Assembly: GCA_030748415.1 (NCBI GenBank)
Contig: JASMMA010000003.1
Location: forward strand, 145,988 to 209,987
Direction: 5' to 3'
Source: Planctomycetota bacterium
GTDB lineage: Bacteria; Planctomycetota; UBA1135
Length of the DNA: 64,000 nt
The stretch's first letter is position 1. Each line of letters opens with the position of its first letter. The notes under the pieces are model-generated. The model was not told the origin of the DNA. It saw only the letters and a program-made list of their open reading frames with translations, and searched no databases. Below are positions 1 through 64,000 of the stretch, piece by piece. A program made the translations under genes and the position numbers.

Positions 1-521
1 CCTGGCGAAATCAGTGCATTGTTCGGGCCGAGGCTCTTTTCCCTGGAGACACTCCCGGCGGCGGCCCTTCCCCCCGCTTTCGTTCGCTTCGACAAGATGC
101 GCGCACGAGCCTCACACAAATTCGACGCCGCCTAGCTTTAACCCAAAATGCTGACGATTTTTCAATCGAACAGTTTCGTCGAAAGTACAAGCTTGGCCTA
201 GACCATCAGCTCGCTGTAGTTCATCTTCTTTTTAGTGAGCTCGTTGAAGGCGAGTCTTATATATCTGCGATTGAGTGCCTTCGCGTTATTTCCGAAACTC
301 GGCACGATCTCTTCAGAAAACGGAACCTGCTCAGCCCGCGCGGTCGCTTGCGGCGCAAAGGAATTGTGGTTGCCGCAGAGGCGAGCGATTTTTCAAAAGC
401 CCTCGCAACTGACTTAACCCTTGCCGATTGGGTTTCCGATGAGCTCGTAAGCAACTTGGGCGGGCCACCCCGCCTAGACGACCAAGAATTAGATGATTTC
501 CTTCAGGGCGATGACCGATAG
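1..521 (+). CDS. C-terminal part of a hypothetical protein, truncated by the window edge (missing from the ORF track because its start lies outside)
   Basis: Frame starting at position 3 is open to TAG at 519-521: WRNQCIVRAEALFPGD...LLSPRGRLRRKGIVVAAEASDFSKALATDLTLADWVSDELVSNLGGPPRLDDQELDDFLQGDDR*. Its end overlaps the probable start of the next CDS. Confidence 0.6.
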   Translation, partial: WRNQCIVRAEALFPGDTPGGGPSPRFRSLRQDARTSLTQIRRRLALTQNADDFSIEQFRRKYKLGLDHQLAVVHLLFSELVEGESYISAIECLRVISETRHDLFRKRNLLSPRGRLRRKGIVVAAEASDFSKALATDLTLADWVSDELVSNLGGPPRLDDQELDDFLQGDDR

Positions 522-1737
522 CAACCCGCACGACGACCTCATTTACGATTGGCAAGCTCACGGTCCCGCTGAGCTCCCAGCACCCAACAAGAAAGTCATG
601 TTAGATGACGAAACTTTGCGGGATGGCCTCCAGTGCCCTTCCGTAACGGATCCGCCGCTGGACAAGAAAATCGAGCTCGTGCATTGCATGAACTCTTTGG
701 GAATTGACACTGCCGATATTGGTCTTCCTGGTGCTGGCGATGTGGCTCGCGAACACATCAAAGCTTTGGCGCGTGAAATGGCGGAGCTCAAGATTGCCCC
801 CAATGTTGCCTGCCGCACCGTAGTCGGCGACATCGAACCCGTTGTGGACATGGTGCAAGAAGTGGGAGCTCCAATTGAGATCTGCGCCTTTATTGGCTCT
901 TCCCCAATTCGCGCCTACGCTGAAGGCTGGGATTTGTCTCGCATGGTGAACAATGTGCAAGAGTCCATTCGTTTCGCAAAGCAGAACGACTTGCCGGTAA
1001 TGTTTGTCACGGAAGACACAATGCGTGCCACTCCAGAAATCTTGACTGCTCTTTACGGGGCAGCAATTGATGAGGGAGCAGACCGGTTGTGCCTTTGTGA
1101 TACTGTTGGAAATGCCACGCCGCAAGGTGTTCGGAACTTGGTCTCCTGGATGAGTGATTTTGTAAAAACCCGAGGTGCTAGCGTTGGGTTGGATTGGCAC
1201 GGCCACCGCGACCGCGGCCTTGGTCTTGTTAACACTCTTGCAGCTTTATCTGCTGGCGTTGAGCGGGCGCACGCCTGCGCTTTGGGTATTGGAGAGCGCG
1301 CCGGAAATACTGAAATGGACTTGCTGCTCGTCAATCTTCACCTTCTTGGCTGGATTGACCGAGATTTAACAGGTTTGAGTGAGTATGTTCGCCTTGCAAG
1401 CGAAGCTGTGAACAGACCTGTCAGGGGTGAATACTCCGTTTTTGGAAAGGATGCATTCGAAACGGGTACTGGTGTTCACGCCGCCGCTGTCATTAAAGCT
1501 TTCCGTAAAGGGGACAACTGGCTTGCAAACCGTGTTTACTCAGGCGTTCCTGCGGACGACTTTGGTCTAGAGCAAAAAATCTCCGTCGGGCCGATGAGTG
1601 GTAAATCCAATGTGATTTGGTTTTTGGAGAAACGCGGCATCGAACCCACCGAACAGCGCATTGCCGCTGTCCTCAACCGCGCAAAGCACAGCAATCGCCT
1701 GCTCACCGAAGAAGAAGTTCTTTCTTCTGCTGGTTAA
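511..1737 (+). CDS. 2-isopropylmalate synthase / homocitrate synthase family (HMGL-like TIM barrel)
   Basis: LDDETLRDGLQCPSV, LCDTVGNATPQGVRNLV, DWHGHRDRGLGLVNTLAAL, HAAAVIKAFRKGD; ORF track opens at 493, start at 511 (MTDSNPHDD) preferred. Confidence 0.85.
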   Translation: MTDSNPHDDLIYDWQAHGPAELPAPNKKVMLDDETLRDGLQCPSVTDPPLDKKIELVHCMNSLGIDTADIGLPGAGDVAREHIKALAREMAELKIAPNVACRTVVGDIEPVVDMVQEVGAPIEICAFIGSSPIRAYAEGWDLSRMVNNVQESIRFAKQNDLPVMFVTEDTMRATPEILTALYGAAIDEGADRLCLCDTVGNATPQGVRNLVSWMSDFVKTRGASVGLDWHGHRDRGLGLVNTLAALSAGVERAHACALGIGERAGNTEMDLLLVNLHLLGWIDRDLTGLSEYVRLASEAVNRPVRGEYSVFGKDAFETGTGVHAAAVIKAFRKGDNWLANRVYSGVPADDFGLEQKISVGPMSGKSNVIWFLEKRGIEPTEQRIAAVLNRAKHSNRLLTEEEVLSSAG

Positions 1738-1762
1738 TGTTGCAACATTAAGTTGCTTTGAT

Positions 1763-2002
1763 TTATCCCTCTAGGTGGCGACCGTAGTCATCGGGGAAAC
1801 CAAAACTCACGGGATCGCGACCGGGTTTAAAGTCACAGAATGTTTGGTGAATTTCGGTGAGAACCTGCCGCTTGTTTCCGCGGCAGTACGGGCATTCCAA
1901 ATGGTTACTTACCGGCAAGCTGCGACCGGTGCGCATGCAAAAAACTCTGCGTTCTTCTTTAGGTGCAGGGTTCTCCTTCGGGCCTTGGGTTTGTGTGTTC
2001 AT
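1763..2002 (-). CDS. small hypothetical protein with CxxC, downstream of porB
   Basis: 79 aa ORF with ECPYCRGNKRQ; overlaps the porB 3' end by 44 nt; probable operon tail. Confidence 0.5.
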   Translation of the reverse strand: MNTQTQGPKENPAPKEERRVFCMRTGRSLPVSNHLECPYCRGNKRQVLTEIHQTFCDFKPGRDPVSFGFPDDYGRHLEG

Positions 2003-2921
2003 TGTCTCCTATCTCCACGCTAGGAAGCGACCGAAGATGGTTCCAATGCCGCTGGATGGCGGCCTCGACAGCGTCAAGGTCAACGACATTTTTCCGAAAA
2101 CGCCCCTGCTCTTGGAAATATCTTTCTAAAGCCGAGCGCGAAAAATTAGGTTCGGAGTTCAACTGGAAACGAGTCCCGTCAAACGCCTCGTAAACGGGGT
2201 AAAGCCCCGACTGAACTGCCAACCGAACGAGCTCTACCCCATCGGCGGGTTCAGATTTCCACCCCGTAGGACACGGAGCAAGGATGTGCAAAAAGCGGAA
2301 GCCCTTCATGTCTAATGCCTGGCGCATTTTCCTGAGGGCATCCTCAAGGTCGGCCAAATTCACCGTTGCACAATAAGGCACACGGTGGGCGGCCATGATT
2401 CCAAGAATATCTTTCTTCTCAATCGTTTTTCCAAAAGGAGTTGTGGTGGTCGTGGCGCCAACGGGGGTTGCAGAAGATCGTTGGCCCCCAGTGTTGCCAT
2501 AGATTTCATTGTCGTAACAAACATAAAGAATGTCCTCGTTGCGCTCGGCGGCGGCCGACACGGTTGCCATTCCAATGTCATAAGTTCCGCCATCACCTGC
2601 CCAGCAAATCACACGAGTTCCATCATTGTTAATGCGCGCTGACTCGGCAAGGCCTGTCGCCACCGCCGCCGCACTTGCAAAAGTGGATGAAACCACTGGG
2701 GCACCATATGCAGACATGGGGTATTGGCCAGCGGTTACGATTCCGCAACAGGCCGGGATTACCATTTGCGCCGGACGGTCACCCAGGGCGCGGGACAGCA
2801 TGTTGAGCCCAATAGACATGCCGCAACCACCGCAGTTGGTATTCCCCTCGCGGAGAAGCGGTTTGCCGCGGTCATCTTTGGTGTGAACCATGCCACAGAG
2901 AAGGGGTTCGTTTGCAGCCAT
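1959..2921 (-). CDS. porB: pyruvate/2-oxoacid:ferredoxin oxidoreductase beta subunit (ThDP-binding)
   Basis: NTNCGGCGMSIG; ThDP motif GDGGTYDIGMATVSAAAERNEDILYVCYDNEIYGNTGGQRSSATP. Confidence 0.9.
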   Translation of the reverse strand: MAANEPLLCGMVHTKDDRGKPLLREGNTNCGGCGMSIGLNMLSRALGDRPAQMVIPACCGIVTAGQYPMSAYGAPVVSSTFASAAAVATGLAESARINNDGTRVICWAGDGGTYDIGMATVSAAAERNEDILYVCYDNEIYGNTGGQRSSATPVGATTTTTPFGKTIEKKDILGIMAAHRVPYCATVNLADLEDALRKMRQALDMKGFRFLHILAPCPTGWKSEPADGVELVRLAVQSGLYPVYEAFDGTRFQLNSEPNFSRSALERYFQEQGRFRKNVVDLDAVEAAIQRHWNHLRSLPSVEIGDNEHTNPRPEGEPCT

Positions 2922-4078
2922 TAGCCAACCTCCAGAACCATTGGGGCTTCAGCTTTATCGCGCGAAGCCATGTCCTTGAGAACTTGTTCAATGTGCACTG
3001 GTCGGATATCTCCTCCGCCAAGACCAAGCATGTAATTTTGCACAAGTGAGGTCGGAGCGCACCCTCGGACTTCGGCCCAAAGGATTCCGCCAAGACCTGG
3101 GCAAAGGTCACGGTCTAAAATGGCAATTCGGCTTCTTCCTGACAGATGTTTTTCCAATAGGTCTGAAGGAAATGGCCTGAACATATTGATTCGAAGCGCA
3201 CCAACCTTCTCGCCCTTTTCGCGAGCAGAGTCGACCACACTCCGCACAGTGGAGTGGGTGGTTCCCATAGAAACAATGACCGTTTCGGCATCTTCAAGTT
3301 TGTATGGAACAACCCGGTCAGCGGGGCGGCGACCAAAGTGTTCTTCAAAGGAATCCTGAGCCTCGGAGTAAACCATGGGCACAAGGTCCATCGAAGCTTG
3401 AAGCTCTTTTCGGTGAACTTCAGTTTCGTGAGGGAAATCCAATCCCCCAACAGTTCGAGGGATATTTTCTATTCGGTGCGGGAGAGAATACTCAGGAAGA
3501 AAGGAGTCCACGGCTTCTTGGTCTGCAATGTCCGTTTGCATCATGGTGTGCGACAAAACAAAGGCATCTTGGCAAACCATCGCCGGCAGCAAAACGCGCG
3601 GGTCTTCCGCTAGCCTGTGGGATAACAAAATGTTGTCGAATACTTCTTGGTTGTTCTCGCAGTAAAGCTGAAGCCAACCTGAATCTCGCAACATAAGTGT
3701 GTCACCGTGATCTACCCAAATATTCCAAGGTGGGCCCAGGGTGCGATTCACTGCCATCATGACAATGGGTAATCTGTAAAAGGCTGCGGCAAAAACATTT
3801 TCAGCCATGTATGCGAGCCCGTTTGAAGACGATGCTGTAAAGGAGCGCACGCCACTAATGGAAAACCCCATACATGCCGCCATGGCGCTGTGCTCGCTTT
3901 CAACGCGAACAACGGACCCTTTTTCAAATTCTTGTCGACACAGAAGTTCGATGCACTCGGTCTGGGGAGTAATCGGATAAACCCCTGATCCAAAACCGCG
4001 CGCATTTCGGTTGGCACGGCCAGCGAGGGTGGCGGCCATTGCGGCCGCGTGATTTGCACTAATGAGTTCGATTGGCAT
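2921..4078 (-). CDS. porA: pyruvate/2-oxoacid:ferredoxin oxidoreductase alpha subunit
   Basis: GVYPITPQTECIELL, VESEHSAMAACMGFSISGVRSFTASSSNGLAYMAENVFAAA; overlaps the porB start. Confidence 0.9.
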   Translation of the reverse strand: MPIELISANHAAAMAATLAGRANRNARGFGSGVYPITPQTECIELLCRQEFEKGSVVRVESEHSAMAACMGFSISGVRSFTASSSNGLAYMAENVFAAAFYRLPIVMMAVNRTLGPPWNIWVDHGDTLMLRDSGWLQLYCENNQEVFDNILLSHRLAEDPRVLLPAMVCQDAFVLSHTMMQTDIADQEAVDSFLPEYSLPHRIENIPRTVGGLDFPHETEVHRKELQASMDLVPMVYSEAQDSFEEHFGRRPADRVVPYKLEDAETVIVSMGTTHSTVRSVVDSAREKGEKVGALRINMFRPFPSDLLEKHLSGRSRIAILDRDLCPGLGGILWAEVRGCAPTSLVQNYMLGLGGGDIRPVHIEQVLKDMASRDKAEAPMVLEVG

Positions 4079-4100
4079 TCTTTTTCTTTTTCCTCCTTAC

Positions 4101-6266
4101 TTATTGCATCACCATGGCATCGCGGGGGCATTCCACAACGCATATTCCACAACCCTTGCAGTATTCATAGTCCACCTCGTAGCCATGCTCTGTTTGTCGC
4201 CGGATTATTCCTTCCGGGCAGTAAACCATGCATGTGTCACACTCGGTGCAATGACCACATGAAAAACAACGGTGAGATTCAAGTCGGTCGTCTCCAACAG
4301 GACTCTTGGCGAAATGATCCAAGCGGATGTCCGTGACTGGCACGGCACAGTTTCGGTCTGGTCGCTTAAAAACATCGGCTTCGAAGCCAAGGGCGCGAAG
4401 GGCCAAGCCTGCGGTTCGGCGGCCGGAACCAATCGCGTGGGTAACGGTTCCATCCCAAGTTGCGATATCTCCTGCAGCAAACACTTTTGCCTTTCCATTC
4501 CCCGCGATTTCAACTTGCTCACCATTGAGCTCCCACCCATTAGGTAGAAGCGATAGGTCCGCGGACTGGCCCAGCGCAAGAAGAACTGTTTCGCAGGCAA
4601 GCCACGAAACTCGGTCGCTCACGATTGGGCGGCGGCGTCCACTCTCGTCAGGTTCGCCCAAATCACATTCGGCCAGCTGGATTCCGTTTTCCGAAAAGCC
4701 CATCGGCTGTCGAAGTTCCAGAATATGCACGCCCTCTTCAATGGCCTCTTCAATCTCTTCGCGAATCGCTGGCATTTCGGCACGAGTTCGTCGATAGGCG
4801 ACTGTGACTTGGGTGGCGCCATTTCGAAGCGCTGAACGCGCGCAATCCATTGCGGTATTGCCACCACCCAAGACAACAACATGCCCCTTGAGTTTGATTT
4901 CCCCACCACTATTTAAACGGTGAAGAAAATGGATACCTTGTTCTACATTTTCTGCATCTTCGCCCGGCAAACCAAGTGAACGAAGTTTTTGAAGGCCTGT
5001 CGCCAAAATGACCGCATCGAAGTCGGTCGCAAGGGCGTTGAGTTGCTTAGCACTTAAGAACTCGCCGCAAACCGCCTCTACTCCCCTATCTAAAATCCCT
5101 TGAATTTCCCGATTCAAGTCTTTTCGGGGAAGGCGGTACTCGGGGATTCCAGTTCGCAAAACTCCGCCAAGTTGGGGCTCGCCCTCATAAATAGTTGGGG
5201 CGTGACCCAATCCAGAAAGCCACCAGGCGGCGGCTAGACCAGCTGGACCGCCACCAACGATTGCAAAACGCTTGGGGTCGGCGATGCTTTGCTTGGGGTT
5301 CGCTGTTGCAACCAAAGAACGGTCGCCAATCCACTTTTCCAAACCACGAATATTGACAGATCCATCGTACTCGGCGCGATTGCAACCCTCCATACAGGGG
5401 GCGGGACACACGCGGCCGCAAACCGAAGAAAGGGGAGTTGTTCTCCCCAAAATAGATGCGCCTAAATCTGCAACGGATTGTTCGTCGCCCTTTTCGCCAA
5501 CCGCCTGCACAAACCCAATGGCATCGTTTCCAGCTGGACACCATGCCGAACATGGTGCAAGCCTTTCTCGATAAATGGGGGACTGAGTCCGCCAAGAACC
5601 GGTTTTGAGTCCGGTCGGACCACTTTCTCGATGCTCCGTGAGTGGAACCACGCTCCCACTACCACCCGCAGAGCCACCATATCCAGCGACAGCTGTATCT
5701 TCGACCGCCTCGGCGGGGGCTTGGGTATCTGTTTCGCGAATGGAGGCGGTTTCATACGCTTCTTTGGCCGCATCGAAGTTCGACAAGAAACCTAAATCTG
5801 TATAGGTCTGCTCGAGCACCTCCAAAGGAATGTCGAGCGCCCGAACAAATGCGCCGGCAATCGTGGTATTCACAATTACCACTGTTCGTGTTCCAATTTT
5901 GTGCTTTCGGGCAATGGCGGTTGCGTCCACACACACCACGCGAAAATCTTCGAACGACTCTTGTAGGGGTTGCGGGTCGGTGGTGTTGACCAGCAAAGTG
6001 CCGCCAGGCTGTAAACCCGAAACCACTTGAGCTCCCATCAAAGATGGGTCCAAAATTAAAAGGTGGTCGGGTGCATACACCTTATTCCGGTTGGTGATGT
6101 CGCCATCCTCCACCCTTGTGTAAGCACGAACCGGGGCCCCTGACCTTTCGCCAGCGTAGTCGCCAAAGGTCTGAACACTTTTTCCCATATGGGTGTAAAC
6201 AGCGGCCAAGATTTTGGCGCAAGTCACACCCCCTTGGCCTCCGCGGCCATGAAGACGGATTTCCAT
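4101..6266 (-). CDS. fusion: PorG (gamma) + GltD/NfnB-like FAD-NAD(P) oxidoreductase + PorD-like 2[4Fe-4S] ferredoxin
   Basis: N-term GRGGQGGVTCAKILA...FGDYAGERSGAPVRAYTRV (PorG); middle CSAWCPAGNDAI...CGRVCPAPCMEGCNR and IVGGGPAGLAAAWWLSGLGH, VVLGGGNTAMDCARSALR (GltD family); C-term CFSCGHCTECDTCMVYCPEGI...CKGCGICVVECPRDAMVM (PorD). One uninterrupted 721 aa ORF. Confidence 0.9.
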   Translation of the reverse strand: MEIRLHGRGGQGGVTCAKILAAVYTHMGKSVQTFGDYAGERSGAPVRAYTRVEDGDITNRNKVYAPDHLLILDPSLMGAQVVSGLQPGGTLLVNTTDPQPLQESFEDFRVVCVDATAIARKHKIGTRTVVIVNTTIAGAFVRALDIPLEVLEQTYTDLGFLSNFDAAKEAYETASIRETDTQAPAEAVEDTAVAGYGGSAGGSGSVVPLTEHRESGPTGLKTGSWRTQSPIYRERLAPCSAWCPAGNDAIGFVQAVGEKGDEQSVADLGASILGRTTPLSSVCGRVCPAPCMEGCNRAEYDGSVNIRGLEKWIGDRSLVATANPKQSIADPKRFAIVGGGPAGLAAAWWLSGLGHAPTIYEGEPQLGGVLRTGIPEYRLPRKDLNREIQGILDRGVEAVCGEFLSAKQLNALATDFDAVILATGLQKLRSLGLPGEDAENVEQGIHFLHRLNSGGEIKLKGHVVVLGGGNTAMDCARSALRNGATQVTVAYRRTRAEMPAIREEIEEAIEEGVHILELRQPMGFSENGIQLAECDLGEPDESGRRRPIVSDRVSWLACETVLLALGQSADLSLLPNGWELNGEQVEIAGNGKAKVFAAGDIATWDGTVTHAIGSGRRTAGLALRALGFEADVFKRPDRNCAVPVTDIRLDHFAKSPVGDDRLESHRCFSCGHCTECDTCMVYCPEGIIRRQTEHGYEVDYEYCKGCGICVVECPRDAMVMQ

Positions 6267-6378
6267 GAAACAGCTCGACGGGCGCGCACGGCGACCCGTT
6301 TCTTTTCAATAGCCTACGGGCGCGGCCCAGGCAATCCTGAAAACAGCTGGGAACGCGCTATCATCTTTATATTAGGCC

Positions 6379-7758
6379 ATGTTGCGTCCGATTCTCATCT
6401 TCTTGCTTGCCCTGGGAGCTTGCGCTCAAGGTTCGTCAGATTCGCCGGAAAGTCCAGTGAATGCGAGCGCCCCTTCGGGGAGCCCCAACATTATTATTTT
6501 CCTTTCGGATGACCTCGGTGGAGCGGATTTGAGCTCAGAAATTCGCACCCCCAGCTTGGACCGACTGGCGAGGGAAGGCGTTTCGCTTTCACGAAACTAT
6601 GTTCAGCCCTTGTGCACTCCCACCCGGGCATCCTTGCTGACCGGCCGAGTGCCTGTGAGATTCGGATTGCAATACCGACCCTTACGCCCGTGGGATACCC
6701 ATGGCTTGCCTACGGATGAACTTTTGTTGCCGGAGATTCTTCAACAGGCCGGCTATCGAACCGCTTGTGTTGGGAAGTGGCATTTGGGGCATGGCCAATC
6801 CAGGCATCATCCCAACAAGCGTGGCTTTGATTCTTTTTATGGCTTGATTACCGGCGCTCACGATTATTACACGCATGAGCGCGGCGGCGCTTTGGATTGG
6901 CAAAGGGATGGAGCTTCCCTATCCGAAGAGGGTTACACAACGGAATTGTTGGGAAACGAGGCTGTGCGCTTTGTGCAAGAACAGGCAAATAGCAAAAGGC
7001 CCTTCTTCCTTTATGTGCCCTTTAACGCACCCCATACTCCCCTTCAGGCTCCACCTGATTTGATTGGGCATTACTCTGAGCGCAATAGTGAGCGGCGGGC
7101 CACCTTTATGGCGATGGTTGAGTCGATGGATGCGGCAATTGGCCAAGTTCTTGTAGCTTTGGATGACATTGGAGAAGCAGAAAACACCATTGTTCTTTTT
7201 TTGAATGATAATGGTGGAGCAAGAATGGAAGGGGCATCCAATAAGCCGTTACGGGGCGGGAAGGGTTCCGCCTTTGAAGGAGGGATTCGCGTTCCGGCCT
7301 TGGTCCGCTGGCCTGATAAGTTTCCATCCGACTTTTCCACCAACCAGGTTGTATCGGTGCAAGATTGGATGCCCAGCATTTTGAGTGCATGTAATCTCCC
7401 GATTCCTGACAACTTGGATGGACAAAACATTTTCCCTGCTTTGGAGAGTTCCGCCTCCGTTACGCGTAGTGATTTGTTCTTCGGAACGATTTCTGAAAAG
7501 GGTTGGTATCTGGCTTTGATAGATGGCGACTACAAATACCTTCGCCGCGTTCTCCCCGATGGCCGCAAAGCAGAAAAGCTATTTCATGTTGCAAACGACC
7601 CGGCCGAGGAACAGGACCTTTCCAAGCTTGAACCAAATAAATTTGAGACCATGAAACTGCGTGCCCTTGCGTGGCACGCCCTTGACCCCAACGGCGACCC
7701 CGTCATGGTCACCGGAGCACCCGACGGCTGGACCGTCCCTGAAGACTGGGCGCATTAG
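6379..7758 (+). CDS. type I sulfatase, predicted lipoprotein
   Basis: Signal LIFLLALGACAQG; PNIIIFLSDDLGGADL; FGly signature CTPTRASLLTGR; GKWHLGH. Confidence 0.92.
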   Translation: MLRPILIFLLALGACAQGSSDSPESPVNASAPSGSPNIIIFLSDDLGGADLSSEIRTPSLDRLAREGVSLSRNYVQPLCTPTRASLLTGRVPVRFGLQYRPLRPWDTHGLPTDELLLPEILQQAGYRTACVGKWHLGHGQSRHHPNKRGFDSFYGLITGAHDYYTHERGGALDWQRDGASLSEEGYTTELLGNEAVRFVQEQANSKRPFFLYVPFNAPHTPLQAPPDLIGHYSERNSERRATFMAMVESMDAAIGQVLVALDDIGEAENTIVLFLNDNGGARMEGASNKPLRGGKGSAFEGGIRVPALVRWPDKFPSDFSTNQVVSVQDWMPSILSACNLPIPDNLDGQNIFPALESSASVTRSDLFFGTISEKGWYLALIDGDYKYLRRVLPDGRKAEKLFHVANDPAEEQDLSKLEPNKFETMKLRALAWHALDPNGDPVMVTGAPDGWTVPEDWAH

Positions 7759-7760
7759 GT

Positions 7761-9044
7761 ATGTGGAAGCCTCTCTCTTTTTTAGTTCTTTTGGCCTGCT
7801 CACCCACAAGTCAACCTGAAGAAGCGCCCACTCCTACGGGTCCAAACATTGTTCTCATCGTGGCCGATGATTTAGGAGTGGGAGATTTAGGTTTCTTGGG
7901 CGGCGAAATGGAAACCCCCACCTTTGACCGCTTGGCGGACGAGGGGCTAATTTTTAATCGCTTTTATTCTTGGGCGCTTTGCACACCCTCTCGGGCAGCA
8001 ATACTGACTGGTCACGACCCGATGGACCTTGGTCTTGCTTGGACTCCTTTGCGACCCGAAGACCGGCGCGGGCTTCCTGAAGACATACCCACTCTTGGTG
8101 AACGATTCTCCGAAGCGGGCTACACAACCGCGTGCATTGGAAAGTGGCACTTGGGCCACGCGGAGGCGGACATGCATCCTTCCGCCCGCGGCTTCGGGCA
8201 TTTTTATGGGTGCTTACAGGGGGCAGTCGATTATGAAACTCATCTTGATCGAAACGGAGAAGTAGATTGGGAACGAAACGGAGAGGTGCTTCAAGAAAAC
8301 GGGTATGCAACGAACCTAATTGGCCAAGAGGCCGCTAATTGGATTCGGAACCAAAGCACTCAAGCCCCTTTCTTTCTTTACCTGCCTTTCACTGCGCCTC
8401 ATTTGCCGCTTCAGGCCCCAGTACAAAGCATTCGAAAATACATGCACATTCAAGACCCGGCGCGGCGTGTCTTTTGTGCAATGGTGGACGAACTTGACCA
8501 AGCGGTTTCCCAGGTTGTGGACGCGCTTGAGAAAAGTGGTCGAGCCGAAAACACTTTAATTGTTTTCCTTTCAGATAACGGCGCGGGAAAAGAGGATGGC
8601 GGCTCCAACCTTGGATTACGGGGTGCAAAGGGTTCCGCCTTTGAGGGGGGTATCCGCGTTCCCGCAATTGCTTGGTGGCCCGCCAAAATAATGCCTGGCC
8701 AAAGCGAGACTCCTGCATGGGCCTTGGATATTGCGCCTACATTCCTTTCAGTCGCCGGAATTTCCGAGGACACATTGCAGGGAGAGAGCCTGCTGGAACT
8801 TACAAATCAAGTGCGGCAATTCCGCTTTGCCTCTCGCAATAATCACTGGACCAACACAGCTGTGGTTGAGGGTGGTTTGAAATATGTCCGCCGTGAGCGC
8901 AACGATGGAACGCTGACGCGGGAGCTTCTTTTTAATTTAGCGGAAGATCCGAGCGAAAAAATAAATCTTGCCCCGGACGACCCCTCCCGAGTTTTGCCGT
9001 TTAGGCAGTCCGCCCTGGATTATCTTCAAACAAGTGGGGATTGA
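7761..9044 (+). CDS. type I sulfatase, predicted lipoprotein (paralogue of the previous gene)
   Basis: Signal FLVLLACSPT; PNIVLIVADDLGVGDLGFLGG; FGly signature CTPSRAAILTGHDP; GKWHLGHAE. Confidence 0.92.
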   Translation: MWKPLSFLVLLACSPTSQPEEAPTPTGPNIVLIVADDLGVGDLGFLGGEMETPTFDRLADEGLIFNRFYSWALCTPSRAAILTGHDPMDLGLAWTPLRPEDRRGLPEDIPTLGERFSEAGYTTACIGKWHLGHAEADMHPSARGFGHFYGCLQGAVDYETHLDRNGEVDWERNGEVLQENGYATNLIGQEAANWIRNQSTQAPFFLYLPFTAPHLPLQAPVQSIRKYMHIQDPARRVFCAMVDELDQAVSQVVDALEKSGRAENTLIVFLSDNGAGKEDGGSNLGLRGAKGSAFEGGIRVPAIAWWPAKIMPGQSETPAWALDIAPTFLSVAGISEDTLQGESLLELTNQVRQFRFASRNNHWTNTAVVEGGLKYVRRERNDGTLTRELLFNLAEDPSEKINLAPDDPSRVLPFRQSALDYLQTSGD

Positions 9045-9847
9045 GCTTGAACAAGCTCATGAAAGCGGTGGCTGTCACGGGAAAGCTCCCAGCATGCTGG
9101 ACAACGAAGCTCCGCCAAACGAACAGCTTCCCAGAAAGCGGGCCAGTCCACTTCCCCCTCTCCGGGCGGCAAGTGTTCGTGTATGCCATGTCGAGCATCA
9201 TCTAGTTGAAGGTTCACGATTTCATTTTTCCATTGGCCAACATGGTCGGAAGGTTGGCCTTCTTCGTTCGCCAAAATGTGGCCCGTATCAAAAGTTAATT
9301 TGACCAGGTCGGGATTCGCATTTGTAAAGTTCGCGTAATCGTTAAGGGTGGCAATAAAGTGGCCAGGTTCCGGTTCAAGGCCCAACAAAACCCCGTATCT
9401 TTCTGAAAGAGTGTGTAGGTTCTCGCAAGCATCGACCAGGCGAGTTGCGGCGCCCTCTTTCGACTGCCCTTCTGGTATTGAACCCGACCAAAAAGACAGA
9501 ACTTTCGCGCCCAACATATCGCACCACTCCACCATGTGTCGCAAAAACTTCAATCGAATGTCTTTGGAGTCATCCAACTCTAATAAGTTTGGTCTGTGTT
9601 TTCGTGCAGGGTCGAGCAAAAAGCGGGCCCCAGTTTCGACAACAACTTCTAAGCCAAGTTCGGCGCACCTGGCGCCCACTCGGCGTAAGTCCTCGGGTGT
9701 TGTGTAACGCGGATCTAGGTGGGGAACATCGGGAGTGATTGCCACTGCGCCATAACCCAAGTCGGCAAGGATGGGCAACACTTCTTCCAGCCGATGACTC
9801 TGAAAACTATTCGAGTTCCACCCTAGTTGAAGGGAGCAATCTTTCAT
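9026..9847 (-). CDS. sugar phosphate isomerase/epimerase (xylose-isomerase-like TIM barrel)
   Basis: LGWNSNSFQSHRLEEVLPILADLGYGAVAI; GLEPEPGHFIATLNDY; KLTFDTGHILANE; VNLQLDDARHGIHEHLPPGEGEVDWPAFW. Confidence 0.85.
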   Translation of the reverse strand: MKDCSLQLGWNSNSFQSHRLEEVLPILADLGYGAVAITPDVPHLDPRYTTPEDLRRVGARCAELGLEVVVETGARFLLDPARKHRPNLLELDDSKDIRLKFLRHMVEWCDMLGAKVLSFWSGSIPEGQSKEGAATRLVDACENLHTLSERYGVLLGLEPEPGHFIATLNDYANFTNANPDLVKLTFDTGHILANEEGQPSDHVGQWKNEIVNLQLDDARHGIHEHLPPGEGEVDWPAFWEAVRLAELRCPACWELSRDSHRFHELVQAQSPLV

Positions 9848-9849
9848 GC

Positions 9850-10341
9850 TTACTTCCGCGTCAGGCCAAGTCGTTTTTCCAGTTTTCGCGCTCGACGACG
9901 GATTTGTTCTTGGGCGACTGGATTGTCAGGGAATTCGGCCGCAAGCCCATCAAGAAGACTGAGTGCTTTTTGAATATCCACCGCAGCTTCTTTTTGATAC
10001 GCGGCAAGGTTAATTCCGCCTTTTTCTTCGTGCTCCTTTTCTGCCCACTGAAGGGTTTCTAAAGCTGCGTCGCCCAGCTTGCCGGCCTTGGCCCAACGCC
10101 CATCGCTTTGCCAATTGCCGTCATCTAAATCCGAAACCACTGTCGGCTTTCGAGCAGGACTCGGGTCAACAGGTGTTTCGTGCCTAACTGGGTTACTTTG
10201 TTCCAGTTCCCCTTCGCCTTCCAGGCTGGCTCCACCGCTTCCGAGTTCAACTAAAACCCAAACTACCGCAACGCAGAGCGCGGCGGCGGATCCCGGTATA
10301 AAACCTGGGTCGTAATCCTTCTTGGGTTTGCGGAGAACCAT
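9850..10341 (-). CDS. hypothetical membrane-anchored protein
   Basis: 163 aa, single N-terminal TM (GSAAALCVAVVWVLVELG), charged helical C-terminus. Confidence 0.6.
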   Translation of the reverse strand: MVLRKPKKDYDPGFIPGSAAALCVAVVWVLVELGSGGASLEGEGELEQSNPVRHETPVDPSPARKPTVVSDLDDGNWQSDGRWAKAGKLGDAALETLQWAEKEHEEKGGINLAAYQKEAAVDIQKALSLLDGLAAEFPDNPVAQEQIRRRARKLEKRLGLTRK

Positions 10342-10553
10342 TTCAAGATTCTACTTGCGAGATGCGCGGATTGCTTTCCAGTACTGCGAATATGGCACCT
10401 TCTTACACGAAAAATCCCGCAAGAAACGGAAAGATGGGGGGCTCTTCTGTTGACTTCGCCAAGATACCTTTTTGTGTCAAAAAAAGAGTTGTCCGAAGCG
10501 AAGTTTGGATAGAATTGCTTGGAACTGGCTGACTCTTGCGGTGTTGCCATCCC

Positions 10554-11135
10554 ATGATGAAAAAATTTCCCTCATTTGTCCTTTCGTTCAGCTTATGTGC
10601 GTCCTTAGCTCTTTCTTGTACACCTATGGCCACATCGGCAAATGATGCGCCCCGTGAAGAGGCGAGCAAAAGCCAACACAATGTGACTGCCGAAGCGCGC
10701 ACATTTACACGCGAAGAGTACGCCGCTGCTGCAACGAAGATGAAGAAGATGGTCGCAGCCGGCGAAGCTTCACAAGAAGATGTCGATGCCCGACTTGGCA
10801 GAATGCGAAGGGCGATGAAGCACTCCGACGGGGAAAAAAAGAGCAAGGTTATTTCTGACCAAAAAGAAATGGCTGGAGTGAAAAAGCGTATCGGAATCGC
10901 AATTAAATCTGGAAAAATCACGCCGGAACAGGGGCGCGAGCGCTGGGCGGCTTATATGGAGTCTCGAAACGAGACGGCGCAGACCGCTGCCAAAGAACGT
11001 TACGACGCTGCGTTAGCCAAGCTCCTCCTCATGGTGGAAAAGGGTGAGATTACTGCCGACCAGGCTCTCCGGCGCCTCAAGGGCATCCGCGCCCGAACGG
11101 AAAAAGCGGAAAACAATTCTGGTCCTCGGCACTAA
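10554..11135 (+). CDS. hypothetical secreted/lipoprotein with degenerate helical repeats
   Basis: MMKKFPSFVLSFSLCASLALSCTPMATS signal region; ORF track opens at 10536; repeated pattern KM..MV..GE......RL..MR. Confidence 0.65.
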   Translation: MMKKFPSFVLSFSLCASLALSCTPMATSANDAPREEASKSQHNVTAEARTFTREEYAAAATKMKKMVAAGEASQEDVDARLGRMRRAMKHSDGEKKSKVISDQKEMAGVKKRIGIAIKSGKITPEQGRERWAAYMESRNETAQTAAKERYDAALAKLLLMVEKGEITADQALRRLKGIRARTEKAENNSGPRH

Positions 11136-11191
11136 CAGCCCATCGCTTCAAAGCACCGTTTGCCAAGTTGCTTTTTGGGCTACTTACAAGA

Positions 11192-12346
11192 CTATCTTCG
11201 TCGTGAGGGTTCTTTTTTGGGGTAATTTTCTTTGACCCACCCACGCCACGCTTCTTCTGTTTCTCGAAAATTCATGTCCAGATATTCTGAAAATAGCTCG
11301 CGTTCTGGAGTTCTTTTTTTTAGCCCCTTGAGAATCGGGGCCAATTTAGATGGGTGCTGATTTACCAACCAGTCATAGAACGACCAAGACAGGGCATGTT
11401 CAAGCGCAGACATCGACCCGGTGAGCTTGCGAACAAGTGATGGCAAAATCACCGAGTCGTCGTTTCGGGCTAAGTGCTTCCTTAGCGCAGCACGCCACAA
11501 GCCATTCGAGTAGTTGGCAGAATAGGTAATCTCGTCGATACAGTGATGCCGCACTTTTTGAAACACCGCCTCCTCGTACCAGTGGGCAGATCCAGAATCA
11601 AACCAACCGCCGCCCATATCTCCTATCCAAACTTCAGTGAAAAGATTGGATACAAGCATATGGCCAACATTGTGGACTCCAAGAGTGTGTAAGGTCACTG
11701 CATCAAACCCAAAGGCCTCGTCTCCACAATAAACGCTAAATCGCGGGTCTTTGCCTAGCCACTTGAAGTCGCCTGCGGTTCCAGATCCAAGAAAATGTCC
11801 GATTACATTTCTATGTGTTTCCAGGTCCTCCCAAAACCAAAGAAGCATTGGGGAGCGATAATGTTTCGGCTTCGCACCGAAATGTGCATTTACGAGCGTT
11901 GCCACTCGTTCCCCGTCGCGGGCGACTTGGTGCATAAATGCGTGGCCGCTAATCCGTTTCTTCTTATTGCGAACCTCCTCTAGGTTTCCCGAAACGTGAA
12001 TGTGTGCTGTTTGAACACGAATCAGGCTCGACTCCAAAAACTTCTCCAACGCTGATTGGCTTTGGGCGTACTGCGCAATCGCTTCTCTCCTTTTAAGCAT
12101 TCCGTCTGTTTGTGGTCCGCCTTCACACTTTGCACAAGCCAGTAGAAAAGACCCAAAACAATCTTCGCACTGGGCGGCCACGGAACAGAATTCCACCTGG
12201 GATTCCATCTCCGCTAATTCTTTTGGATGACCCTTGCAGGCGACTACACCTCTAAAATCGCATCTCCTACATCCTTCTAGAATTGATGCCGAGTCGATGT
12301 CTTGCCACAAAAAGTGGACCGCAGAAAGCAGAAATGCGCCAACCAT
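11192..12346 (-). CDS. hypothetical protein with a cysteine-rich N-terminal region and a peptidase-like domain (degenerate zincin motif)
   Basis: CRRCDFRGVVACKGH...CEDCFGSFLLACAKCEGGPQ; TLGVHNVGHMLVSNL...GWFDSGSAHWYEEAV. Confidence 0.65.
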   Translation of the reverse strand: MVGAFLLSAVHFLWQDIDSASILEGCRRCDFRGVVACKGHPKELAEMESQVEFCSVAAQCEDCFGSFLLACAKCEGGPQTDGMLKRREAIAQYAQSQSALEKFLESSLIRVQTAHIHVSGNLEEVRNKKKRISGHAFMHQVARDGERVATLVNAHFGAKPKHYRSPMLLWFWEDLETHRNVIGHFLGSGTAGDFKWLGKDPRFSVYCGDEAFGFDAVTLHTLGVHNVGHMLVSNLFTEVWIGDMGGGWFDSGSAHWYEEAVFQKVRHHCIDEITYSANYSNGLWRAALRKHLARNDDSVILPSLVRKLTGSMSALEHALSWSFYDWLVNQHPSKLAPILKGLKKRTPERELFSEYLDMNFRETEEAWRGWVKENYPKKEPSRRR

Positions 12347-12457
12347 TGCAGGCCCATTCTAGCAATCCTAAATTTTTATTTGCCCCCTAGTCCCAATTGG
12401 GGAAAAAGTTCAGACTCCTTCGTGCTGGGCCCGGCTTAAGTCCTGTCAGTCGGACAA

Positions 12458-13114
12458 CTACTCTTGAAACAGATATCGTGGCATTTGATTGCGTATGCTG
12501 TCCAGCAAACTAAGAGCCGGTTTCATTCGGTTGGGCTCAAGATGGCTCTTCCTAAAAATTGCCAATGTGTCCTTTTCAAGCTCTAGCGCCGTATTCTTTT
12601 TCTGCAAAAGGAGCTCCATCATCCCAGTGTTGCAAAAGTCAAATGCAAACTTTTTGTCTTTAGAAAGGATACGAAAGGTTTTACTGAACTCAACCGAATC
12701 TAAATCCAAATCTTTGATTCCCACTAAGCCTCCTACCTTGTGGAAGAAGTTTTCTGGATGGATGCGAATTTCTGGAAATTCCTGTTCTAATTTAATTAGC
12801 ACGACCCCTAAAAAATGGTCACTGCGGTGCTTTCCGTGTCCCACTGCATAGTGAAAGGTAAACGCTTCGGCTTTCCTGCCGGAATGTTCGCCTTCCACCC
12901 GGTGATAAAGATATCTGCTGTGCCCCTGGTTTAATCGGTTTAAAAAAGAGTATGCCTTTGCGCGGCGCTTATTTCTTTCTGGGTGGTAAGACCAGCCATT
13001 AGAGTTGGCCCAAGCTGACCAAGCTTTGCGAAGCTTCTTCTGCCGAAGATGGTGCCACCAAACTGCCGCAATTATGCAAAACCCGAAAAACGTGTGCATG
13101 GCGACTGATTCCAT
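12458..13114 (-). CDS. hypothetical protein with N-terminal TM helix
   Basis: 218 aa ORF; HTFFGFCIIAAVWWHHL TM; SVEFSKTFRILSKDKKFAFDFCNTGMMELLL. Confidence 0.65.
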   Translation of the reverse strand: MESVAMHTFFGFCIIAAVWWHHLRQKKLRKAWSAWANSNGWSYHPERNKRRAKAYSFLNRLNQGHSRYLYHRVEGEHSGRKAEAFTFHYAVGHGKHRSDHFLGVVLIKLEQEFPEIRIHPENFFHKVGGLVGIKDLDLDSVEFSKTFRILSKDKKFAFDFCNTGMMELLLQKKNTALELEKDTLAIFRKSHLEPNRMKPALSLLDSIRNQMPRYLFQE

Positions 13115-13138
13115 CTTCAGAGAATATCGTTTTTGTTT

Positions 13139-14413
13139 CTACTTCAAAAGGGCTGCGTAGCCCCCAGCTTGGAAACTTGTAGGCTCAAGTAGGCGCTCTT
13201 CGGACAATTCAAGCTTGGCCTCTTTCGCGATAAACTTTGCCATTTCATGATTTTCTTCGGGCTCCAAGGAGCAGGTGCTCCAAAGGATTCTTGTTTTTCC
13301 GTTTGTGCAGAGTTGAGCGGCGGTGCGTGCGATTTTTTTTTGGGTGGCAACAGACTGCACCAAGCTTTCTTTATCAAAACGCCATCGGGCCTCTGGCCGT
13401 TTCCCTAAAACGCCAGTGTTGGAGCATGGGACATCGAGCAAAATAAGGTCCCACTCCCCGTTAGGGATGTTGCCGCCGCCTAAATCGATGAGGTGCGTTT
13501 GAATATTATGCCCTAGCCGCTCAGCGTCGGTGGAAATGGACTCCAATCGTTTTGAGTCCACATCGCACGCATGCACTTCGGCCTCCCCTTTGGCTTGTTC
13601 AAAGCTGGCGAAAGATTTTCCTCCGGGTGCGGCGCACAAATCTAAAATCCTTTCGCCCGCTTGGGGCTTACTCAGTAAAACCGTTTCCTGCGAAGCTAAG
13701 TCTTGAACTGCCCATTTCCCCTCTGAAAATCCAGGAAGGCTTTGCGGATTCGTTGGGGACTGCAAAAGAAGTGCGTTCCCGTGAATTTCTGCACTCACTT
13801 CTTGTTCCAGAAGTTCTGCGTGGACTTCTTGTTTTGTTGCTCGAAGGGTGTTCACTCTTAGCGACATAGGTGGAGTGGCGTTGAGCATCTTCAGTCTTTG
13901 GATAGATGCATTTTCGCCTACTTCTTGAATCCACCGCTTCACTAAAAATGTGGGGAATGAATACTCTATGGCAATCCTATCTGAAGGAGTTTTTGCGGCG
14001 CGGTTAAACGCTTTTTCAAGAAAACCGGTTGGGTCTGAAGAACTTCCGCGTTCAACATTTCGGAGAATTGCGTTCGCAAATCCTTTCGCGCGGCGAATAA
14101 TCGGTGAAGCCGCTCCTATTGTTGCGTCAACTGCGGCGTGGGCTGGAATCCGGTCGAGATAAAGAAGTTGGTAAACACCCATCCGGAGAGTCCAGCGCAC
14201 CATGGGGTCCATTTTCTTTTTCTTGCAAAATGGAGTGAAGGCTGCGTCAAGTGCGCGCTGCATGCGAATCGTGCCGGCAAGAATCTCTCTGGCTAAGCTT
14301 CGGTCACGGTCACTCAGTTCGGCTTGATTGGCGGAATCCGAAAATGCGCGAGTTGGAAACCCATGTTCATTTCCAAGAAGTTGGAGCACGAGCTGACGTG
14401 CATCAGTCTTCAT
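13139..14413 (-). CDS. rsmB: 16S rRNA (cytosine(967)-C(5))-methyltransferase
   Basis: NusB-like N-term; ILDLCAAPGGKSFASFE; LLDVPCSNTGVLGKRPEARWR; ILWSTCSLEPEENHEM. Confidence 0.93.
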   Translation of the reverse strand: MKTDARQLVLQLLGNEHGFPTRAFSDSANQAELSDRDRSLAREILAGTIRMQRALDAAFTPFCKKKKMDPMVRWTLRMGVYQLLYLDRIPAHAAVDATIGAASPIIRRAKGFANAILRNVERGSSSDPTGFLEKAFNRAAKTPSDRIAIEYSFPTFLVKRWIQEVGENASIQRLKMLNATPPMSLRVNTLRATKQEVHAELLEQEVSAEIHGNALLLQSPTNPQSLPGFSEGKWAVQDLASQETVLLSKPQAGERILDLCAAPGGKSFASFEQAKGEAEVHACDVDSKRLESISTDAERLGHNIQTHLIDLGGGNIPNGEWDLILLDVPCSNTGVLGKRPEARWRFDKESLVQSVATQKKIARTAAQLCTNGKTRILWSTCSLEPEENHEMAKFIAKEAKLELSEERLLEPTSFQAGGYAALLK

Positions 14414-15347
14414 GTTTATCCTTTCCTAAATAATCTCCACGGGCGATTTTTATGCCACGCAAAAATTCTTCTGCAAGCATGGCCGATTTCCCTTGCCGTT
14501 GTACTTTGCCCAAGAGGAGGGCGTTGGCGCCACAGGCGACAATAAGTTTGGAGTCTGAGGCTAAAACTTCTCCTGGTTGTCCGCGCCCCTCAACAGGCTC
14601 GGCTTCCCATATTTTTAACTCTTCGCCATTTGGAAGTGTGGTGCGGCCACAGGGCCAGCCGGCCATGGCTCGAACGAGGCGGTCAATTTCTTGAGCAGGT
14701 TTTGTCCAATCCACTTTCCCGTGGTCGGGCAGTATCTTTTTGCAAACAGTCACAAGGCCCTTGTCTTGCTTCCGGCCTTCAGGTAAAGAGTTGCCACAAA
14801 GTTCATCCAAGAATTCTTTCAGTAACTCGGCACCGACTGCGCTCGCCTTTGCAAAAAGTTGGGGGGCCGTTTCTCTTTCGCTTATCGCAATCTTCCTTTC
14901 TGCCAAAACATCTCCTGCGTCCAGGGCTAGGACCATCTTCTGGATACAAACGCCTGTTTCGGAATCACCCGCCTGAATCGCTGCCTGAATCGGGCTGGCC
15001 CCCCGCCATCGAGGAAGCAAGGATGCGTGAAGGTTGAGGCAACCCAACCGAGGCAAGTTCAAAAACTCTTCCCTTAAAAGCTGTCCAAAACTTACAACCA
15101 AACAAATATCTGGTTTGAGTTGAGACAGCTCATCTAAGAACTTAGGGTCGCTGGCTTTTTGAGGACGAAAGACGGGAACGGCCGCTTTTGCCGCCATTGC
15201 CACCAGCGGGTTTTGAGCTTCTTTTCGGCCACGACCTGCGCGGCGTGGAGGGGCAGTCACCAGCGCAATCGGCGGCTCTCTCCGCCCAAGCAGGGCAGCG
15301 AATGACTCTACCGCAAAAGGCGGGGAACCCGCAAAAATCGTTCTCAT
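14403..15347 (-). CDS. fmt: methionyl-tRNA formyltransferase
   Basis: MRTIFAGSPPFAVESFAALL; GCLNLHASLLPRWRGASPIQAAIQAGDSETGVCIQKMVLALDAGDVL. Confidence 0.95.
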   Translation of the reverse strand: MRTIFAGSPPFAVESFAALLGRREPPIALVTAPPRRAGRGRKEAQNPLVAMAAKAAVPVFRPQKASDPKFLDELSQLKPDICLVVSFGQLLREEFLNLPRLGCLNLHASLLPRWRGASPIQAAIQAGDSETGVCIQKMVLALDAGDVLAERKIAISERETAPQLFAKASAVGAELLKEFLDELCGNSLPEGRKQDKGLVTVCKKILPDHGKVDWTKPAQEIDRLVRAMAGWPCGRTTLPNGEELKIWEAEPVEGRGQPGEVLASDSKLIVACGANALLLGKVQRQGKSAMLAEEFLRGIKIARGDYLGKDKHED

Positions 15348-15381
15348 GGCTGGATTCTAGCCAGCCCCAAGGGTTCGCGGG

Positions 15382-15705
15382 TTAGGCGTTATCTTCGACG
15401 AGAGATTTGAAGTCATCAAAAGACATCATCCCCATTTTGCGAGCGGCTTCAGTGCCGTTTTTAAACACAATAAAGGTCGGGATGGACATCACGCCAAGCT
15501 GGCTGGCAACACCAGGGCTTTGGTCAATGTCTAGTTTGACGACCTTGACCTTCTCGCCCATTTCTTCGGCGAGTTTGTCCACAGCAGGGCCCATTGCTTT
15601 GCAGGGACCGCACCATGGGGCCCAAAAATCTACGAGGACAGGTTTTTCAGAATCCAAAACTTCAGTTTGGAAATCGGCTTCGGTTACATCTTGGGCGTTC
15701 GACAT
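15382..15705 (-). CDS. trxA: thioredoxin
   Basis: VLVDFWAPWCGPCKAMGPAVDKLAEE; GVMSIPTFIVFKNG; start at MSNAQDV preferred over ORF-track start 15738. Confidence 0.95.
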   Translation of the reverse strand: MSNAQDVTEADFQTEVLDSEKPVLVDFWAPWCGPCKAMGPAVDKLAEEMGEKVKVVKLDIDQSPGVASQLGVMSIPTFIVFKNGTEAARKMGMMSFDDFKSLVEDNA

Positions 15706-15752
15706 TTTTATCTCATCGGGGGGGGGAATAACGCCCAATCTAGCCGCGCGGG

Positions 15753-16661
15753 CTACTCTTCCAAAAGGCTTTCCACTTCGGGCTCCATTTCGTCGCCGTG
15801 GTGGTCAAACTGCTCATCTAAATCGTCTAGGTGAACTTCGGCGGCATCGCTTGCGCGCACCACCTGAATGTTTCCAAAAGCAGAATCTTGTTTGAGATCG
15901 ATGGCTTTTTGTTTGGCCAACTCCAACAATGCGACTAAGTAGTAGGCGGCATCGCCACGATTCAACTGCCCCTCCTTGAATATGTCCTGAAGGTCCAGCG
16001 TGCCGCCGTCGTCGAGGCGGGACCACACTTCTTCCACATACCAGGCCAGCGATTTGCCCGCTTGGCGGATTTTATGAGGCCGCATAAATCCGGTTTCTTT
16101 TTCGAGGCGTTGGAAAACTTTGAGCAAATCCCAAACAGAGACATCGCCGAGGTCCCAGTCTTCCTCTTCAACAGATTCGTCCTTTTCCTCCAGCCACTTT
16201 CCGAGCCAACGACCGCCGGCCGGCATGAGGCGGGCGCGTTTTCGGAACTCCACCCCCATCTTTTCAGCTGCTTGCCGCAGTTCTTTGTACATCAAAAGCT
16301 GCTGAACAAGCTCTTCTCCTGGGTCGAAGGGGTCCTCGTCTTCAGCAACTTCTTCTTGCGGAAGAAGTGAACGGCTCTTCACTGCCAAAAGGGTGGCCGC
16401 AACAACAAGGTAGTCGGCAGCTTCATCCACATCAACCTCTTGCATGGAGCGCACAAACTGGCAGTAAGCATCGCACACATCGGCAAGGGAAACCACATGG
16501 ATTTCCAGTTCACTATCCCGAACTAATTGCAGGAGTAAATCAAGCGGCCCATGGAACACACGCTCTAGATGTACCGTGAAATCAACGGCGCCCATAGCCG
16601 CGCCTTCGCCGGCGGGGGTTTTGGCGGGCGGGATGAGGTCGGGTTTGGCGGGCTCAATCAT
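15753..16661 (-). CDS. scpA: segregation and condensation protein A
   Basis: FTVHLERVFHGPLDLLLQLVRDSELEIHVVSLADVCDAYCQFV; LVVAATLLAVKSRSLLP. Confidence 0.9.
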   Translation of the reverse strand: MIEPAKPDLIPPAKTPAGEGAAMGAVDFTVHLERVFHGPLDLLLQLVRDSELEIHVVSLADVCDAYCQFVRSMQEVDVDEAADYLVVAATLLAVKSRSLLPQEEVAEDEDPFDPGEELVQQLLMYKELRQAAEKMGVEFRKRARLMPAGGRWLGKWLEEKDESVEEEDWDLGDVSVWDLLKVFQRLEKETGFMRPHKIRQAGKSLAWYVEEVWSRLDDGGTLDLQDIFKEGQLNRGDAAYYLVALLELAKQKAIDLKQDSAFGNIQVVRASDAAEVHLDDLDEQFDHHGDEMEPEVESLLEE

Positions 16662-17341
16662 TAGGAAAACAAACTCCCAAGCGCCAAAGCGGCTTCATGC
16701 TCTACGCCAAAAAGTCTGGTGACACCTTCCATGATAGTCATTGTGGAGCCCCAAAGAAGGGCACCGAAACCATCTACATAGAAAAGAAGGAGGAGCACAA
16801 TCAGGATTCCGAAGCGCTCTAGGCGGGCGTAACTTTCACGAGCTTCGCCCCGGAGAAGGAAAAGCACAACTCGGGAGCCGTCTAGGGGCGGAATGGGAAT
16901 GAGATTAAAGACCGCAAGGAGGGCGTTGGCATACACGCCAATAATCAGAACCTGGGCCCCCATTGAGAGGGGGCTGAAGACATTAAGCCCCACTAAGGCG
17001 GCGAACATTCCCGTAAAGAGAAGGCTAAGTAGGAGATTGGAAATTGGGCCCGCAATCGCCACCAGCGCCCAATCCCGGGGAGGGTTGCGCAGGCGGCCTA
17101 AGTTGACGGGGACCGGCTTAGCGCCCCCAAAAACGAAGCTAGAGCCCGAAATCAGGAGAAATCCGGGCAAAAGGATGGTCATAAAGAGGTCAATGTGGGG
17201 CACGGGGTTCAAAGTCACCCGACCCAAAAGCCGCGCAGTGGGGTCACCCAGGCGATCGGCCACCCAAGCGTGAGCCGCTTCGTGGGTAGTGATAGAAAAA
17301 ACCACCACAATGATGGTTCCAATGAGGACGAAGGTTTCCAT
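16661..17341 (-). CDS. site-2 protease family (M50) membrane metalloprotease
   Basis: TTHEAAHAWVADRLGDPTARLLGRVTLNPVPHID; NLIPIPPLDGSRVV; start at METFVLIG preferred over 17461. Confidence 0.9.
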   Translation of the reverse strand: METFVLIGTIIVVVFSITTHEAAHAWVADRLGDPTARLLGRVTLNPVPHIDLFMTILLPGFLLISGSSFVFGGAKPVPVNLGRLRNPPRDWALVAIAGPISNLLLSLLFTGMFAALVGLNVFSPLSMGAQVLIIGVYANALLAVFNLIPIPPLDGSRVVLFLLRGEARESYARLERFGILIVLLLLFYVDGFGALLWGSTMTIMEGVTRLFGVEHEAALALGSLFS

Positions 17342-17387
17342 TCTGCCTTGATTCTCTCTTATTTCCCCCTCCCTTACAATATGCACC

Positions 17388-18368
17388 ATGGCGGTTGATG
17401 AAAATACCTCCCTGGCGAGAGGGCTTGAAGTCCTGAAATTAGAGGCGGAGGCAATCCGCACGCTTCAGGAGCGGCTCGGCTCTAGCTTCGAATTGGCAGT
17501 CCAGAACATGTTGGAGTGTGAGGGTCGGGTTGTTGTTGCCGGAATGGGAAAGGCCGGATTGATTGGTCAAAAAATTTCCGCGACTTTAGCGAGCACCGGC
17601 ACTCCGAGTTTGAGCCTACACCCTGCCGAGGCTTTACATGGAGACCTCGGCCGACTCCGCCCCGAAGATATCTTGCTTGCCCTTTCAAAAAGCGGCGAAA
17701 CTCGCGAGCTCATTCAGCTTGTGCCGGCCGTTAAAGCTATTGGGGTTTCGGTTGTGGCGCTCACCGAGTCGGGAACTTCTGCCCTTGGAAAGATCTCGGA
17801 CCTTGTTGTTGAAATGGGCCCCCTTTCTGAAGCTTGTCCCCTTGGGCTCGCCCCCACCGTGACCACAACCGCCATGCTTGCATTGGGTGATGCTATTGCA
17901 ATGGCCGTTTTAGAGAAACGCGACTTCACTCGTGAAGAGTTTGCCGCCTTCCACCCCGCTGGAACTTTGGGTCGAAGCTTGATGCGTATCGGAGAAATTA
18001 TGCGCCGTGGTCACGAAGTTCCCTTGTTAAATGAAAACGCTAGTTTGCGCGACGCCCTTGTTGTCATGACCGAAACTCCGGGTCGGCCTGGTGCCGCCAT
18101 CATCACCAACGACTCTGGAGACTTGCTGGGAATCTTTACGGATGGTGATCTTCGAAGAATCGCGTGTGAAGGCGAACTTCCTCTAGAGAACCCCGTCACG
18201 CAATACATGGCAAGCCAGCCCAGCTTTGTTCGGGAAGATCAGCTTGTGGGTGAGGCTCTTCATCTCATAAAAGATTCGCACATTGACCAGCTTCCTGTTT
18301 TGGAATCCGTAGGAAACCGCGTAGCCGGACTTGTGGATGTTCAGGACCTTCTTGAAGTACGCCTTTGA
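17388..18368 (+). CDS. kdsD: arabinose-5-phosphate isomerase (KpsF/GutQ family; SIS + two CBS domains)
   Basis: VVVAGMGKAGLIGQKISATLASTGTPSLSLHPAEALHGDLGRL; CBS domains at C-term. Confidence 0.92.
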   Translation: MAVDENTSLARGLEVLKLEAEAIRTLQERLGSSFELAVQNMLECEGRVVVAGMGKAGLIGQKISATLASTGTPSLSLHPAEALHGDLGRLRPEDILLALSKSGETRELIQLVPAVKAIGVSVVALTESGTSALGKISDLVVEMGPLSEACPLGLAPTVTTTAMLALGDAIAMAVLEKRDFTREEFAAFHPAGTLGRSLMRIGEIMRRGHEVPLLNENASLRDALVVMTETPGRPGAAIITNDSGDLLGIFTDGDLRRIACEGELPLENPVTQYMASQPSFVREDQLVGEALHLIKDSHIDQLPVLESVGNRVAGLVDVQDLLEVRL

Positions 18369-18877
18369 GTTTTCCAGATTCCATTCTTTCAGCTGCCCGC
18401 GACATTCGTTTATTTGTCACGGATGTTGATGGCGTCTGGACAGATGGACATATCACGGTTCATGCTGATGGAACTGAAAGTGTTCGGTTTTGCGTTCATG
18501 ATGGATACGGAATGGTTCAGCTCATTCGGTCCGGTGTTGAGGTTGTTGTTTTAAGCGGTCGAGACAATCCCGCGGTTCGTCACCGTGCTGAACGCTTGGG
18601 TGTTTCTGAAATCCACATGGGCTCAATCGACAAGGCGCCTGTCATGGATAAGATTTTGTCTTCCAGAGGCCTCTCCGAGAACCAAGTTGCCACTATGGGT
18701 GACGATCTTCCCGATATTGCCATGTTTGAGCGCGCCGGGCTTTGCTTCGCTCCCGCAAACGCGGTTCTCGAAATTCAAAATGCGGCGGACTGGGTGACTC
18801 CAAGCCCCGGCGGTAGCGGCGCCCTGCGGGAAGTTTGCAACCTTCTCTTGGCCGCTCAATCTGCAACGACTTCATGA
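18365..18877 (+). CDS. kdsC: KDO-8-phosphate phosphatase (HAD family)
   Basis: LFVTDVDGVWTDGHI; VVLSGRDNPAVRHRAERLGV; MGDDLPDIAMFERAGL; TTG start overlapping the kdsD stop. Confidence 0.9.
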   Translation: MSFPDSILSAARDIRLFVTDVDGVWTDGHITVHADGTESVRFCVHDGYGMVQLIRSGVEVVVLSGRDNPAVRHRAERLGVSEIHMGSIDKAPVMDKILSSRGLSENQVATMGDDLPDIAMFERAGLCFAPANAVLEIQNAADWVTPSPGGSGALREVCNLLLAAQSATTS

Positions 18878-21207
18878 AGTGGACCGCCCAGCGTGCTGGA
18901 GGAGCAGGACTTTTTCTACTTCTTGCGCTCCTCATTTGGGACTCTTCAAGGCACATAGAGAAATCTTCGGTGCCCACCGAAGAACCTAGCTCTTATTTTG
19001 AGCAAGACCTTGAAGGGTTGGGCGTTCTAAAAACTTCTTTTCAAGGAGAGCTTAATCTTGTTCACGAGAAAAGAACGCCCCTTCCTGGTGGTGGTTTTAG
19101 CCGAACTCCAGTCGTCGGGGTCACTGGTCGGGATCCCGAGTTTTCTGAAAGCACCATGCTGCTGCCAGACTCTTTGGTTACATGTTGGTCGGACTTAAGC
19201 AACGAATTGCTTTGCAAAATTGAATCGTCAAGGGGCAGGATTCCGATGCAAACAAGCTCCGCAAATCTTGCGGTTAATTCTGAAGTCCCTTGGGTATTTG
19301 AGCAAGCTGTCATTTCTTTCCCCCAAAAAACCGGAGCTGAAAGCACCCTTAAAACCCCCACTCTTCAGGTTGAACCTGAGCTTAGGCGGTTTTCAAGTGA
19401 TTCCCCTTTTCAGTTTTCCTCCGGAAACCTAAGTCTTGAGGGAACCGGGTTTCAGTTTGAACCCTCCAAGCGCATTGGGCATTGGGGGCTTTCGGGCCTT
19501 TTGTCTTGGACCCTTACTGATTCCGAGGGACACCAGTGGAAAGGGACACTGGCCGGCCCTGCAACAATGAAACCTGGGGCTGAAAACCTAGACACCATCC
19601 AGTTTTCAGTAAGTGGGCAGAGCACAATTGTTTTCCCAGACTATTTTTCTCAAGCGGGAACCATTCAAGGAAATGAGTTGTTCTTGCTTCTATCCGAAAC
19701 CCCTCGCGGCTGGCAACCATTAGAAGCAAGCTTTTCTAATAACTGCCAAATTCTCACGGAGGGTTCAGAAAATCATTTCTCTGAAATGCTTGCCGCGTCC
19801 GCACGATTCAATTGGAGCGAGGACAAGATTAATGGGCTTGCACTAAGGGGGCCTGTTTCGTTTTCGAATGGGCCCACCTTGCGTTGGGGTGTCGCTGATG
19901 GCGGGTTGTGGCTTGAGCCTGGTGGGTCAGGTTATGCCTGGGGAGGGATTGCCGGATACCTTAGAAATGGTTTCTTCTCTGCTGCAACCTGTGAGTTTTC
20001 TAACGAACAGGCTTCTCTTCGGGGGCCAGTTCAGTTTGCAAACGGAACTGGCGGATGCGACCTTCTGATAGTGGACACTGCGGGTAATGCAAAAATGGAG
20101 GGTAATGCTTCTTTGCAGCTTGAAGATGATTTCCACTTACAAGCCGACCGGGTTCTGCGAGAAATTCAAGTTGAAGGAAAAAGCGAAACCGTCACTGCAA
20201 CGGGCAATGTTTTCGCTAAGTTCCAAAGCCGCGAGGGGGTTGCCGCAACGCTCCGCGCTAACCATCTTGTTTATTCTCCTGACTGGCACTACACAAAAGA
20301 ACCGGGGTTCCAGGCAGAGGGAAAAATCCAATTGGAACAAGGTCAAACAAAATTTTTAGGGCGGAGTTTTCGCTTCCAAAAAAACGGTCGGGCGCAACTT
20401 GTTGGTTGGCCTGCCTCTGGAAAAATTCAAACTCAAAACGGCCTACTCCGAATCTCTTCTGAGCGAATCCTGCTTGACAATGAATGGGTTTTCCCTAGCG
20501 GGGACCCAAAGCTCGTTCTCCCGGCGCCGGATCTCGGGTTGACTGGAAAAGATATTTCAATCTCGTCCAAGCGCATGAGCTACAACCTTGAAACGACTTC
20601 TTGGGAGCTTCTTGGGGATGTCCGCTTTCTTGGCGGTTTGCGCGGAAGAGCGCAAAAGGTAATTGGCCGCCCAGAGGCATTTGAGTTTTTTCCGGGCGCA
20701 CTTGGCTTCTGTGTTCTTTCGGGCACCCTCAAAGAGGGTGACGAATTTTATTTAAAAGCAAAAAACATCAAGGCGTTTCCTGATGGACACCTTCGCCTTT
20801 ACGGAAATGCTAAGGCGGTCATTGGCGCATCGGACTCTGATTCCTTAGAGCTTGAGGGGCGCGAGGCCATGTTCACTCAAAATGGTGGCTGGATGAAGAG
20901 CCATGTTTTAGTTAAATTCGGAACCATCTCTGGCCAGGCTAATGAAGTTTCGTGGAACCGGCTGGAATCTGGAGACCATTCTGTAACCCTTTTAGGTGCA
21001 GCCCATCTTTCTGACCCAGAAACGAAGGCTGGTGGACAAGAAATCCGATATGAAACTGCTGGGCCATATATCTATGTGCTCGGAAAGCGCGGAGAACTTG
21101 CCAGTATTTCCTTTTCAGATGGGGGAACCGCAACTGGAGAATGGCTCCAGTTCGATCTTGCCAACCGCCTTCTTTCTGGCGAGGGCGGGACCTTGATTAA
21201 GCCGTGA
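18874..21207 (+). CDS. LPS-transport-like periplasmic protein (LptC/LptA, OstA-like)
   Basis: N-terminal TM; OstA-like segments LQADRVLREIQVEGKSETVTATGNVFAKF and LKAKNIKAFPDGHLRLYGNAKAV; ATGA overlap with kdsC; lies between kdsC and an lptD-like gene. Confidence 0.65.
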   Translation: MKWTAQRAGGAGLFLLLALLIWDSSRHIEKSSVPTEEPSSYFEQDLEGLGVLKTSFQGELNLVHEKRTPLPGGGFSRTPVVGVTGRDPEFSESTMLLPDSLVTCWSDLSNELLCKIESSRGRIPMQTSSANLAVNSEVPWVFEQAVISFPQKTGAESTLKTPTLQVEPELRRFSSDSPFQFSSGNLSLEGTGFQFEPSKRIGHWGLSGLLSWTLTDSEGHQWKGTLAGPATMKPGAENLDTIQFSVSGQSTIVFPDYFSQAGTIQGNELFLLLSETPRGWQPLEASFSNNCQILTEGSENHFSEMLAASARFNWSEDKINGLALRGPVSFSNGPTLRWGVADGGLWLEPGGSGYAWGGIAGYLRNGFFSAATCEFSNEQASLRGPVQFANGTGGCDLLIVDTAGNAKMEGNASLQLEDDFHLQADRVLREIQVEGKSETVTATGNVFAKFQSREGVAATLRANHLVYSPDWHYTKEPGFQAEGKIQLEQGQTKFLGRSFRFQKNGRAQLVGWPASGKIQTQNGLLRISSERILLDNEWVFPSGDPKLVLPAPDLGLTGKDISISSKRMSYNLETTSWELLGDVRFLGGLRGRAQKVIGRPEAFEFFPGALGFCVLSGTLKEGDEFYLKAKNIKAFPDGHLRLYGNAKAVIGASDSDSLELEGREAMFTQNGGWMKSHVLVKFGTISGQANEVSWNRLESGDHSVTLLGAAHLSDPETKAGGQEIRYETAGPYIYVLGKRGELASISFSDGGTATGEWLQFDLANRLLSGEGGTLIKP

Positions 21208-23522
21208 TTCCACTGGCCCTGCTACTCCTCCTTGCACAGGAGCCCAACTTGTCGACAACTGCGACATGGGAAACCATGCATTCCTTCACCGAAGGCGGTG
21301 AAGTCGTTTATCAAATTCGAAATTTTGAAAGCCATTTTGGAGATAGAACTCTTCGTGCAAAATCTTTAGAAATTCACCTCGACAAAGACCTGTATCAACA
21401 ATTAGGGGCAAAAGCAAAACCCAATCGTGTCCCAAAGGGCAAAAAATGGGATGCCCAAATCGCGGGGTCCCTTGGGCTTGAAGATAAACCTGGGCTGGTT
21501 CGGAGCTTATTTATGGAGGGTGGCGTTGAGGTCTTTTTTGGAGACATGCGGGTCTCCTGCTCGCAACTTGTTTTCAATGCTGAAACTGGAATGTCCAACC
21601 TAGAAAATGCTGACCTCCAATTGCCCTTGGGGAGCGGTCCTCGTGGTTGGCCTATTCGTTTGCTGTGCAAAAACATGCAAGAGAGTCCCGACGGTGTAAT
21701 CATTGCCTCCGACGCTTCCCTTACAACATGCGATGCTGTTCCCCCCCACTATTCTCTCAGCCTGAAGGAGTTGAAAGGTGTGCCTTCTCAAGATGGTAAG
21801 TATTTATGGAGGCCAACCGGGGCCTGGCTCAACATGTATGGGTGGACCTTTCTTCCCTTGCCCGCTCCCGACATTCGCTCGGAGGGCTTAGACCAAAACA
21901 CATTCATTGGATTCCAAGACTTAAAACTGGGCTCTGGTGGGCGACTAGGGGAATCGGCAACGGTTCGGTTCGGCTCAAGCGGCCGCAGCCAGAACGATCG
22001 ATACGCCTATTCGTGGAGTGCTGCGCCATCTTGGAGTTCCAGCCGGGGATTCCCCCTTGAGTCAAGTGCTGAATTTGTTGGAGATAATATTCATTCCAAC
22101 TGGTCCTTCTTTTTTCTGAATGATTCAGGCTCTGACTCTCACCCCTTTTCTCGGCGAATCCGGCGGCCCTCAGATGAGCGATGGATGGTTGATTTGCAGA
22201 ATCGTTTTCAACTTGGTGATGAGTGGCGAGCCGATTTGGATTTTGTCGTTGCCTCCGACCCATTGCTTGCACCGGAATTTTTCCACCAAAGTTGGATTTC
22301 CGGCGCGGATGCACAGTCCCAACTTTATGCAATTAGAAAGCGGAACAGCAGTGTTATCGACCTCGATTTTGACATCATTGTTGATAAATATGGATACGCA
22401 CCCCTTTCGGGATACAGCTCTGGGTCTGATGGACCAACATTCCACGAACATCTGCCAGCACTTCGCTATCACGCTTTCTCAAAGACCGTTGGGAATTTGC
22501 CTGGGACAAACTCTATTCCTGTAAATCTAAGTTGGGGTGCAAGCCTTGCACGAGAGCGGCTCCGACAATTCTCTGTGCTTGCGGCAAACGGCTCCCCAGC
22601 CTTTGACCCCGCTACCACGACTTCCCGATCTCGCCTGCACCTTTGGTCTGAACTTGTGACTCCTTTCCATTGGGGAGCGGTTACCTTTCGCCCAGGCCTT
22701 CGGGTGGATAGCACACACTACGACCAAAGTGTTTTGGGTAATGCACGTATCACGCGGGGACTTGGCGAAGCATTCATCGGCGGCTCCGCCCTTCTACAAC
22801 AAAACTACGAGGGCGGGTGGGAGCACCGTGTTGTCCCCGAGCTTCGTTTTCGAACAAGAGGAGAAAGTGGTGACCCCTTGGCTTTGGTTCCGCAATTTGA
22901 CTCTGTTGACGCGGCAACGAAAGGGAGTGTTGTCGAACTTTCATTGCGACAGTTTTTTATTGCCCCAAATAGTTCTGAACCTTGGGTTGATGTTGACTTC
23001 ATGGTTCCTTGGTACCCAGACATTGATAGACCTCTTTTTGACCCCTTGTTTCCCCACCAAAGGTCCGGGATTACAACTGACCATTGGGGGCCGGCGGAGC
23101 TTCGCCTTGCCTGGAGACCTCGCGCTCAAGCTAGAAACGCGTTGGCCCCTCTGATTGCTGACCTTCGCCTGCGGCACGACTTTGGCGAAGAACGCCCTGA
23201 AGAAATCTTTTCAAGGGTTGGGGTTCGAAATGGCGAAAACCTCCATTACGGTGTCAGTCACCAACGAGCCGAAAATTTGTTTGGCTATACCAATGTCTGG
23301 ACTGACTGGCGGCTAACCGAAAGCCTTGGCTTCCTGATGGAGCTCCCCCTCAATTCTGGCGACGGGGTTGGGCGGCGTTCTCAAGCCGTATTCTCATGGT
23401 TCGCCCACGACTTTGTTTTTGATTTCGGCGCCAAGCGGGATATTTCAATTGGCGAAACCGCCCTCTTTTTCAATCTCTCGCCACGCTTTTTAGTAGATTC
23501 CGCTCCTGCGCCATTGCGTTAA
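21204..23522 (+). CDS. LptD-like outer-membrane LPS assembly protein (OstA N-term, beta-barrel-like C-term)
   Basis: LRAKSLEIHLDKDLY...LFMEGGVEVFFGDMRVSCSQLVFNAETG; C-terminal alternating aromatic strands; overlaps the preceding gene. Confidence 0.7.
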   Translation: MIPLALLLLLAQEPNLSTTATWETMHSFTEGGEVVYQIRNFESHFGDRTLRAKSLEIHLDKDLYQQLGAKAKPNRVPKGKKWDAQIAGSLGLEDKPGLVRSLFMEGGVEVFFGDMRVSCSQLVFNAETGMSNLENADLQLPLGSGPRGWPIRLLCKNMQESPDGVIIASDASLTTCDAVPPHYSLSLKELKGVPSQDGKYLWRPTGAWLNMYGWTFLPLPAPDIRSEGLDQNTFIGFQDLKLGSGGRLGESATVRFGSSGRSQNDRYAYSWSAAPSWSSSRGFPLESSAEFVGDNIHSNWSFFFLNDSGSDSHPFSRRIRRPSDERWMVDLQNRFQLGDEWRADLDFVVASDPLLAPEFFHQSWISGADAQSQLYAIRKRNSSVIDLDFDIIVDKYGYAPLSGYSSGSDGPTFHEHLPALRYHAFSKTVGNLPGTNSIPVNLSWGASLARERLRQFSVLAANGSPAFDPATTTSRSRLHLWSELVTPFHWGAVTFRPGLRVDSTHYDQSVLGNARITRGLGEAFIGGSALLQQNYEGGWEHRVVPELRFRTRGESGDPLALVPQFDSVDAATKGSVVELSLRQFFIAPNSSEPWVDVDFMVPWYPDIDRPLFDPLFPHQRSGITTDHWGPAELRLAWRPRAQARNALAPLIADLRLRHDFGEERPEEIFSRVGVRNGENLHYGVSHQRAENLFGYTNVWTDWRLTESLGFLMELPLNSGDGVGRRSQAVFSWFAHDFVFDFGAKRDISIGETALFFNLSPRFLVDSAPAPLR

Positions 23523-23532
23523 AATCCCCACC

Positions 23533-23844
23533 GTGAACACTCTCGCATTGATTCCCCACTGGACTGAGCTCATGGTTGCTCTAGCCATCGGGCTCTTGCT
23601 TTTTGGTGGAAAGCTCCCAGAAATCGCAAAGGACTTGGGGCGTTCATTTTTCAAGCTTAAAAGGACCATGAACGACATCCGTAAAGAAACCGGCCTCGAA
23701 GATACTATTCGGGATTTAAAAAAGGATGTCGAAGAAAATAACCCTGTGGATCAGTTTCAGCGCGAGGTTAAACAAAAAGTAAACGATGTCGTTGACGCTG
23801 ATTTTGAACCCGGCCCTTCCGAAAAGAGTTCGGATAAAGATTAG
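23533..23844 (+). CDS. tatA: Sec-independent protein translocase TatA/TatB family
   Basis: ELMVALAIGLLLFGGKLPEIAKDLGRSFFKLKRTMNDI; GTG start. Confidence 0.85.
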   Translation: MNTLALIPHWTELMVALAIGLLLFGGKLPEIAKDLGRSFFKLKRTMNDIRKETGLEDTIRDLKKDVEENNPVDQFQREVKQKVNDVVDADFEPGPSEKSSDKD

Positions 23845-24377
23845 AGCCGGTCTAACATCCCTGCGATAGAGCAGGGTTTTGTTCTAGAATCCAGCTGAGG
23901 AAGAATCAGCTTATTAATTGCGAGTCGGCACGCCCCAGACGAACCGGGCATTGCAAAAACGAGGGTTTTATTCACAATCCCAGCCGTTGCCCGCGATTCC
24001 AAGGTCGCAGTTCCTATTTCTTCAAATGAGAAGTATCGAAAGAGTTCGCCAAAGCCGGGCATCTTTTTGTCAAAGAGGGGTTCCACTGCTTCTGGGGTAA
24101 CATCCCGTTGAAAAACACCTGTCCCACCCGTTATGAGAACCGTGTGCACGTGCTCCATACCTGACCACTCCAAAACACGGCGGCGAATGAGGTCAACCTC
24201 GTCAAGCACCACGACTCTTTCGACTAAAGTGTGGCCGGCAGCCTGGCAACTCTCGGCAAGAAGTAGTCCGCTTTTGTCGCTTCTAAGGTCTCGGGTGTCG
24301 GAAACAACAAGAACAGCAACTCCCAAGGGGAGGAATTCTCGCTCGGCATGGCAATCGTGGGCGCGTTTTGAATTCAT
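23841..24377 (-). CDS. moaB: molybdenum cofactor biosynthesis protein B (MoaB/MogA family)
   Basis: VAVLVVSDTRDLRSDKSGLLL; TVLITGGTGVFQRDVTPEAVEPLFDKKMPGFGELFR; start at MNSKRAH preferred over ORF-track start 24524. Confidence 0.88.
   Translation of the reverse strand: MNSKRAHDCHAEREFLPLGVAVLVVSDTRDLRSDKSGLLLAESCQAAGHTLVERVVVLDEVDLIRRRVLEWSGMEHVHTVLITGGTGVFQRDVTPEAVEPLFDKKMPGFGELFRYFSFEEIGTATLESRATAGIVNKTLVFAMPGSSGACRLAINKLILPQLDSRTKPCSIAGMLDRL
23859..23884 (+). terminator. intrinsic terminator-like hairpin after tatA, inside the 3' end of convergent moaB
   Basis: CCCTGC-GATAGA-GCAGGG followed by TTTTGTTCT. Confidence 0.6.
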
Positions 24378-24385
24378 GTTAAGTC

Positions 24386-25294
24386 TTAAGTAAGCGACTT
24401 TTGAACATTCTTGAAGTGTAGTTTTGCGAACTTCTTTATTTTTTTGGGGCCGTGAATTTCTAACACCTTTTGTAGAGCTGGCGGAACAGGGCCACCACTT
24501 CCAAGGGGCAAATCGACGGCACACTCCTCAGAAAGGCGTTTTATTGAATTTAGGAAGCTTGCCCGTGCAAGCACGGAGGCGGCGGCAACTGCTGGATGCA
24601 CTTCGGCTCGCGGAACCTCAAAGACCTCGACGCCTTCCTTAGATTCAGATTTAAAGTACCGGCTTAATGGCTTGTTCGCTCCGAATTGATCAACGACCAG
24701 ATGTCGAGCTTTTGTTTCCGCTCTGACTTCACTTAGAACTTCTGCGTGAAGGCGAGTTAGGAGCCGGTTTACATTGCCGCCTGAACTTTCCCAACCAGCG
24801 TTGTACTCGCTCGCGTTTAAAACTCGCTCTGCGTGAGGAAATGTTGACCGAATCCATGGAGCAAGAATTTCTATTTTTTTATCGCTAAGTTTTTTGGAAT
24901 CCATCACGCCAGCTTCTTGCAATTTCTCTCGTTGCCCTTCTTGAACAAAAACTGCGCAAACGGAAATTCCACCAAACGAGTCGCCTTTGCCTGCTTCGTC
25001 TGAGCCGATTGCTTCTTGGGGTAGATTTCCAGATGGCTCAGCGGGTTCTTTTTTCTCTTTGGCAGGCACAGGTTCGATATCTCCCAAAAACCGAACCATA
25101 AAACCCTCTGCACCCGCGCCCTGCAAAACCAACTTGCCGCTTTGATAAAGCGTTGCAACTGCCCCCTCTCCTCGTGCCTGAAAGTGGGCGTGATTTACTT
25201 TCCGAAACTCGAATTCACTAAGGTTGAGCTCCTCTCGGAGCTTTCTTCCCCGCTCGGGTGATAGGCGAAAAACGTGTGTGCTTTGGGTTGCCAT
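24386..25294 (-). CDS. rnhC: ribonuclease HIII
   Basis: AIGSDEAGKGDSFGGISVCAVFV; VMDSKKLSDKKIEIL; ASVLARASFLNSI. Confidence 0.9.
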   Translation of the reverse strand: MATQSTHVFRLSPERGRKLREELNLSEFEFRKVNHAHFQARGEGAVATLYQSGKLVLQGAGAEGFMVRFLGDIEPVPAKEKKEPAEPSGNLPQEAIGSDEAGKGDSFGGISVCAVFVQEGQREKLQEAGVMDSKKLSDKKIEILAPWIRSTFPHAERVLNASEYNAGWESSGGNVNRLLTRLHAEVLSEVRAETKARHLVVDQFGANKPLSRYFKSESKEGVEVFEVPRAEVHPAVAAASVLARASFLNSIKRLSEECAVDLPLGSGGPVPPALQKVLEIHGPKKIKKFAKLHFKNVQKSLT

Positions 25295-25299
25295 TCTCT

Positions 25300-25998
25300 T
25301 TATTCCCGAATCAATTCCTCTGCGGTCTTGTGAGCATCTTCGAATGCCTGAGCTAAGTTTGCAATTGCTTCTTCTTTCACTTGTTCATCTTCCAAAACAT
25401 TTCTAGGAACGTGAAATGGTTTTGAAAAAGCAATCCCCACTTTTGCGCCAGGTTTCGGAAAAATCATTTTGTCCCAAGATTTTGTGACGCGCCAAGATTT
25501 TGAGGAAGCGTATCCAATGGCCACCATCGGTCGCCGGGTAACCGCTGCAACAAAAAACAAACCTGGCGCAATGGTGTGCGCTGGACCTTGAGGGCCGTCT
25601 GGAGTAATCACCAATCCATTGCTCACTGAAGCATCGCGTAACATTTTTCGGATTGCGCCTACGCCACCACGGGTGCTGGAGCCGCGAGCGGTGAGGTATC
25701 CAAACCGTCGAATCACCCTCTCGATGAGTTCGCCATCGTGATGATGGCTCACCATCACGCACAAGCCCATTTTTCGCAGTAAGGGCACTCCAATCGGAAT
25801 GCTCTCGTGCCATATTGCATAAACAAGAGGCTCTCCACTTTCGGGACCATTTTCAAGACCGGCTCTTTTCACTTTCCACGTCGCTTCAAGGGTGCGGAAA
25901 AAGAGGGGGCCAAACCAGCGCACTAAAAATAGATGCGTGCGGCGGCGAATCTTTTTACGAAACAGCCTGAATTTTTCGCGAGTGCTTGGGTCGGACAT
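25300..25998 (-). CDS. DUF374 family lysophospholipid acyltransferase-like protein (copy A)
   Basis: VYAIWHESIPIGVPLLRK, VSHHHDGELIERVIRRFGYLTARGSSTRGG, ITPDGPQGPAHTIAPGLFFVAAVT. Confidence 0.88.
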   Translation of the reverse strand: MSDPSTREKFRLFRKKIRRRTHLFLVRWFGPLFFRTLEATWKVKRAGLENGPESGEPLVYAIWHESIPIGVPLLRKMGLCVMVSHHHDGELIERVIRRFGYLTARGSSTRGGVGAIRKMLRDASVSNGLVITPDGPQGPAHTIAPGLFFVAAVTRRPMVAIGYASSKSWRVTKSWDKMIFPKPGAKVGIAFSKPFHVPRNVLEDEQVKEEAIANLAQAFEDAHKTAEELIRE

Positions 25999-26009
25999 GC
26001 ACGCTCAGT

Positions 26010-26702
26010 TTAGGAGATTTCCTTCTGAACTAATGCTTGGGCAGTGTGATGGGCTTCTTCAAATGCAATTGCAAGTTTGTTAACGGCTTCGTCTTTGAGG
26101 TTTTCGTCCTCCAAAACTTTCCTGGGTACCAGAAATGGGTTTGAATATGCGATTCCAACGATCGCTCCTGGTTTGGGGAAAATCATCTTGTCCCAGGACT
26201 TTTTTGCTCGCCAGGCGGTGGAAGCGGCAAATCCAACTGCCACCATCGGGCGACCCGTGACCGCAGCAACAAACAACAAGCCAGGGGCAATGGTGTGTGG
26301 CGGTCCTTGAGGGCCGTCTGGAGTAATCACAAGACCTTTGCTCACCGAGGCGTCTTGGAGCATTTTTCGAATGCCACCAGCCCCTCCTCGGGTTGTGGAG
26401 CCGCGGGCGGTCAAAAATCCAAACCGCTTGGCCACCTTCTCAATCATTTCCCCGTCCGGGTGGTGGCTAATCATGACGCAAAGTTGTTTATTCCGATGGA
26501 GTGATACTCCTGCGGGAATACTTTCATGCCAAAGGGCGTAAACGACTTTCTCTGGGTTTTCGGGCCCGTTTTCAAGACCACATCTTTTGACCTTCCAAGA
26601 CCAGGAAAGCGCCCGGAAAACCGGGGGGCCAAAAATGCGTACCAGGAAAATTTGGAGCTTCCGGCGTAGATGCAGGCGGAAATCCTTGGAGCTAAAAGTC
26701 AT
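26010..26702 (-). CDS. DUF374 family lysophospholipid acyltransferase-like protein (copy B, tandem paralogue)
   Basis: VYALWHESIPAGVSLHRN, ISHHPDGEMIEKVAKRFGFLTARGSTTRGGAGG, ITPDGPQGPPHTIAPGLLFVAAVT. Confidence 0.88.
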   Translation of the reverse strand: MTFSSKDFRLHLRRKLQIFLVRIFGPPVFRALSWSWKVKRCGLENGPENPEKVVYALWHESIPAGVSLHRNKQLCVMISHHPDGEMIEKVAKRFGFLTARGSTTRGGAGGIRKMLQDASVSKGLVITPDGPQGPPHTIAPGLLFVAAVTGRPMVAVGFAASTAWRAKKSWDKMIFPKPGAIVGIAYSNPFLVPRKVLEDENLKDEAVNKLAIAFEEAHHTAQALVQKEIS

Positions 26703-27730
26703 TTTTCATCCTTGGAAGGCCGCTCGCTCCTTGGATATTTACGGATTGGCCATCCTATTCGACGCAACCCTGCGTAGGGGCTCGCTGATGACTCATCTCC
26801 CTCCCATTGACCCTCAAGTTCGGCCTTTCTCCGCTTCCGAGTGGCCCGGAGGATGGGAAACGCAATCACAATAAAGACTGCCAGCCCAAGAAAAAGTCGG
26901 GAATAGAGGTCTCCTCCCAGCCCGGCCAGCCCGCGGAGCTCCTCTTGGAGGGCTTTTTCTTCAGTGACAATGCTTAATCCGGTCGTTTGGATTAGGGCAG
27001 AATCCAGCTCTTCTCCTGTCCGTAGGAGTGCCAGAACCTCTTGTAGTGCGGGCTGGCCGTACAAGCGAATGTATCTCTCAACAAAGGCGTGGCCGAGGGC
27101 GTACCCGGTGGCGGCAAGAACTGGCGAGTTTGGAAAACCTTTTCGGTAGTCGGCTAAGGCGGGCAAGGAACCTGCTGCAGCCATCCAGGAGATGGACTCG
27201 GAAGCCCCTTTTAAGTAAATATCTCCAGCGAAAACCTCCGCACAGCCCTCGTGAAACCAGGACGGCGAGCTGCGAAAGGCCTCCGCCCCCATATCCATCA
27301 TGGCGAGGTGCATGAGTTCATGGCGAAGGGTCGCCCTAAGCTGTTCTTGAGAGCCGGCAATCTCGGTGGCAATGACCAAGCGCCGTTCGGAGGGTACGGC
27401 AACGGCGGCAAACCAATTTGGTGCTTGCCGACCCAAAGATTCCTCCAATTCTTTTCGGCCCGAAACCCACTCCAGTTGGAAGGGGCGCAAATCCGGTTGG
27501 AGCCCTGTCCAGATTCTTGCCTCTAGGAGAATGGAGGTGATTTCTCCCTCCATTTTTTTGGCAATGGATTGAAGCCCGGGGGGGGCGCTGGAACTAAAAA
27601 GTGATTCCGGTGAAAGCTGTGCGGATTGGGAAAACGCGAGCGGCGCTCCTGACAGTGCCAGGAGCGCCGCAAGAAGGTGTGCTTGAGCGAATCGTTTAGC
27701 CAATCGAAATGTCGTCGCCGGCTCCACCAT
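26699..27730 (-). CDS. secreted/membrane peptidase MA-like (gluzincin) metalloprotease
   Basis: Signal peptide FRLAKRFAQAHLLAALLALSGAPLAFS; LRHELMHLAMMDMGAEAF...SWFHEGCAEVFAG; C-terminal TM LFLGLAVFIVIAFPIL; start at MVEPATT preferred over 27826. Confidence 0.8.
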   Translation of the reverse strand: MVEPATTFRLAKRFAQAHLLAALLALSGAPLAFSQSAQLSPESLFSSSAPPGLQSIAKKMEGEITSILLEARIWTGLQPDLRPFQLEWVSGRKELEESLGRQAPNWFAAVAVPSERRLVIATEIAGSQEQLRATLRHELMHLAMMDMGAEAFRSSPSWFHEGCAEVFAGDIYLKGASESISWMAAAGSLPALADYRKGFPNSPVLAATGYALGHAFVERYIRLYGQPALQEVLALLRTGEELDSALIQTTGLSIVTEEKALQEELRGLAGLGGDLYSRLFLGLAVFIVIAFPILRATRKRRKAELEGQWEGDESSASPYAGLRRIGWPIRKYPRSERPSKDEK

Positions 27731-29870
27731 CGTCTTGCCCGTTTGGACCACACGAGTAGAGGTTGAATCCGTTTTCGCCATCGAGTTTGTAGATGAATGC
27801 ATTCCCCCAAGGGTCGGGCTGAACACCTAATCCATCAGTAAGAAACCCTTCGGGCCAACCGTCGGCAGGCTTCTCCAGATCTTGCAAAGACATGGGCAAA
27901 CTTTCGGTTTCCAGTTGGTAAACAAGAATCGTAGATTGAAGTCGGGAAAGTTCTGCTGTTGTGTCATCCAACCCTGATTCTTCAGAGTAACCAATTGTGT
28001 TAAGTTCGTGGGCGTCGTCGTGGGCGTCGGTTAGTAACGGCGCGGAAGAGGACGCAGTAAGATCGGAAGGTGAACCAGGCAGCACGACAAGAAAGCCTGC
28101 AGTAAGGGTTACGCCAAGCAGAGCTCCTTCTCCAAGGCCGAATGAGCCAACTGATTCGAAGCGTAACTGATTCCCATCTCGAACCGACCAAGTTTCAGAG
28201 GGGCGAATGTTTTTGGTAAACACATCAGGGCTTGGGAATTTGTTTAGGTCAAGCGGAAAGTCTGGACCCATGCCCCCCATAAACATGGGCAACATTCCCT
28301 GCAACATGGTGATTGCGCCACCAATCATAGGCCTCAAGTCAGACCACTTGGCCTGAAGCGCACCATTGGGAACACTGTTCAGAAACGACGCCGCATCCGG
28401 ATTCGTCTTGATTCCATTTTCAGATTTTTGGACTCCCTTCCGCATAGCCTTTTTGATTGCTGATGAACTTGTGTTAAACACCAGCCAGCCGTCATCGGTA
28501 ATTCCAATTGATGGTTTGAAGTTCGCAAGCGCCATGCCAGCAGCAGCAGCATCGGGTGGTAAAAGGCTACTGATGTTGATGTCAACTTGGTAATACTCGG
28601 CGCCTTTTGATGTGACCCACTTGCCTTCTTCGTTTTTAGAACGCTCTGTTAGATTCTTGACCGAAAGCGAGCCGTATTCAGAGGTTTCAGTAAGTTTTTC
28701 CAAATCTCCCATGAGGGCTGCAAAGGTGGCTCGTACTTTGGGAATATCGTGAACTTCAATGAATGTGCCGCCCTGTGTGGCTCCACCCCCCATAAGGGCG
28801 CTTGCGTCTTGAACGCCCCAGGTATAAGTGCGTGGACCAATGGCGGATAGGGCTTCAGAAAGTTCACCTTGCCTCTCACCTGCAAGCCATACATAGAGAG
28901 GGTGATCTTTAGGAATTGTTTCACCTTCATTTTCTGCCACAAAGAGGGCTTGTTCAATCAGGTTGTTTATAAATTTCCAACCTGCACTGGCGTCCATTGA
29001 GGCAATTGAAAAGGAAGTTGCGTTCGCTGGTATGTACTCAGCCAAACTTAAGTCGGCAGCGGGCGCAAGGAGGCTTGAAGCGATAAGTCCTTTGCTCTTT
29101 TCTGAAAACCACAGGCTTCCATTTGTAATGGAATCTCCGTTGTTCCAACCGGATGTCACGGAAAAGTGTTTTACTGATTCCAGGCCGATGCCGTCCATGA
29201 GCGCGTTGTACAAAGGCAAAATAGCCGGTGGGCCTTTCGCTTGAACTGCACGGTTGCTCTTTGGAATCAAATCACCAATATCCATATAGAGAAAAGTTTC
29301 TTCTGTGCTTGCGCTGCGAGAGTTTTGAAACGAAGTATTGGATGAAAGCTTTTCGCCTTCATGCTTAAAGGTAGCGGCAACGAAGAAAATTTTATTTCCG
29401 TTTCTAGTTACACTAACCAAGGGATCTTCATCAACAGAGAGAGCTAAGAACTCGCTAAGTTTTGCTGCAAGCTCTTCGTCGTGAAGGGCAACGGCAAAAC
29501 CAAAAACCATCCGTGGCTTGGTGTTGGTCTTGGGAATAAACTCATCGATATAAAACCCAAGCTCAAGAGATTTCCAAACATCTGTTTTAAAAAGGCCAGC
29601 CGGTCCGCCCTCGAACTGGAACCTCATGTCAGCTTGCATCAAACCCATGTCAATCATGGGGAGAACTGGCTCTAAAAAATCCTTCATCGCGGGGTCGTTC
29701 CAAATCCTTCCCAAGGAAGAGGATTCCAAGCCAGCAAAGAAAGCCTCAGCATTAGGAATCTCGAGGAAAATTTGGGTGTTCACAGGTAATTGCTCAGCAA
29801 GATCTTGGGCGCGGCAATCCTGGGCAAATGGAAGGGAGAAGCAGAGAAGGAAAAGGGGGATGTTCTTCAT
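27696..29870 (-). CDS. large secreted protein with GspG-like C-terminal domain
   Basis: Signal MKNIPLFLLCFSLPFAQDCRA; C-term LRSLQ-type segment LSRLQSTILVYQLETESLPMSLQDLEKPADGWPEGFLTDGLGVQPDPWGNAFIYKLDGENGFNLYSCGPNGQDDGGAGDDISIG; start 29870 preferred over 30068. Confidence 0.75.
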   Translation of the reverse strand: MKNIPLFLLCFSLPFAQDCRAQDLAEQLPVNTQIFLEIPNAEAFFAGLESSSLGRIWNDPAMKDFLEPVLPMIDMGLMQADMRFQFEGGPAGLFKTDVWKSLELGFYIDEFIPKTNTKPRMVFGFAVALHDEELAAKLSEFLALSVDEDPLVSVTRNGNKIFFVAATFKHEGEKLSSNTSFQNSRSASTEETFLYMDIGDLIPKSNRAVQAKGPPAILPLYNALMDGIGLESVKHFSVTSGWNNGDSITNGSLWFSEKSKGLIASSLLAPAADLSLAEYIPANATSFSIASMDASAGWKFINNLIEQALFVAENEGETIPKDHPLYVWLAGERQGELSEALSAIGPRTYTWGVQDASALMGGGATQGGTFIEVHDIPKVRATFAALMGDLEKLTETSEYGSLSVKNLTERSKNEEGKWVTSKGAEYYQVDINISSLLPPDAAAAGMALANFKPSIGITDDGWLVFNTSSSAIKKAMRKGVQKSENGIKTNPDAASFLNSVPNGALQAKWSDLRPMIGGAITMLQGMLPMFMGGMGPDFPLDLNKFPSPDVFTKNIRPSETWSVRDGNQLRFESVGSFGLGEGALLGVTLTAGFLVVLPGSPSDLTASSSAPLLTDAHDDAHELNTIGYSEESGLDDTTAELSRLQSTILVYQLETESLPMSLQDLEKPADGWPEGFLTDGLGVQPDPWGNAFIYKLDGENGFNLYSCGPNGQDDGGAGDDISIG

Positions 29871-30005
29871 GGGAGTGGGGTTCGGTTTCCGAACAGGCAA
29901 TACTACGCACGAGATGCGGATTGTTGGGATAGGAATTCCTCGATAAACTCTCCAAACCAGGATGTCCCCTCCCCCTTTTTGGGAAATCGTTCTGCCTACC
30001 AAACA

Positions 30006-30998
30006 ATGAATGCTTCCACCAAAAACGCGCCTCGAACTGAACCAGGCAGCCATAACCCCGAATTTCACTCTGGAAACCCACTTACTGATTGGGTTCAGGC
30101 CAATAAGGGCTTTTTGGCCCTAATGGTCGTTGCTTTAGTCGTTGGATTTGGCCTGAACACCTGGCTCCCCCAACAAGCCTTGGCGGCGAAACACAACTCC
30201 TGGGCGCTTTACCAGTCAGTTTTGTCCACCGAGGGAGGAGCATTTACCACCGACCAGCTCCCCGACACCCTCGCTCGAGTTTCGGAAGACAGCCGCGTTC
30301 AAGGGTGGGTTGTTCTGGCCGGGATTCAAGACGCCATCAACCGAGACGACCGAGATGCCCTACAAATCTTGGTTTCTGAAGGAAGTCGCATTCAGGATGC
30401 TGGCGGAATGGCTGGCATTAATCTCAACACTCCGGATGGGGCAAAAGGTGTCATGGAAAATGCTCTAGGCAGAGCAAATGCCATTTTAAGTGGAGCTGAT
30501 GCTCAAAACTGGGAGAATCCTGTCCCCACTGGCCCAAAGGTAGGCTTTACCCTAACCGTCAATGAAACAACAACTTACGACTTTGTTGTTGGCCTTTACT
30601 CAGACATTGCCCCCAACGCTTGCGAGGCTTTTCTCCTTTCTGTTCGTGATGGCAGCCTTGCCCAGCGGATTGGGGTTCGTTCTGGTGCATTCGCCTGGAC
30701 CATCAAGCCAGAGGGCGCCTTTGAAGCAACTGGTGAACTTGAGCCTGAAACAAAGTGGGGCTACTACCACAGCAAGGGCTCCCTCAGTTTTGGACAGAAA
30801 AGTGGGTCGCCCAACATGTGCGACCCGGGCGCTTTAGAAATCTATCTCCAAGATGCCTACCACCTTGATGGTCGTACCACCGTGTTCGGCACCATTCTCG
30901 AGGGGGCCGAGGCATTAGAGGAACTCCAATACGGTGGGCCCAGCCAGCAGGACGACATTCAGTCAGTTCGTCTGACTGAAGCCAAGATATTGGATTAA
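30006..30998 (+). CDS. membrane-anchored cyclophilin-like protein (divergent peptidyl-prolyl isomerase)
   Basis: N-terminal TM FLALMVVALVVGFGLNTWL; DFVVGLYSDIAPNACEAFLLSVRDGSL...YHSKGSLSFGQKSGSPN...LEIYLQDAYHLDGRTTVFGTILEGAEALEEL. Confidence 0.7.
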   Translation: MNASTKNAPRTEPGSHNPEFHSGNPLTDWVQANKGFLALMVVALVVGFGLNTWLPQQALAAKHNSWALYQSVLSTEGGAFTTDQLPDTLARVSEDSRVQGWVVLAGIQDAINRDDRDALQILVSEGSRIQDAGGMAGINLNTPDGAKGVMENALGRANAILSGADAQNWENPVPTGPKVGFTLTVNETTTYDFVVGLYSDIAPNACEAFLLSVRDGSLAQRIGVRSGAFAWTIKPEGAFEATGELEPETKWGYYHSKGSLSFGQKSGSPNMCDPGALEIYLQDAYHLDGRTTVFGTILEGAEALEELQYGGPSQQDDIQSVRLTEAKILD

Positions 30999-31026
30999 GC
31001 CTGGGGCAGGTTGCCCACAAGAAAAC

Positions 31027-31920
31027 CTAGCTGCCCAACAACTCGTCCATTTCGGACGGAGTGTCTAGTTGGTTCGTTAGGCGATCCAGGTCGTCTAGGG
31101 TCTGGAAGTGGAGCACCAGGCGGCCGCCACCGCCCCGACGAATCCGGACTTCAGATCGAAGTCCAGTCGCCCGAGTCAGCTTTTCCTGTAAATCCGAAAC
31201 CCAAGCTGGCTGCCTTGGTCGCGGTTTATGGGTGGGGTCAAGCTTCCCGTTGGCCGCGCTCGCGCATGCGGCTTCGGTTTGTCGAACAGACCACTCTTCC
31301 TCCACAAGTCTTTTGAAAACAGTTGTTTGAGCCGGAAGTCCGGATAGTCGAAGAAGAGCCCTTGCGTGTCCTGCGCTTAGTGTTCCACGTGAAACACTGT
31401 CCTGAATCTCCTGGGGAAGCTCCATTAAGCGGACTAAGTTCGCGATTGTAGAGCGGTCGTAGCCGAGCCCTGTTGCGACCTCTTCTTGGGTAAGACCAAA
31501 CTCTTCTAATAGTTTTTGGCAAGCTCTCCCCCGCTCAATTGGGTCGAGATCTTCTCGCTGCACATTTTCGATTAGAGAGAGCTCGAGCCTTTCGGCCTCG
31601 CTGGCCACTCCTTCTCGAATCAGGATGGGCACCTTCTTTAGCCCAGCCATTTGTGCAGCTCTCCAACGGCGTTCTCCTGCCAGGATTTCAAATTGCCCGT
31701 CCGGAAGAACCGTTGCCACGATGGGCTGCATGATGCCGTGCTTCCGGATGGAGTTACTCAGCCGTTCAAGCCCTCTCTCTGCATGGATTCTTGGTTGTTG
31801 GCTATTTTGAAGGAGATCCGATGTAGAAATCCATTGAATGCCGTCTCCAGAGGGCGTTTCCTGGGCGTGCCGAGTTGAAAGAAGCGAGTCGAGTCCTTTG
31901 CCTAGTTTGCGTGTCACCAT
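31027..31920 (-). CDS. parB: chromosome-partitioning protein ParB
   Basis: GKGLDSLLS; SNSIRKHGIMQPIVATVLPDGQFEILAGERRWRAAQMAGLKKVPILIRE; ENVQREDLDPIERGRACQKLLEEFGLTQEEVATGLGYDRSTIANLVRLMELP. Confidence 0.95.
   Translation of the reverse strand: MVTRKLGKGLDSLLSTRHAQETPSGDGIQWISTSDLLQNSQQPRIHAERGLERLSNSIRKHGIMQPIVATVLPDGQFEILAGERRWRAAQMAGLKKVPILIREGVASEAERLELSLIENVQREDLDPIERGRACQKLLEEFGLTQEEVATGLGYDRSTIANLVRLMELPQEIQDSVSRGTLSAGHARALLRLSGLPAQTTVFKRLVEEEWSVRQTEAACASAANGKLDPTHKPRPRQPAWVSDLQEKLTRATGLRSEVRIRRGGGGRLVLHFQTLDDLDRLTNQLDTPSEMDELLGS
31381..31396. promoter_or_regulatory. parS: parS centromere site inside parB
   Basis: TGTTCCACGTGAAACA, near-perfect palindrome matching the 16-bp parS sequence known from Bacillus subtilis spo0J. 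Confidence 0.9.
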
Positions 31921-31990
31921 GAATTAATCTGGATTGGGGGCAGAAATGCCGCTCCGATAGCCTATCCTTTTAGGCCAAAAGACCCAAATC

Positions 31991-32734
31991 ATGTCCGAAC
32001 CACGCAAAATAGCTGTCTTAGGCGACATTCACGGCAACTTATCTGCCCTGGAAGCCGTCATGTCCCTGATTGAACTCGAGGAAATAGATGAGATGTACTG
32101 CGTCGGGGATGTGGTTGGTTATGGCCCCCGCCCAGGAGATGCCATTGATATTTTGGTGGACCGTGGGGTGAAGTGCGTAGCCGGAAATCACGATTGGGCG
32201 CTCCTGGGGAAAATTGACGCTAGTTATTTTAATCCGTACGCGCTGGCAGCCCTTCAATGGACTCGCAAGAAACTCAAAAAGCATCACCTGGAGTGGTTGG
32301 AGGGCCTGCCCCTCCGACTTGACGATCCTGGCTTTTCTCTTTTTCATGGAGCATTACCTGACCCAGGCTCCTTTAACTACCTCCAGTCCTTTCCAGCCGC
32401 CCGCGCTTCTCTAGCTGATTTTGAAGCACGAATCGGCTTTTGTGGCCACACCCATGTTCCGATGAATTTTATCCAACGCCCTGGGATGAAAGAACTTGAG
32501 TGGCACTTCAAAGAAGATTGGACCCTTGGAGAGGACGAGCGAGCGGTTGTAAATGTTGGCAGCCCTGGCCAACCACGAGATGAAAATCCCCAGGCTCCGG
32601 TCGTTTTTTACAATGTCCACAGTGGGCGCGTTCGCCTGATTCGAACCCCCTACAACATCGCTGCTGAGCAAAAGCTTATTCGGAAGGCAGGCCTGCCGCC
32701 CATCTTGGGTGATCGGCTAAAGCACGGAATTTAG
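31991..32734 (+). CDS. metallophosphoesterase (YfcE/DUF-type phosphodiesterase)
   Basis: IAVLGDIHGNLSALEAVM; CVGDVVGYGPRPGDAIDIL; VAGNHDWALLG; FCGHTHVPM; VNVGSPGQPRD. Confidence 0.92.
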   Translation: MSEPRKIAVLGDIHGNLSALEAVMSLIELEEIDEMYCVGDVVGYGPRPGDAIDILVDRGVKCVAGNHDWALLGKIDASYFNPYALAALQWTRKKLKKHHLEWLEGLPLRLDDPGFSLFHGALPDPGSFNYLQSFPAARASLADFEARIGFCGHTHVPMNFIQRPGMKELEWHFKEDWTLGEDERAVVNVGSPGQPRDENPQAPVVFYNVHSGRVRLIRTPYNIAAEQKLIRKAGLPPILGDRLKHGI

Positions 32735-34053
32735 TTCGGGCGCAAGTAATCCAGCTCGGGCGGGAAGAGGTCAAACCCACTCTCCCCAAGTTTGGCGCCG
32801 AATAGGGCAGACAAGTCATCCAAAACTCGCTGGTCGCCAAAGAATTGAAGGTCCCGGCAGTTTGGGTTGCCACCAGCCATCACGAGCATCTGCATGATGC
32901 TGGAGGCATTGGACCGATCCTCGCCCATTCCAACCTCGACAGGAGTTTGATGGTGATTAACAATCGAGACGATGAGCGATATTGGCCGGGCATGAAGGTG
33001 TACCCCATTCGGAAGACTGAGGGTAATCGCGCTTTGGTCTGTAAAGCTGCCCAGGATTCCCTCGGCGGTTTCCTCCGCCTTTTTAAGGCAAGTGTAACCG
33101 TTTAAAACGCAACGGTTTACGATTGTGTCCAAGAATTCCTCTTCGCTTTTTTCTCGAGCAGAACAATTCGAGAAAAGAGGGCCGGGGTGTCTCTCAATAA
33201 GGTGGGCTAAGGCTGTTCCAGCCTCGTAAAGGTGAAGCGCCGCACTAATGGAGCCTCGAAGCATCGGAAGGGTTGAATGCTCTTCCTCTTCAGCCGTTCC
33301 AGATATTTGGTTGTCGTAGAAGGTTTGGAGGTTGTGTATTTTGGATTCAATCCTTCGGCTGTTTTCTTCAGTGCAGTACCGCTGAAAAACCTTCTGTAAT
33401 TTTTCAAGTCCTTTCACGCAAAAGGGTTCTGCTCCATCGTACAAACGAATGAGGCGAAGGGTGCGCGCGGCAACCTGCGCCGCATCGGAGGCGTGATCTT
33501 CTTGGGTGCCTTCCCTCTGCTCAGATCTTGTTCTAGGAAGTCGGTAATCCGGTGCCGTCGCCCCAAGGGACTCCTCCCTGGTTGCGCCATCGGGCCACAC
33601 CATTCCAAGGCCTAGCCAAGACTCGCGCAGAGAGCCCAAAGATTGACCAATCCGTTGGGCCAGGCCAAGGGCAGCATTGCGGGACTGGGTTTTCAAATCC
33701 CCCTCCGCCCATTGTTGATCCGGAAAATGGTAGTTGGGGAGGCGGGAATAAAGATGGACCAAGCTGCTTATGGCAATCGCAAGCCAGCGCGTAACCGCCA
33801 CTAACTCTCTTATATCAAAGAAGTTACGATTGTCTGTTGCCCCAAAATCGTCCAGATAGGTTTCGAGGTCTGTAGCAGACTGAAAAAGGTGAACGAGTTG
33901 GCGCTGAGTCCATTGCTCCGGGGAGAGCTCCAAGAGCCCATTCGCAACAAGCAGGAAGTCATGGGCCTGCGAAGCCAGAAGGGGCTTAAAGTCGGCCTCT
34001 GACAGCGAAAGGCGGTGTTTTCGGGCGGTCCAGTTTGATTCCAAGAGAAGCAC
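32731..34053 (-). CDS. unknown helical N-terminal region fused to C-terminal HPr-like domain
   Basis: C-term ITLSLPNGVHLHARPISLIVSIVNHHQTPVEVGMGEDRSNASSIMQMLVMAGGNPNCRDLQFFGDQRVLDDLSALF matches the HPr pattern (LHARP with His, NASSIM); ~340 aa N-term not recognised. Confidence 0.7.
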   Translation of the reverse strand: MLLLESNWTARKHRLSLSEADFKPLLASQAHDFLLVANGLLELSPEQWTQRQLVHLFQSATDLETYLDDFGATDNRNFFDIRELVAVTRWLAIAISSLVHLYSRLPNYHFPDQQWAEGDLKTQSRNAALGLAQRIGQSLGSLRESWLGLGMVWPDGATREESLGATAPDYRLPRTRSEQREGTQEDHASDAAQVAARTLRLIRLYDGAEPFCVKGLEKLQKVFQRYCTEENSRRIESKIHNLQTFYDNQISGTAEEEEHSTLPMLRGSISAALHLYEAGTALAHLIERHPGPLFSNCSAREKSEEEFLDTIVNRCVLNGYTCLKKAEETAEGILGSFTDQSAITLSLPNGVHLHARPISLIVSIVNHHQTPVEVGMGEDRSNASSIMQMLVMAGGNPNCRDLQFFGDQRVLDDLSALFGAKLGESGFDLFPPELDYLRPN

Positions 34054-34074
34054 CTATGCCCCTTTTGGGGACTA

Positions 34075-35094
34075 ATGGCTCCATTCTACTCCAAGTATTT
34101 GCCCCGAGGAGCAAGAACTCTCAAGAGCCCTCAAGTTATTTGCAACTTCCTGCCGAAAGTTAGTTTGTGGGAACTTCTCCCGCACTTTCACCTCTTATCT
34201 GCGGAGGATAGACCCATCTCTTCTGATCGCTGCCTGGAAACCTACTTACGAGAAATCGACGAAGTCCCTCTTCTGTCTGCTGACGAAGAGGTCTCCCTTG
34301 GAAAACGCGTCCAAAAAGGAGACGACAAGGCCCGAGAACATATGGTTCGGGCAAACCTCCGCCTAGTTGTAAGTGTGGCTAAGCGCTTTGGTGGGCGCGG
34401 GCTTTCGCTTCCCGATCTAATCGCTGAGGGGAACTTAGGTCTTTTCCGTGCTGTGGAAAAGTTTGACCCAGGGGCTGGCTTTCGTTTCTCTACTTATGCA
34501 ACTTGGTGGATTCAGCAAACCATCCGTCGGGGCCTCATTAATCAAACCAAAACTGTTCGCATACCCTCATACATGGTTGAAATTTTAACAAAGTGGCGAA
34601 GAGTTTCTAACCAGCTTGAGGGCGACCTTGGTCATCGACCCGACCCGACCGTGGTTGCAAAAGAGCTCGGGCTTTCCACTTCGAACACAGAAGTTGTCAA
34701 GCAAACGCTTCAACATTCTTCCTTCTCTCCAAACTCCAGCGAAGAGCTACTTCATAACCTGTCCAATCGGCATAGCCGTTCAGAGCAAATGCTGCCCGAT
34801 GAAATCGCCCTGAAAAGAGATGCATTGCAAACCCTTCGCGATATCCTAAACCTGATTGATGAGCGCGAGGCTCGGGTACTTAGAATGCGTTACGGTCTTG
34901 AAGCCGAAAAACCCGCAACGCTAGAGTCCATCTCTAAAGAACTTGGGATTTCTCGAGAGCGCGTTCGCCAAATCGAACGCGACTCGCTCAAAAAACTCCA
35001 CGCCTATGTTGTCGATGGCGTTCCGCCCGAACAAATCTTCCCCGCCGCCCGCAAAAGTAAACCCGGGCAAGGCGACCAAAAACGAAGCGCCTAA
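34075..35094 (+). CDS. RNA polymerase sigma-70 family (RpoD/SigA-like) factor
   Basis: YLREIDEVPLLSADEEVSLGKRVQKGDDKAREHMVRANLRLVVSVAKRF; FSTYATWWIQQTIRR; region 4 ESISKELGISRERVRQIERDSLKKL; exact start uncertain. Confidence 0.93.
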   Translation: MAPFYSKYLPRGARTLKSPQVICNFLPKVSLWELLPHFHLLSAEDRPISSDRCLETYLREIDEVPLLSADEEVSLGKRVQKGDDKAREHMVRANLRLVVSVAKRFGGRGLSLPDLIAEGNLGLFRAVEKFDPGAGFRFSTYATWWIQQTIRRGLINQTKTVRIPSYMVEILTKWRRVSNQLEGDLGHRPDPTVVAKELGLSTSNTEVVKQTLQHSSFSPNSSEELLHNLSNRHSRSEQMLPDEIALKRDALQTLRDILNLIDEREARVLRMRYGLEAEKPATLESISKELGISRERVRQIERDSLKKLHAYVVDGVPPEQIFPAARKSKPGQGDQKRSA

Positions 35095-36295
35095 CATCGC
35101 TGCCGAGCGTTCGGCCTTACTTTCAGAAAACGGTACTTCACTTTATGTGCATGTACCGTTTTGCGATTCAAAATGCCGCTATTGTGATTTCAACTCCTGG
35201 GAGCTTAAGGACTCAACGATATTAGTCACTGTTGTCGATGCATTAATCAAGGAGGCCTACGAACGGGCAAATGGTCTTCAACCACAAACTGTTTTTATAG
35301 GTGGGGGAACTCCTTCCTTATTGCCCCCAGACCTACTTGAAAAACTGTTAAATGGTTTGCATGAAGCAACGGGCTTTCGCGAAAGCTCTTTGGAAACCAC
35401 CCTTGAGGCAAACCCGGAGTCCTTTTGTTATAAAACTGCTCAAGCAGCTCTGGGTGGGGGAGTCACCCGAGCCTCGATTGGTGTTCAGTCTCTTCGTTCG
35501 GAAGTACTCCGCGCATACGACCGTGCCCATACCCCTAATGGAGCTCGGGACTCTTTTCTGTTTGCCCGCAAAGCCGGCTTCCAACGAATCAACCTTGACC
35601 TAATTTATTCCTTCCCGGGCCAAAGCTTACTGGAATGGTTTGAGGATCTCGCTGAAGTTATTTCTTGGAAACCGGAACACCTTTCTTGTTATGAGCTGGC
35701 GTTTGAGCCAGGAACCCCGCTCTCGCAGGCAAAAGAAACCGGAAACTTCCCCGATAAAAATCCTGATGCGGCGCTCCGACTTTTTGATGAAACGCGGACC
35801 CTTTGTGAGTCCTCGGGATACTCCGCCTATGAGGTCTCGAACTTCGCAAAGGCGGGGGAAGAGTGCATTCACAACCTTGCCGGATGGAGAAGCCTGGACT
35901 GTGTTGGAATCGGGGCGGGAGCTGTTTCATGGCAAGCGGGGATTCGGCGCAAAAATCCAGCCAACCCTGATGATTGGCTCGAATCTGTATTGACTTGCAA
36001 TACAACTGCCCAGATTGAGCGACCCAATCCAAAAACTCGACTATTTGATTGTTTTCTAATGGGGCTTCGGTTGTGCGATGAGGGCGTTTCAGTTTCCCGA
36101 GCCCTCCGCCAGACCGGGCTCAATCCGAAGGAAGTTTGGTCCAAAGAGCTCCAGGAGTTCTTCTCCGAAAACCTACTGATTGAAGTTGGAGATTGCATTC
36201 GAACAACCCGGAAGGGGCTTCGGTTATTGGATAGTATTTTGGCTCGCCTATTACCTGAAGAGAGCAGGGGGAGAAGCAGGCCGGAGAAGGTATAG
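35015..36295 (+). CDS. hemW: radical SAM HemW-like (coproporphyrinogen III oxidase-like / heme chaperone)
   Basis: LYVHVPFCDSKCRYCDFNSW; FIGGGTPSLLPPDLLEKLL; RASIGVQSLRSEVL; ORF track starts at 34943, overlapping the sigma-factor gene; true start uncertain. Confidence 0.88.
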   Translation: MAFRPNKSSPPPAKVNPGKATKNEAPNIAAERSALLSENGTSLYVHVPFCDSKCRYCDFNSWELKDSTILVTVVDALIKEAYERANGLQPQTVFIGGGTPSLLPPDLLEKLLNGLHEATGFRESSLETTLEANPESFCYKTAQAALGGGVTRASIGVQSLRSEVLRAYDRAHTPNGARDSFLFARKAGFQRINLDLIYSFPGQSLLEWFEDLAEVISWKPEHLSCYELAFEPGTPLSQAKETGNFPDKNPDAALRLFDETRTLCESSGYSAYEVSNFAKAGEECIHNLAGWRSLDCVGIGAGAVSWQAGIRRKNPANPDDWLESVLTCNTTAQIERPNPKTRLFDCFLMGLRLCDEGVSVSRALRQTGLNPKEVWSKELQEFFSENLLIEVGDCIRTTRKGLRLLDSILARLLPEESRGRSRPEKV

Positions 36296-36318
36296 TTCGC
36301 GCTAGGAATCACAATTCG

Positions 36319-37050
36319 ATGAAGCGAGCATCAAGCACTCTTTCGCGGCTTTTTTTTAGGGGCCTTGGCATTGTTTTGCCACTTGGTTTAACCGTGGCCC
36401 TTTTGCTTTGGTTGTGGAACTTCTTATCTACAACAATTTTTGAACGGGTTGACGACGCGATTGTTCGGGCGCTTGCCGCAGCTGGAATGGGGGACTCAAT
36501 ACCTGGTGCAATTCGAATTTGGATTTCGGTTGCCCTCATTGTTGTCCTTATTCTATTGATGGGCTGGTGGTTCTCTGGGTTCATCGGTCGCCGCGTTGTG
36601 GAGTTCTTCGAGCGAGCCTTGAGTCGTGTTCCTATTTTTGGCGCCATCTACCCATATGTAAAACAAGTCACTGAGTTCTTCTTTGGCGAAGAGCGAAAGG
36701 TTGAGTTTGAGCGAGTTGTTGCAATTCCATACCCACGAACGGGTGTTTATTCGCTTGGATTCTTAACCGGGAGTTGTCTTCGTACGCTGAACGAAGCGCG
36801 CGGCCATGAGTTAATCTCGGTTTTTGTACCTTCTTCGCCCATGCCCGCAACAGGATACACCTTGTTTGTTCCTGCCGCTGACATCATCCCTATCAACATT
36901 GGGGTAGAAGAGGCACTTCGAGCGGTTATTTCTGGTGGCGTTTTGGTTCCGCCTTCCGAAAAGGTCGAGCCAAGCTCCCTTGCCAAACGGCTTGTTGATT
37001 CTCCATCAACTGCACCCTCTGTGGAAGAACCCAAAGGGGGTGCTGAATAA
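36319..37050 (+). CDS. DUF502 family membrane protein
   Basis: FFRGLGIVLPLGLTVALLLWLWNFL; RVPIFGAIYPYVKQVTEFFF; VFVPSSPMPATGYTLFVPAADI. Confidence 0.85.
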   Translation: MKRASSTLSRLFFRGLGIVLPLGLTVALLLWLWNFLSTTIFERVDDAIVRALAAAGMGDSIPGAIRIWISVALIVVLILLMGWWFSGFIGRRVVEFFERALSRVPIFGAIYPYVKQVTEFFFGEERKVEFERVVAIPYPRTGVYSLGFLTGSCLRTLNEARGHELISVFVPSSPMPATGYTLFVPAADIIPINIGVEEALRAVISGGVLVPPSEKVEPSSLAKRLVDSPSTAPSVEEPKGGAE

Positions 37051-37934
37051 TGTTTGCTGAACGACTCTGGGGTGCGATTGACTCGAAGGGCACTCCTGCA
37101 ATGGTTGGCCTTGACCCAAGACCGGATCATTTTCCTAACGAATTTAAAACAAGTGGCGGCCCTGAAGATTGCGCCAAGGCCGCAATTGCATTTCACCGGG
37201 AACTCCTTGAGTTGCTTGCACCCAGCATCGCGGTTGTGAAACCCCAGGCTGCCTTCTTTGAGCAGTGGGGTCCGGCCGGCACTCAAGCCCTTGCGGATTG
37301 TTGCTCGGTAGCGCGCGAGCTTGGTCTTTTGGTTGTGATGGACGCAAAGCGAGGAGACATCGGCTCTACTTCCGAGGCCTACGCCGAAGCTTTCTTTTCC
37401 GGAAACGGCTTTCCCCCTGCAGACGCTCTCACCATCAACCCCTACTTGGGCGAAGACGCCTGTCGGCCGTTTTTGGATTCTGCAAAAAAACACGATGCGG
37501 GACTTTTTGTTTTAGTTAAAACATCAAATCCGGGTGCGGGATTTTTTCAGGACCACGGAACTCCCCCCCTTGCCGAGCGAGTTGCTGAAATGGTGGCCTC
37601 GTGGGGCGAGGATTGGCACAGCGAAAACGGCTGGTCTTCGGTTGGCGCCGTGGTGGGGGCGACTCGCCCTGAAGAGCTTGTACGGTTTCGTGAACTCATG
37701 CCGCGAGCACCGATTTTGCTTCCAGGCTTTGGCTTCCAGGGTGGAACCGCCGACGGCCTTCGTGCCGCTTTTGATGCAAATGGCCACGGCGCCATCGTGA
37801 ATTCCAGCCGTGGAATCCTTTGGGCGCACGAGCGCGAAGATCTTGCTCACCTTCCGGATTGGAAAGACCGCACCCAGCTTGCGGTCAGCGAAATGGTGGA
37901 CCAGCTCGCCCCTCTCGTTGGCGCCAGCGCTTAA
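37050..37934 (+). CDS. pyrF: orotidine 5'-phosphate decarboxylase (PyrF, subfamily 2)
   Basis: AMVGLDPRPDHFP; VKPQAAFFEQWG; VVMDAKRGDIGSTSEAYAEAFF; ILLPGFGFQGG. Confidence 0.92.
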   Translation: MFAERLWGAIDSKGTPAMVGLDPRPDHFPNEFKTSGGPEDCAKAAIAFHRELLELLAPSIAVVKPQAAFFEQWGPAGTQALADCCSVARELGLLVVMDAKRGDIGSTSEAYAEAFFSGNGFPPADALTINPYLGEDACRPFLDSAKKHDAGLFVLVKTSNPGAGFFQDHGTPPLAERVAEMVASWGEDWHSENGWSSVGAVVGATRPEELVRFRELMPRAPILLPGFGFQGGTADGLRAAFDANGHGAIVNSSRGILWAHEREDLAHLPDWKDRTQLAVSEMVDQLAPLVGASA

Positions 37935-38047
37935 ACCGTAGGGTATTTGGAAATAACCGGGCCCGCAAAAGCCCTGAGGCTTGTTTGTCGCTTTCGATTT
38001 GCAAGTTTCCCTTAGAAACAAGCCCCCTTTCTCGTTATTGTGAAGAT

Positions 38048-38884
38048 GTGCAGGTCATCTCCATCATTAACCAAAAGGGCGGGGTCGGAAAAACTACCGC
38101 CAGCGTGAATATTGCTGCCGCCCTTGCGGCTTCAGGCGTTCGCTCCCTCATTGTGGACCTCGATCCTCAAGCCCACCTTTCTATCAGCCTGGATCGGCTT
38201 CCCGAGCCAGGCGCGCCATCGGTTTACACCCTTATGTCGGGCACCCACTCCGTTGAGGAAGTCGTTCAATCCACCGCACAAGAAAACCTGTTCGTTGCCC
38301 CCACGAACTTGGACCTCACAGGCGCCGAAACCGAGTTCGCGAGCGAAATTGGGCGCGAGTCCATTCTTCGAGACGCACTCAAGAAGTTTTCGAAGTCCAA
38401 AATGGCTCCCGAAGTCGTCATTCTGGACTGCCCGCCCTCCCTCGGCCTCCTTTCTCTAAACGCCTTGGTTTGTTCCCAATATGTCATCATTCCTCTTCAG
38501 GCCGAGTTTTTCGCTCTTCAAGGTATGGCGCAACTTTTAGATGTTGTGGAGCGAGTCAAGCGACGGCTCAATCCAGGCCTGGACCTTCTTGGAATTCTGG
38601 TTTCGATGTTTCAAAAGCAGCGCAACCTTTCCCGCGAAGTTCTTGATGAGCTTCATTCCCATTTTGGCGACCTTGTTTTCAAGACCCTCGTTCGGGTAAA
38701 TGTGCGGCTGGCCGAGGCCCCAAGTCACGGGCAAACCATTTACGAATACGCCCCCGAATCTGCCGGAGCCGACGACTTTGCTGCCCTCGCCGGCGAGGTG
38801 GCCCATCGATTGGGCTTAGTGAAAACAGAGGAACCCCAAACCCAAGCTCCAGTGGAGCCTCTTGCGGAAATGGAAGCCGGGTAA
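38048..38884 (+). CDS. parA: chromosome-partitioning ATPase ParA
   Basis: VISIINQKGGVGKTTASVNIAAALAASGVRSLIVDLDPQAHLS; VVILDCPPSLGLLSLNAL; GTG start at 38048 preferred over ORF-track start 37820. Confidence 0.93.
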   Translation: MQVISIINQKGGVGKTTASVNIAAALAASGVRSLIVDLDPQAHLSISLDRLPEPGAPSVYTLMSGTHSVEEVVQSTAQENLFVAPTNLDLTGAETEFASEIGRESILRDALKKFSKSKMAPEVVILDCPPSLGLLSLNALVCSQYVIIPLQAEFFALQGMAQLLDVVERVKRRLNPGLDLLGILVSMFQKQRNLSREVLDELHSHFGDLVFKTLVRVNVRLAEAPSHGQTIYEYAPESAGADDFAALAGEVAHRLGLVKTEEPQTQAPVEPLAEMEAG

Positions 38885-38893
38885 AATCCCTTT

Positions 38894-40054
38894 GTGATTT
38901 ACCTGGACCACAACGCTAGCGCTGGAATTCGTCCCGAGGCGCTTGCGGCATTCCAAGGCGCCGCCAGCGAAACTCCGGCAAACCCCGCCGCCCTGCACCG
39001 GGCTGGCAGGCGCGCGCAAGGCGTGCTCGAGGACGCCCGCGACCGCGTTGCAGAAGTGCTTCGTTGCTCCTCTTCGGAAATCATTTTTTGTTCTTCGGCA
39101 ACTGAAGCCAACAACATTTCTTTGTTGGGAAGTGCTGAAGCAATGAGGCGTGTGTACGGGGAGCTACCCCATCTTGTGTCTTCCAAAGCAGAACACCCCA
39201 GTGTTTTGGGGCCGTTGCGCCACCTTCAACAATTGGGTGCTCGACTCTCCTTGGCCAGCCTCAACAAGGGTGCAAAAGTCAATGTGGCAGAAATGCTAGA
39301 GCTGGCAAATCCCCAGGCGGGTGCAACTCTTTTCGCTTTACAGTGGGCCAATAATGAAACTGGCGCAATCCAAGATTGGGATTTGCTCGCAGCGAACAAG
39401 ACCGATTCCGATTTTCTTCACTGCGATGCAGTTCAGGGGATTGGAAAGATACCCTTTTCGGATTCCATTTTTTCCGCCCAGACTCTTGTCGTCTCCGGCC
39501 ACAAAGTTGGTGCCCCAAAAGGGATTGCGGCCTTGCGGCTTTCGCCCTTGGCGATGCTTGATCCCATTTTTTTTGGCGGGGGACACCAGCGGGGGCTTCG
39601 ACCCGGAACAGAGTCGCCCGCTTTAGCCTCCGCATTTGCGACTGCACTTGAGCTGACCGTTTCGGAACAGTCTCAATTCGCAACCAATACCGGTGCCGCA
39701 AAAAATTCCTTGTTGAGTATTTTGCAAGAAGAGTTTCCGCAACTTGTTTGCCAGCAACCAGAAGAGGGCGAAGCCCTTCCGAACACTTGCAGCTTAAGTT
39801 TCCCGGGCCTTGATGGGCGGAAACTTCTGCCCGCCCTTGACGCAGAAGGTCTCGCCGTTTCTTCGGGCTCCGCGTGTTCTGCGGGTGCGCCAAAGCCCTC
39901 TTCAATTCTTTTAGCTTGCGGTGTTTCGGTTGAGCTTGCGCGCGCAACCGTGCGGATTAGTTTTGGTCATGGACAAAACGAAATTGTTGGAAAACAAGTT
40001 GGCGCAATGTTCGTTTCTGTTCTTCAACGCATCTACAAAGTCGGAAAACTCTAA
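38894..40054 (+). CDS. cysteine desulfurase (IscS/NifS family)
   Basis: MIYLDHNASAGIRPEAL; FCSSATEANNISLLG; SGHKVGAPKGIAAL; SSGSACSAG; GTG start. Confidence 0.92.
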   Translation: MIYLDHNASAGIRPEALAAFQGAASETPANPAALHRAGRRAQGVLEDARDRVAEVLRCSSSEIIFCSSATEANNISLLGSAEAMRRVYGELPHLVSSKAEHPSVLGPLRHLQQLGARLSLASLNKGAKVNVAEMLELANPQAGATLFALQWANNETGAIQDWDLLAANKTDSDFLHCDAVQGIGKIPFSDSIFSAQTLVVSGHKVGAPKGIAALRLSPLAMLDPIFFGGGHQRGLRPGTESPALASAFATALELTVSEQSQFATNTGAAKNSLLSILQEEFPQLVCQQPEEGEALPNTCSLSFPGLDGRKLLPALDAEGLAVSSGSACSAGAPKPSSILLACGVSVELARATVRISFGHGQNEIVGKQVGAMFVSVLQRIYKVGKL

Positions 40055-40157
40055 GCCTCTATTCGGCAAGACTTGGGCTACCGGTTGTTTTTTTAATAAC
40101 AAAGCGGAAGTCGAAACAGCTATTCTATTGCACTTACAGCATAGCGCCTAACCGCCT

Positions 40158-41621
40158 TTGCATAAACGACTTACACTGTTTCCACCAAACCACACCGCCC
40201 CCGTGAATCCAACTGCTAAATCAATTGATGAGCTAACCTGGCGCAGAGTTTTGGGAAGTCTTGGGGAACAGCTCGGCAAAGCCGAAATTGATCGTTGGCT
40301 CAGCGATGTCCAACTCCTTTCTATTCAAGAAGATGTGGCAACCTTATCGGTTCCCTCTCGTCTTCATCAAGAGTGGATCGTCGCGCGATACGAAGAAGCC
40401 ATCCGTGCGGAACTTTCAGTTTCGCAGTGTCAATTTGAATTACATGAAGTGGACTTGGGTCAAATTTTGGAAGACCCGTCCGACGCAACTTTTGCCCAGA
40501 ATACCCAGACTGCTCCAACTCAAGCTCCGGAATCGTCCGCACCAAAAACCCAAGCGCCGCCATTGGCTGAGCCTGCGGCAGTGTTGCCTTTGGTTTTAAA
40601 GCCCGACTACACCTTCGACTGTTTTGTCGTCGGGCCTTGTAACCGTTTTGCCTATGCCGCCGCCCGCGGGGTTGCAGACCGGCCAGCCATCGCTTTCAAC
40701 CCCCTGTTCCTTCATGGCTCTGTGGGCTTGGGCAAAACTCACCTCATGCAGGCCATTGCTCACCGGCTATTAGATGATGAGCCCAACCTGAACATTGTCT
40801 TTCTCTCTTGCGAGCAGTTTGTGAACCATTTCATTCAGGCGCTCCAGGCTGGGGACATTAATTCGTTCCGCCAGCGCTATCGGGCCGCCGATGTTTTAAT
40901 TGTTGACGATATTCAGCTGCTTGCCAACAAGACTCGCACCCAAGAGGAGTTTTTCCACACCTTTAACGAGCTGCACAACGCAGGAAAACAGATCGTTCTT
41001 TCGAGCGACTCTCCCCCCCAAGACATCCCCTCGCTTCAAGAGCGCTTGGTGAGTCGCTTTAAGTGGGGGCTTGTTGCCGAGATTGAGCCACCTTGTTTTG
41101 AAACACGGGTCGCTATTTTGAAGCAGAAGGCTGATGTGGCTGGAATTGAGCTGCCCCAAGATGTCGCGGCTCTCGTGGCGGAAAATGTACCGAATAATGT
41201 CCGCGAACTTGAGGGAACCCTTACCCGCATTCGCGCCATGGCTAGTTTGACAAACCGTCCTATTGACTTTGGTCTAGCTCGAGAAATCTTGGCGTCTTCG
41301 TCCCAAATTCGAGCACGGTCCATTCGGATTGATGACATTTTGGGAACCGTTTGTCGCCACTTCAGTTCCAGTGTTTCTGAAATTCAGTCCAAAAAACGTA
41401 CCCAGTCTGTTGTTTTTCCACGCCAGGTTGCCATGTTTTTGGCTCGTCGTTTGACCGAACTCTCTTTGGGTGAAATCGGTGGCTATTTTGGGGGCCGCGA
41501 TCACAGTACTGTGGTTTATGCCTTAGAGAAAATCGAGGCTCGGCGCCGAGTAGAAAGTGAGTTTTCCTTGCTCCTTGGTGAGCTGGAGCGGCGCGTTCGA
41601 GAGGACATCGAGGGTAAGTAA
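40158..41621 (+). CDS. dnaA: chromosomal replication initiator protein DnaA
   Basis: PLFLHGSVGLGKTHLMQAIAHRLL; DVLIVDDIQLLANKTRTQEEFFHTFNEL; VRELEGTLTRIRAMA; FGGRDHSTVVYALEKIEARR; TTG start at 40158 or GTG at 40203. Confidence 0.95.
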   Translation: MHKRLTLFPPNHTAPVNPTAKSIDELTWRRVLGSLGEQLGKAEIDRWLSDVQLLSIQEDVATLSVPSRLHQEWIVARYEEAIRAELSVSQCQFELHEVDLGQILEDPSDATFAQNTQTAPTQAPESSAPKTQAPPLAEPAAVLPLVLKPDYTFDCFVVGPCNRFAYAAARGVADRPAIAFNPLFLHGSVGLGKTHLMQAIAHRLLDDEPNLNIVFLSCEQFVNHFIQALQAGDINSFRQRYRAADVLIVDDIQLLANKTRTQEEFFHTFNELHNAGKQIVLSSDSPPQDIPSLQERLVSRFKWGLVAEIEPPCFETRVAILKQKADVAGIELPQDVAALVAENVPNNVRELEGTLTRIRAMASLTNRPIDFGLAREILASSSQIRARSIRIDDILGTVCRHFSSSVSEIQSKKRTQSVVFPRQVAMFLARRLTELSLGEIGGYFGGRDHSTVVYALEKIEARRRVESEFSLLLGELERRVREDIEGK

Positions 41622-41636
41622 ATGACCCTTCTAAAC

Positions 41637-41677
41637 AAGCTGGCGCGGTTCAAAACGGCCGCGCCAGCTTTCGTTTT
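41637..41677 (+). terminator. intrinsic terminator-like hairpin after dnaA
   Basis: Perfect 12-bp inverted repeat AAGCTGGCGCGG / CCGCGCCAGCTT with 10-nt loop, followed by TCGTTTT. Confidence 0.75.
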
Positions 41678-41977
41678 ACCCCGGGAAAACCTGTGGAAAG
41701 TCGGGAAGAATAAGTGGAAGATTCCCCCAGTTTTCCCCAACTCTCCACACCAAAAATTGGCCAGCTTTGCCCCTTTGGAAAAACCTGCTTTCTTCCCCAA
41801 GGTATCCCCAGGCTCGTTCCGGGTTTTCCACCACCCAAGCTTGGGTTTTGTATTTCCTAACCGACTACAAATAAACATCTTAGGGGCGAGAAAGGCCCTT
41901 TTTCCACAGCTAAGGCAGCCCTATACTGTTAAGGCTGTTTTTCTTCTAATAAAGAAACAAATAAAGAACACCCCCTC
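41678..41977. other. candidate oriC (dnaA-dnaN intergenic region)
   Basis: Location between dnaA and dnaN; DnaA-box-like sequences CTTTCCACA (rc, 41692-41700), CTCTCCACA (41741-41749), TTTTCCACC (41824-41832), TTTTCCACA (41900-41908); A/T-rich stretch ~41929-41968. Confidence 0.45.
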
Positions 41978-43107
41978 ATGAAATTCCTCATTGACCGCAT
42001 TGCATTTCGAGACGCTCTTCAGCGAGTTGAAATGGCCATCGACCGGAAACCCTCTCGCCCCGTTCTTGGTGGGGTAATTGTGGAAGTTCAAAATGATCGT
42101 CTCGTTGTTGTCGCGAGCGACTTAGACATTTCCGTTCGTTACACATTAAATCAAGTTCAAGTGGATAGCCCTGGCTGGGCCCTAGTGCCTGGCCGTGAAC
42201 TTGTGGATGTGTTTAAAGACATTGAAGCCGACACAGTGACCGTTTCTTTGTCCGAACAGAAGCAATTTGAAATTGTTGGTGGCGAAGACCATTGTTCTTT
42301 GGTCACGATGGAGAGCAGCGCTTCTATCGGCGAAGGCCCAGAAGGGTTTCCAGCTGTTCCAACTCTTGAAGGCGACCCAAGCATCACAATTGCAAAGGAC
42401 ACCTTTATGCAGATGATTGGGTCCACGCGATTCGCAACTTCCCGTGTTCATGACACTCGTTTCGCAACGGAAGGCGTTTTATTTGAAGCTGAAAACGGGG
42501 AACTCACCATGGTTGGCACAGACGGGCGCCGCCTCGCTTGGATTCGTCGTCAAGCTGAAAGTGGTAATGATAAGCAGCGTTCGGTTTTGCTTCCCAAAAT
42601 GCTCGACCAAATTGTGCGCTTTGGGCAAGATGAGGAAACAGAAACCATTGAAGTTTTCTTCCTTGGGAATCGCGTTGGCTTCCGGATTGGGAACTTAGAG
42701 TCTTTCGGTCGTGTGCTTGAGGGAGAATTTCCAAACTACGACAATGTGATTCCAAAAAGTGGTAAGCATATTATTCGTGCTCACCGCGAAAGCATGTCTC
42801 GGAAGCTCAAACTTGCTAGCCACCTCACTGCCGATGCAGCGCAAGTTGTACGCATCGAACTAAAAACAGACGCGATGCAAATTTCGGCAGAACACGAAGG
42901 GCGTGGTCGAGCAGATTCCACCATTGAAGTGGATTACACCGGCAGTGAATTTAGTGCGTCATTCAACCCAAGCTATCTTTTAGATGGTTTAAAAGCAGCT
43001 CACGCCGAACAAGTTGAACTTCAGATGGGCGAAGCAACGCGACCTGCGAAGTTTGTTTTGGGCGATAACTTTGAATATGTCGTCATGCCCCTTTCAAATC
43101 ACGGGTC

Positions 43108-43111
<4 letters not shown>
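41978..43111 (+). CDS. dnaN: DNA polymerase III beta sliding clamp
   Basis: MKFLIDRIAFRDALQRVEMAIDRKPSRPVLGGVIVEV; FEAENGELTMVGTDGRRLAW; C-term YVVMPLSNHGS. Confidence 0.95.
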
Positions 43112-45866
<2,755 letters not shown>

Positions 45867-45901
45867 TGCTCGGAGCTAAATCGTTGCTTTTTGCAACGGG
45901 C

Positions 45902-47788
45902 CTAATAGAAACATAGATAAGTTGCCCAAGAGGCAATCCAAGCGAACCCTGTTTGATAAACAAGGGTGAAGACAGCCCACTTCCAGGACGATGTTTCGCG
46001 CCCGATGACCACAATTGTGGAAACGCATTGCAGAGCAAAGACAAAGAAAACCAATAGGGCAATTGCTGAGGCCAACGAAAGCGGCGGCTTTCCAGTCTCT
46101 GAATCGGGCCTCGTTAGGACTGTCCCAAGGCTAGGGACATCCTCTTCTTCTCCGCCAAAGGAATAGACCTGGGCAAGCGTTGAAACCATGACCTCGCGCG
46201 CGGCGAAGGAACCGATAAGCCCAATTCCAATTCGCCAATCCCAATCCATAGGAGCAATTGCAGGCTCAATCGCCCTTCCCATGTCGGCGGCATAGCTGGA
46301 TTCGATTTGCAACTTTTGCAGGGAAGTGGAGTCAAGTTCGGCGCTGGATTCCACTTTTGGATGGTTCAAAAGGAACCAAAGCAAAACGGACATTCCCAAG
46401 ATGGCCGTTCCCGCCCTTCGCAAAAACATTTTTATCCGCCGCCAAACTTGTAGCGCAATCGAGCCGAAAGACGGAAAGCGGTAGGGAGGGAGCTCTAAAT
46501 AGAACGGCAAGGTTGCTCCACGAAGTAGGCCGCGCTTAAAAAGGGCAGCAAACAATAAGGCGGATACTGCGCCTAGCACATAAAGGCCCAGCAAAGTAAG
46601 ACCCTGCAAAGTAATGGGACCGAAAACGGGAGTTGCGGGTATGAAAGTCGTAATCAAAAGCGCGTAAACCGGCAACCGCGCGGAACAGGTCATAAGCGGC
46701 GCGACCAAAACAGTTGCCAAGCGGTCACGAGGAGACGGAATCGTGCGCGTGGCAAGGATGCCCGGAACCGCGCACGCATAAGAAGAGAGAAGGCTAATAA
46801 AACAACGGCCCTCTAGTCCGACCCAGCCCATAAGGCGGTCCATTACAAAAGCAGCCCGCGCCATGTAGCCGCACGCCTCGAAGAAAAAGATAAGCGCAAA
46901 CAGAAGGGCAATTTGGGGGACAAAAACAACAACTGCACCAACACCACGGACAACGCCATCAGCAAGCAAAGAGGATGCCCACCCTGCAGGCATGATGGTT
47001 AAAAGCCAATCGGCGACCGCGTCCACGCCCCCGCTAAGCGCGTCCATAGCCGGTGCAGCCCAAGAAAAGATGGCCTGGAAGAAAACGAGAACAAAGGCGA
47101 AGAAAACAAGCCCACCCAAGAGAGGGTGAAGCAAAACGGAATCCAGTCGTTTGGTGAGTTGATTTTCCGCAAGCTTGGAATGGGTGATTTTTTTAAGTAA
47201 AGAGTCGGCCCACGCAAATCGTGCTTCGGTTCCCTCTCCGGGCAACTCTCTTACGGAGCCCCAACTTTCCGGGCGCCCAAGCTGATCGCGCAAATCGTCA
47301 ATGCCAATCCCCTTATTTCCGACAACAGGAATCACAGCAATTCCAAGCTCTTGGCGGAGTTTCATAATGTCAATTTCGCCGCCGCGAGCTTTAAGTTCGT
47401 CCACCATTGTGAGTACAAGGCAAGTAGGTAAACCCGCTTGGAGAACCTCTGCAATAAACGGAAGCGAGCGCTCAAGGGTGGTGGCGTCAGCGATGACTGC
47501 AACCCCATCCGGACGCGACTCTCCACCCATTTCGCCCTTAAGAACCTTGACCGCAACGGACTCGTCTTCCGAGATTGCATGAAGACTGTAGGTTCCCGGG
47601 AGGTCCACCAAAGCAACAGGTCCGTGGGGGGTGGTGGCGTGCCCAATGCGCCGGTCCACGGTTACACCGGGGTAATTTCCGGTTTTTGCACGCATTCCCG
47701 TAAGGGCATTAAAGAGGGTAGTTTTTCCCGAGTTGGGGCTACCAATTAAGGCAATATGTGCCTTTGGAGCGGTGGGCGGTGGGCTCAT
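45902..47788 (-). CDS. feoB: ferrous iron transport protein B
   Basis: ALIGSPNSGKTTLFNALTGMRAKTGNYPGVTVDRR; VDLPGTYSL; FFEACGYMARAAFVMDRLMGWVGLEGRCFISLLSSYACAVPGILATRTI. Confidence 0.95.
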   Translation of the reverse strand: MSPPPTAPKAHIALIGSPNSGKTTLFNALTGMRAKTGNYPGVTVDRRIGHATTPHGPVALVDLPGTYSLHAISEDESVAVKVLKGEMGGESRPDGVAVIADATTLERSLPFIAEVLQAGLPTCLVLTMVDELKARGGEIDIMKLRQELGIAVIPVVGNKGIGIDDLRDQLGRPESWGSVRELPGEGTEARFAWADSLLKKITHSKLAENQLTKRLDSVLLHPLLGGLVFFAFVLVFFQAIFSWAAPAMDALSGGVDAVADWLLTIMPAGWASSLLADGVVRGVGAVVVFVPQIALLFALIFFFEACGYMARAAFVMDRLMGWVGLEGRCFISLLSSYACAVPGILATRTIPSPRDRLATVLVAPLMTCSARLPVYALLITTFIPATPVFGPITLQGLTLLGLYVLGAVSALLFAALFKRGLLRGATLPFYLELPPYRFPSFGSIALQVWRRIKMFLRRAGTAILGMSVLLWFLLNHPKVESSAELDSTSLQKLQIESSYAADMGRAIEPAIAPMDWDWRIGIGLIGSFAAREVMVSTLAQVYSFGGEEEDVPSLGTVLTRPDSETGKPPLSLASAIALLVFFVFALQCVSTIVVIGRETSSWKWAVFTLVYQTGFAWIASWATYLCFY

Positions 47789-48036
47789 TCGGTAGGGTTG
47801 CCCAATTCTGTCAAAACCCTGGCCGCTTCCGTTGGCCGGAGGCAGAGCTGATAGCCCCGTAGAGCGAAAATCATGGGCCCACCAAAGGGTGCCTGACGAA
47901 GAAGTTCCACGGTCGTTCCGCGGGTGAGGCCCAACTCCCTTAGCCGATCGGCGGCCGGGCCGTTGCCCAAGACCTCACGAACTCGACCCCGCTGATGCAG
48001 GGTAAGCGTTGCGAGAGTGGGCTCGGAAGGGCTCAT
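47785..48036 (-). CDS. feoA: ferrous iron transport protein A
   Basis: RLRELGLTRGTTVELLRQAPFGGPMIFALRGYQLCLRPTEAARV; overlaps the feoB start. Confidence 0.88.
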   Translation of the reverse strand: MSPSEPTLATLTLHQRGRVREVLGNGPAADRLRELGLTRGTTVELLRQAPFGGPMIFALRGYQLCLRPTEAARVLTELGNPTE

Positions 48037-48132
48037 TAATGCGACAAGATTTCAGTAAGGCTTCCATTATATAAAGCTGCCGGGGTTTTGTCCGCTCTAA
48101 GAAGTTGGATTCAGCGAGGATAGGATAGGCCC

Positions 48133-48837
48133 ATGCAAACTGCTATGTCTTCTAAACAAGCCGCCGGAAATGCCGCCGCCTCTTTGGTTGAGGATGGAAT
48201 GATCCTTGGGTTGGGCACTGGCTCCACTGTGGCCTTCTTTTTGGATGCCGTTGCCTTAAGAATCAACGCCGAAGGATTGAAACTAAAGGGAGTCCCCACG
48301 AGCGAAGACACTGCCGAAAAGGCCCGAGGCCTGGGGATTGAACTTTCAACATTAGAAGAAACACCCGACCTGGATTTAGTTGTGGATGGTGCCGACGAAG
48401 TAGATACAGCGTTTCGGCTCATCAAAGGCGGGGGCGGCGCCCTCCTACGCGAAAAAATCGTTGCTGCAGCAGGTGCAAAAGTGGCCATTATTGTTGGAGA
48501 AGGAAAACGGGTGGAACGCCTCGGCACCACCTTCCTTTTGCCAGTTGAAATATTGCCTTTTGGACATACCGCAACTGCTCAAAAAGTGTCTGCGCAAGGT
48601 TGCCAACCTTTTCTGCGCACCGCCGACCAAGAAGGGACACGGATGGTGACCGATAATGGAAACTATATTTTGGATTGTAAATTTGAAAATGGAATTGAAA
48701 ACCCAGAAGAGCTCCACAGGCTTCTTTCTGAAATTCCAGGCGTGGCAGAGGTAGGACTGTTTCTAAATCATTGCGATGTCCTGGTTGAGGGCCAGCCCGA
48801 TGGAACCGCAAAAATTCGCGAACGAAACGAATCATGA
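48133..48837 (+). CDS. rpiA: ribose-5-phosphate isomerase A
   Basis: GMILGLGTGSTVAFFLDAV; LDLVVDGADEVDTAFRLIKGGGGALLREKIVA; VEGQPDGTAKI. Confidence 0.95.
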   Translation: MQTAMSSKQAAGNAAASLVEDGMILGLGTGSTVAFFLDAVALRINAEGLKLKGVPTSEDTAEKARGLGIELSTLEETPDLDLVVDGADEVDTAFRLIKGGGGALLREKIVAAAGAKVAIIVGEGKRVERLGTTFLLPVEILPFGHTATAQKVSAQGCQPFLRTADQEGTRMVTDNGNYILDCKFENGIENPEELHRLLSEIPGVAEVGLFLNHCDVLVEGQPDGTAKIRERNES

Positions 48838-49427
48838 ACGAGCTTTACACCCTTTCCGCCGCGGAATTAGAAACCCGGCTCCTTGAGGCCGTTGGCAACA
48901 ACACTTGGCCCCCCGTGCATAAAGCAATTGACCTTGCCAAAGAAAAACACACGGGCCAAGTTCGCAAAGATGGTTCCGAGTTTGTTGCCCACCCTTTCCG
49001 CGTCGCGCTTCTTTTGTTAGAGGTTGGGAATCTCAACGAAGCAAACCTGCTATGCAGCGCCGTACTCCACGATATTGTGGAGGACACCGATTTGAGCTGT
49101 GATGATTTGATGGGCGACTTCGGCTCAAAGGTTTCGGATTTGGTGCGCAGTGTGACATTGCCAGATTTGCGCGATGGTCAAACCAAGTCCGACCGCGACA
49201 AGTCCCACTTTTCCGCCCTTTCTTGGGATGGCCGCGACTCCCAGATTCTCCGTTCTGTTGACCGCCTAGACAACATCTTGACCCTTAGTGATGACTTTCC
49301 GGCCGACCGCCTTCAAGATTACTTGGCAGACACCCGGGTTGGCCTTTTGCCACTGACTTTGGCCTGCAACACCGCGATTTATCACGCCCTGAACGATGCC
49401 CTGACCGCAAACGGCTGTCCGGAGTAG
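48834..49427 (+). CDS. stand-alone RelA/SpoT-type HD hydrolase (small alarmone hydrolase-like)
   Basis: HTGQVRKDGSEFVAHPFRVALLLLEVGNLNEANLLCSAVLHDIVEDTDLSCDDL; no synthetase/TGS domain in 197 aa. Confidence 0.78.
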   Translation: MNELYTLSAAELETRLLEAVGNNTWPPVHKAIDLAKEKHTGQVRKDGSEFVAHPFRVALLLLEVGNLNEANLLCSAVLHDIVEDTDLSCDDLMGDFGSKVSDLVRSVTLPDLRDGQTKSDRDKSHFSALSWDGRDSQILRSVDRLDNILTLSDDFPADRLQDYLADTRVGLLPLTLACNTAIYHALNDALTANGCPE

Positions 49428-49493
49428 CGGACTTTCCAAAAAGTTTGGATATTTTATGTCCCATCCAGGGGCACCTTGGTTCTTGATGAGTGA

Positions 49494-50210
49494 ATGGTTG
49501 AGCCCGTTATTCATCCCCAAGGGGGCCCACAGCCCCAATATCGCTCCGCAATGCTGCAATTTGCATTGCGCTACCTGGGTCCGGCCTCCGTGGCCGCGTT
49601 GGACCAGGGCGAGGTTTTAGAAACCCTAATTCTGGAAATAAACCCTCAATGGTCTCCAGAAGACGCAGTTTTGGGGTATCTCCACGCCCGCGGTCGTCAC
49701 GACCCGTCGATTGCAGGAGAATTCCACAACTATGTTGTTGAGGAAATCACCGGCATTCCCAAAAGTGCGCTCGAGCCAGCAGCTCAGAAAATGGTCCAGA
49801 ATGCTGGGTTGCTCCAATCCGTTTGCGCCGATTTGTTTTCCAATTTATTGGAAATGGAGTTTCAGGGCCGCCGCCAGATGTTCGCCCATCTTTTAAAGCG
49901 AATCCAAGCCCACTCCTCAGACCGAATTGGCTGGGAAAAGTCGGTTCGTTCTTCCCAAAAAACCATTGCAGAAAAGAGAATGCTAGAAATTCGCGAAAAG
50001 ACCGGGTTTTTTGCAACAGGAAGAGATGACCGCTTAGCGTATGCAATTGGGCGTTTGCCGCCGCGCGAGCGAACACTCATGCGAGCGCACCTTAAGGGGG
50101 AGCCACGCTCAGTAACCGCAGAGCGATTCGGTATTACCGAAAACGAAGTTCGCACCGCCATCGCCCGTGCAGTGAAACAAGCACGGGCAATGGCAAAACA
50201 AACAACCTAA
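49494..50210 (+). CDS. sigma-70-region-4-like DNA-binding protein (atypical)
   Basis: C-term RLAYAIGRLPPRERTLMRAHLKGEPRSVTAERFGITENEVRTAIARAVKQARAMAK resembles sigma region 4; N-term not recognised. Confidence 0.55.
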   Translation: MVEPVIHPQGGPQPQYRSAMLQFALRYLGPASVAALDQGEVLETLILEINPQWSPEDAVLGYLHARGRHDPSIAGEFHNYVVEEITGIPKSALEPAAQKMVQNAGLLQSVCADLFSNLLEMEFQGRRQMFAHLLKRIQAHSSDRIGWEKSVRSSQKTIAEKRMLEIREKTGFFATGRDDRLAYAIGRLPPRERTLMRAHLKGEPRSVTAERFGITENEVRTAIARAVKQARAMAKQTT

Positions 50211-51892
50211 TCTTCGGTTTCGATGACCTCGACCGCTGACTCTGCTTGTTCGGGCCCCTCCGTAGCACCCTCTTCTCGACTTCGAATGAATTTGCGTAGA
50301 AGGAGAATTCCAATGGGGCAGGTGAGCGCCATGATGGCAATCCAGAGCCAAAGAGTTTCGGAGTCACGCGGGTATGTCTCGTGCAACAATTCCCACACGG
50401 CATAGAAGCCCTCTTGGGTTAAGAGGCCCGCCTCGTTGATTGTGTATCCAAGTTTTTCACCCAAGACGGGCACGGCCTCTTCAAGGTTTTTGCCCTCGAA
50501 ATCACTAGCCTTCATTCCGTATTCAGATATCAAATGCTTCTGTGCAAGGGCACCATCAGAGGGGCACCACTTTTCAAGCATGCGGCCGGACATTAGGCCT
50601 ACCCCTAGTTTTGCTACAAAATAGGGAAGCAAGGAAAGCGCCATATAGGTGCCCTCTTGCCCTTTAGGGGCAATTGCTGCGGTGTACTGATAAAGCCGTG
50701 GGGACCAAATCGCCTCCCCGATGCTGAAGAAAAACACAAACAAGGTAATCGAAATATAGATTGGATCCACCGCGCCGGTGAGCCCCAGCCACGAATGACC
50801 TACAAAATCGCCGAGCCACCCGTCTGCTAAACCCTGGAACCATGCACGCGGCACGGCAAGAAAGAAAACAGGAATGGCTGCGAAAGAAGAACCCACCGCA
50901 ATCATGGAATAACTTGATATGCGCCCAGTGAAGGCGGCAACCAATGGAGTGAGCACCACAATCATGACCGGGTTGAGCACGCTCCAAAGATTTCCGATTT
51001 TTGCCCCTGGTCCAAGTTCCCGAATTCCATATTTTGGGAAGGTGTAGTGCATGTGATAGAAAACAATCCGAATCATGACAATCAGGAAGAGGAAGGTAAG
51101 GAAACGATAAAAAGTTGGCTGTTTCCAAACCTCAACAAACTTATTGACCGTGTCACGCCCGGCATCCCCAATGCTTTTAAACATGCTCACTACCCAGCCG
51201 CTTCCACCCGTTTCCTTTTTAACAGGCGGATTGATGACGATTCCATCTTCGGTCGCATCCACGCCGGGACGAAGCCAAAGGTGAGTGATAATGAGGCCGG
51301 GAATCGTGGCAACGGTTGCCCAGAAAAAGAGTACTCGGTAAGTAGAGAGCTCCATTCCCCAAATCACCTGGGTTCCATATTCCCCTAGGATTTCACGGAC
51401 CCAATCAAAGAGCCAGCCCGCAATGGCGAAGCCAACATTCATCACTGTGTAGAACACAGCAAAGGCCATGGTTTGTTGGGCGGTGGTGGAGTAGCGCTTG
51501 ATGGCCGCATTCATGACCGGCACCATGAGTGCCAGCCCGATGGCCATGGGAAAGAGCCCCAGCCCCAGCGAAATCCAGGGGTGGTCACTCACAGTCATAA
51601 ACCCTCGCGGAACGAGGCAGAGCCAGAAGCCAAGGAGGAATGATTTCCGAATCCCAATCGAATCCACAAGGGAGCCCACCAAAACGGTGACCAAAGTCAG
51701 GATGGTGGACCAAATTGCGATGGTGTCGCCCGCTTTGGCGTCGGAGAAGTCCAGGTCGGACGAGAGCCAAAGAACCAGGGTGGAGGACATCAGGCCATAG
51801 GCCACAATCTCCAGGACCTTGGTTAGATAAATGATCCAGAGTTCGCGCGGCGCGCCACGCAGGACGGTAAATTTTTGGAGGAGTCGGTTCAA
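50207..51892 (-). CDS. MFS transporter
   Basis: 561 aa, ~12 hydrophobic segments; GSLVDSIGIRKSFLLGFWLCL; SIGEAIWSPRLYQYTAAIAPKGQEGTYMAL. Confidence 0.85.
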   Translation of the reverse strand: MNRLLQKFTVLRGAPRELWIIYLTKVLEIVAYGLMSSTLVLWLSSDLDFSDAKAGDTIAIWSTILTLVTVLVGSLVDSIGIRKSFLLGFWLCLVPRGFMTVSDHPWISLGLGLFPMAIGLALMVPVMNAAIKRYSTTAQQTMAFAVFYTVMNVGFAIAGWLFDWVREILGEYGTQVIWGMELSTYRVLFFWATVATIPGLIITHLWLRPGVDATEDGIVINPPVKKETGGSGWVVSMFKSIGDAGRDTVNKFVEVWKQPTFYRFLTFLFLIVMIRIVFYHMHYTFPKYGIRELGPGAKIGNLWSVLNPVMIVVLTPLVAAFTGRISSYSMIAVGSSFAAIPVFFLAVPRAWFQGLADGWLGDFVGHSWLGLTGAVDPIYISITLFVFFFSIGEAIWSPRLYQYTAAIAPKGQEGTYMALSLLPYFVAKLGVGLMSGRMLEKWCPSDGALAQKHLISEYGMKASDFEGKNLEEAVPVLGEKLGYTINEAGLLTQEGFYAVWELLHETYPRDSETLWLWIAIMALTCPIGILLLRKFIRSREEGATEGPEQAESAVEVIETED

Positions 51893-52059
51893 GGTGATGG
51901 GAGTTGGGGGAAAGACGGCCCGCCATTATGGGGCCGGGGACCTGTGAGAATACAAGCGCCTCGCCTTGGCCTGGGTCACATGTTCCCTTACGAAACACAC
52001 AAGGGCTTCGGCTAGTTACCCGAGTTCATCGGAAAGCCAGTCAAACACCTTTCTTTTCG

Positions 52060-52323
52060 CTACATGCCTCTCTTCCGGCCGCAATCCCGGCAATAAAACC
52101 ACAAGGAATGGTATTTTCCGCTACTACGAATATAGGCCAAGCCCTCCCCCTGACAGGCCGCCGTAGCTACCTGAACAGAAAACCCAAACCGAATGGACTT
52201 ATCGCAATCCGTACACGTTGGAAGGTCGTTTTCAATCCTCGTGGTCCCGTACCGTAAAAACCACATTCGGCCCGTTTCTCGTCTTTGTTTGCTCACTATC
52301 ATGTATTTGTTAGGAGCCCGCAT
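52060..52323 (-). CDS. small putative zinc-ribbon protein
   Basis: 87 aa with paired CTDC and CRDC (TCTDCDKSIRFG...FYCRDCGRKRG) in an otherwise gene-poor region. Confidence 0.35.
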   Translation of the reverse strand: MRAPNKYMIVSKQRRETGRMWFLRYGTTRIENDLPTCTDCDKSIRFGFSVQVATAACQGEGLAYIRSSGKYHSLWFYCRDCGRKRGM

Positions 52324-52597
52324 TACGGAAACATACTTTTTAAGGGACAGAGTTACTGCACTGTTCTAACAACTTCTGCAGCACTAAATTCACGGGAAAT
52401 AGATCCCCTTCAAGTGTTCTGAATCGCCCACGGGCTATGGTTAGTAACACTAAATAGGTTGCTTCCCAAAAGCAAGAAATCACCGCGAATCGCACATGGG
52501 TTACGGATAGTTTCGCTCATTACAAAGCGGTCACCTTTTACAAGTTTATGGCCTTCCGTACCAATGCTCAGCAGGCTTTCGTTTAGCTAATCGAATT

Positions 52598-52635
52598 ACT
52601 CAATGTACTGAGTAAAACTACTCAATATACTGAGT
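52598..52635. repeat. tandem pair of 16-bp inverted repeats (operator-like)
   Basis: ACTCAATGTACTGAGT (52598-52613) and ACTCAATATACTGAGT (52620-52635), 22 bp start-to-start. Confidence 0.85.
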
Positions 52636-52692
52636 TATTTGCTCCGAATGCCCGAAGCCTTTTATGTACAGGCAGCTACAACGCCCCAAATT

Positions 52693-53619
52693 TTACCGTC
52701 GGAGGTACCTTTGAAGGGTTCTGGAGGGCAGGCGATTGACGAGAGCGTGGGGGGAAACATGCACTCGGAAGGGGGCGAAACCCTGAAGGTCGAACTCGCT
52801 ACGCAGGTCAAGACCTGAGTGGGCGGGGTCGGTGCCTACCAAAATCTTGTCCGTTTGATTTTTTCCGCGAGCGAAGACCACGACCCAATCGTGTACCTTT
52901 TGAAGAGAAAGCAATAAGTGTGTGAGGTCCGCCCGGGTGGTGTTGTGGCGGATATCAACCACCACGGCGTCTTCTGGAATGTCATCCAGAAAGGTGGCAC
53001 TCTCCATCAAGGTGTTTGTATTTCGAATGGCTACCTGATGTCGGCCTTGGGCTCTGTCAATATTAGATTTCGCATAGCTAGGCTCTTCTTCGCCCTGGGC
53101 CTCTGCCAAAACGGAAGCAACGATGGCTCTCCGAGTCGCGTCGTTGCCGCCCCGGAGGGCTTCATCTAAACGAGCGCCGCGCGGAGTGAACTCGCCCATC
53201 CGAGAATCGGCAACCACGCTGTCGGGGTCTAACCAGTCTGGGCAAGGCAACCCAGCTTGTAGCAATGACCACTTTGCTGCAGAAAGAACTCCGTCTAAAT
53301 CGCCATGGCAGAGCAATGTGTCAACGGGCCCGTGTTTATCAACGAGCTCTTGAGTGATAAGCGGCGGGCATGCGGGCGCATCGATGCGAGGCACCAGAAC
53401 AAAGCGCGAATCGTCAGTTAACTTCTCCCAAATCAATTGATCGTGATGGTCAATCCAGAGAACAAGGCGCTCGCCAAGCTGCTCGGCCCAAATCAAATCT
53501 CGGTCGGGGTGATCGCCATCAAAGGAAATATCCATCACGGCAACGCGGCCTCGAAGGTCGGCGGGGTGGGGTTGCCGACCGGGTCGGGAAAAGCGAACTT
53601 CGGGGAACGAATGACTCAT
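52693..53619 (-). CDS. DHH-family phosphoesterase-like protein
   Basis: VAVMDISFDGD, LWIDHHDQ, LLCHGDLDGVLSAAKW, TDPAHSGLDLRSEF; start at MSHSFPE preferred over ORF-track start 53733. Confidence 0.65.
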   Translation of the reverse strand: MSHSFPEVRFSRPGRQPHPADLRGRVAVMDISFDGDHPDRDLIWAEQLGERLVLWIDHHDQLIWEKLTDDSRFVLVPRIDAPACPPLITQELVDKHGPVDTLLCHGDLDGVLSAAKWSLLQAGLPCPDWLDPDSVVADSRMGEFTPRGARLDEALRGGNDATRRAIVASVLAEAQGEEEPSYAKSNIDRAQGRHQVAIRNTNTLMESATFLDDIPEDAVVVDIRHNTTRADLTHLLLSLQKVHDWVVVFARGKNQTDKILVGTDPAHSGLDLRSEFDLQGFAPFRVHVSPHALVNRLPSRTLQRYLRR

Positions 53620-53682
53620 AGGTTTCGCTAACCTACCACTCTTGCGCCTCATCCCACGCTCCCCCCAAAAAACTTCTTCCTG

Positions 53683-54778
53683 ATGAAAGCCCATCTCGAC
53701 AGTGCCGCCGAGACCAGACGCCGCCTGGAACAAATCCAGGAGAGTCTTTGACTACCTTTCAAATAGCAAAAAGAAGGTAGAGCTCGAAGAAAAGATGGCC
53801 GACCCTGCTTTTTGGGATGACCAAGAAGCTGCACAGGTGGTGATTGCTGCATTGAAAGTTGCAAAGGCCGCCACGGACCCCATAGAGGAGGCACTTGAGG
53901 TACTCGATGAAATCGAAACCCTCGGCGAGTTGGGCGCAGAAATGGGAGAAGAGGAAGTCGATGCCGACCTATCGATTGAAGTAAAAAAGCTGGATAAGTT
54001 GGTGGATGCCCTCGAGTTCCAAGTCATGTTGGGCGGGGAAAACGACCACCGCGCGGCATTTTTGACCGTGCAAGCCGGTGCCGGCGGCGTAGATGCCGCA
54101 GACTTTGCCGGGATTTTGGAGCGACTTTATTTGAGGTGGGCAGAGCGTCGCAAGTTCGGGGTTGAGGTGATTGACCGCGAAGAGTCCGACGAAGCGGGAA
54201 TCCGTTCAAGCACCTTGCACATTAAAGGCCCATTTGCCTACGGATGGCTCAAGGCCGAGCGGGGGGTTCACCGCCTCGTGCGGATCTCACCCTTTGATTC
54301 TCAGTCGCGGAGGCACACGAGCTTTGCTGCAGTGGAAGTTTTTCCAGAGTTTGATGCCGATGCCGCAATCGAAGTCGATATGGGAGATGTCCGTGTAGAT
54401 ACTTATCGTGCCGGCGGCGCTGGCGGCCAACATGTCAATAAAACAGATTCCGCGGTGCGGATGACTCACCTCCCCACTGGCATTGTTGTGCAGTGCCAAA
54501 ACGAAAGGTCGCAACACAAAAACCGCGCGACCGCACTCGGCATGCTGAAAGCAAAACTTTTTGAAATGCGCGAGCGGGAACGAGATGATGAACTCAAAAA
54601 AATGTACTCCGAAAAGGGCGAGATTGCCTGGGGGTCACAAATGCGTTCCTATGTCATCCACCCCTACCAGATGGTGAAAGACCATCGAACTAACCACGAA
54701 ACCGGAAACACCCAAGCTGTCCTTGACGGAGAAATCGATGACTTCATCGAAGAATACCTGCGTTCTCGAAGCTCCTAA
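53683..54778 (+). CDS. prfB: peptide chain release factor 2, with programmed +1 frameshift
   Basis: Frame 1 from ATG 53683: MKAHLDSAAETRRRLEQIQESL then in-frame TGA at 53749; +1 frame continues DYLSNSKKKVELEEKMADPAFWDD...; GGAGGQHVNKTDSAVRMTHLPTG peptidyl-hydrolase motif. Confidence 0.95.
53746..53752 (+). other. prfB programmed frameshift site CTT TGA C with upstream SD-like AGGAG
   Basis: cAGGAGAGTCTTTGACTAC: AGGAG, 3-nt spacer, CTTTGAC. Confidence 0.93.
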
Positions 54779-54791
54779 TGGAGTCCCTGCC

Positions 54792-56312
54792 ATGACCTCT
54801 GACCAAACACCCGTACGCCGCGCACTTTTGAGTGTGTTTTACAAAGATGGCGTTGTTGAACTCGCGCAAGCCTTACACAAGAGTGGTGCCGAACTTCTTT
54901 CCACCGGCGGAACGATGCGCGCCCTAATGGAAGCGGGGCTTCCCGTAACCGAAGTTGCGGATTACACCGGTTTTCCCGAAATGATGGACGGCCGAGTGAA
55001 AACATTACACCCCAAAATCCACGGTGGACTTTTAGCGCGCCGAGATGACGACGGGCACCTAGCTTCTATGGAAGAACACGGGATTGGCGCAATTGATTTG
55101 GTTTGCGTGAACCTTTACCCGTTTGAAGAAACGGTTGCTGGTGGCGGCACCCGCGAAGAAATTATCGAAAAAATCGATATCGGTGGCCCCAGTATGTTGC
55201 GTTCCGCAGCAAAGAATCACGATTCGGTGGCCGTTGTTTGTGACCCAGGCGACTACTCACGAGTTGCTGAAGAAATTGCAAACGGAGGCACGACTTTGGA
55301 AACGCGTCGCGACCTAGCCGCCAAGGTTTTTGCGCGGACGGGCGAATACGATGCCGCGATTGGTCAGTGGTTTGCTCGAGAACAAGGCGCGGAGTTGCGT
55401 TATGGTGAAAACCCACACCAAACAGCAGGCTTTTATCCCGACGCTACTCGCGTAGGGCTGGGAACTGCCGAAGTGCTTCCTGGCGGAAAAGAGTTGTCTT
55501 ACAACAACTGGTTAGATTTAGACGGTGCGGTGTGTGCTGTAAATGACCTACCTTCGCCTGCAGTTGTTGTTGTAAAACACACCAACCCTTGCGGCGCCTC
55601 CTTTGGAGACAACTGCGCCGATGCGCTCGAGCGAGCTTGGAATGGCGACCCCCTTTCTGCATTCGGTTCTGTGATTGCCGTACACGGAACATTCGATAAA
55701 GCATGTGCAGAATACCTCACAAGCCCCGGTCATTTTGTGGAAGTTTTAGCAGCGAATGATTTTGAATCAGAGGCAGTTGAGATTTTACGGAATGGCCCCA
55801 AGTGGGGAGCAAACTTAAGAATTGTGAAGCTGGACAGTATTGGCGCACCGCGGAGCCAAACGGAAGCTCGCCGCGTTTGGGGCGGCACCCTTGCTCAGGG
55901 CTCCGACGACCTGAATGGATTTTCTGCGGAGTTCAGCGTTGCTGGCGAGGTTGCGATACCCGAAGGGCGAGAAGCCGATTTGCGTTTAGCGCAAACCTTG
56001 GTCAAGCACCTCAAGTCAAACGCAATTTGCCTTGTAAAAGACGGCTCATTGGTTGGGGCAGGCGCAGGGCAAATGAGCCGAGTGGATTCGGCGGAAATCG
56101 CCGTGAAGAAAGCAGGGGATCGTGCCATAGGAAGCGTTGCGGGTTCGGATGCGTTCTTCCCCTTCCCTGACGGCCCCGAAGCCCTAGCGGATGCAGGAAT
56201 CATCGCAATCTGCCAACCTGGTGGCTCCGTAAAAGACACCGAAGTCACCGCCGCATGCAACGCAAAAGGCGTAGCTATGGTCCACACCGGAACCCGCCAC
56301 TTTAAGCACTAA
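54792..56312 (+). CDS. purH: bifunctional AICAR formyltransferase / IMP cyclohydrolase
   Basis: ALLSVFYKDGVVELAQALHKSGAELLSTGGTMRALMEAGLPVTEVADYTGFPEMMDGRVKTLHPKIHGGLLARRD; LRYGENPHQTAGFYPD; VVVKHTNPCGASFG. Confidence 0.96.
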   Translation: MTSDQTPVRRALLSVFYKDGVVELAQALHKSGAELLSTGGTMRALMEAGLPVTEVADYTGFPEMMDGRVKTLHPKIHGGLLARRDDDGHLASMEEHGIGAIDLVCVNLYPFEETVAGGGTREEIIEKIDIGGPSMLRSAAKNHDSVAVVCDPGDYSRVAEEIANGGTTLETRRDLAAKVFARTGEYDAAIGQWFAREQGAELRYGENPHQTAGFYPDATRVGLGTAEVLPGGKELSYNNWLDLDGAVCAVNDLPSPAVVVVKHTNPCGASFGDNCADALERAWNGDPLSAFGSVIAVHGTFDKACAEYLTSPGHFVEVLAANDFESEAVEILRNGPKWGANLRIVKLDSIGAPRSQTEARRVWGGTLAQGSDDLNGFSAEFSVAGEVAIPEGREADLRLAQTLVKHLKSNAICLVKDGSLVGAGAGQMSRVDSAEIAVKKAGDRAIGSVAGSDAFFPFPDGPEALADAGIIAICQPGGSVKDTEVTAACNAKGVAMVHTGTRHFKH

Positions 56313-56328
56313 CACCCGAAGAAAGTAC

Positions 56329-57303
56329 TTATCCGCGAGCTTTTTCGAGCGTTTCCTTTACAACATCCTCGATGTCAGTTCCTTCCGCTTTCTTGGCGAG
56401 GGACTTGAGATCTTTGAGCGCCTTTTTGCGGTCACCCTTTCGAAGAGTGTCGATTGCCTTTAAGCGTTTTTTATCCAAGCCCAAAATAGTCTTATTGACC
56501 TTGTCGCCCTTTATGGCTTTTACAGCGCTCAGCATTTCCTTTTCTAAACCACTGCCCTTAAAGGCAGCAATTTGAATGTCGAAATAATTAAGCGCCTCTT
56601 GTGGACGGAACTTATTAGCAATCATGTTTCCGCGCTCCAGGCGACGGTTTGCCGTAGAGGCAAGGTCAGCCAAGAATTGTTTTGCTTCTAGCGGACTCTT
56701 TTTTGCTGCGCGTTCGGCTTCCACCTTTGCATTTCGTAGCTTGCCGGATTTTGCAGCCTCGACAGCTTTCGAAAGAGCTTCGGAGCGCTTGCCCGGATTC
56801 CATGTAGGGCCTGCGTCGGCGGCTTCGGCGAGCAAATCAGGCAAAAGTTTGACCCATTCATCTCCACCGGGGTGACCTTGCCAAACAATTTCACCGTCGT
56901 AATTCAAAAGGAAGGCGGCGGGAATTCCCCGAACACCAAAACTTCTTCCCGATTGGCTTGAACAGCCAATCGGATAGGCGGGAACCTCAGTGTTCCGGCG
57001 CTCAAGCCCGCCAACCACAATCTTTTCAGATTCATCGGTTAGCGCGAGAAAGGCAAGGCCTTGGGGGGCGTATTCTTTCCACACCTCAACGAGGTGCGGC
57101 ATGCTACTAAGGCAAGGGCCTCACCAAGTTGCCCAAAACTCCAAAAAGACAACTCGGCCACGCAAGTCTTCAAGGCTCGTCCCAGGAGGATTATTCATCC
57201 AGGACTTCGCTTCGATTTCTGGGGCCCAACCCTGGCTCAGTTGAGCCGGAATATCGGCGGTTATAGCGCCAACCATCAGGAGGGGTAGAAGGAACTGTTT
57301 CAT
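56329..57303 (-). CDS. thioredoxin/TlpA-like selenoprotein candidate (Sec at codon 61, UGPC) with helical C-terminal extension
   Basis: MKQFLLPLLMVGAITADIPAQLSQGWAPEIEAKSWMNNPPGTSLEDLRGRVVFLEFWATW-[TGA]-GPCLSSMPHLVEVWKEYAPQGLAFLALTDE...GVRGIPAAFLLNYDGEIVWQGHPGGDEW. TGA at 57123-57121 is in frame between ORF-track entries 57121..57375 and 56329..57102 and replaces the first Cys of CGPC. Confidence 0.85.
57079..57099 (-). promoter_or_regulatory. putative bacterial SECIS element
   Basis: mRNA CCGCACCUC-GUU-GAGGUGUGG: 9-bp stem (one G-U pair) and GUU loop, loop starting 31 nt after the UGA. Confidence 0.75.
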
Positions 57304-57380
57304 GTTGGTTACTATACGGGCCACCCAAAAGTAGGGGCAGCGTTGCAGAATGCAACGATTTTGCTCTGAGCACAATAAGC

Positions 57381-58328
57381 ATGTTGAAACACGAACTTTC
57401 TTGGTCTGCGTCTAGGGCGCGGGAATTTGAGCGCTGTAGGCGGGAGAACTGGTACGCGCGATATTTGTCGTGGAACTGGTGGGGGGAGGAACCCCGCGGC
57501 GAAAAGTACAAGGCGATGGTTTTGAAGCAGCTGGGCTCGATACCGGCCTTTGCTGGTACCTGTGTTCATAACGCGCTTGAAAAGTGGTTCCAACACAAGC
57601 AAGCTGGAACGGACATGAGCCAAGAGGAATTGTTTGAAGAGTCGCGCGAACTTTTCCGAGAAGGCTGGCGGGAGTCATCAACAGATGCCTGGAAAACACG
57701 GCCCAACAAGTTGACCCACCTCGAAGAGCACCACTTTGGGTTGGAGGTTTCCAAAGAGCGGACCGATCGCGTTCGCCAACTCTTTGAGATTTGTGCAGAT
57801 AACTTTTTCAACCTACCCGCGCTGGAACCTGTCCGCAAAGCTCACCCAGATACATGGCGTGCCGTTGAAGCTCTCGACTCTTACCAATTTATGGGGGTAA
57901 AAGTGTATGCAGTTCCTGACTTTGCTTACATGTCAGGCGAAGAAACCGTTCACATTTGGGATTGGAAAACGGGTCGCCAGCGCGAAGAGGACAACTTCCA
58001 ACTCCTCACCTACGCCCTTTATGCGTGCGAAAAGTGGGGAATAGAACCAGAGAACATTCGCCTTTACGCCGCCTATCTTGCTGTTGGAGAAGTGAAGGAA
58101 ATACCCGTTACTCTAGAGAAACTTTCCGAAACACAAGACGCGATGTCCAACTCGCTTCGCGAGATGCGCGACATACACTACAACCCGGACGAAGATGAGG
58201 TCGTTATGGAAGATTGGCCGACATCGGGCGCACCTAAAGAATGTCCAAGGTGCAAGTTCCGTGAGATTTGCGAAGGCGCAGACGCTCTAACCAACAACAA
58301 GAGCGAGAGCATCCAACAAAGTTGCTGA
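57381..58328 (+). CDS. PD-(D/E)XK nuclease superfamily protein with C-terminal Cys cluster (Cas4/AddB/RecB-like)
   Basis: LSWSASRAREFERCRRENWYARYL; GTCVHNALEKWF; VYAVPDFAYMSGEETVHIWDWKTGRQREEDNFQLLTYALYA; ECPRCKFREICEGA. Confidence 0.8.
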   Translation: MLKHELSWSASRAREFERCRRENWYARYLSWNWWGEEPRGEKYKAMVLKQLGSIPAFAGTCVHNALEKWFQHKQAGTDMSQEELFEESRELFREGWRESSTDAWKTRPNKLTHLEEHHFGLEVSKERTDRVRQLFEICADNFFNLPALEPVRKAHPDTWRAVEALDSYQFMGVKVYAVPDFAYMSGEETVHIWDWKTGRQREEDNFQLLTYALYACEKWGIEPENIRLYAAYLAVGEVKEIPVTLEKLSETQDAMSNSLREMRDIHYNPDEDEVVMEDWPTSGAPKECPRCKFREICEGADALTNNKSESIQQSC

Positions 58329-59507
58329 ACCGCCGTCGGCGCCATGGAACCAAACCGTTCGTCCGGTTGCACCAGGAGGAACACTGTTCGACATACTTGC
58401 GCTTCCTGATGCGTCGGTTGGGATTGGAATGACAGAAAAGGGTGGGGTTACCATTGCTGGGCCCAAATTACTTCCAAAAGGACCACCGCCCCAAACCGAG
58501 AAAACCACATACGCCACATTGTTTGGAGTGGCATTTGAAATGTTTATTGTGCATGTTTGGCCACCACTAAGGTTGTTTACCACCATTACAGGCTCAGGGG
58601 AGGGGGGGATTTCAACAACCCCACATATATCCGTACCGTTTGAGGTCAATGATGCGTGATGATAGTCGTACCATTTTCCAGCAAATGATTGCCCGGCGCC
58701 GTACATCGCGACATGGTTCTCGCCCAATGGATGAACATTCGTTAGGTTGTTCGGCTGAAAAAAAGCCCAATTTGTGTACACAGGAAGACGACCAAAAGAC
58801 CAAAAAAAAGTGTCTTCAATTGCGGTGTCGTTGAGCCCAATCCAAAGGTCGCAAGCGGCTCCAAAAGAAGAAAAAATCCAATCGTTTTCGGTTGAGTCGT
58901 TGATTTCAGCGAGGTGGCCTCCAAGGGAAATCGCCGCTCCCTCGGCAGCAGTCCAAGTTGAGGCCTCTAAAAGGTGGTAGGTCTGGCCGTTGTTTGGATT
59001 TGAAACTGTGCCCAAAATCCCTGGAGCCGCAGGATAAATAGAGTCTGTTACGGAAACATTGTCAATGGTCCACCGAGAAGAGAATTGACCCGTGTATTCG
59101 AATGCAAACTGCACAGAAGACATTCCCGAAAAAGCAGACACATTAATTGACCACGAACAATTCCCGTCGCCTGCCAAATCTTCACCAAGCCGAGTCCAAG
59201 TAATACCACCATCAAAAGAAACCGAAATGTAATGATGGTCTCGGTAAAGAGAGTACTCATTGTTTTGATCCCAATGAAGCCAAACTTCGGAGGCCGTCGA
59301 AAAATCTAGAGCAGGAGTCGCAAGCAGATTGTCGCTTACAGTCGTGAAATCAGTATGAAATGCAGCATCTCCCATGTAAGTGCCCTTCTCCCAACCGGAG
59401 TTCGCACTGTTTAGCTGCTCATCCCAACCCGCAGGGGGCACCCCAGAAGAAAAATCCTCCTCGAGCCAAACCTGTTGGGGAAGCGCAAGCAAAAGAAGGG
59501 TAAACAT
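58287..59507 (-). CDS. secreted protein with C-type-lectin-like domain (copy A)
   Basis: Signal MFTLLLLALPQQVWL; EDFSSGVPPAGW N-term module; GQTYHLLEASTWTAAEGAAISLGGHLAEINDSTENDWIFSSFGAACDLWIGLND lectin-like; C-term module WFHGADGGSATLLDALALVVG. Confidence 0.8.
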   Translation of the reverse strand: MFTLLLLALPQQVWLEEDFSSGVPPAGWDEQLNSANSGWEKGTYMGDAAFHTDFTTVSDNLLATPALDFSTASEVWLHWDQNNEYSLYRDHHYISVSFDGGITWTRLGEDLAGDGNCSWSINVSAFSGMSSVQFAFEYTGQFSSRWTIDNVSVTDSIYPAAPGILGTVSNPNNGQTYHLLEASTWTAAEGAAISLGGHLAEINDSTENDWIFSSFGAACDLWIGLNDTAIEDTFFWSFGRLPVYTNWAFFQPNNLTNVHPLGENHVAMYGAGQSFAGKWYDYHHASLTSNGTDICGVVEIPPSPEPVMVVNNLSGGQTCTINISNATPNNVAYVVFSVWGGGPFGSNLGPAMVTPPFSVIPIPTDASGSASMSNSVPPGATGRTVWFHGADGGSATLLDALALVVG

Positions 59508-59509
59508 TC

Positions 59510-60775
59510 CTATCCAATCGTTAGCGCGAGCGGGTTTAGCATGAGTCCACTTCCAAAATCGGCGCCATGAAACCAAACAGGCCAACCAGATAATCCGCCA
59601 AGCACGGGTCGCTGCAAAGAGGCTTCACCATTCGAATTCACAGGGAGCGGAATTACGGAATAGGGCGGGCTTACATATCCAGTCCCGAATGCCGTATTAA
59701 TGGGGCCGCCGCCGGCCACAGACCAAACAAAGTAAACAACATTGTTTGGGGTGCAGTGAGTAAAGTCCACCTGAGCGGTTTGACCAGCAGTCAAATTGGA
59801 GACAGTCATCCAGGGGCCTCCGCCTCCGCCACCGCCGATTTCAACAAGTCCGTGGTAACCAGGTGACCAGCTTGCGTTTGCTGCGTCAAACATGTCGTTC
59901 CATTGACCCGCACCATAGATGCTATTTGTTCCATACATGTGAACATATTGTTCACCGCTTGGATCAGTGCCAGTGTTGTTGTCAGGTTGGCCCACGGCCC
60001 AGTTCCAGAACAAAACAGGCTCGCCACTTGCCCAAACATATTGTCCTTCAACGGCAACATCATTCAGGCCAAGCCAAATATCTCGGTTTTGGATTGCCCA
60101 GTACCCAAAAGTACGTTCAATCCAATCGTTTTCAGCCTGACTTCGCACCGTTGCGAGGTGACCACCCATGGCGACGGCGGCGGCTTCGGCATCCGTCCAG
60201 CTACTAGCCTCGAGCAAATGATAAGTGTGGCCGTTGATGGGGCTGACCACCGTTCCAATTACAGCAGGGGGAGGAGGAGTAGAGGAATCGGAAACAACAA
60301 CATCATCAACCGTCCACTCGGAGGCGTAGTCACCAGTGTAATGAAATGCGAGATTTACGCCGTTCGTTCCTGTCCAAGAAGACAAATCCAGTGCTATCGA
60401 ACTTTGTCCATCTCCAGCAGTGTTGTCATCCACTTGGATAAAGGTAAGACCATTATCAACAGAAACCTCAAGGTAATGGTGGTCTCGCCAAGAACTGTAA
60501 GCGACATTTTGTTCACAATAAAACCAGGCAACAGTTGTGGAACTCAAGTCCATTGCAGGGGAAAGCAATGTGTTGTCATTAAAGCCGGTGTAATCATCAT
60601 GAAAGGCCGCGCTTCCATTGAGTGAACCTGTAACCCATCCCGCCGAATTCCCGTTATTGAGTTGTGTCCAGCCCGTGGGCGGAACACCGGAGGAAAAGTC
60701 CTCAGAAAGAAAAACCTGTTGGGGGAGAGAAAGAAGGAAGAGGCCTACAATCATGACCCACCAAGAATAACCCAA
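59510..60775 (-). CDS. secreted protein with C-type-lectin-like domain (copy B, tandem paralogue)
   Basis: Signal WVMIVGLFLLSLPQQVFL; EDFSSGVPPTGW; GHTYHLLEASSWTDAEAAAVAMGGHLATVRSQAENDWIERTFGYWAIQNRDIWLGLNDV; C-term WFHGADFGSGLMLNPLALTIG. Confidence 0.8.
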   Translation of the reverse strand: MGYSWWVMIVGLFLLSLPQQVFLSEDFSSGVPPTGWTQLNNGNSAGWVTGSLNGSAAFHDDYTGFNDNTLLSPAMDLSSTTVAWFYCEQNVAYSSWRDHHYLEVSVDNGLTFIQVDDNTAGDGQSSIALDLSSWTGTNGVNLAFHYTGDYASEWTVDDVVVSDSSTPPPPAVIGTVVSPINGHTYHLLEASSWTDAEAAAVAMGGHLATVRSQAENDWIERTFGYWAIQNRDIWLGLNDVAVEGQYVWASGEPVLFWNWAVGQPDNNTGTDPSGEQYVHMYGTNSIYGAGQWNDMFDAANASWSPGYHGLVEIGGGGGGGPWMTVSNLTAGQTAQVDFTHCTPNNVVYFVWSVAGGGPINTAFGTGYVSPPYSVIPLPVNSNGEASLQRPVLGGLSGWPVWFHGADFGSGLMLNPLALTIG

Positions 60776-60808
60776 AATGGGAAAAGGTGTTGCGAAGCAG
60801 GGAGATGC

Positions 60809-62863
60809 TTATGCCGTTACGGTCTCAAATTCGGGACGCCGCCCCTCAAGCAAAGCTTGCATGCCCTCTAGGGCGTCTTGGTGAAGGAAAACTTCGCGCA
60901 AATGGTCGAGCTCCATGTCCAGTCCGGCTTCAATTTCCATATCCACCGTGGCATTGAGCATGCCTTCTGCGGCAAGCAAAGCGTGATAAGACTTTTGGGA
61001 CATCCGCTTGATGGCCTTTTCAACTTGGGCATCTCCACCGGCGTCCGCGTTGCCACTCATGATTTCACTCACACTGTAATTGGAAAAGAAATCCCAAAGA
61101 GACTGCCAACGAGCGTCGGGGGCAGTGACCGGGGTTGTGCGCCCAGATTGCCGGCCACGAGTTGCGTACTCGGCGCATGTTGAGTCAAGTTCTGCGAAAG
61201 GCACGACAGTGTCGGCCAAACCAATTCCAGCAGCGGTGTTGGCATCTACAATTTGTCCGGTGTAAATCAACCATTTGGCCAATGGAAGACCAACGCGCCG
61301 CGGAAGGCGTTGAGTTCCCCCAAGCCCAGGGATAATTCCAATTCCAGTTTCTGGGAAACCAAAACTAGCCTTAGGCGAACACACGACAAAATCACAAGCG
61401 CCAGAAAGTTCTGCGCCGCCACCCAAACAAAGTCCTTGAACGCGAGCAATTGAAGGTTGGCGTTTGCCACTCATAGTGCGGAAGCAGTCATGGCCGACCC
61501 GCGCGAAGTGATAGATGGGCTCAAAGGTTGAACGCTCAAGATTGTCCACAAAAAACTTAATGTCGGCGCCGGCAACAAAAGCTTTTCCAGTGCCTTGAAG
61601 GACAAGGCCCTCTTTCCCACTTACCCGCGCACGCTCAATTGCAGTCATCAACTGAAGGCCAACCTGTACATTTAAAGCGTTTAAAGAATCTGGACGGTTG
61701 AATTTAACAAGGGCGAGGTTGTTGTTTTCTTCATAGTTCACCATGGAAATATGAATCTTCCGGTCACCGGAGTTCGAAATGAGGTAAGGAATCTCTAAGC
61801 CATATTCGGTAACGGCAGCCTCGGCTAGCGCAGCGGCACGATCCACCCCAACCTTGTTAATCATTTGAAACGGACCCCTTGGCCAACGCAACCCAACACG
61901 CGCCCCGATGTCTGTATCTTCAACCGACCCAACATTTTCGTGAACGAGTTGGGCGGCAACATAGAAAGTGACACCCATTAAACGGTCAGCAACTGCGTTG
62001 TACTTGGACTCATCGGGCTCTCCGGCAAAATCCCAGTCTCCACCCTTTTCGACTTGGTCACAAAGGCCCTTCGCCGGGGCGTAAAAACCATGAAGTGTAT
62101 GGCCAAGAGTGTTTGCGGCATGCATGCTGATGGGAACTCCTGTCACATTCATAAGCTGGAAGGGGCCCATTCCTACACCGAAACATTTTTTCGCAGCCCA
62201 CTCAATCGTGGGAATATCTGCAACACCTTCGTCTAACAAACGAACAGACTCGTTTATCCATGGAACAAAGTAGCGGTTCACCACAAAGCCCGGTGCGTCG
62301 GCGGAACGAATTGGGGTTTTCCCGATAGCTTCTTGAGCCGCCCACGCAGCATCGAAAGCGGCGGGGTCGGTTGTGTCGTGAGCGATTACTTCAACTAACC
62401 GGTTCATTGCTGGATGATAAAAATAATGCAGACCGACGACGCGCTCAGGGTTTGTCGTTACCGAGGCGACATCCTTCACCAAAAAAGAGGAAGTGTTTGT
62501 CCCGAGAATTGCGTTGGGTTTGCAAACCTCGCCCAGGCGCTTAAATACATCACGCTTAACTTCAAGATCTTCAAATACCGCCTCAATCACGATGTCGGAA
62601 TCGGCGAGCTGGCTCCAATCCGCAGTCGGGGTGACATTTCCAAGGATGCGTTCGACCTTTTCCGGCTTGAAAACGCCGCGCTCAACTCCCTTTTGGAGAA
62701 GGGTGCGGATTCGTTCCAGGCCTGCCTGGGCCGCGTCTTCGTTTAGATCTACTAAAAGGACAGGGTGCCCTTCAGTGGCGATTTTTTGGGCGATACCGGA
62801 GCCCATGTTTCCGGCGCCGATTACGGCGTATTGACGAATGTTGTAAGCGCTCATGGTTTTCAA
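60809..62863 (-). CDS. 3-hydroxyacyl-CoA dehydrogenase / enoyl-CoA hydratase fusion (dehydrogenase domain N-terminal)
   Basis: YAVIGAGNMGSGIAQKIATEGHPVLLVD; NTSSFLVKDVASVTTNPERVVGLHYFYHP; C-term ALVKFNRPDSLNALNVQ...GTGKAFVAGADIKFFVDN, GLCLGGGAELSGACDFVV, FGFPETGIGIIPGLGGTQRLPRRVG. Confidence 0.92.
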   Translation of the reverse strand: MKTMSAYNIRQYAVIGAGNMGSGIAQKIATEGHPVLLVDLNEDAAQAGLERIRTLLQKGVERGVFKPEKVERILGNVTPTADWSQLADSDIVIEAVFEDLEVKRDVFKRLGEVCKPNAILGTNTSSFLVKDVASVTTNPERVVGLHYFYHPAMNRLVEVIAHDTTDPAAFDAAWAAQEAIGKTPIRSADAPGFVVNRYFVPWINESVRLLDEGVADIPTIEWAAKKCFGVGMGPFQLMNVTGVPISMHAANTLGHTLHGFYAPAKGLCDQVEKGGDWDFAGEPDESKYNAVADRLMGVTFYVAAQLVHENVGSVEDTDIGARVGLRWPRGPFQMINKVGVDRAAALAEAAVTEYGLEIPYLISNSGDRKIHISMVNYEENNNLALVKFNRPDSLNALNVQVGLQLMTAIERARVSGKEGLVLQGTGKAFVAGADIKFFVDNLERSTFEPIYHFARVGHDCFRTMSGKRQPSIARVQGLCLGGGAELSGACDFVVCSPKASFGFPETGIGIIPGLGGTQRLPRRVGLPLAKWLIYTGQIVDANTAAGIGLADTVVPFAELDSTCAEYATRGRQSGRTTPVTAPDARWQSLWDFFSNYSVSEIMSGNADAGGDAQVEKAIKRMSQKSYHALLAAEGMLNATVDMEIEAGLDMELDHLREVFLHQDALEGMQALLEGRRPEFETVTA

Positions 62864-62947
62864 AGCTGAAAGGGGGAAGAAGGCCTCGTATTCTACCGAT
62901 ATCCCGCCGCCTTACTTGCCGCCGGCTGGACCCCATCTACTTAAACC

Positions 62948-63598
62948 ATGATTCGCCTCAGCCAAGTCCGGAAGACATTCCAGCGCGAAGGAACGGCCCT
63001 GCCAGTCCTTTCGGTGGAGTCGCTCGAAATTACTGCCGGCGAGCGCGTTGCTCTAGTTGGGGCATCTGGTTCAGGAAAGACGACCCTTCTAAATCTTGTC
63101 AGTGGCCTGGTTTTGCCTGACAGCGGAAATGTCGAAATCGATGGCACGGATATTTGCAAACTATCCGAGCATGCCAGGGATAGATTTCGCGCAAAAAACT
63201 GTGGCTGCATGTTTCAATCCTTTCATTTATTGGATGGGTTTAGCGCCCTTGAGAATGTTGAACTCGGCGCATCATTCACTGGCCGAAAAGCAGATCGCGC
63301 CCACGCCCTAGAGCTTCTGGACTCACTTGGGCTTTCCGACCGCGCACACTATTTCCCGGGCCAACTTTCGGTTGGTCAACAGGCTCGAGTTGCGCTCGCT
63401 CGTGCATTAGTGAACCACCCCAAAGTGGTTCTGGCTGATGAGCCCACTGGCGCCTTGGACCCGCAAACAGCCGACGCTATTTTGGGAACGCTCCTCAGGA
63501 TTGCAGACGAAGAGTCCATTACGGTTATTTGCGCAACCCATGACGAGTCGCTTGCAAGTCGCTTGGGTCGGACGATAAGAGTGGAGGACTGGAAATGA
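62948..63598 (+). CDS. ABC transporter ATP-binding protein (LolD/MacB-type)
   Basis: ALVGASGSGKTTLLNLVSGL; LSVGQQARVALARALVNHPKVVLADEPTGALD; CATHD. Confidence 0.92.
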   Translation: MIRLSQVRKTFQREGTALPVLSVESLEITAGERVALVGASGSGKTTLLNLVSGLVLPDSGNVEIDGTDICKLSEHARDRFRAKNCGCMFQSFHLLDGFSALENVELGASFTGRKADRAHALELLDSLGLSDRAHYFPGQLSVGQQARVALARALVNHPKVVLADEPTGALDPQTADAILGTLLRIADEESITVICATHDESLASRLGRTIRVEDWK

Positions 63599-64000
63599 AA
63601 CTTCCAAAAATCGTAGCGCGTAACCTCCGCCGCAGGCCTCTTGCAACGGTTTTAACTTCCCTGTCCGTAGCCCTCGGCGTAGCTTTATTCTCAACGGTTG
63701 GCGCCGTGCGTCGAGCGAGCGAAGAAGGCTTCCAACGCTCGGCTGCGTTATGTGATTTGGTGGTGGGCCCCAAAGGCTCTTCTTTAGAGTTGGTTCTGAA
63801 TTCTCTTTATCACATGGGGCAAAGCCAAGGGAATATTCCGTTTGCGGTTCTTCAAAACCTAAACGCCCGCGCAGGGGTGGAGTGGGCGATACCCACCGCC
63901 GTTGGGGATAGCTATCGTGGATTTCGGATTATTGGTGTGACCGATGAACTCTTTTCAAAAGCTGGACTTACAGTTCAAAAAGGGGACCCCTTTTCATTTT
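63595..64000 (+). CDS. ABC transporter permease (MacB/FtsX-like), truncated by window end
   Basis: ATGA overlap with the ATPase gene; MKLPKIVARNLRRRPLATVLTSLSVALGVALFSTVGAVRRASEEGFQRSAALCDLVVGPKGSSLELVLNSLYHMG...; absent from the ORF track. Confidence 0.85.
   Translation, partial: MKLPKIVARNLRRRPLATVLTSLSVALGVALFSTVGAVRRASEEGFQRSAALCDLVVGPKGSSLELVLNSLYHMGQSQGNIPFAVLQNLNARAGVEWAIPTAVGDSYRGFRIIGVTDELFSKAGLTVQKGDPFSF

Follow-up and report, generated by a model that had tools for sequence, protein, structure and literature searches.

The window, a stretch of 64,000 nucleotides from a Planctomycetota bacterium, carries on its minus strand a predicted selenoprotein gene (56329..57303; 324 codons plus TAA) coding for a TlpA/Redoxin-like domain and a helical C-terminal domain. 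Standard ORF calling splits this gene at an internal UGA. As described in the initial annotation, the two minus-strand ORFs given in the ORF listing (57121..57375 and 56329..57102) share one frame, and the only interruption between 57303 and 56329 is a TGA at 57123-57121, after which the frame goes on with GGC CCT TGC CTT AGT AGC ATG. Read-through from the ATG at 57303 yields a protein of 324 amino acids in which the UGA is codon 61 (57121..57123, minus strand), within FLEFWATW-U-GPC. Both the read-through and the alignments make it the putative selenocysteine (Sec, U) of WATWUGPC, located, as had been claimed, at the first catalytic Cys of the thioredoxin CGPC motif. The resolving cysteine of UGPC is encoded by codon 64 (57112..57114, minus strand), and the invariant columns among 26 relatives are 61 (with U and C pooled), Cys64 and Pro128.

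The encoded protein combines a thioredoxin domain of the Redoxin/TlpA type with a TPR-like helical C-terminal domain. Its first 21 or so residues (MKQFLLPLLMVGAITADIPAQ; 57241..57303, minus strand) are probably a signal peptide, recognized by inspection of the sequence and covering an N terminus of low confidence in the model. The thioredoxin-fold (TlpA/ResA/Redoxin-like) domain follows at about residues 25-164 (56812..57231, minus strand), delimited by profiles and by the model: the read-through protein matches Redoxin (PF08534) with 41.3 bits (cut-off 26.6) and AhpC-TSA (PF00578) with 39.1 bits (cut-off 26), and its AlphaFold2 model (pLDDT of 91.6) has a thioredoxin fold nearest to ResA, DsbE, and DipZ. 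The invariant Pro128 (56920..56922, minus strand) corresponds to the cis-Pro position of this fold, in agreement with the earlier assignment of the cis-Pro to GVRGIPAAFLL. The rest of the protein, about residues 165-324 (56332..56811, minus strand), is predicted as an all-helical, TPR-like domain, modeled from residue 148 onward as nine helices with a pLDDT of 94.7, so that the C-terminal extension of ca. 170 residues first described as helical is also helical, and confidently so, in the predicted structure. This domain gave no significant match in PDB or Pfam; its structural matches are mostly TPR proteins, all with E values above 0.4, and weak matches to TPR profiles are scattered along it. 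For the ordinary thioredoxin of the window, the profile search gave only a weak hit, located at about 15550-15645.

In a six-frame scan of the window, we counted 1,814 TGA codons, 197 of which are preceded by 20 or more open codons and followed by 40 or more. Just two of these 197 look coding on both sides, namely the one described here and another located immediately ahead of an ordinary ORF and preceded by 21 open codons only; hence, the UGA-interrupted reading frame is not a product of chance. TGA also terminates 7 of the 32 long ORFs in the window, and these ordinary ORFs rule out a global reassignment of UGA.

The orthologue from the same genus (Planctomycetes bacterium UBA7888; L046/L017) is 82% identical and keeps the TGA at codon 61 (the UBA7888 orthologue and the copy L017 of genome G001 are very probably one and the same assembly). 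When the site was aligned in the host genome and 100 related genomes, U was present in 30 of 36 alignable sites and C in 4 (L031, L040, L044, and L015), while the redox motif had been lost in 2. Among the first 100 matches listed in the related genomes, a hand count gave TGA in 77 and TAA or TAG in 5. The search was also carried out in 149 Planctomycetota genomes, with full-length matches defined as those covering at least 290 of the 324 profile positions. Here, exactly one TGA was counted by hand in 43 of the best 50 full-length matches, with no stop in 7 and TAA or TAG in none, and the matches inspected at the site had U in 19 of 20 cases and C in one (L195); a single locus is common to this 20-site set and the 36-site set of the related genomes. 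Cys versions of the protein, which the initial annotation proposed to look for, are thus found at the same site. A contig scan with peptide patterns containing the active-site Cys codon favors Cys relatives and was left out of the Sec and Cys counts. A DNA-level search of 101 genomes gave 307 occurrences of W-UGA-G-P-C, versus 37 of the reversed pattern, and W-U-G-P-C is present in 89 of the 149 genomes of the phylum.

Comparison of the window gene with L017 gave dN/dS values of ca. 0.02 to 0.08 across both sides of the UGA. Residues 23-60 have a dN of 0.023 and a dS of 1.13, residues 62-164 have 0.112 and 1.44, and residues 165-324 have 0.134 and 1.91 (dN/dS of ca. 0.07 for the C-terminal domain). 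These values indicate that the protein is under purifying selection upstream as well as downstream of the UGA and, together with the Redoxin and AhpC-TSA matches above the cut-off, bear out the earlier view that the translation is protein-like before and after this codon.

A pseudogene cut by a nonsense mutation would account for the two fragments that a standard ORF caller yields. However, the close relatives are not truncated at this point: the orthologue from the same genus has this TGA too, as do relatives throughout the phylum, TAA and TAG hardly occur among the homologues, and the 3' side has a dN/dS of ca. 0.07 to 0.08. The conservation of the UGA and the purifying selection downstream refute loss of the gene, which we regard as extremely improbable. 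The host genome is a draft assembly (2.46 Mb in 68 contigs, 90.6% complete), and a sequencing or assembly error hiding a true TGC or TGT could be suspected on these grounds, but independent assemblies of other species, including UBA7888, have TGA at the homologous codon, which argues against an error, and a second copy in the host genome likewise has TGA; the probability of this explanation is negligible. A long ORF does open at the ATG at 57102, and its 257-residue product might be the functional one, with the upstream part acting as a leader. Yet such a protein would have neither the signal peptide nor the catalytic motif, and its fold would be short of the first strands, whereas the upstream part matches the Redoxin profile and its residues 23-60 are under purifying selection, so that a functional downstream product is hardly credible.

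Decoding of UGA as Sec would involve SelB and a dedicated tRNA, and a profile search of the host genome found SelA (465.7 bits), SelB (282 bits), and SelD (299.5 bits, with one in-frame TGA) on contig C11. The same contig codes for a tRNA-Sec (71 bits, over the cut-off) with the anticodon UCA according to ARAGORN. All four components, whose absence had been put forward as one observation that would speak against a selenoprotein, are therefore present. The TGA of the SelD gene (L170, C11:138568-139491) falls within YAACSGUAAKL, and hence SelD is itself a selenoprotein (CSGUAAK). The selD gene lies about 110 bases ahead of the tRNA-Sec gene (C11:139604), and selA and selB are separated by ca. 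36 kb.

A SECIS element was also sought in the region of the UGA. We found a putative bacterial SECIS hairpin, CCGCACCTC-GUU-GAGGUGUGG (57079..57099, minus strand), on the basis of its folding energy and its position in homologues. It has 9 bp, starts 21 nt past the UGA, and has an apical loop that opens with G. The UGA plus 60 nt has a folding energy of -23.3 kcal/mol, giving z values of -4.0 against dinucleotide shuffles and -2.8 against synonymous-codon shuffles, which lends the hairpin thermodynamic support. Its position is kept in 15 UGA homologues from the same family, two of which have G-C in place of C-G at one pair. Covariation is weak, since the protein sequence PHLVEVW constrains the codons. 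With synonymous shuffles, the mean z was -0.92 over 60 TGA sites (a set in which some pattern sites lie outside recognizable genes and a few loci were entered twice), with a signal that varies between relatives, and -0.07 at four Cys sites, a sample too small for a firm comparison. More distant Sec homologues form other hairpins, and the element is therefore not one conserved structure; Rfam contained no family matching the hairpin.

Opal-suppressor tRNA-Cys molecules have been described in some bacteria, and one of them could read the UGA as cysteine instead of Sec. The presence of a complete Sec pathway in which SelD itself has Sec argues against this, as do the restriction of the UGA to the catalytic position and the SECIS-like hairpin after it; we consider decoding as cysteine highly unlikely. 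The conserved UGA, the full Sec machinery, the hairpin, and the Cys homologues support the bacterial selenoprotein proposed in the initial annotation. Judging from these sequence data, UGA61 is almost certainly decoded as Sec and the gene is intact.

The gene is flanked by purH and a gene for a PD-(D/E)XK nuclease, which, among the loci compared, are kept within the genus only. No functional partner is conserved among the neighbors at these loci, and we have therefore derived the biological role from the fold. SelB and the Sec-tRNA(UCA) would decode UGA61 as Sec, aided by the hairpin 21 nt downstream. The protein would be an exported thiol-disulfide (selenol) oxidoreductase of the TlpA/ResA-like kind, active outside the cytoplasm. 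Sec61 would be the residue that attacks a disulfide of the substrate and Cys64 the one that resolves the mixed selenenyl-sulfide, with recycling of the oxidoreductase by a membrane reductant. The structural model makes such a role as an exported disulfide reductase likely. The TPR-like C-terminal domain might position a partner or the substrate, although this is a guess, and its function as a scaffold or docking surface is proposed only tentatively.

Four further TlpA-like genes with an in-frame TGA were found by profile search in the host genome (contigs C67, C65, C9, and C6). The one on C9 (L014, about 34638-36273) appears to code for an exported protein of two domains. Both of these have a redox motif with an in-frame UGA: the N-terminal Thioredoxin_7 domain reads PWUSWC, and the TlpA domain reads FWUGPC. 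On C11 (L015, around 74262), what seems to be the same architecture occurs in a Cys/Cys protein (DWCGWC ... TWCGPC). On C6 (L016, C6:27469, minus strand), ca. 240 N-terminal residues are fused to a TlpA-like domain with the UGA in FWFYHUGGC, and the gene on C65 (L012, C65:84578, plus strand) codes for a long TlpA-like relative that has diverged to 29% identity with the window protein and has its UGA in WGTRUGGC. Multiple copies are also found elsewhere. The locus L027 (G015:C7:2672-4173) is a tandem pair in which a copy without the redox motif (DTEDLGL) is immediately followed by a UGA copy (WASWUGTC), and other genomes of the phylum have tandem copies as well (e.g., G122:C50, G230:C4, and G161:C180). 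In one family (f30; G122, G146, G166, G183, G200, G215, and G230), there are 5 to 10 strong matches per genome, mostly with one in-frame TGA, in what looks like a paralogous expansion of Sec proteins.

It is an evenly balanced question whether exported proteins with a long TlpA and TPR-like architecture are found throughout the Planctomycetota with Sec as the usual, perhaps ancestral, form and several Sec copies per genome. The data suggest that Sec may prevail in an exported thioredoxin-fold family across the whole phylum. If so, the largely uncultured Planctomycetota would be a selenoprotein-using lineage missed by published surveys and by standard annotation. Selenoprotein-rich bacteria have been reported mostly from Deltaproteobacteria, Clostridia, and Synergistetes (PMC9312934), and for planctomycetes there seems to be a single report of selenoproteins, from two algal-associated strains (PMC4807772). 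The 2022 and 2026 reviews consulted do not mention Planctomycetes, and a search of the literature for the UGPC motif gave nothing relevant. In the open-access literature, we found no report of a family that extends across the planctomycete phylum and usually contains Sec, or of a two-Sec fusion protein such as that of the host genome, and as far as we looked, both are unreported.

The kind of protein is already known, since UxxC selenoproteins of the Redoxin and TlpA-like types have been catalogued (PMC13188914, PMC2398784). The Redoxin-family selenoprotein (PF08534, UxxC), "Prx-like 3" of the GOS survey (PMC2398784; also in Table 1 of PMC13188914), has in common with the window protein a PF08534 match over the cut-off and the UxxC arrangement; the catalogued fusion of this family was set beside it by description only. 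NF041054 (ResA-like, WAxxUGC), the nearest curated selenoprotein model of NCBIfam, also describes a ResA-like domain in which Sec stands in WAxxU, but the window protein scores 38.4 bits against its cut-off of 300, and the motif is UGPC here and UGC in the model. ORF calling cuts the window gene at the UGA and NF041054 misses it, so that members of the family have probably been annotated, wrongly, as fragments in many genomes of planctomycetes. The ResA/DsbE/TlpA oxidoreductases (PDB 4nmu, 1st9, and 3gl3) share the fold and the position of the active site; however, they have Cys where the window protein has Sec and do not have the helical C-terminal domain. With the ResA subfamily model NF002854, the window protein reached 64.1 bits, below the cut-off of 170. 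The thiol-disulfide isomerase-like or TlpA-like selenoprotein (cd02966, UxxC; PMC13188914, Table 1) resembles it in its TlpA/ResA-like fold and in the location of Sec, which occupies the first catalytic position. Unlike that entry, the window protein adds a TPR-like C-terminal domain of ca. 160 residues and has relatives that are widespread in one phylum.
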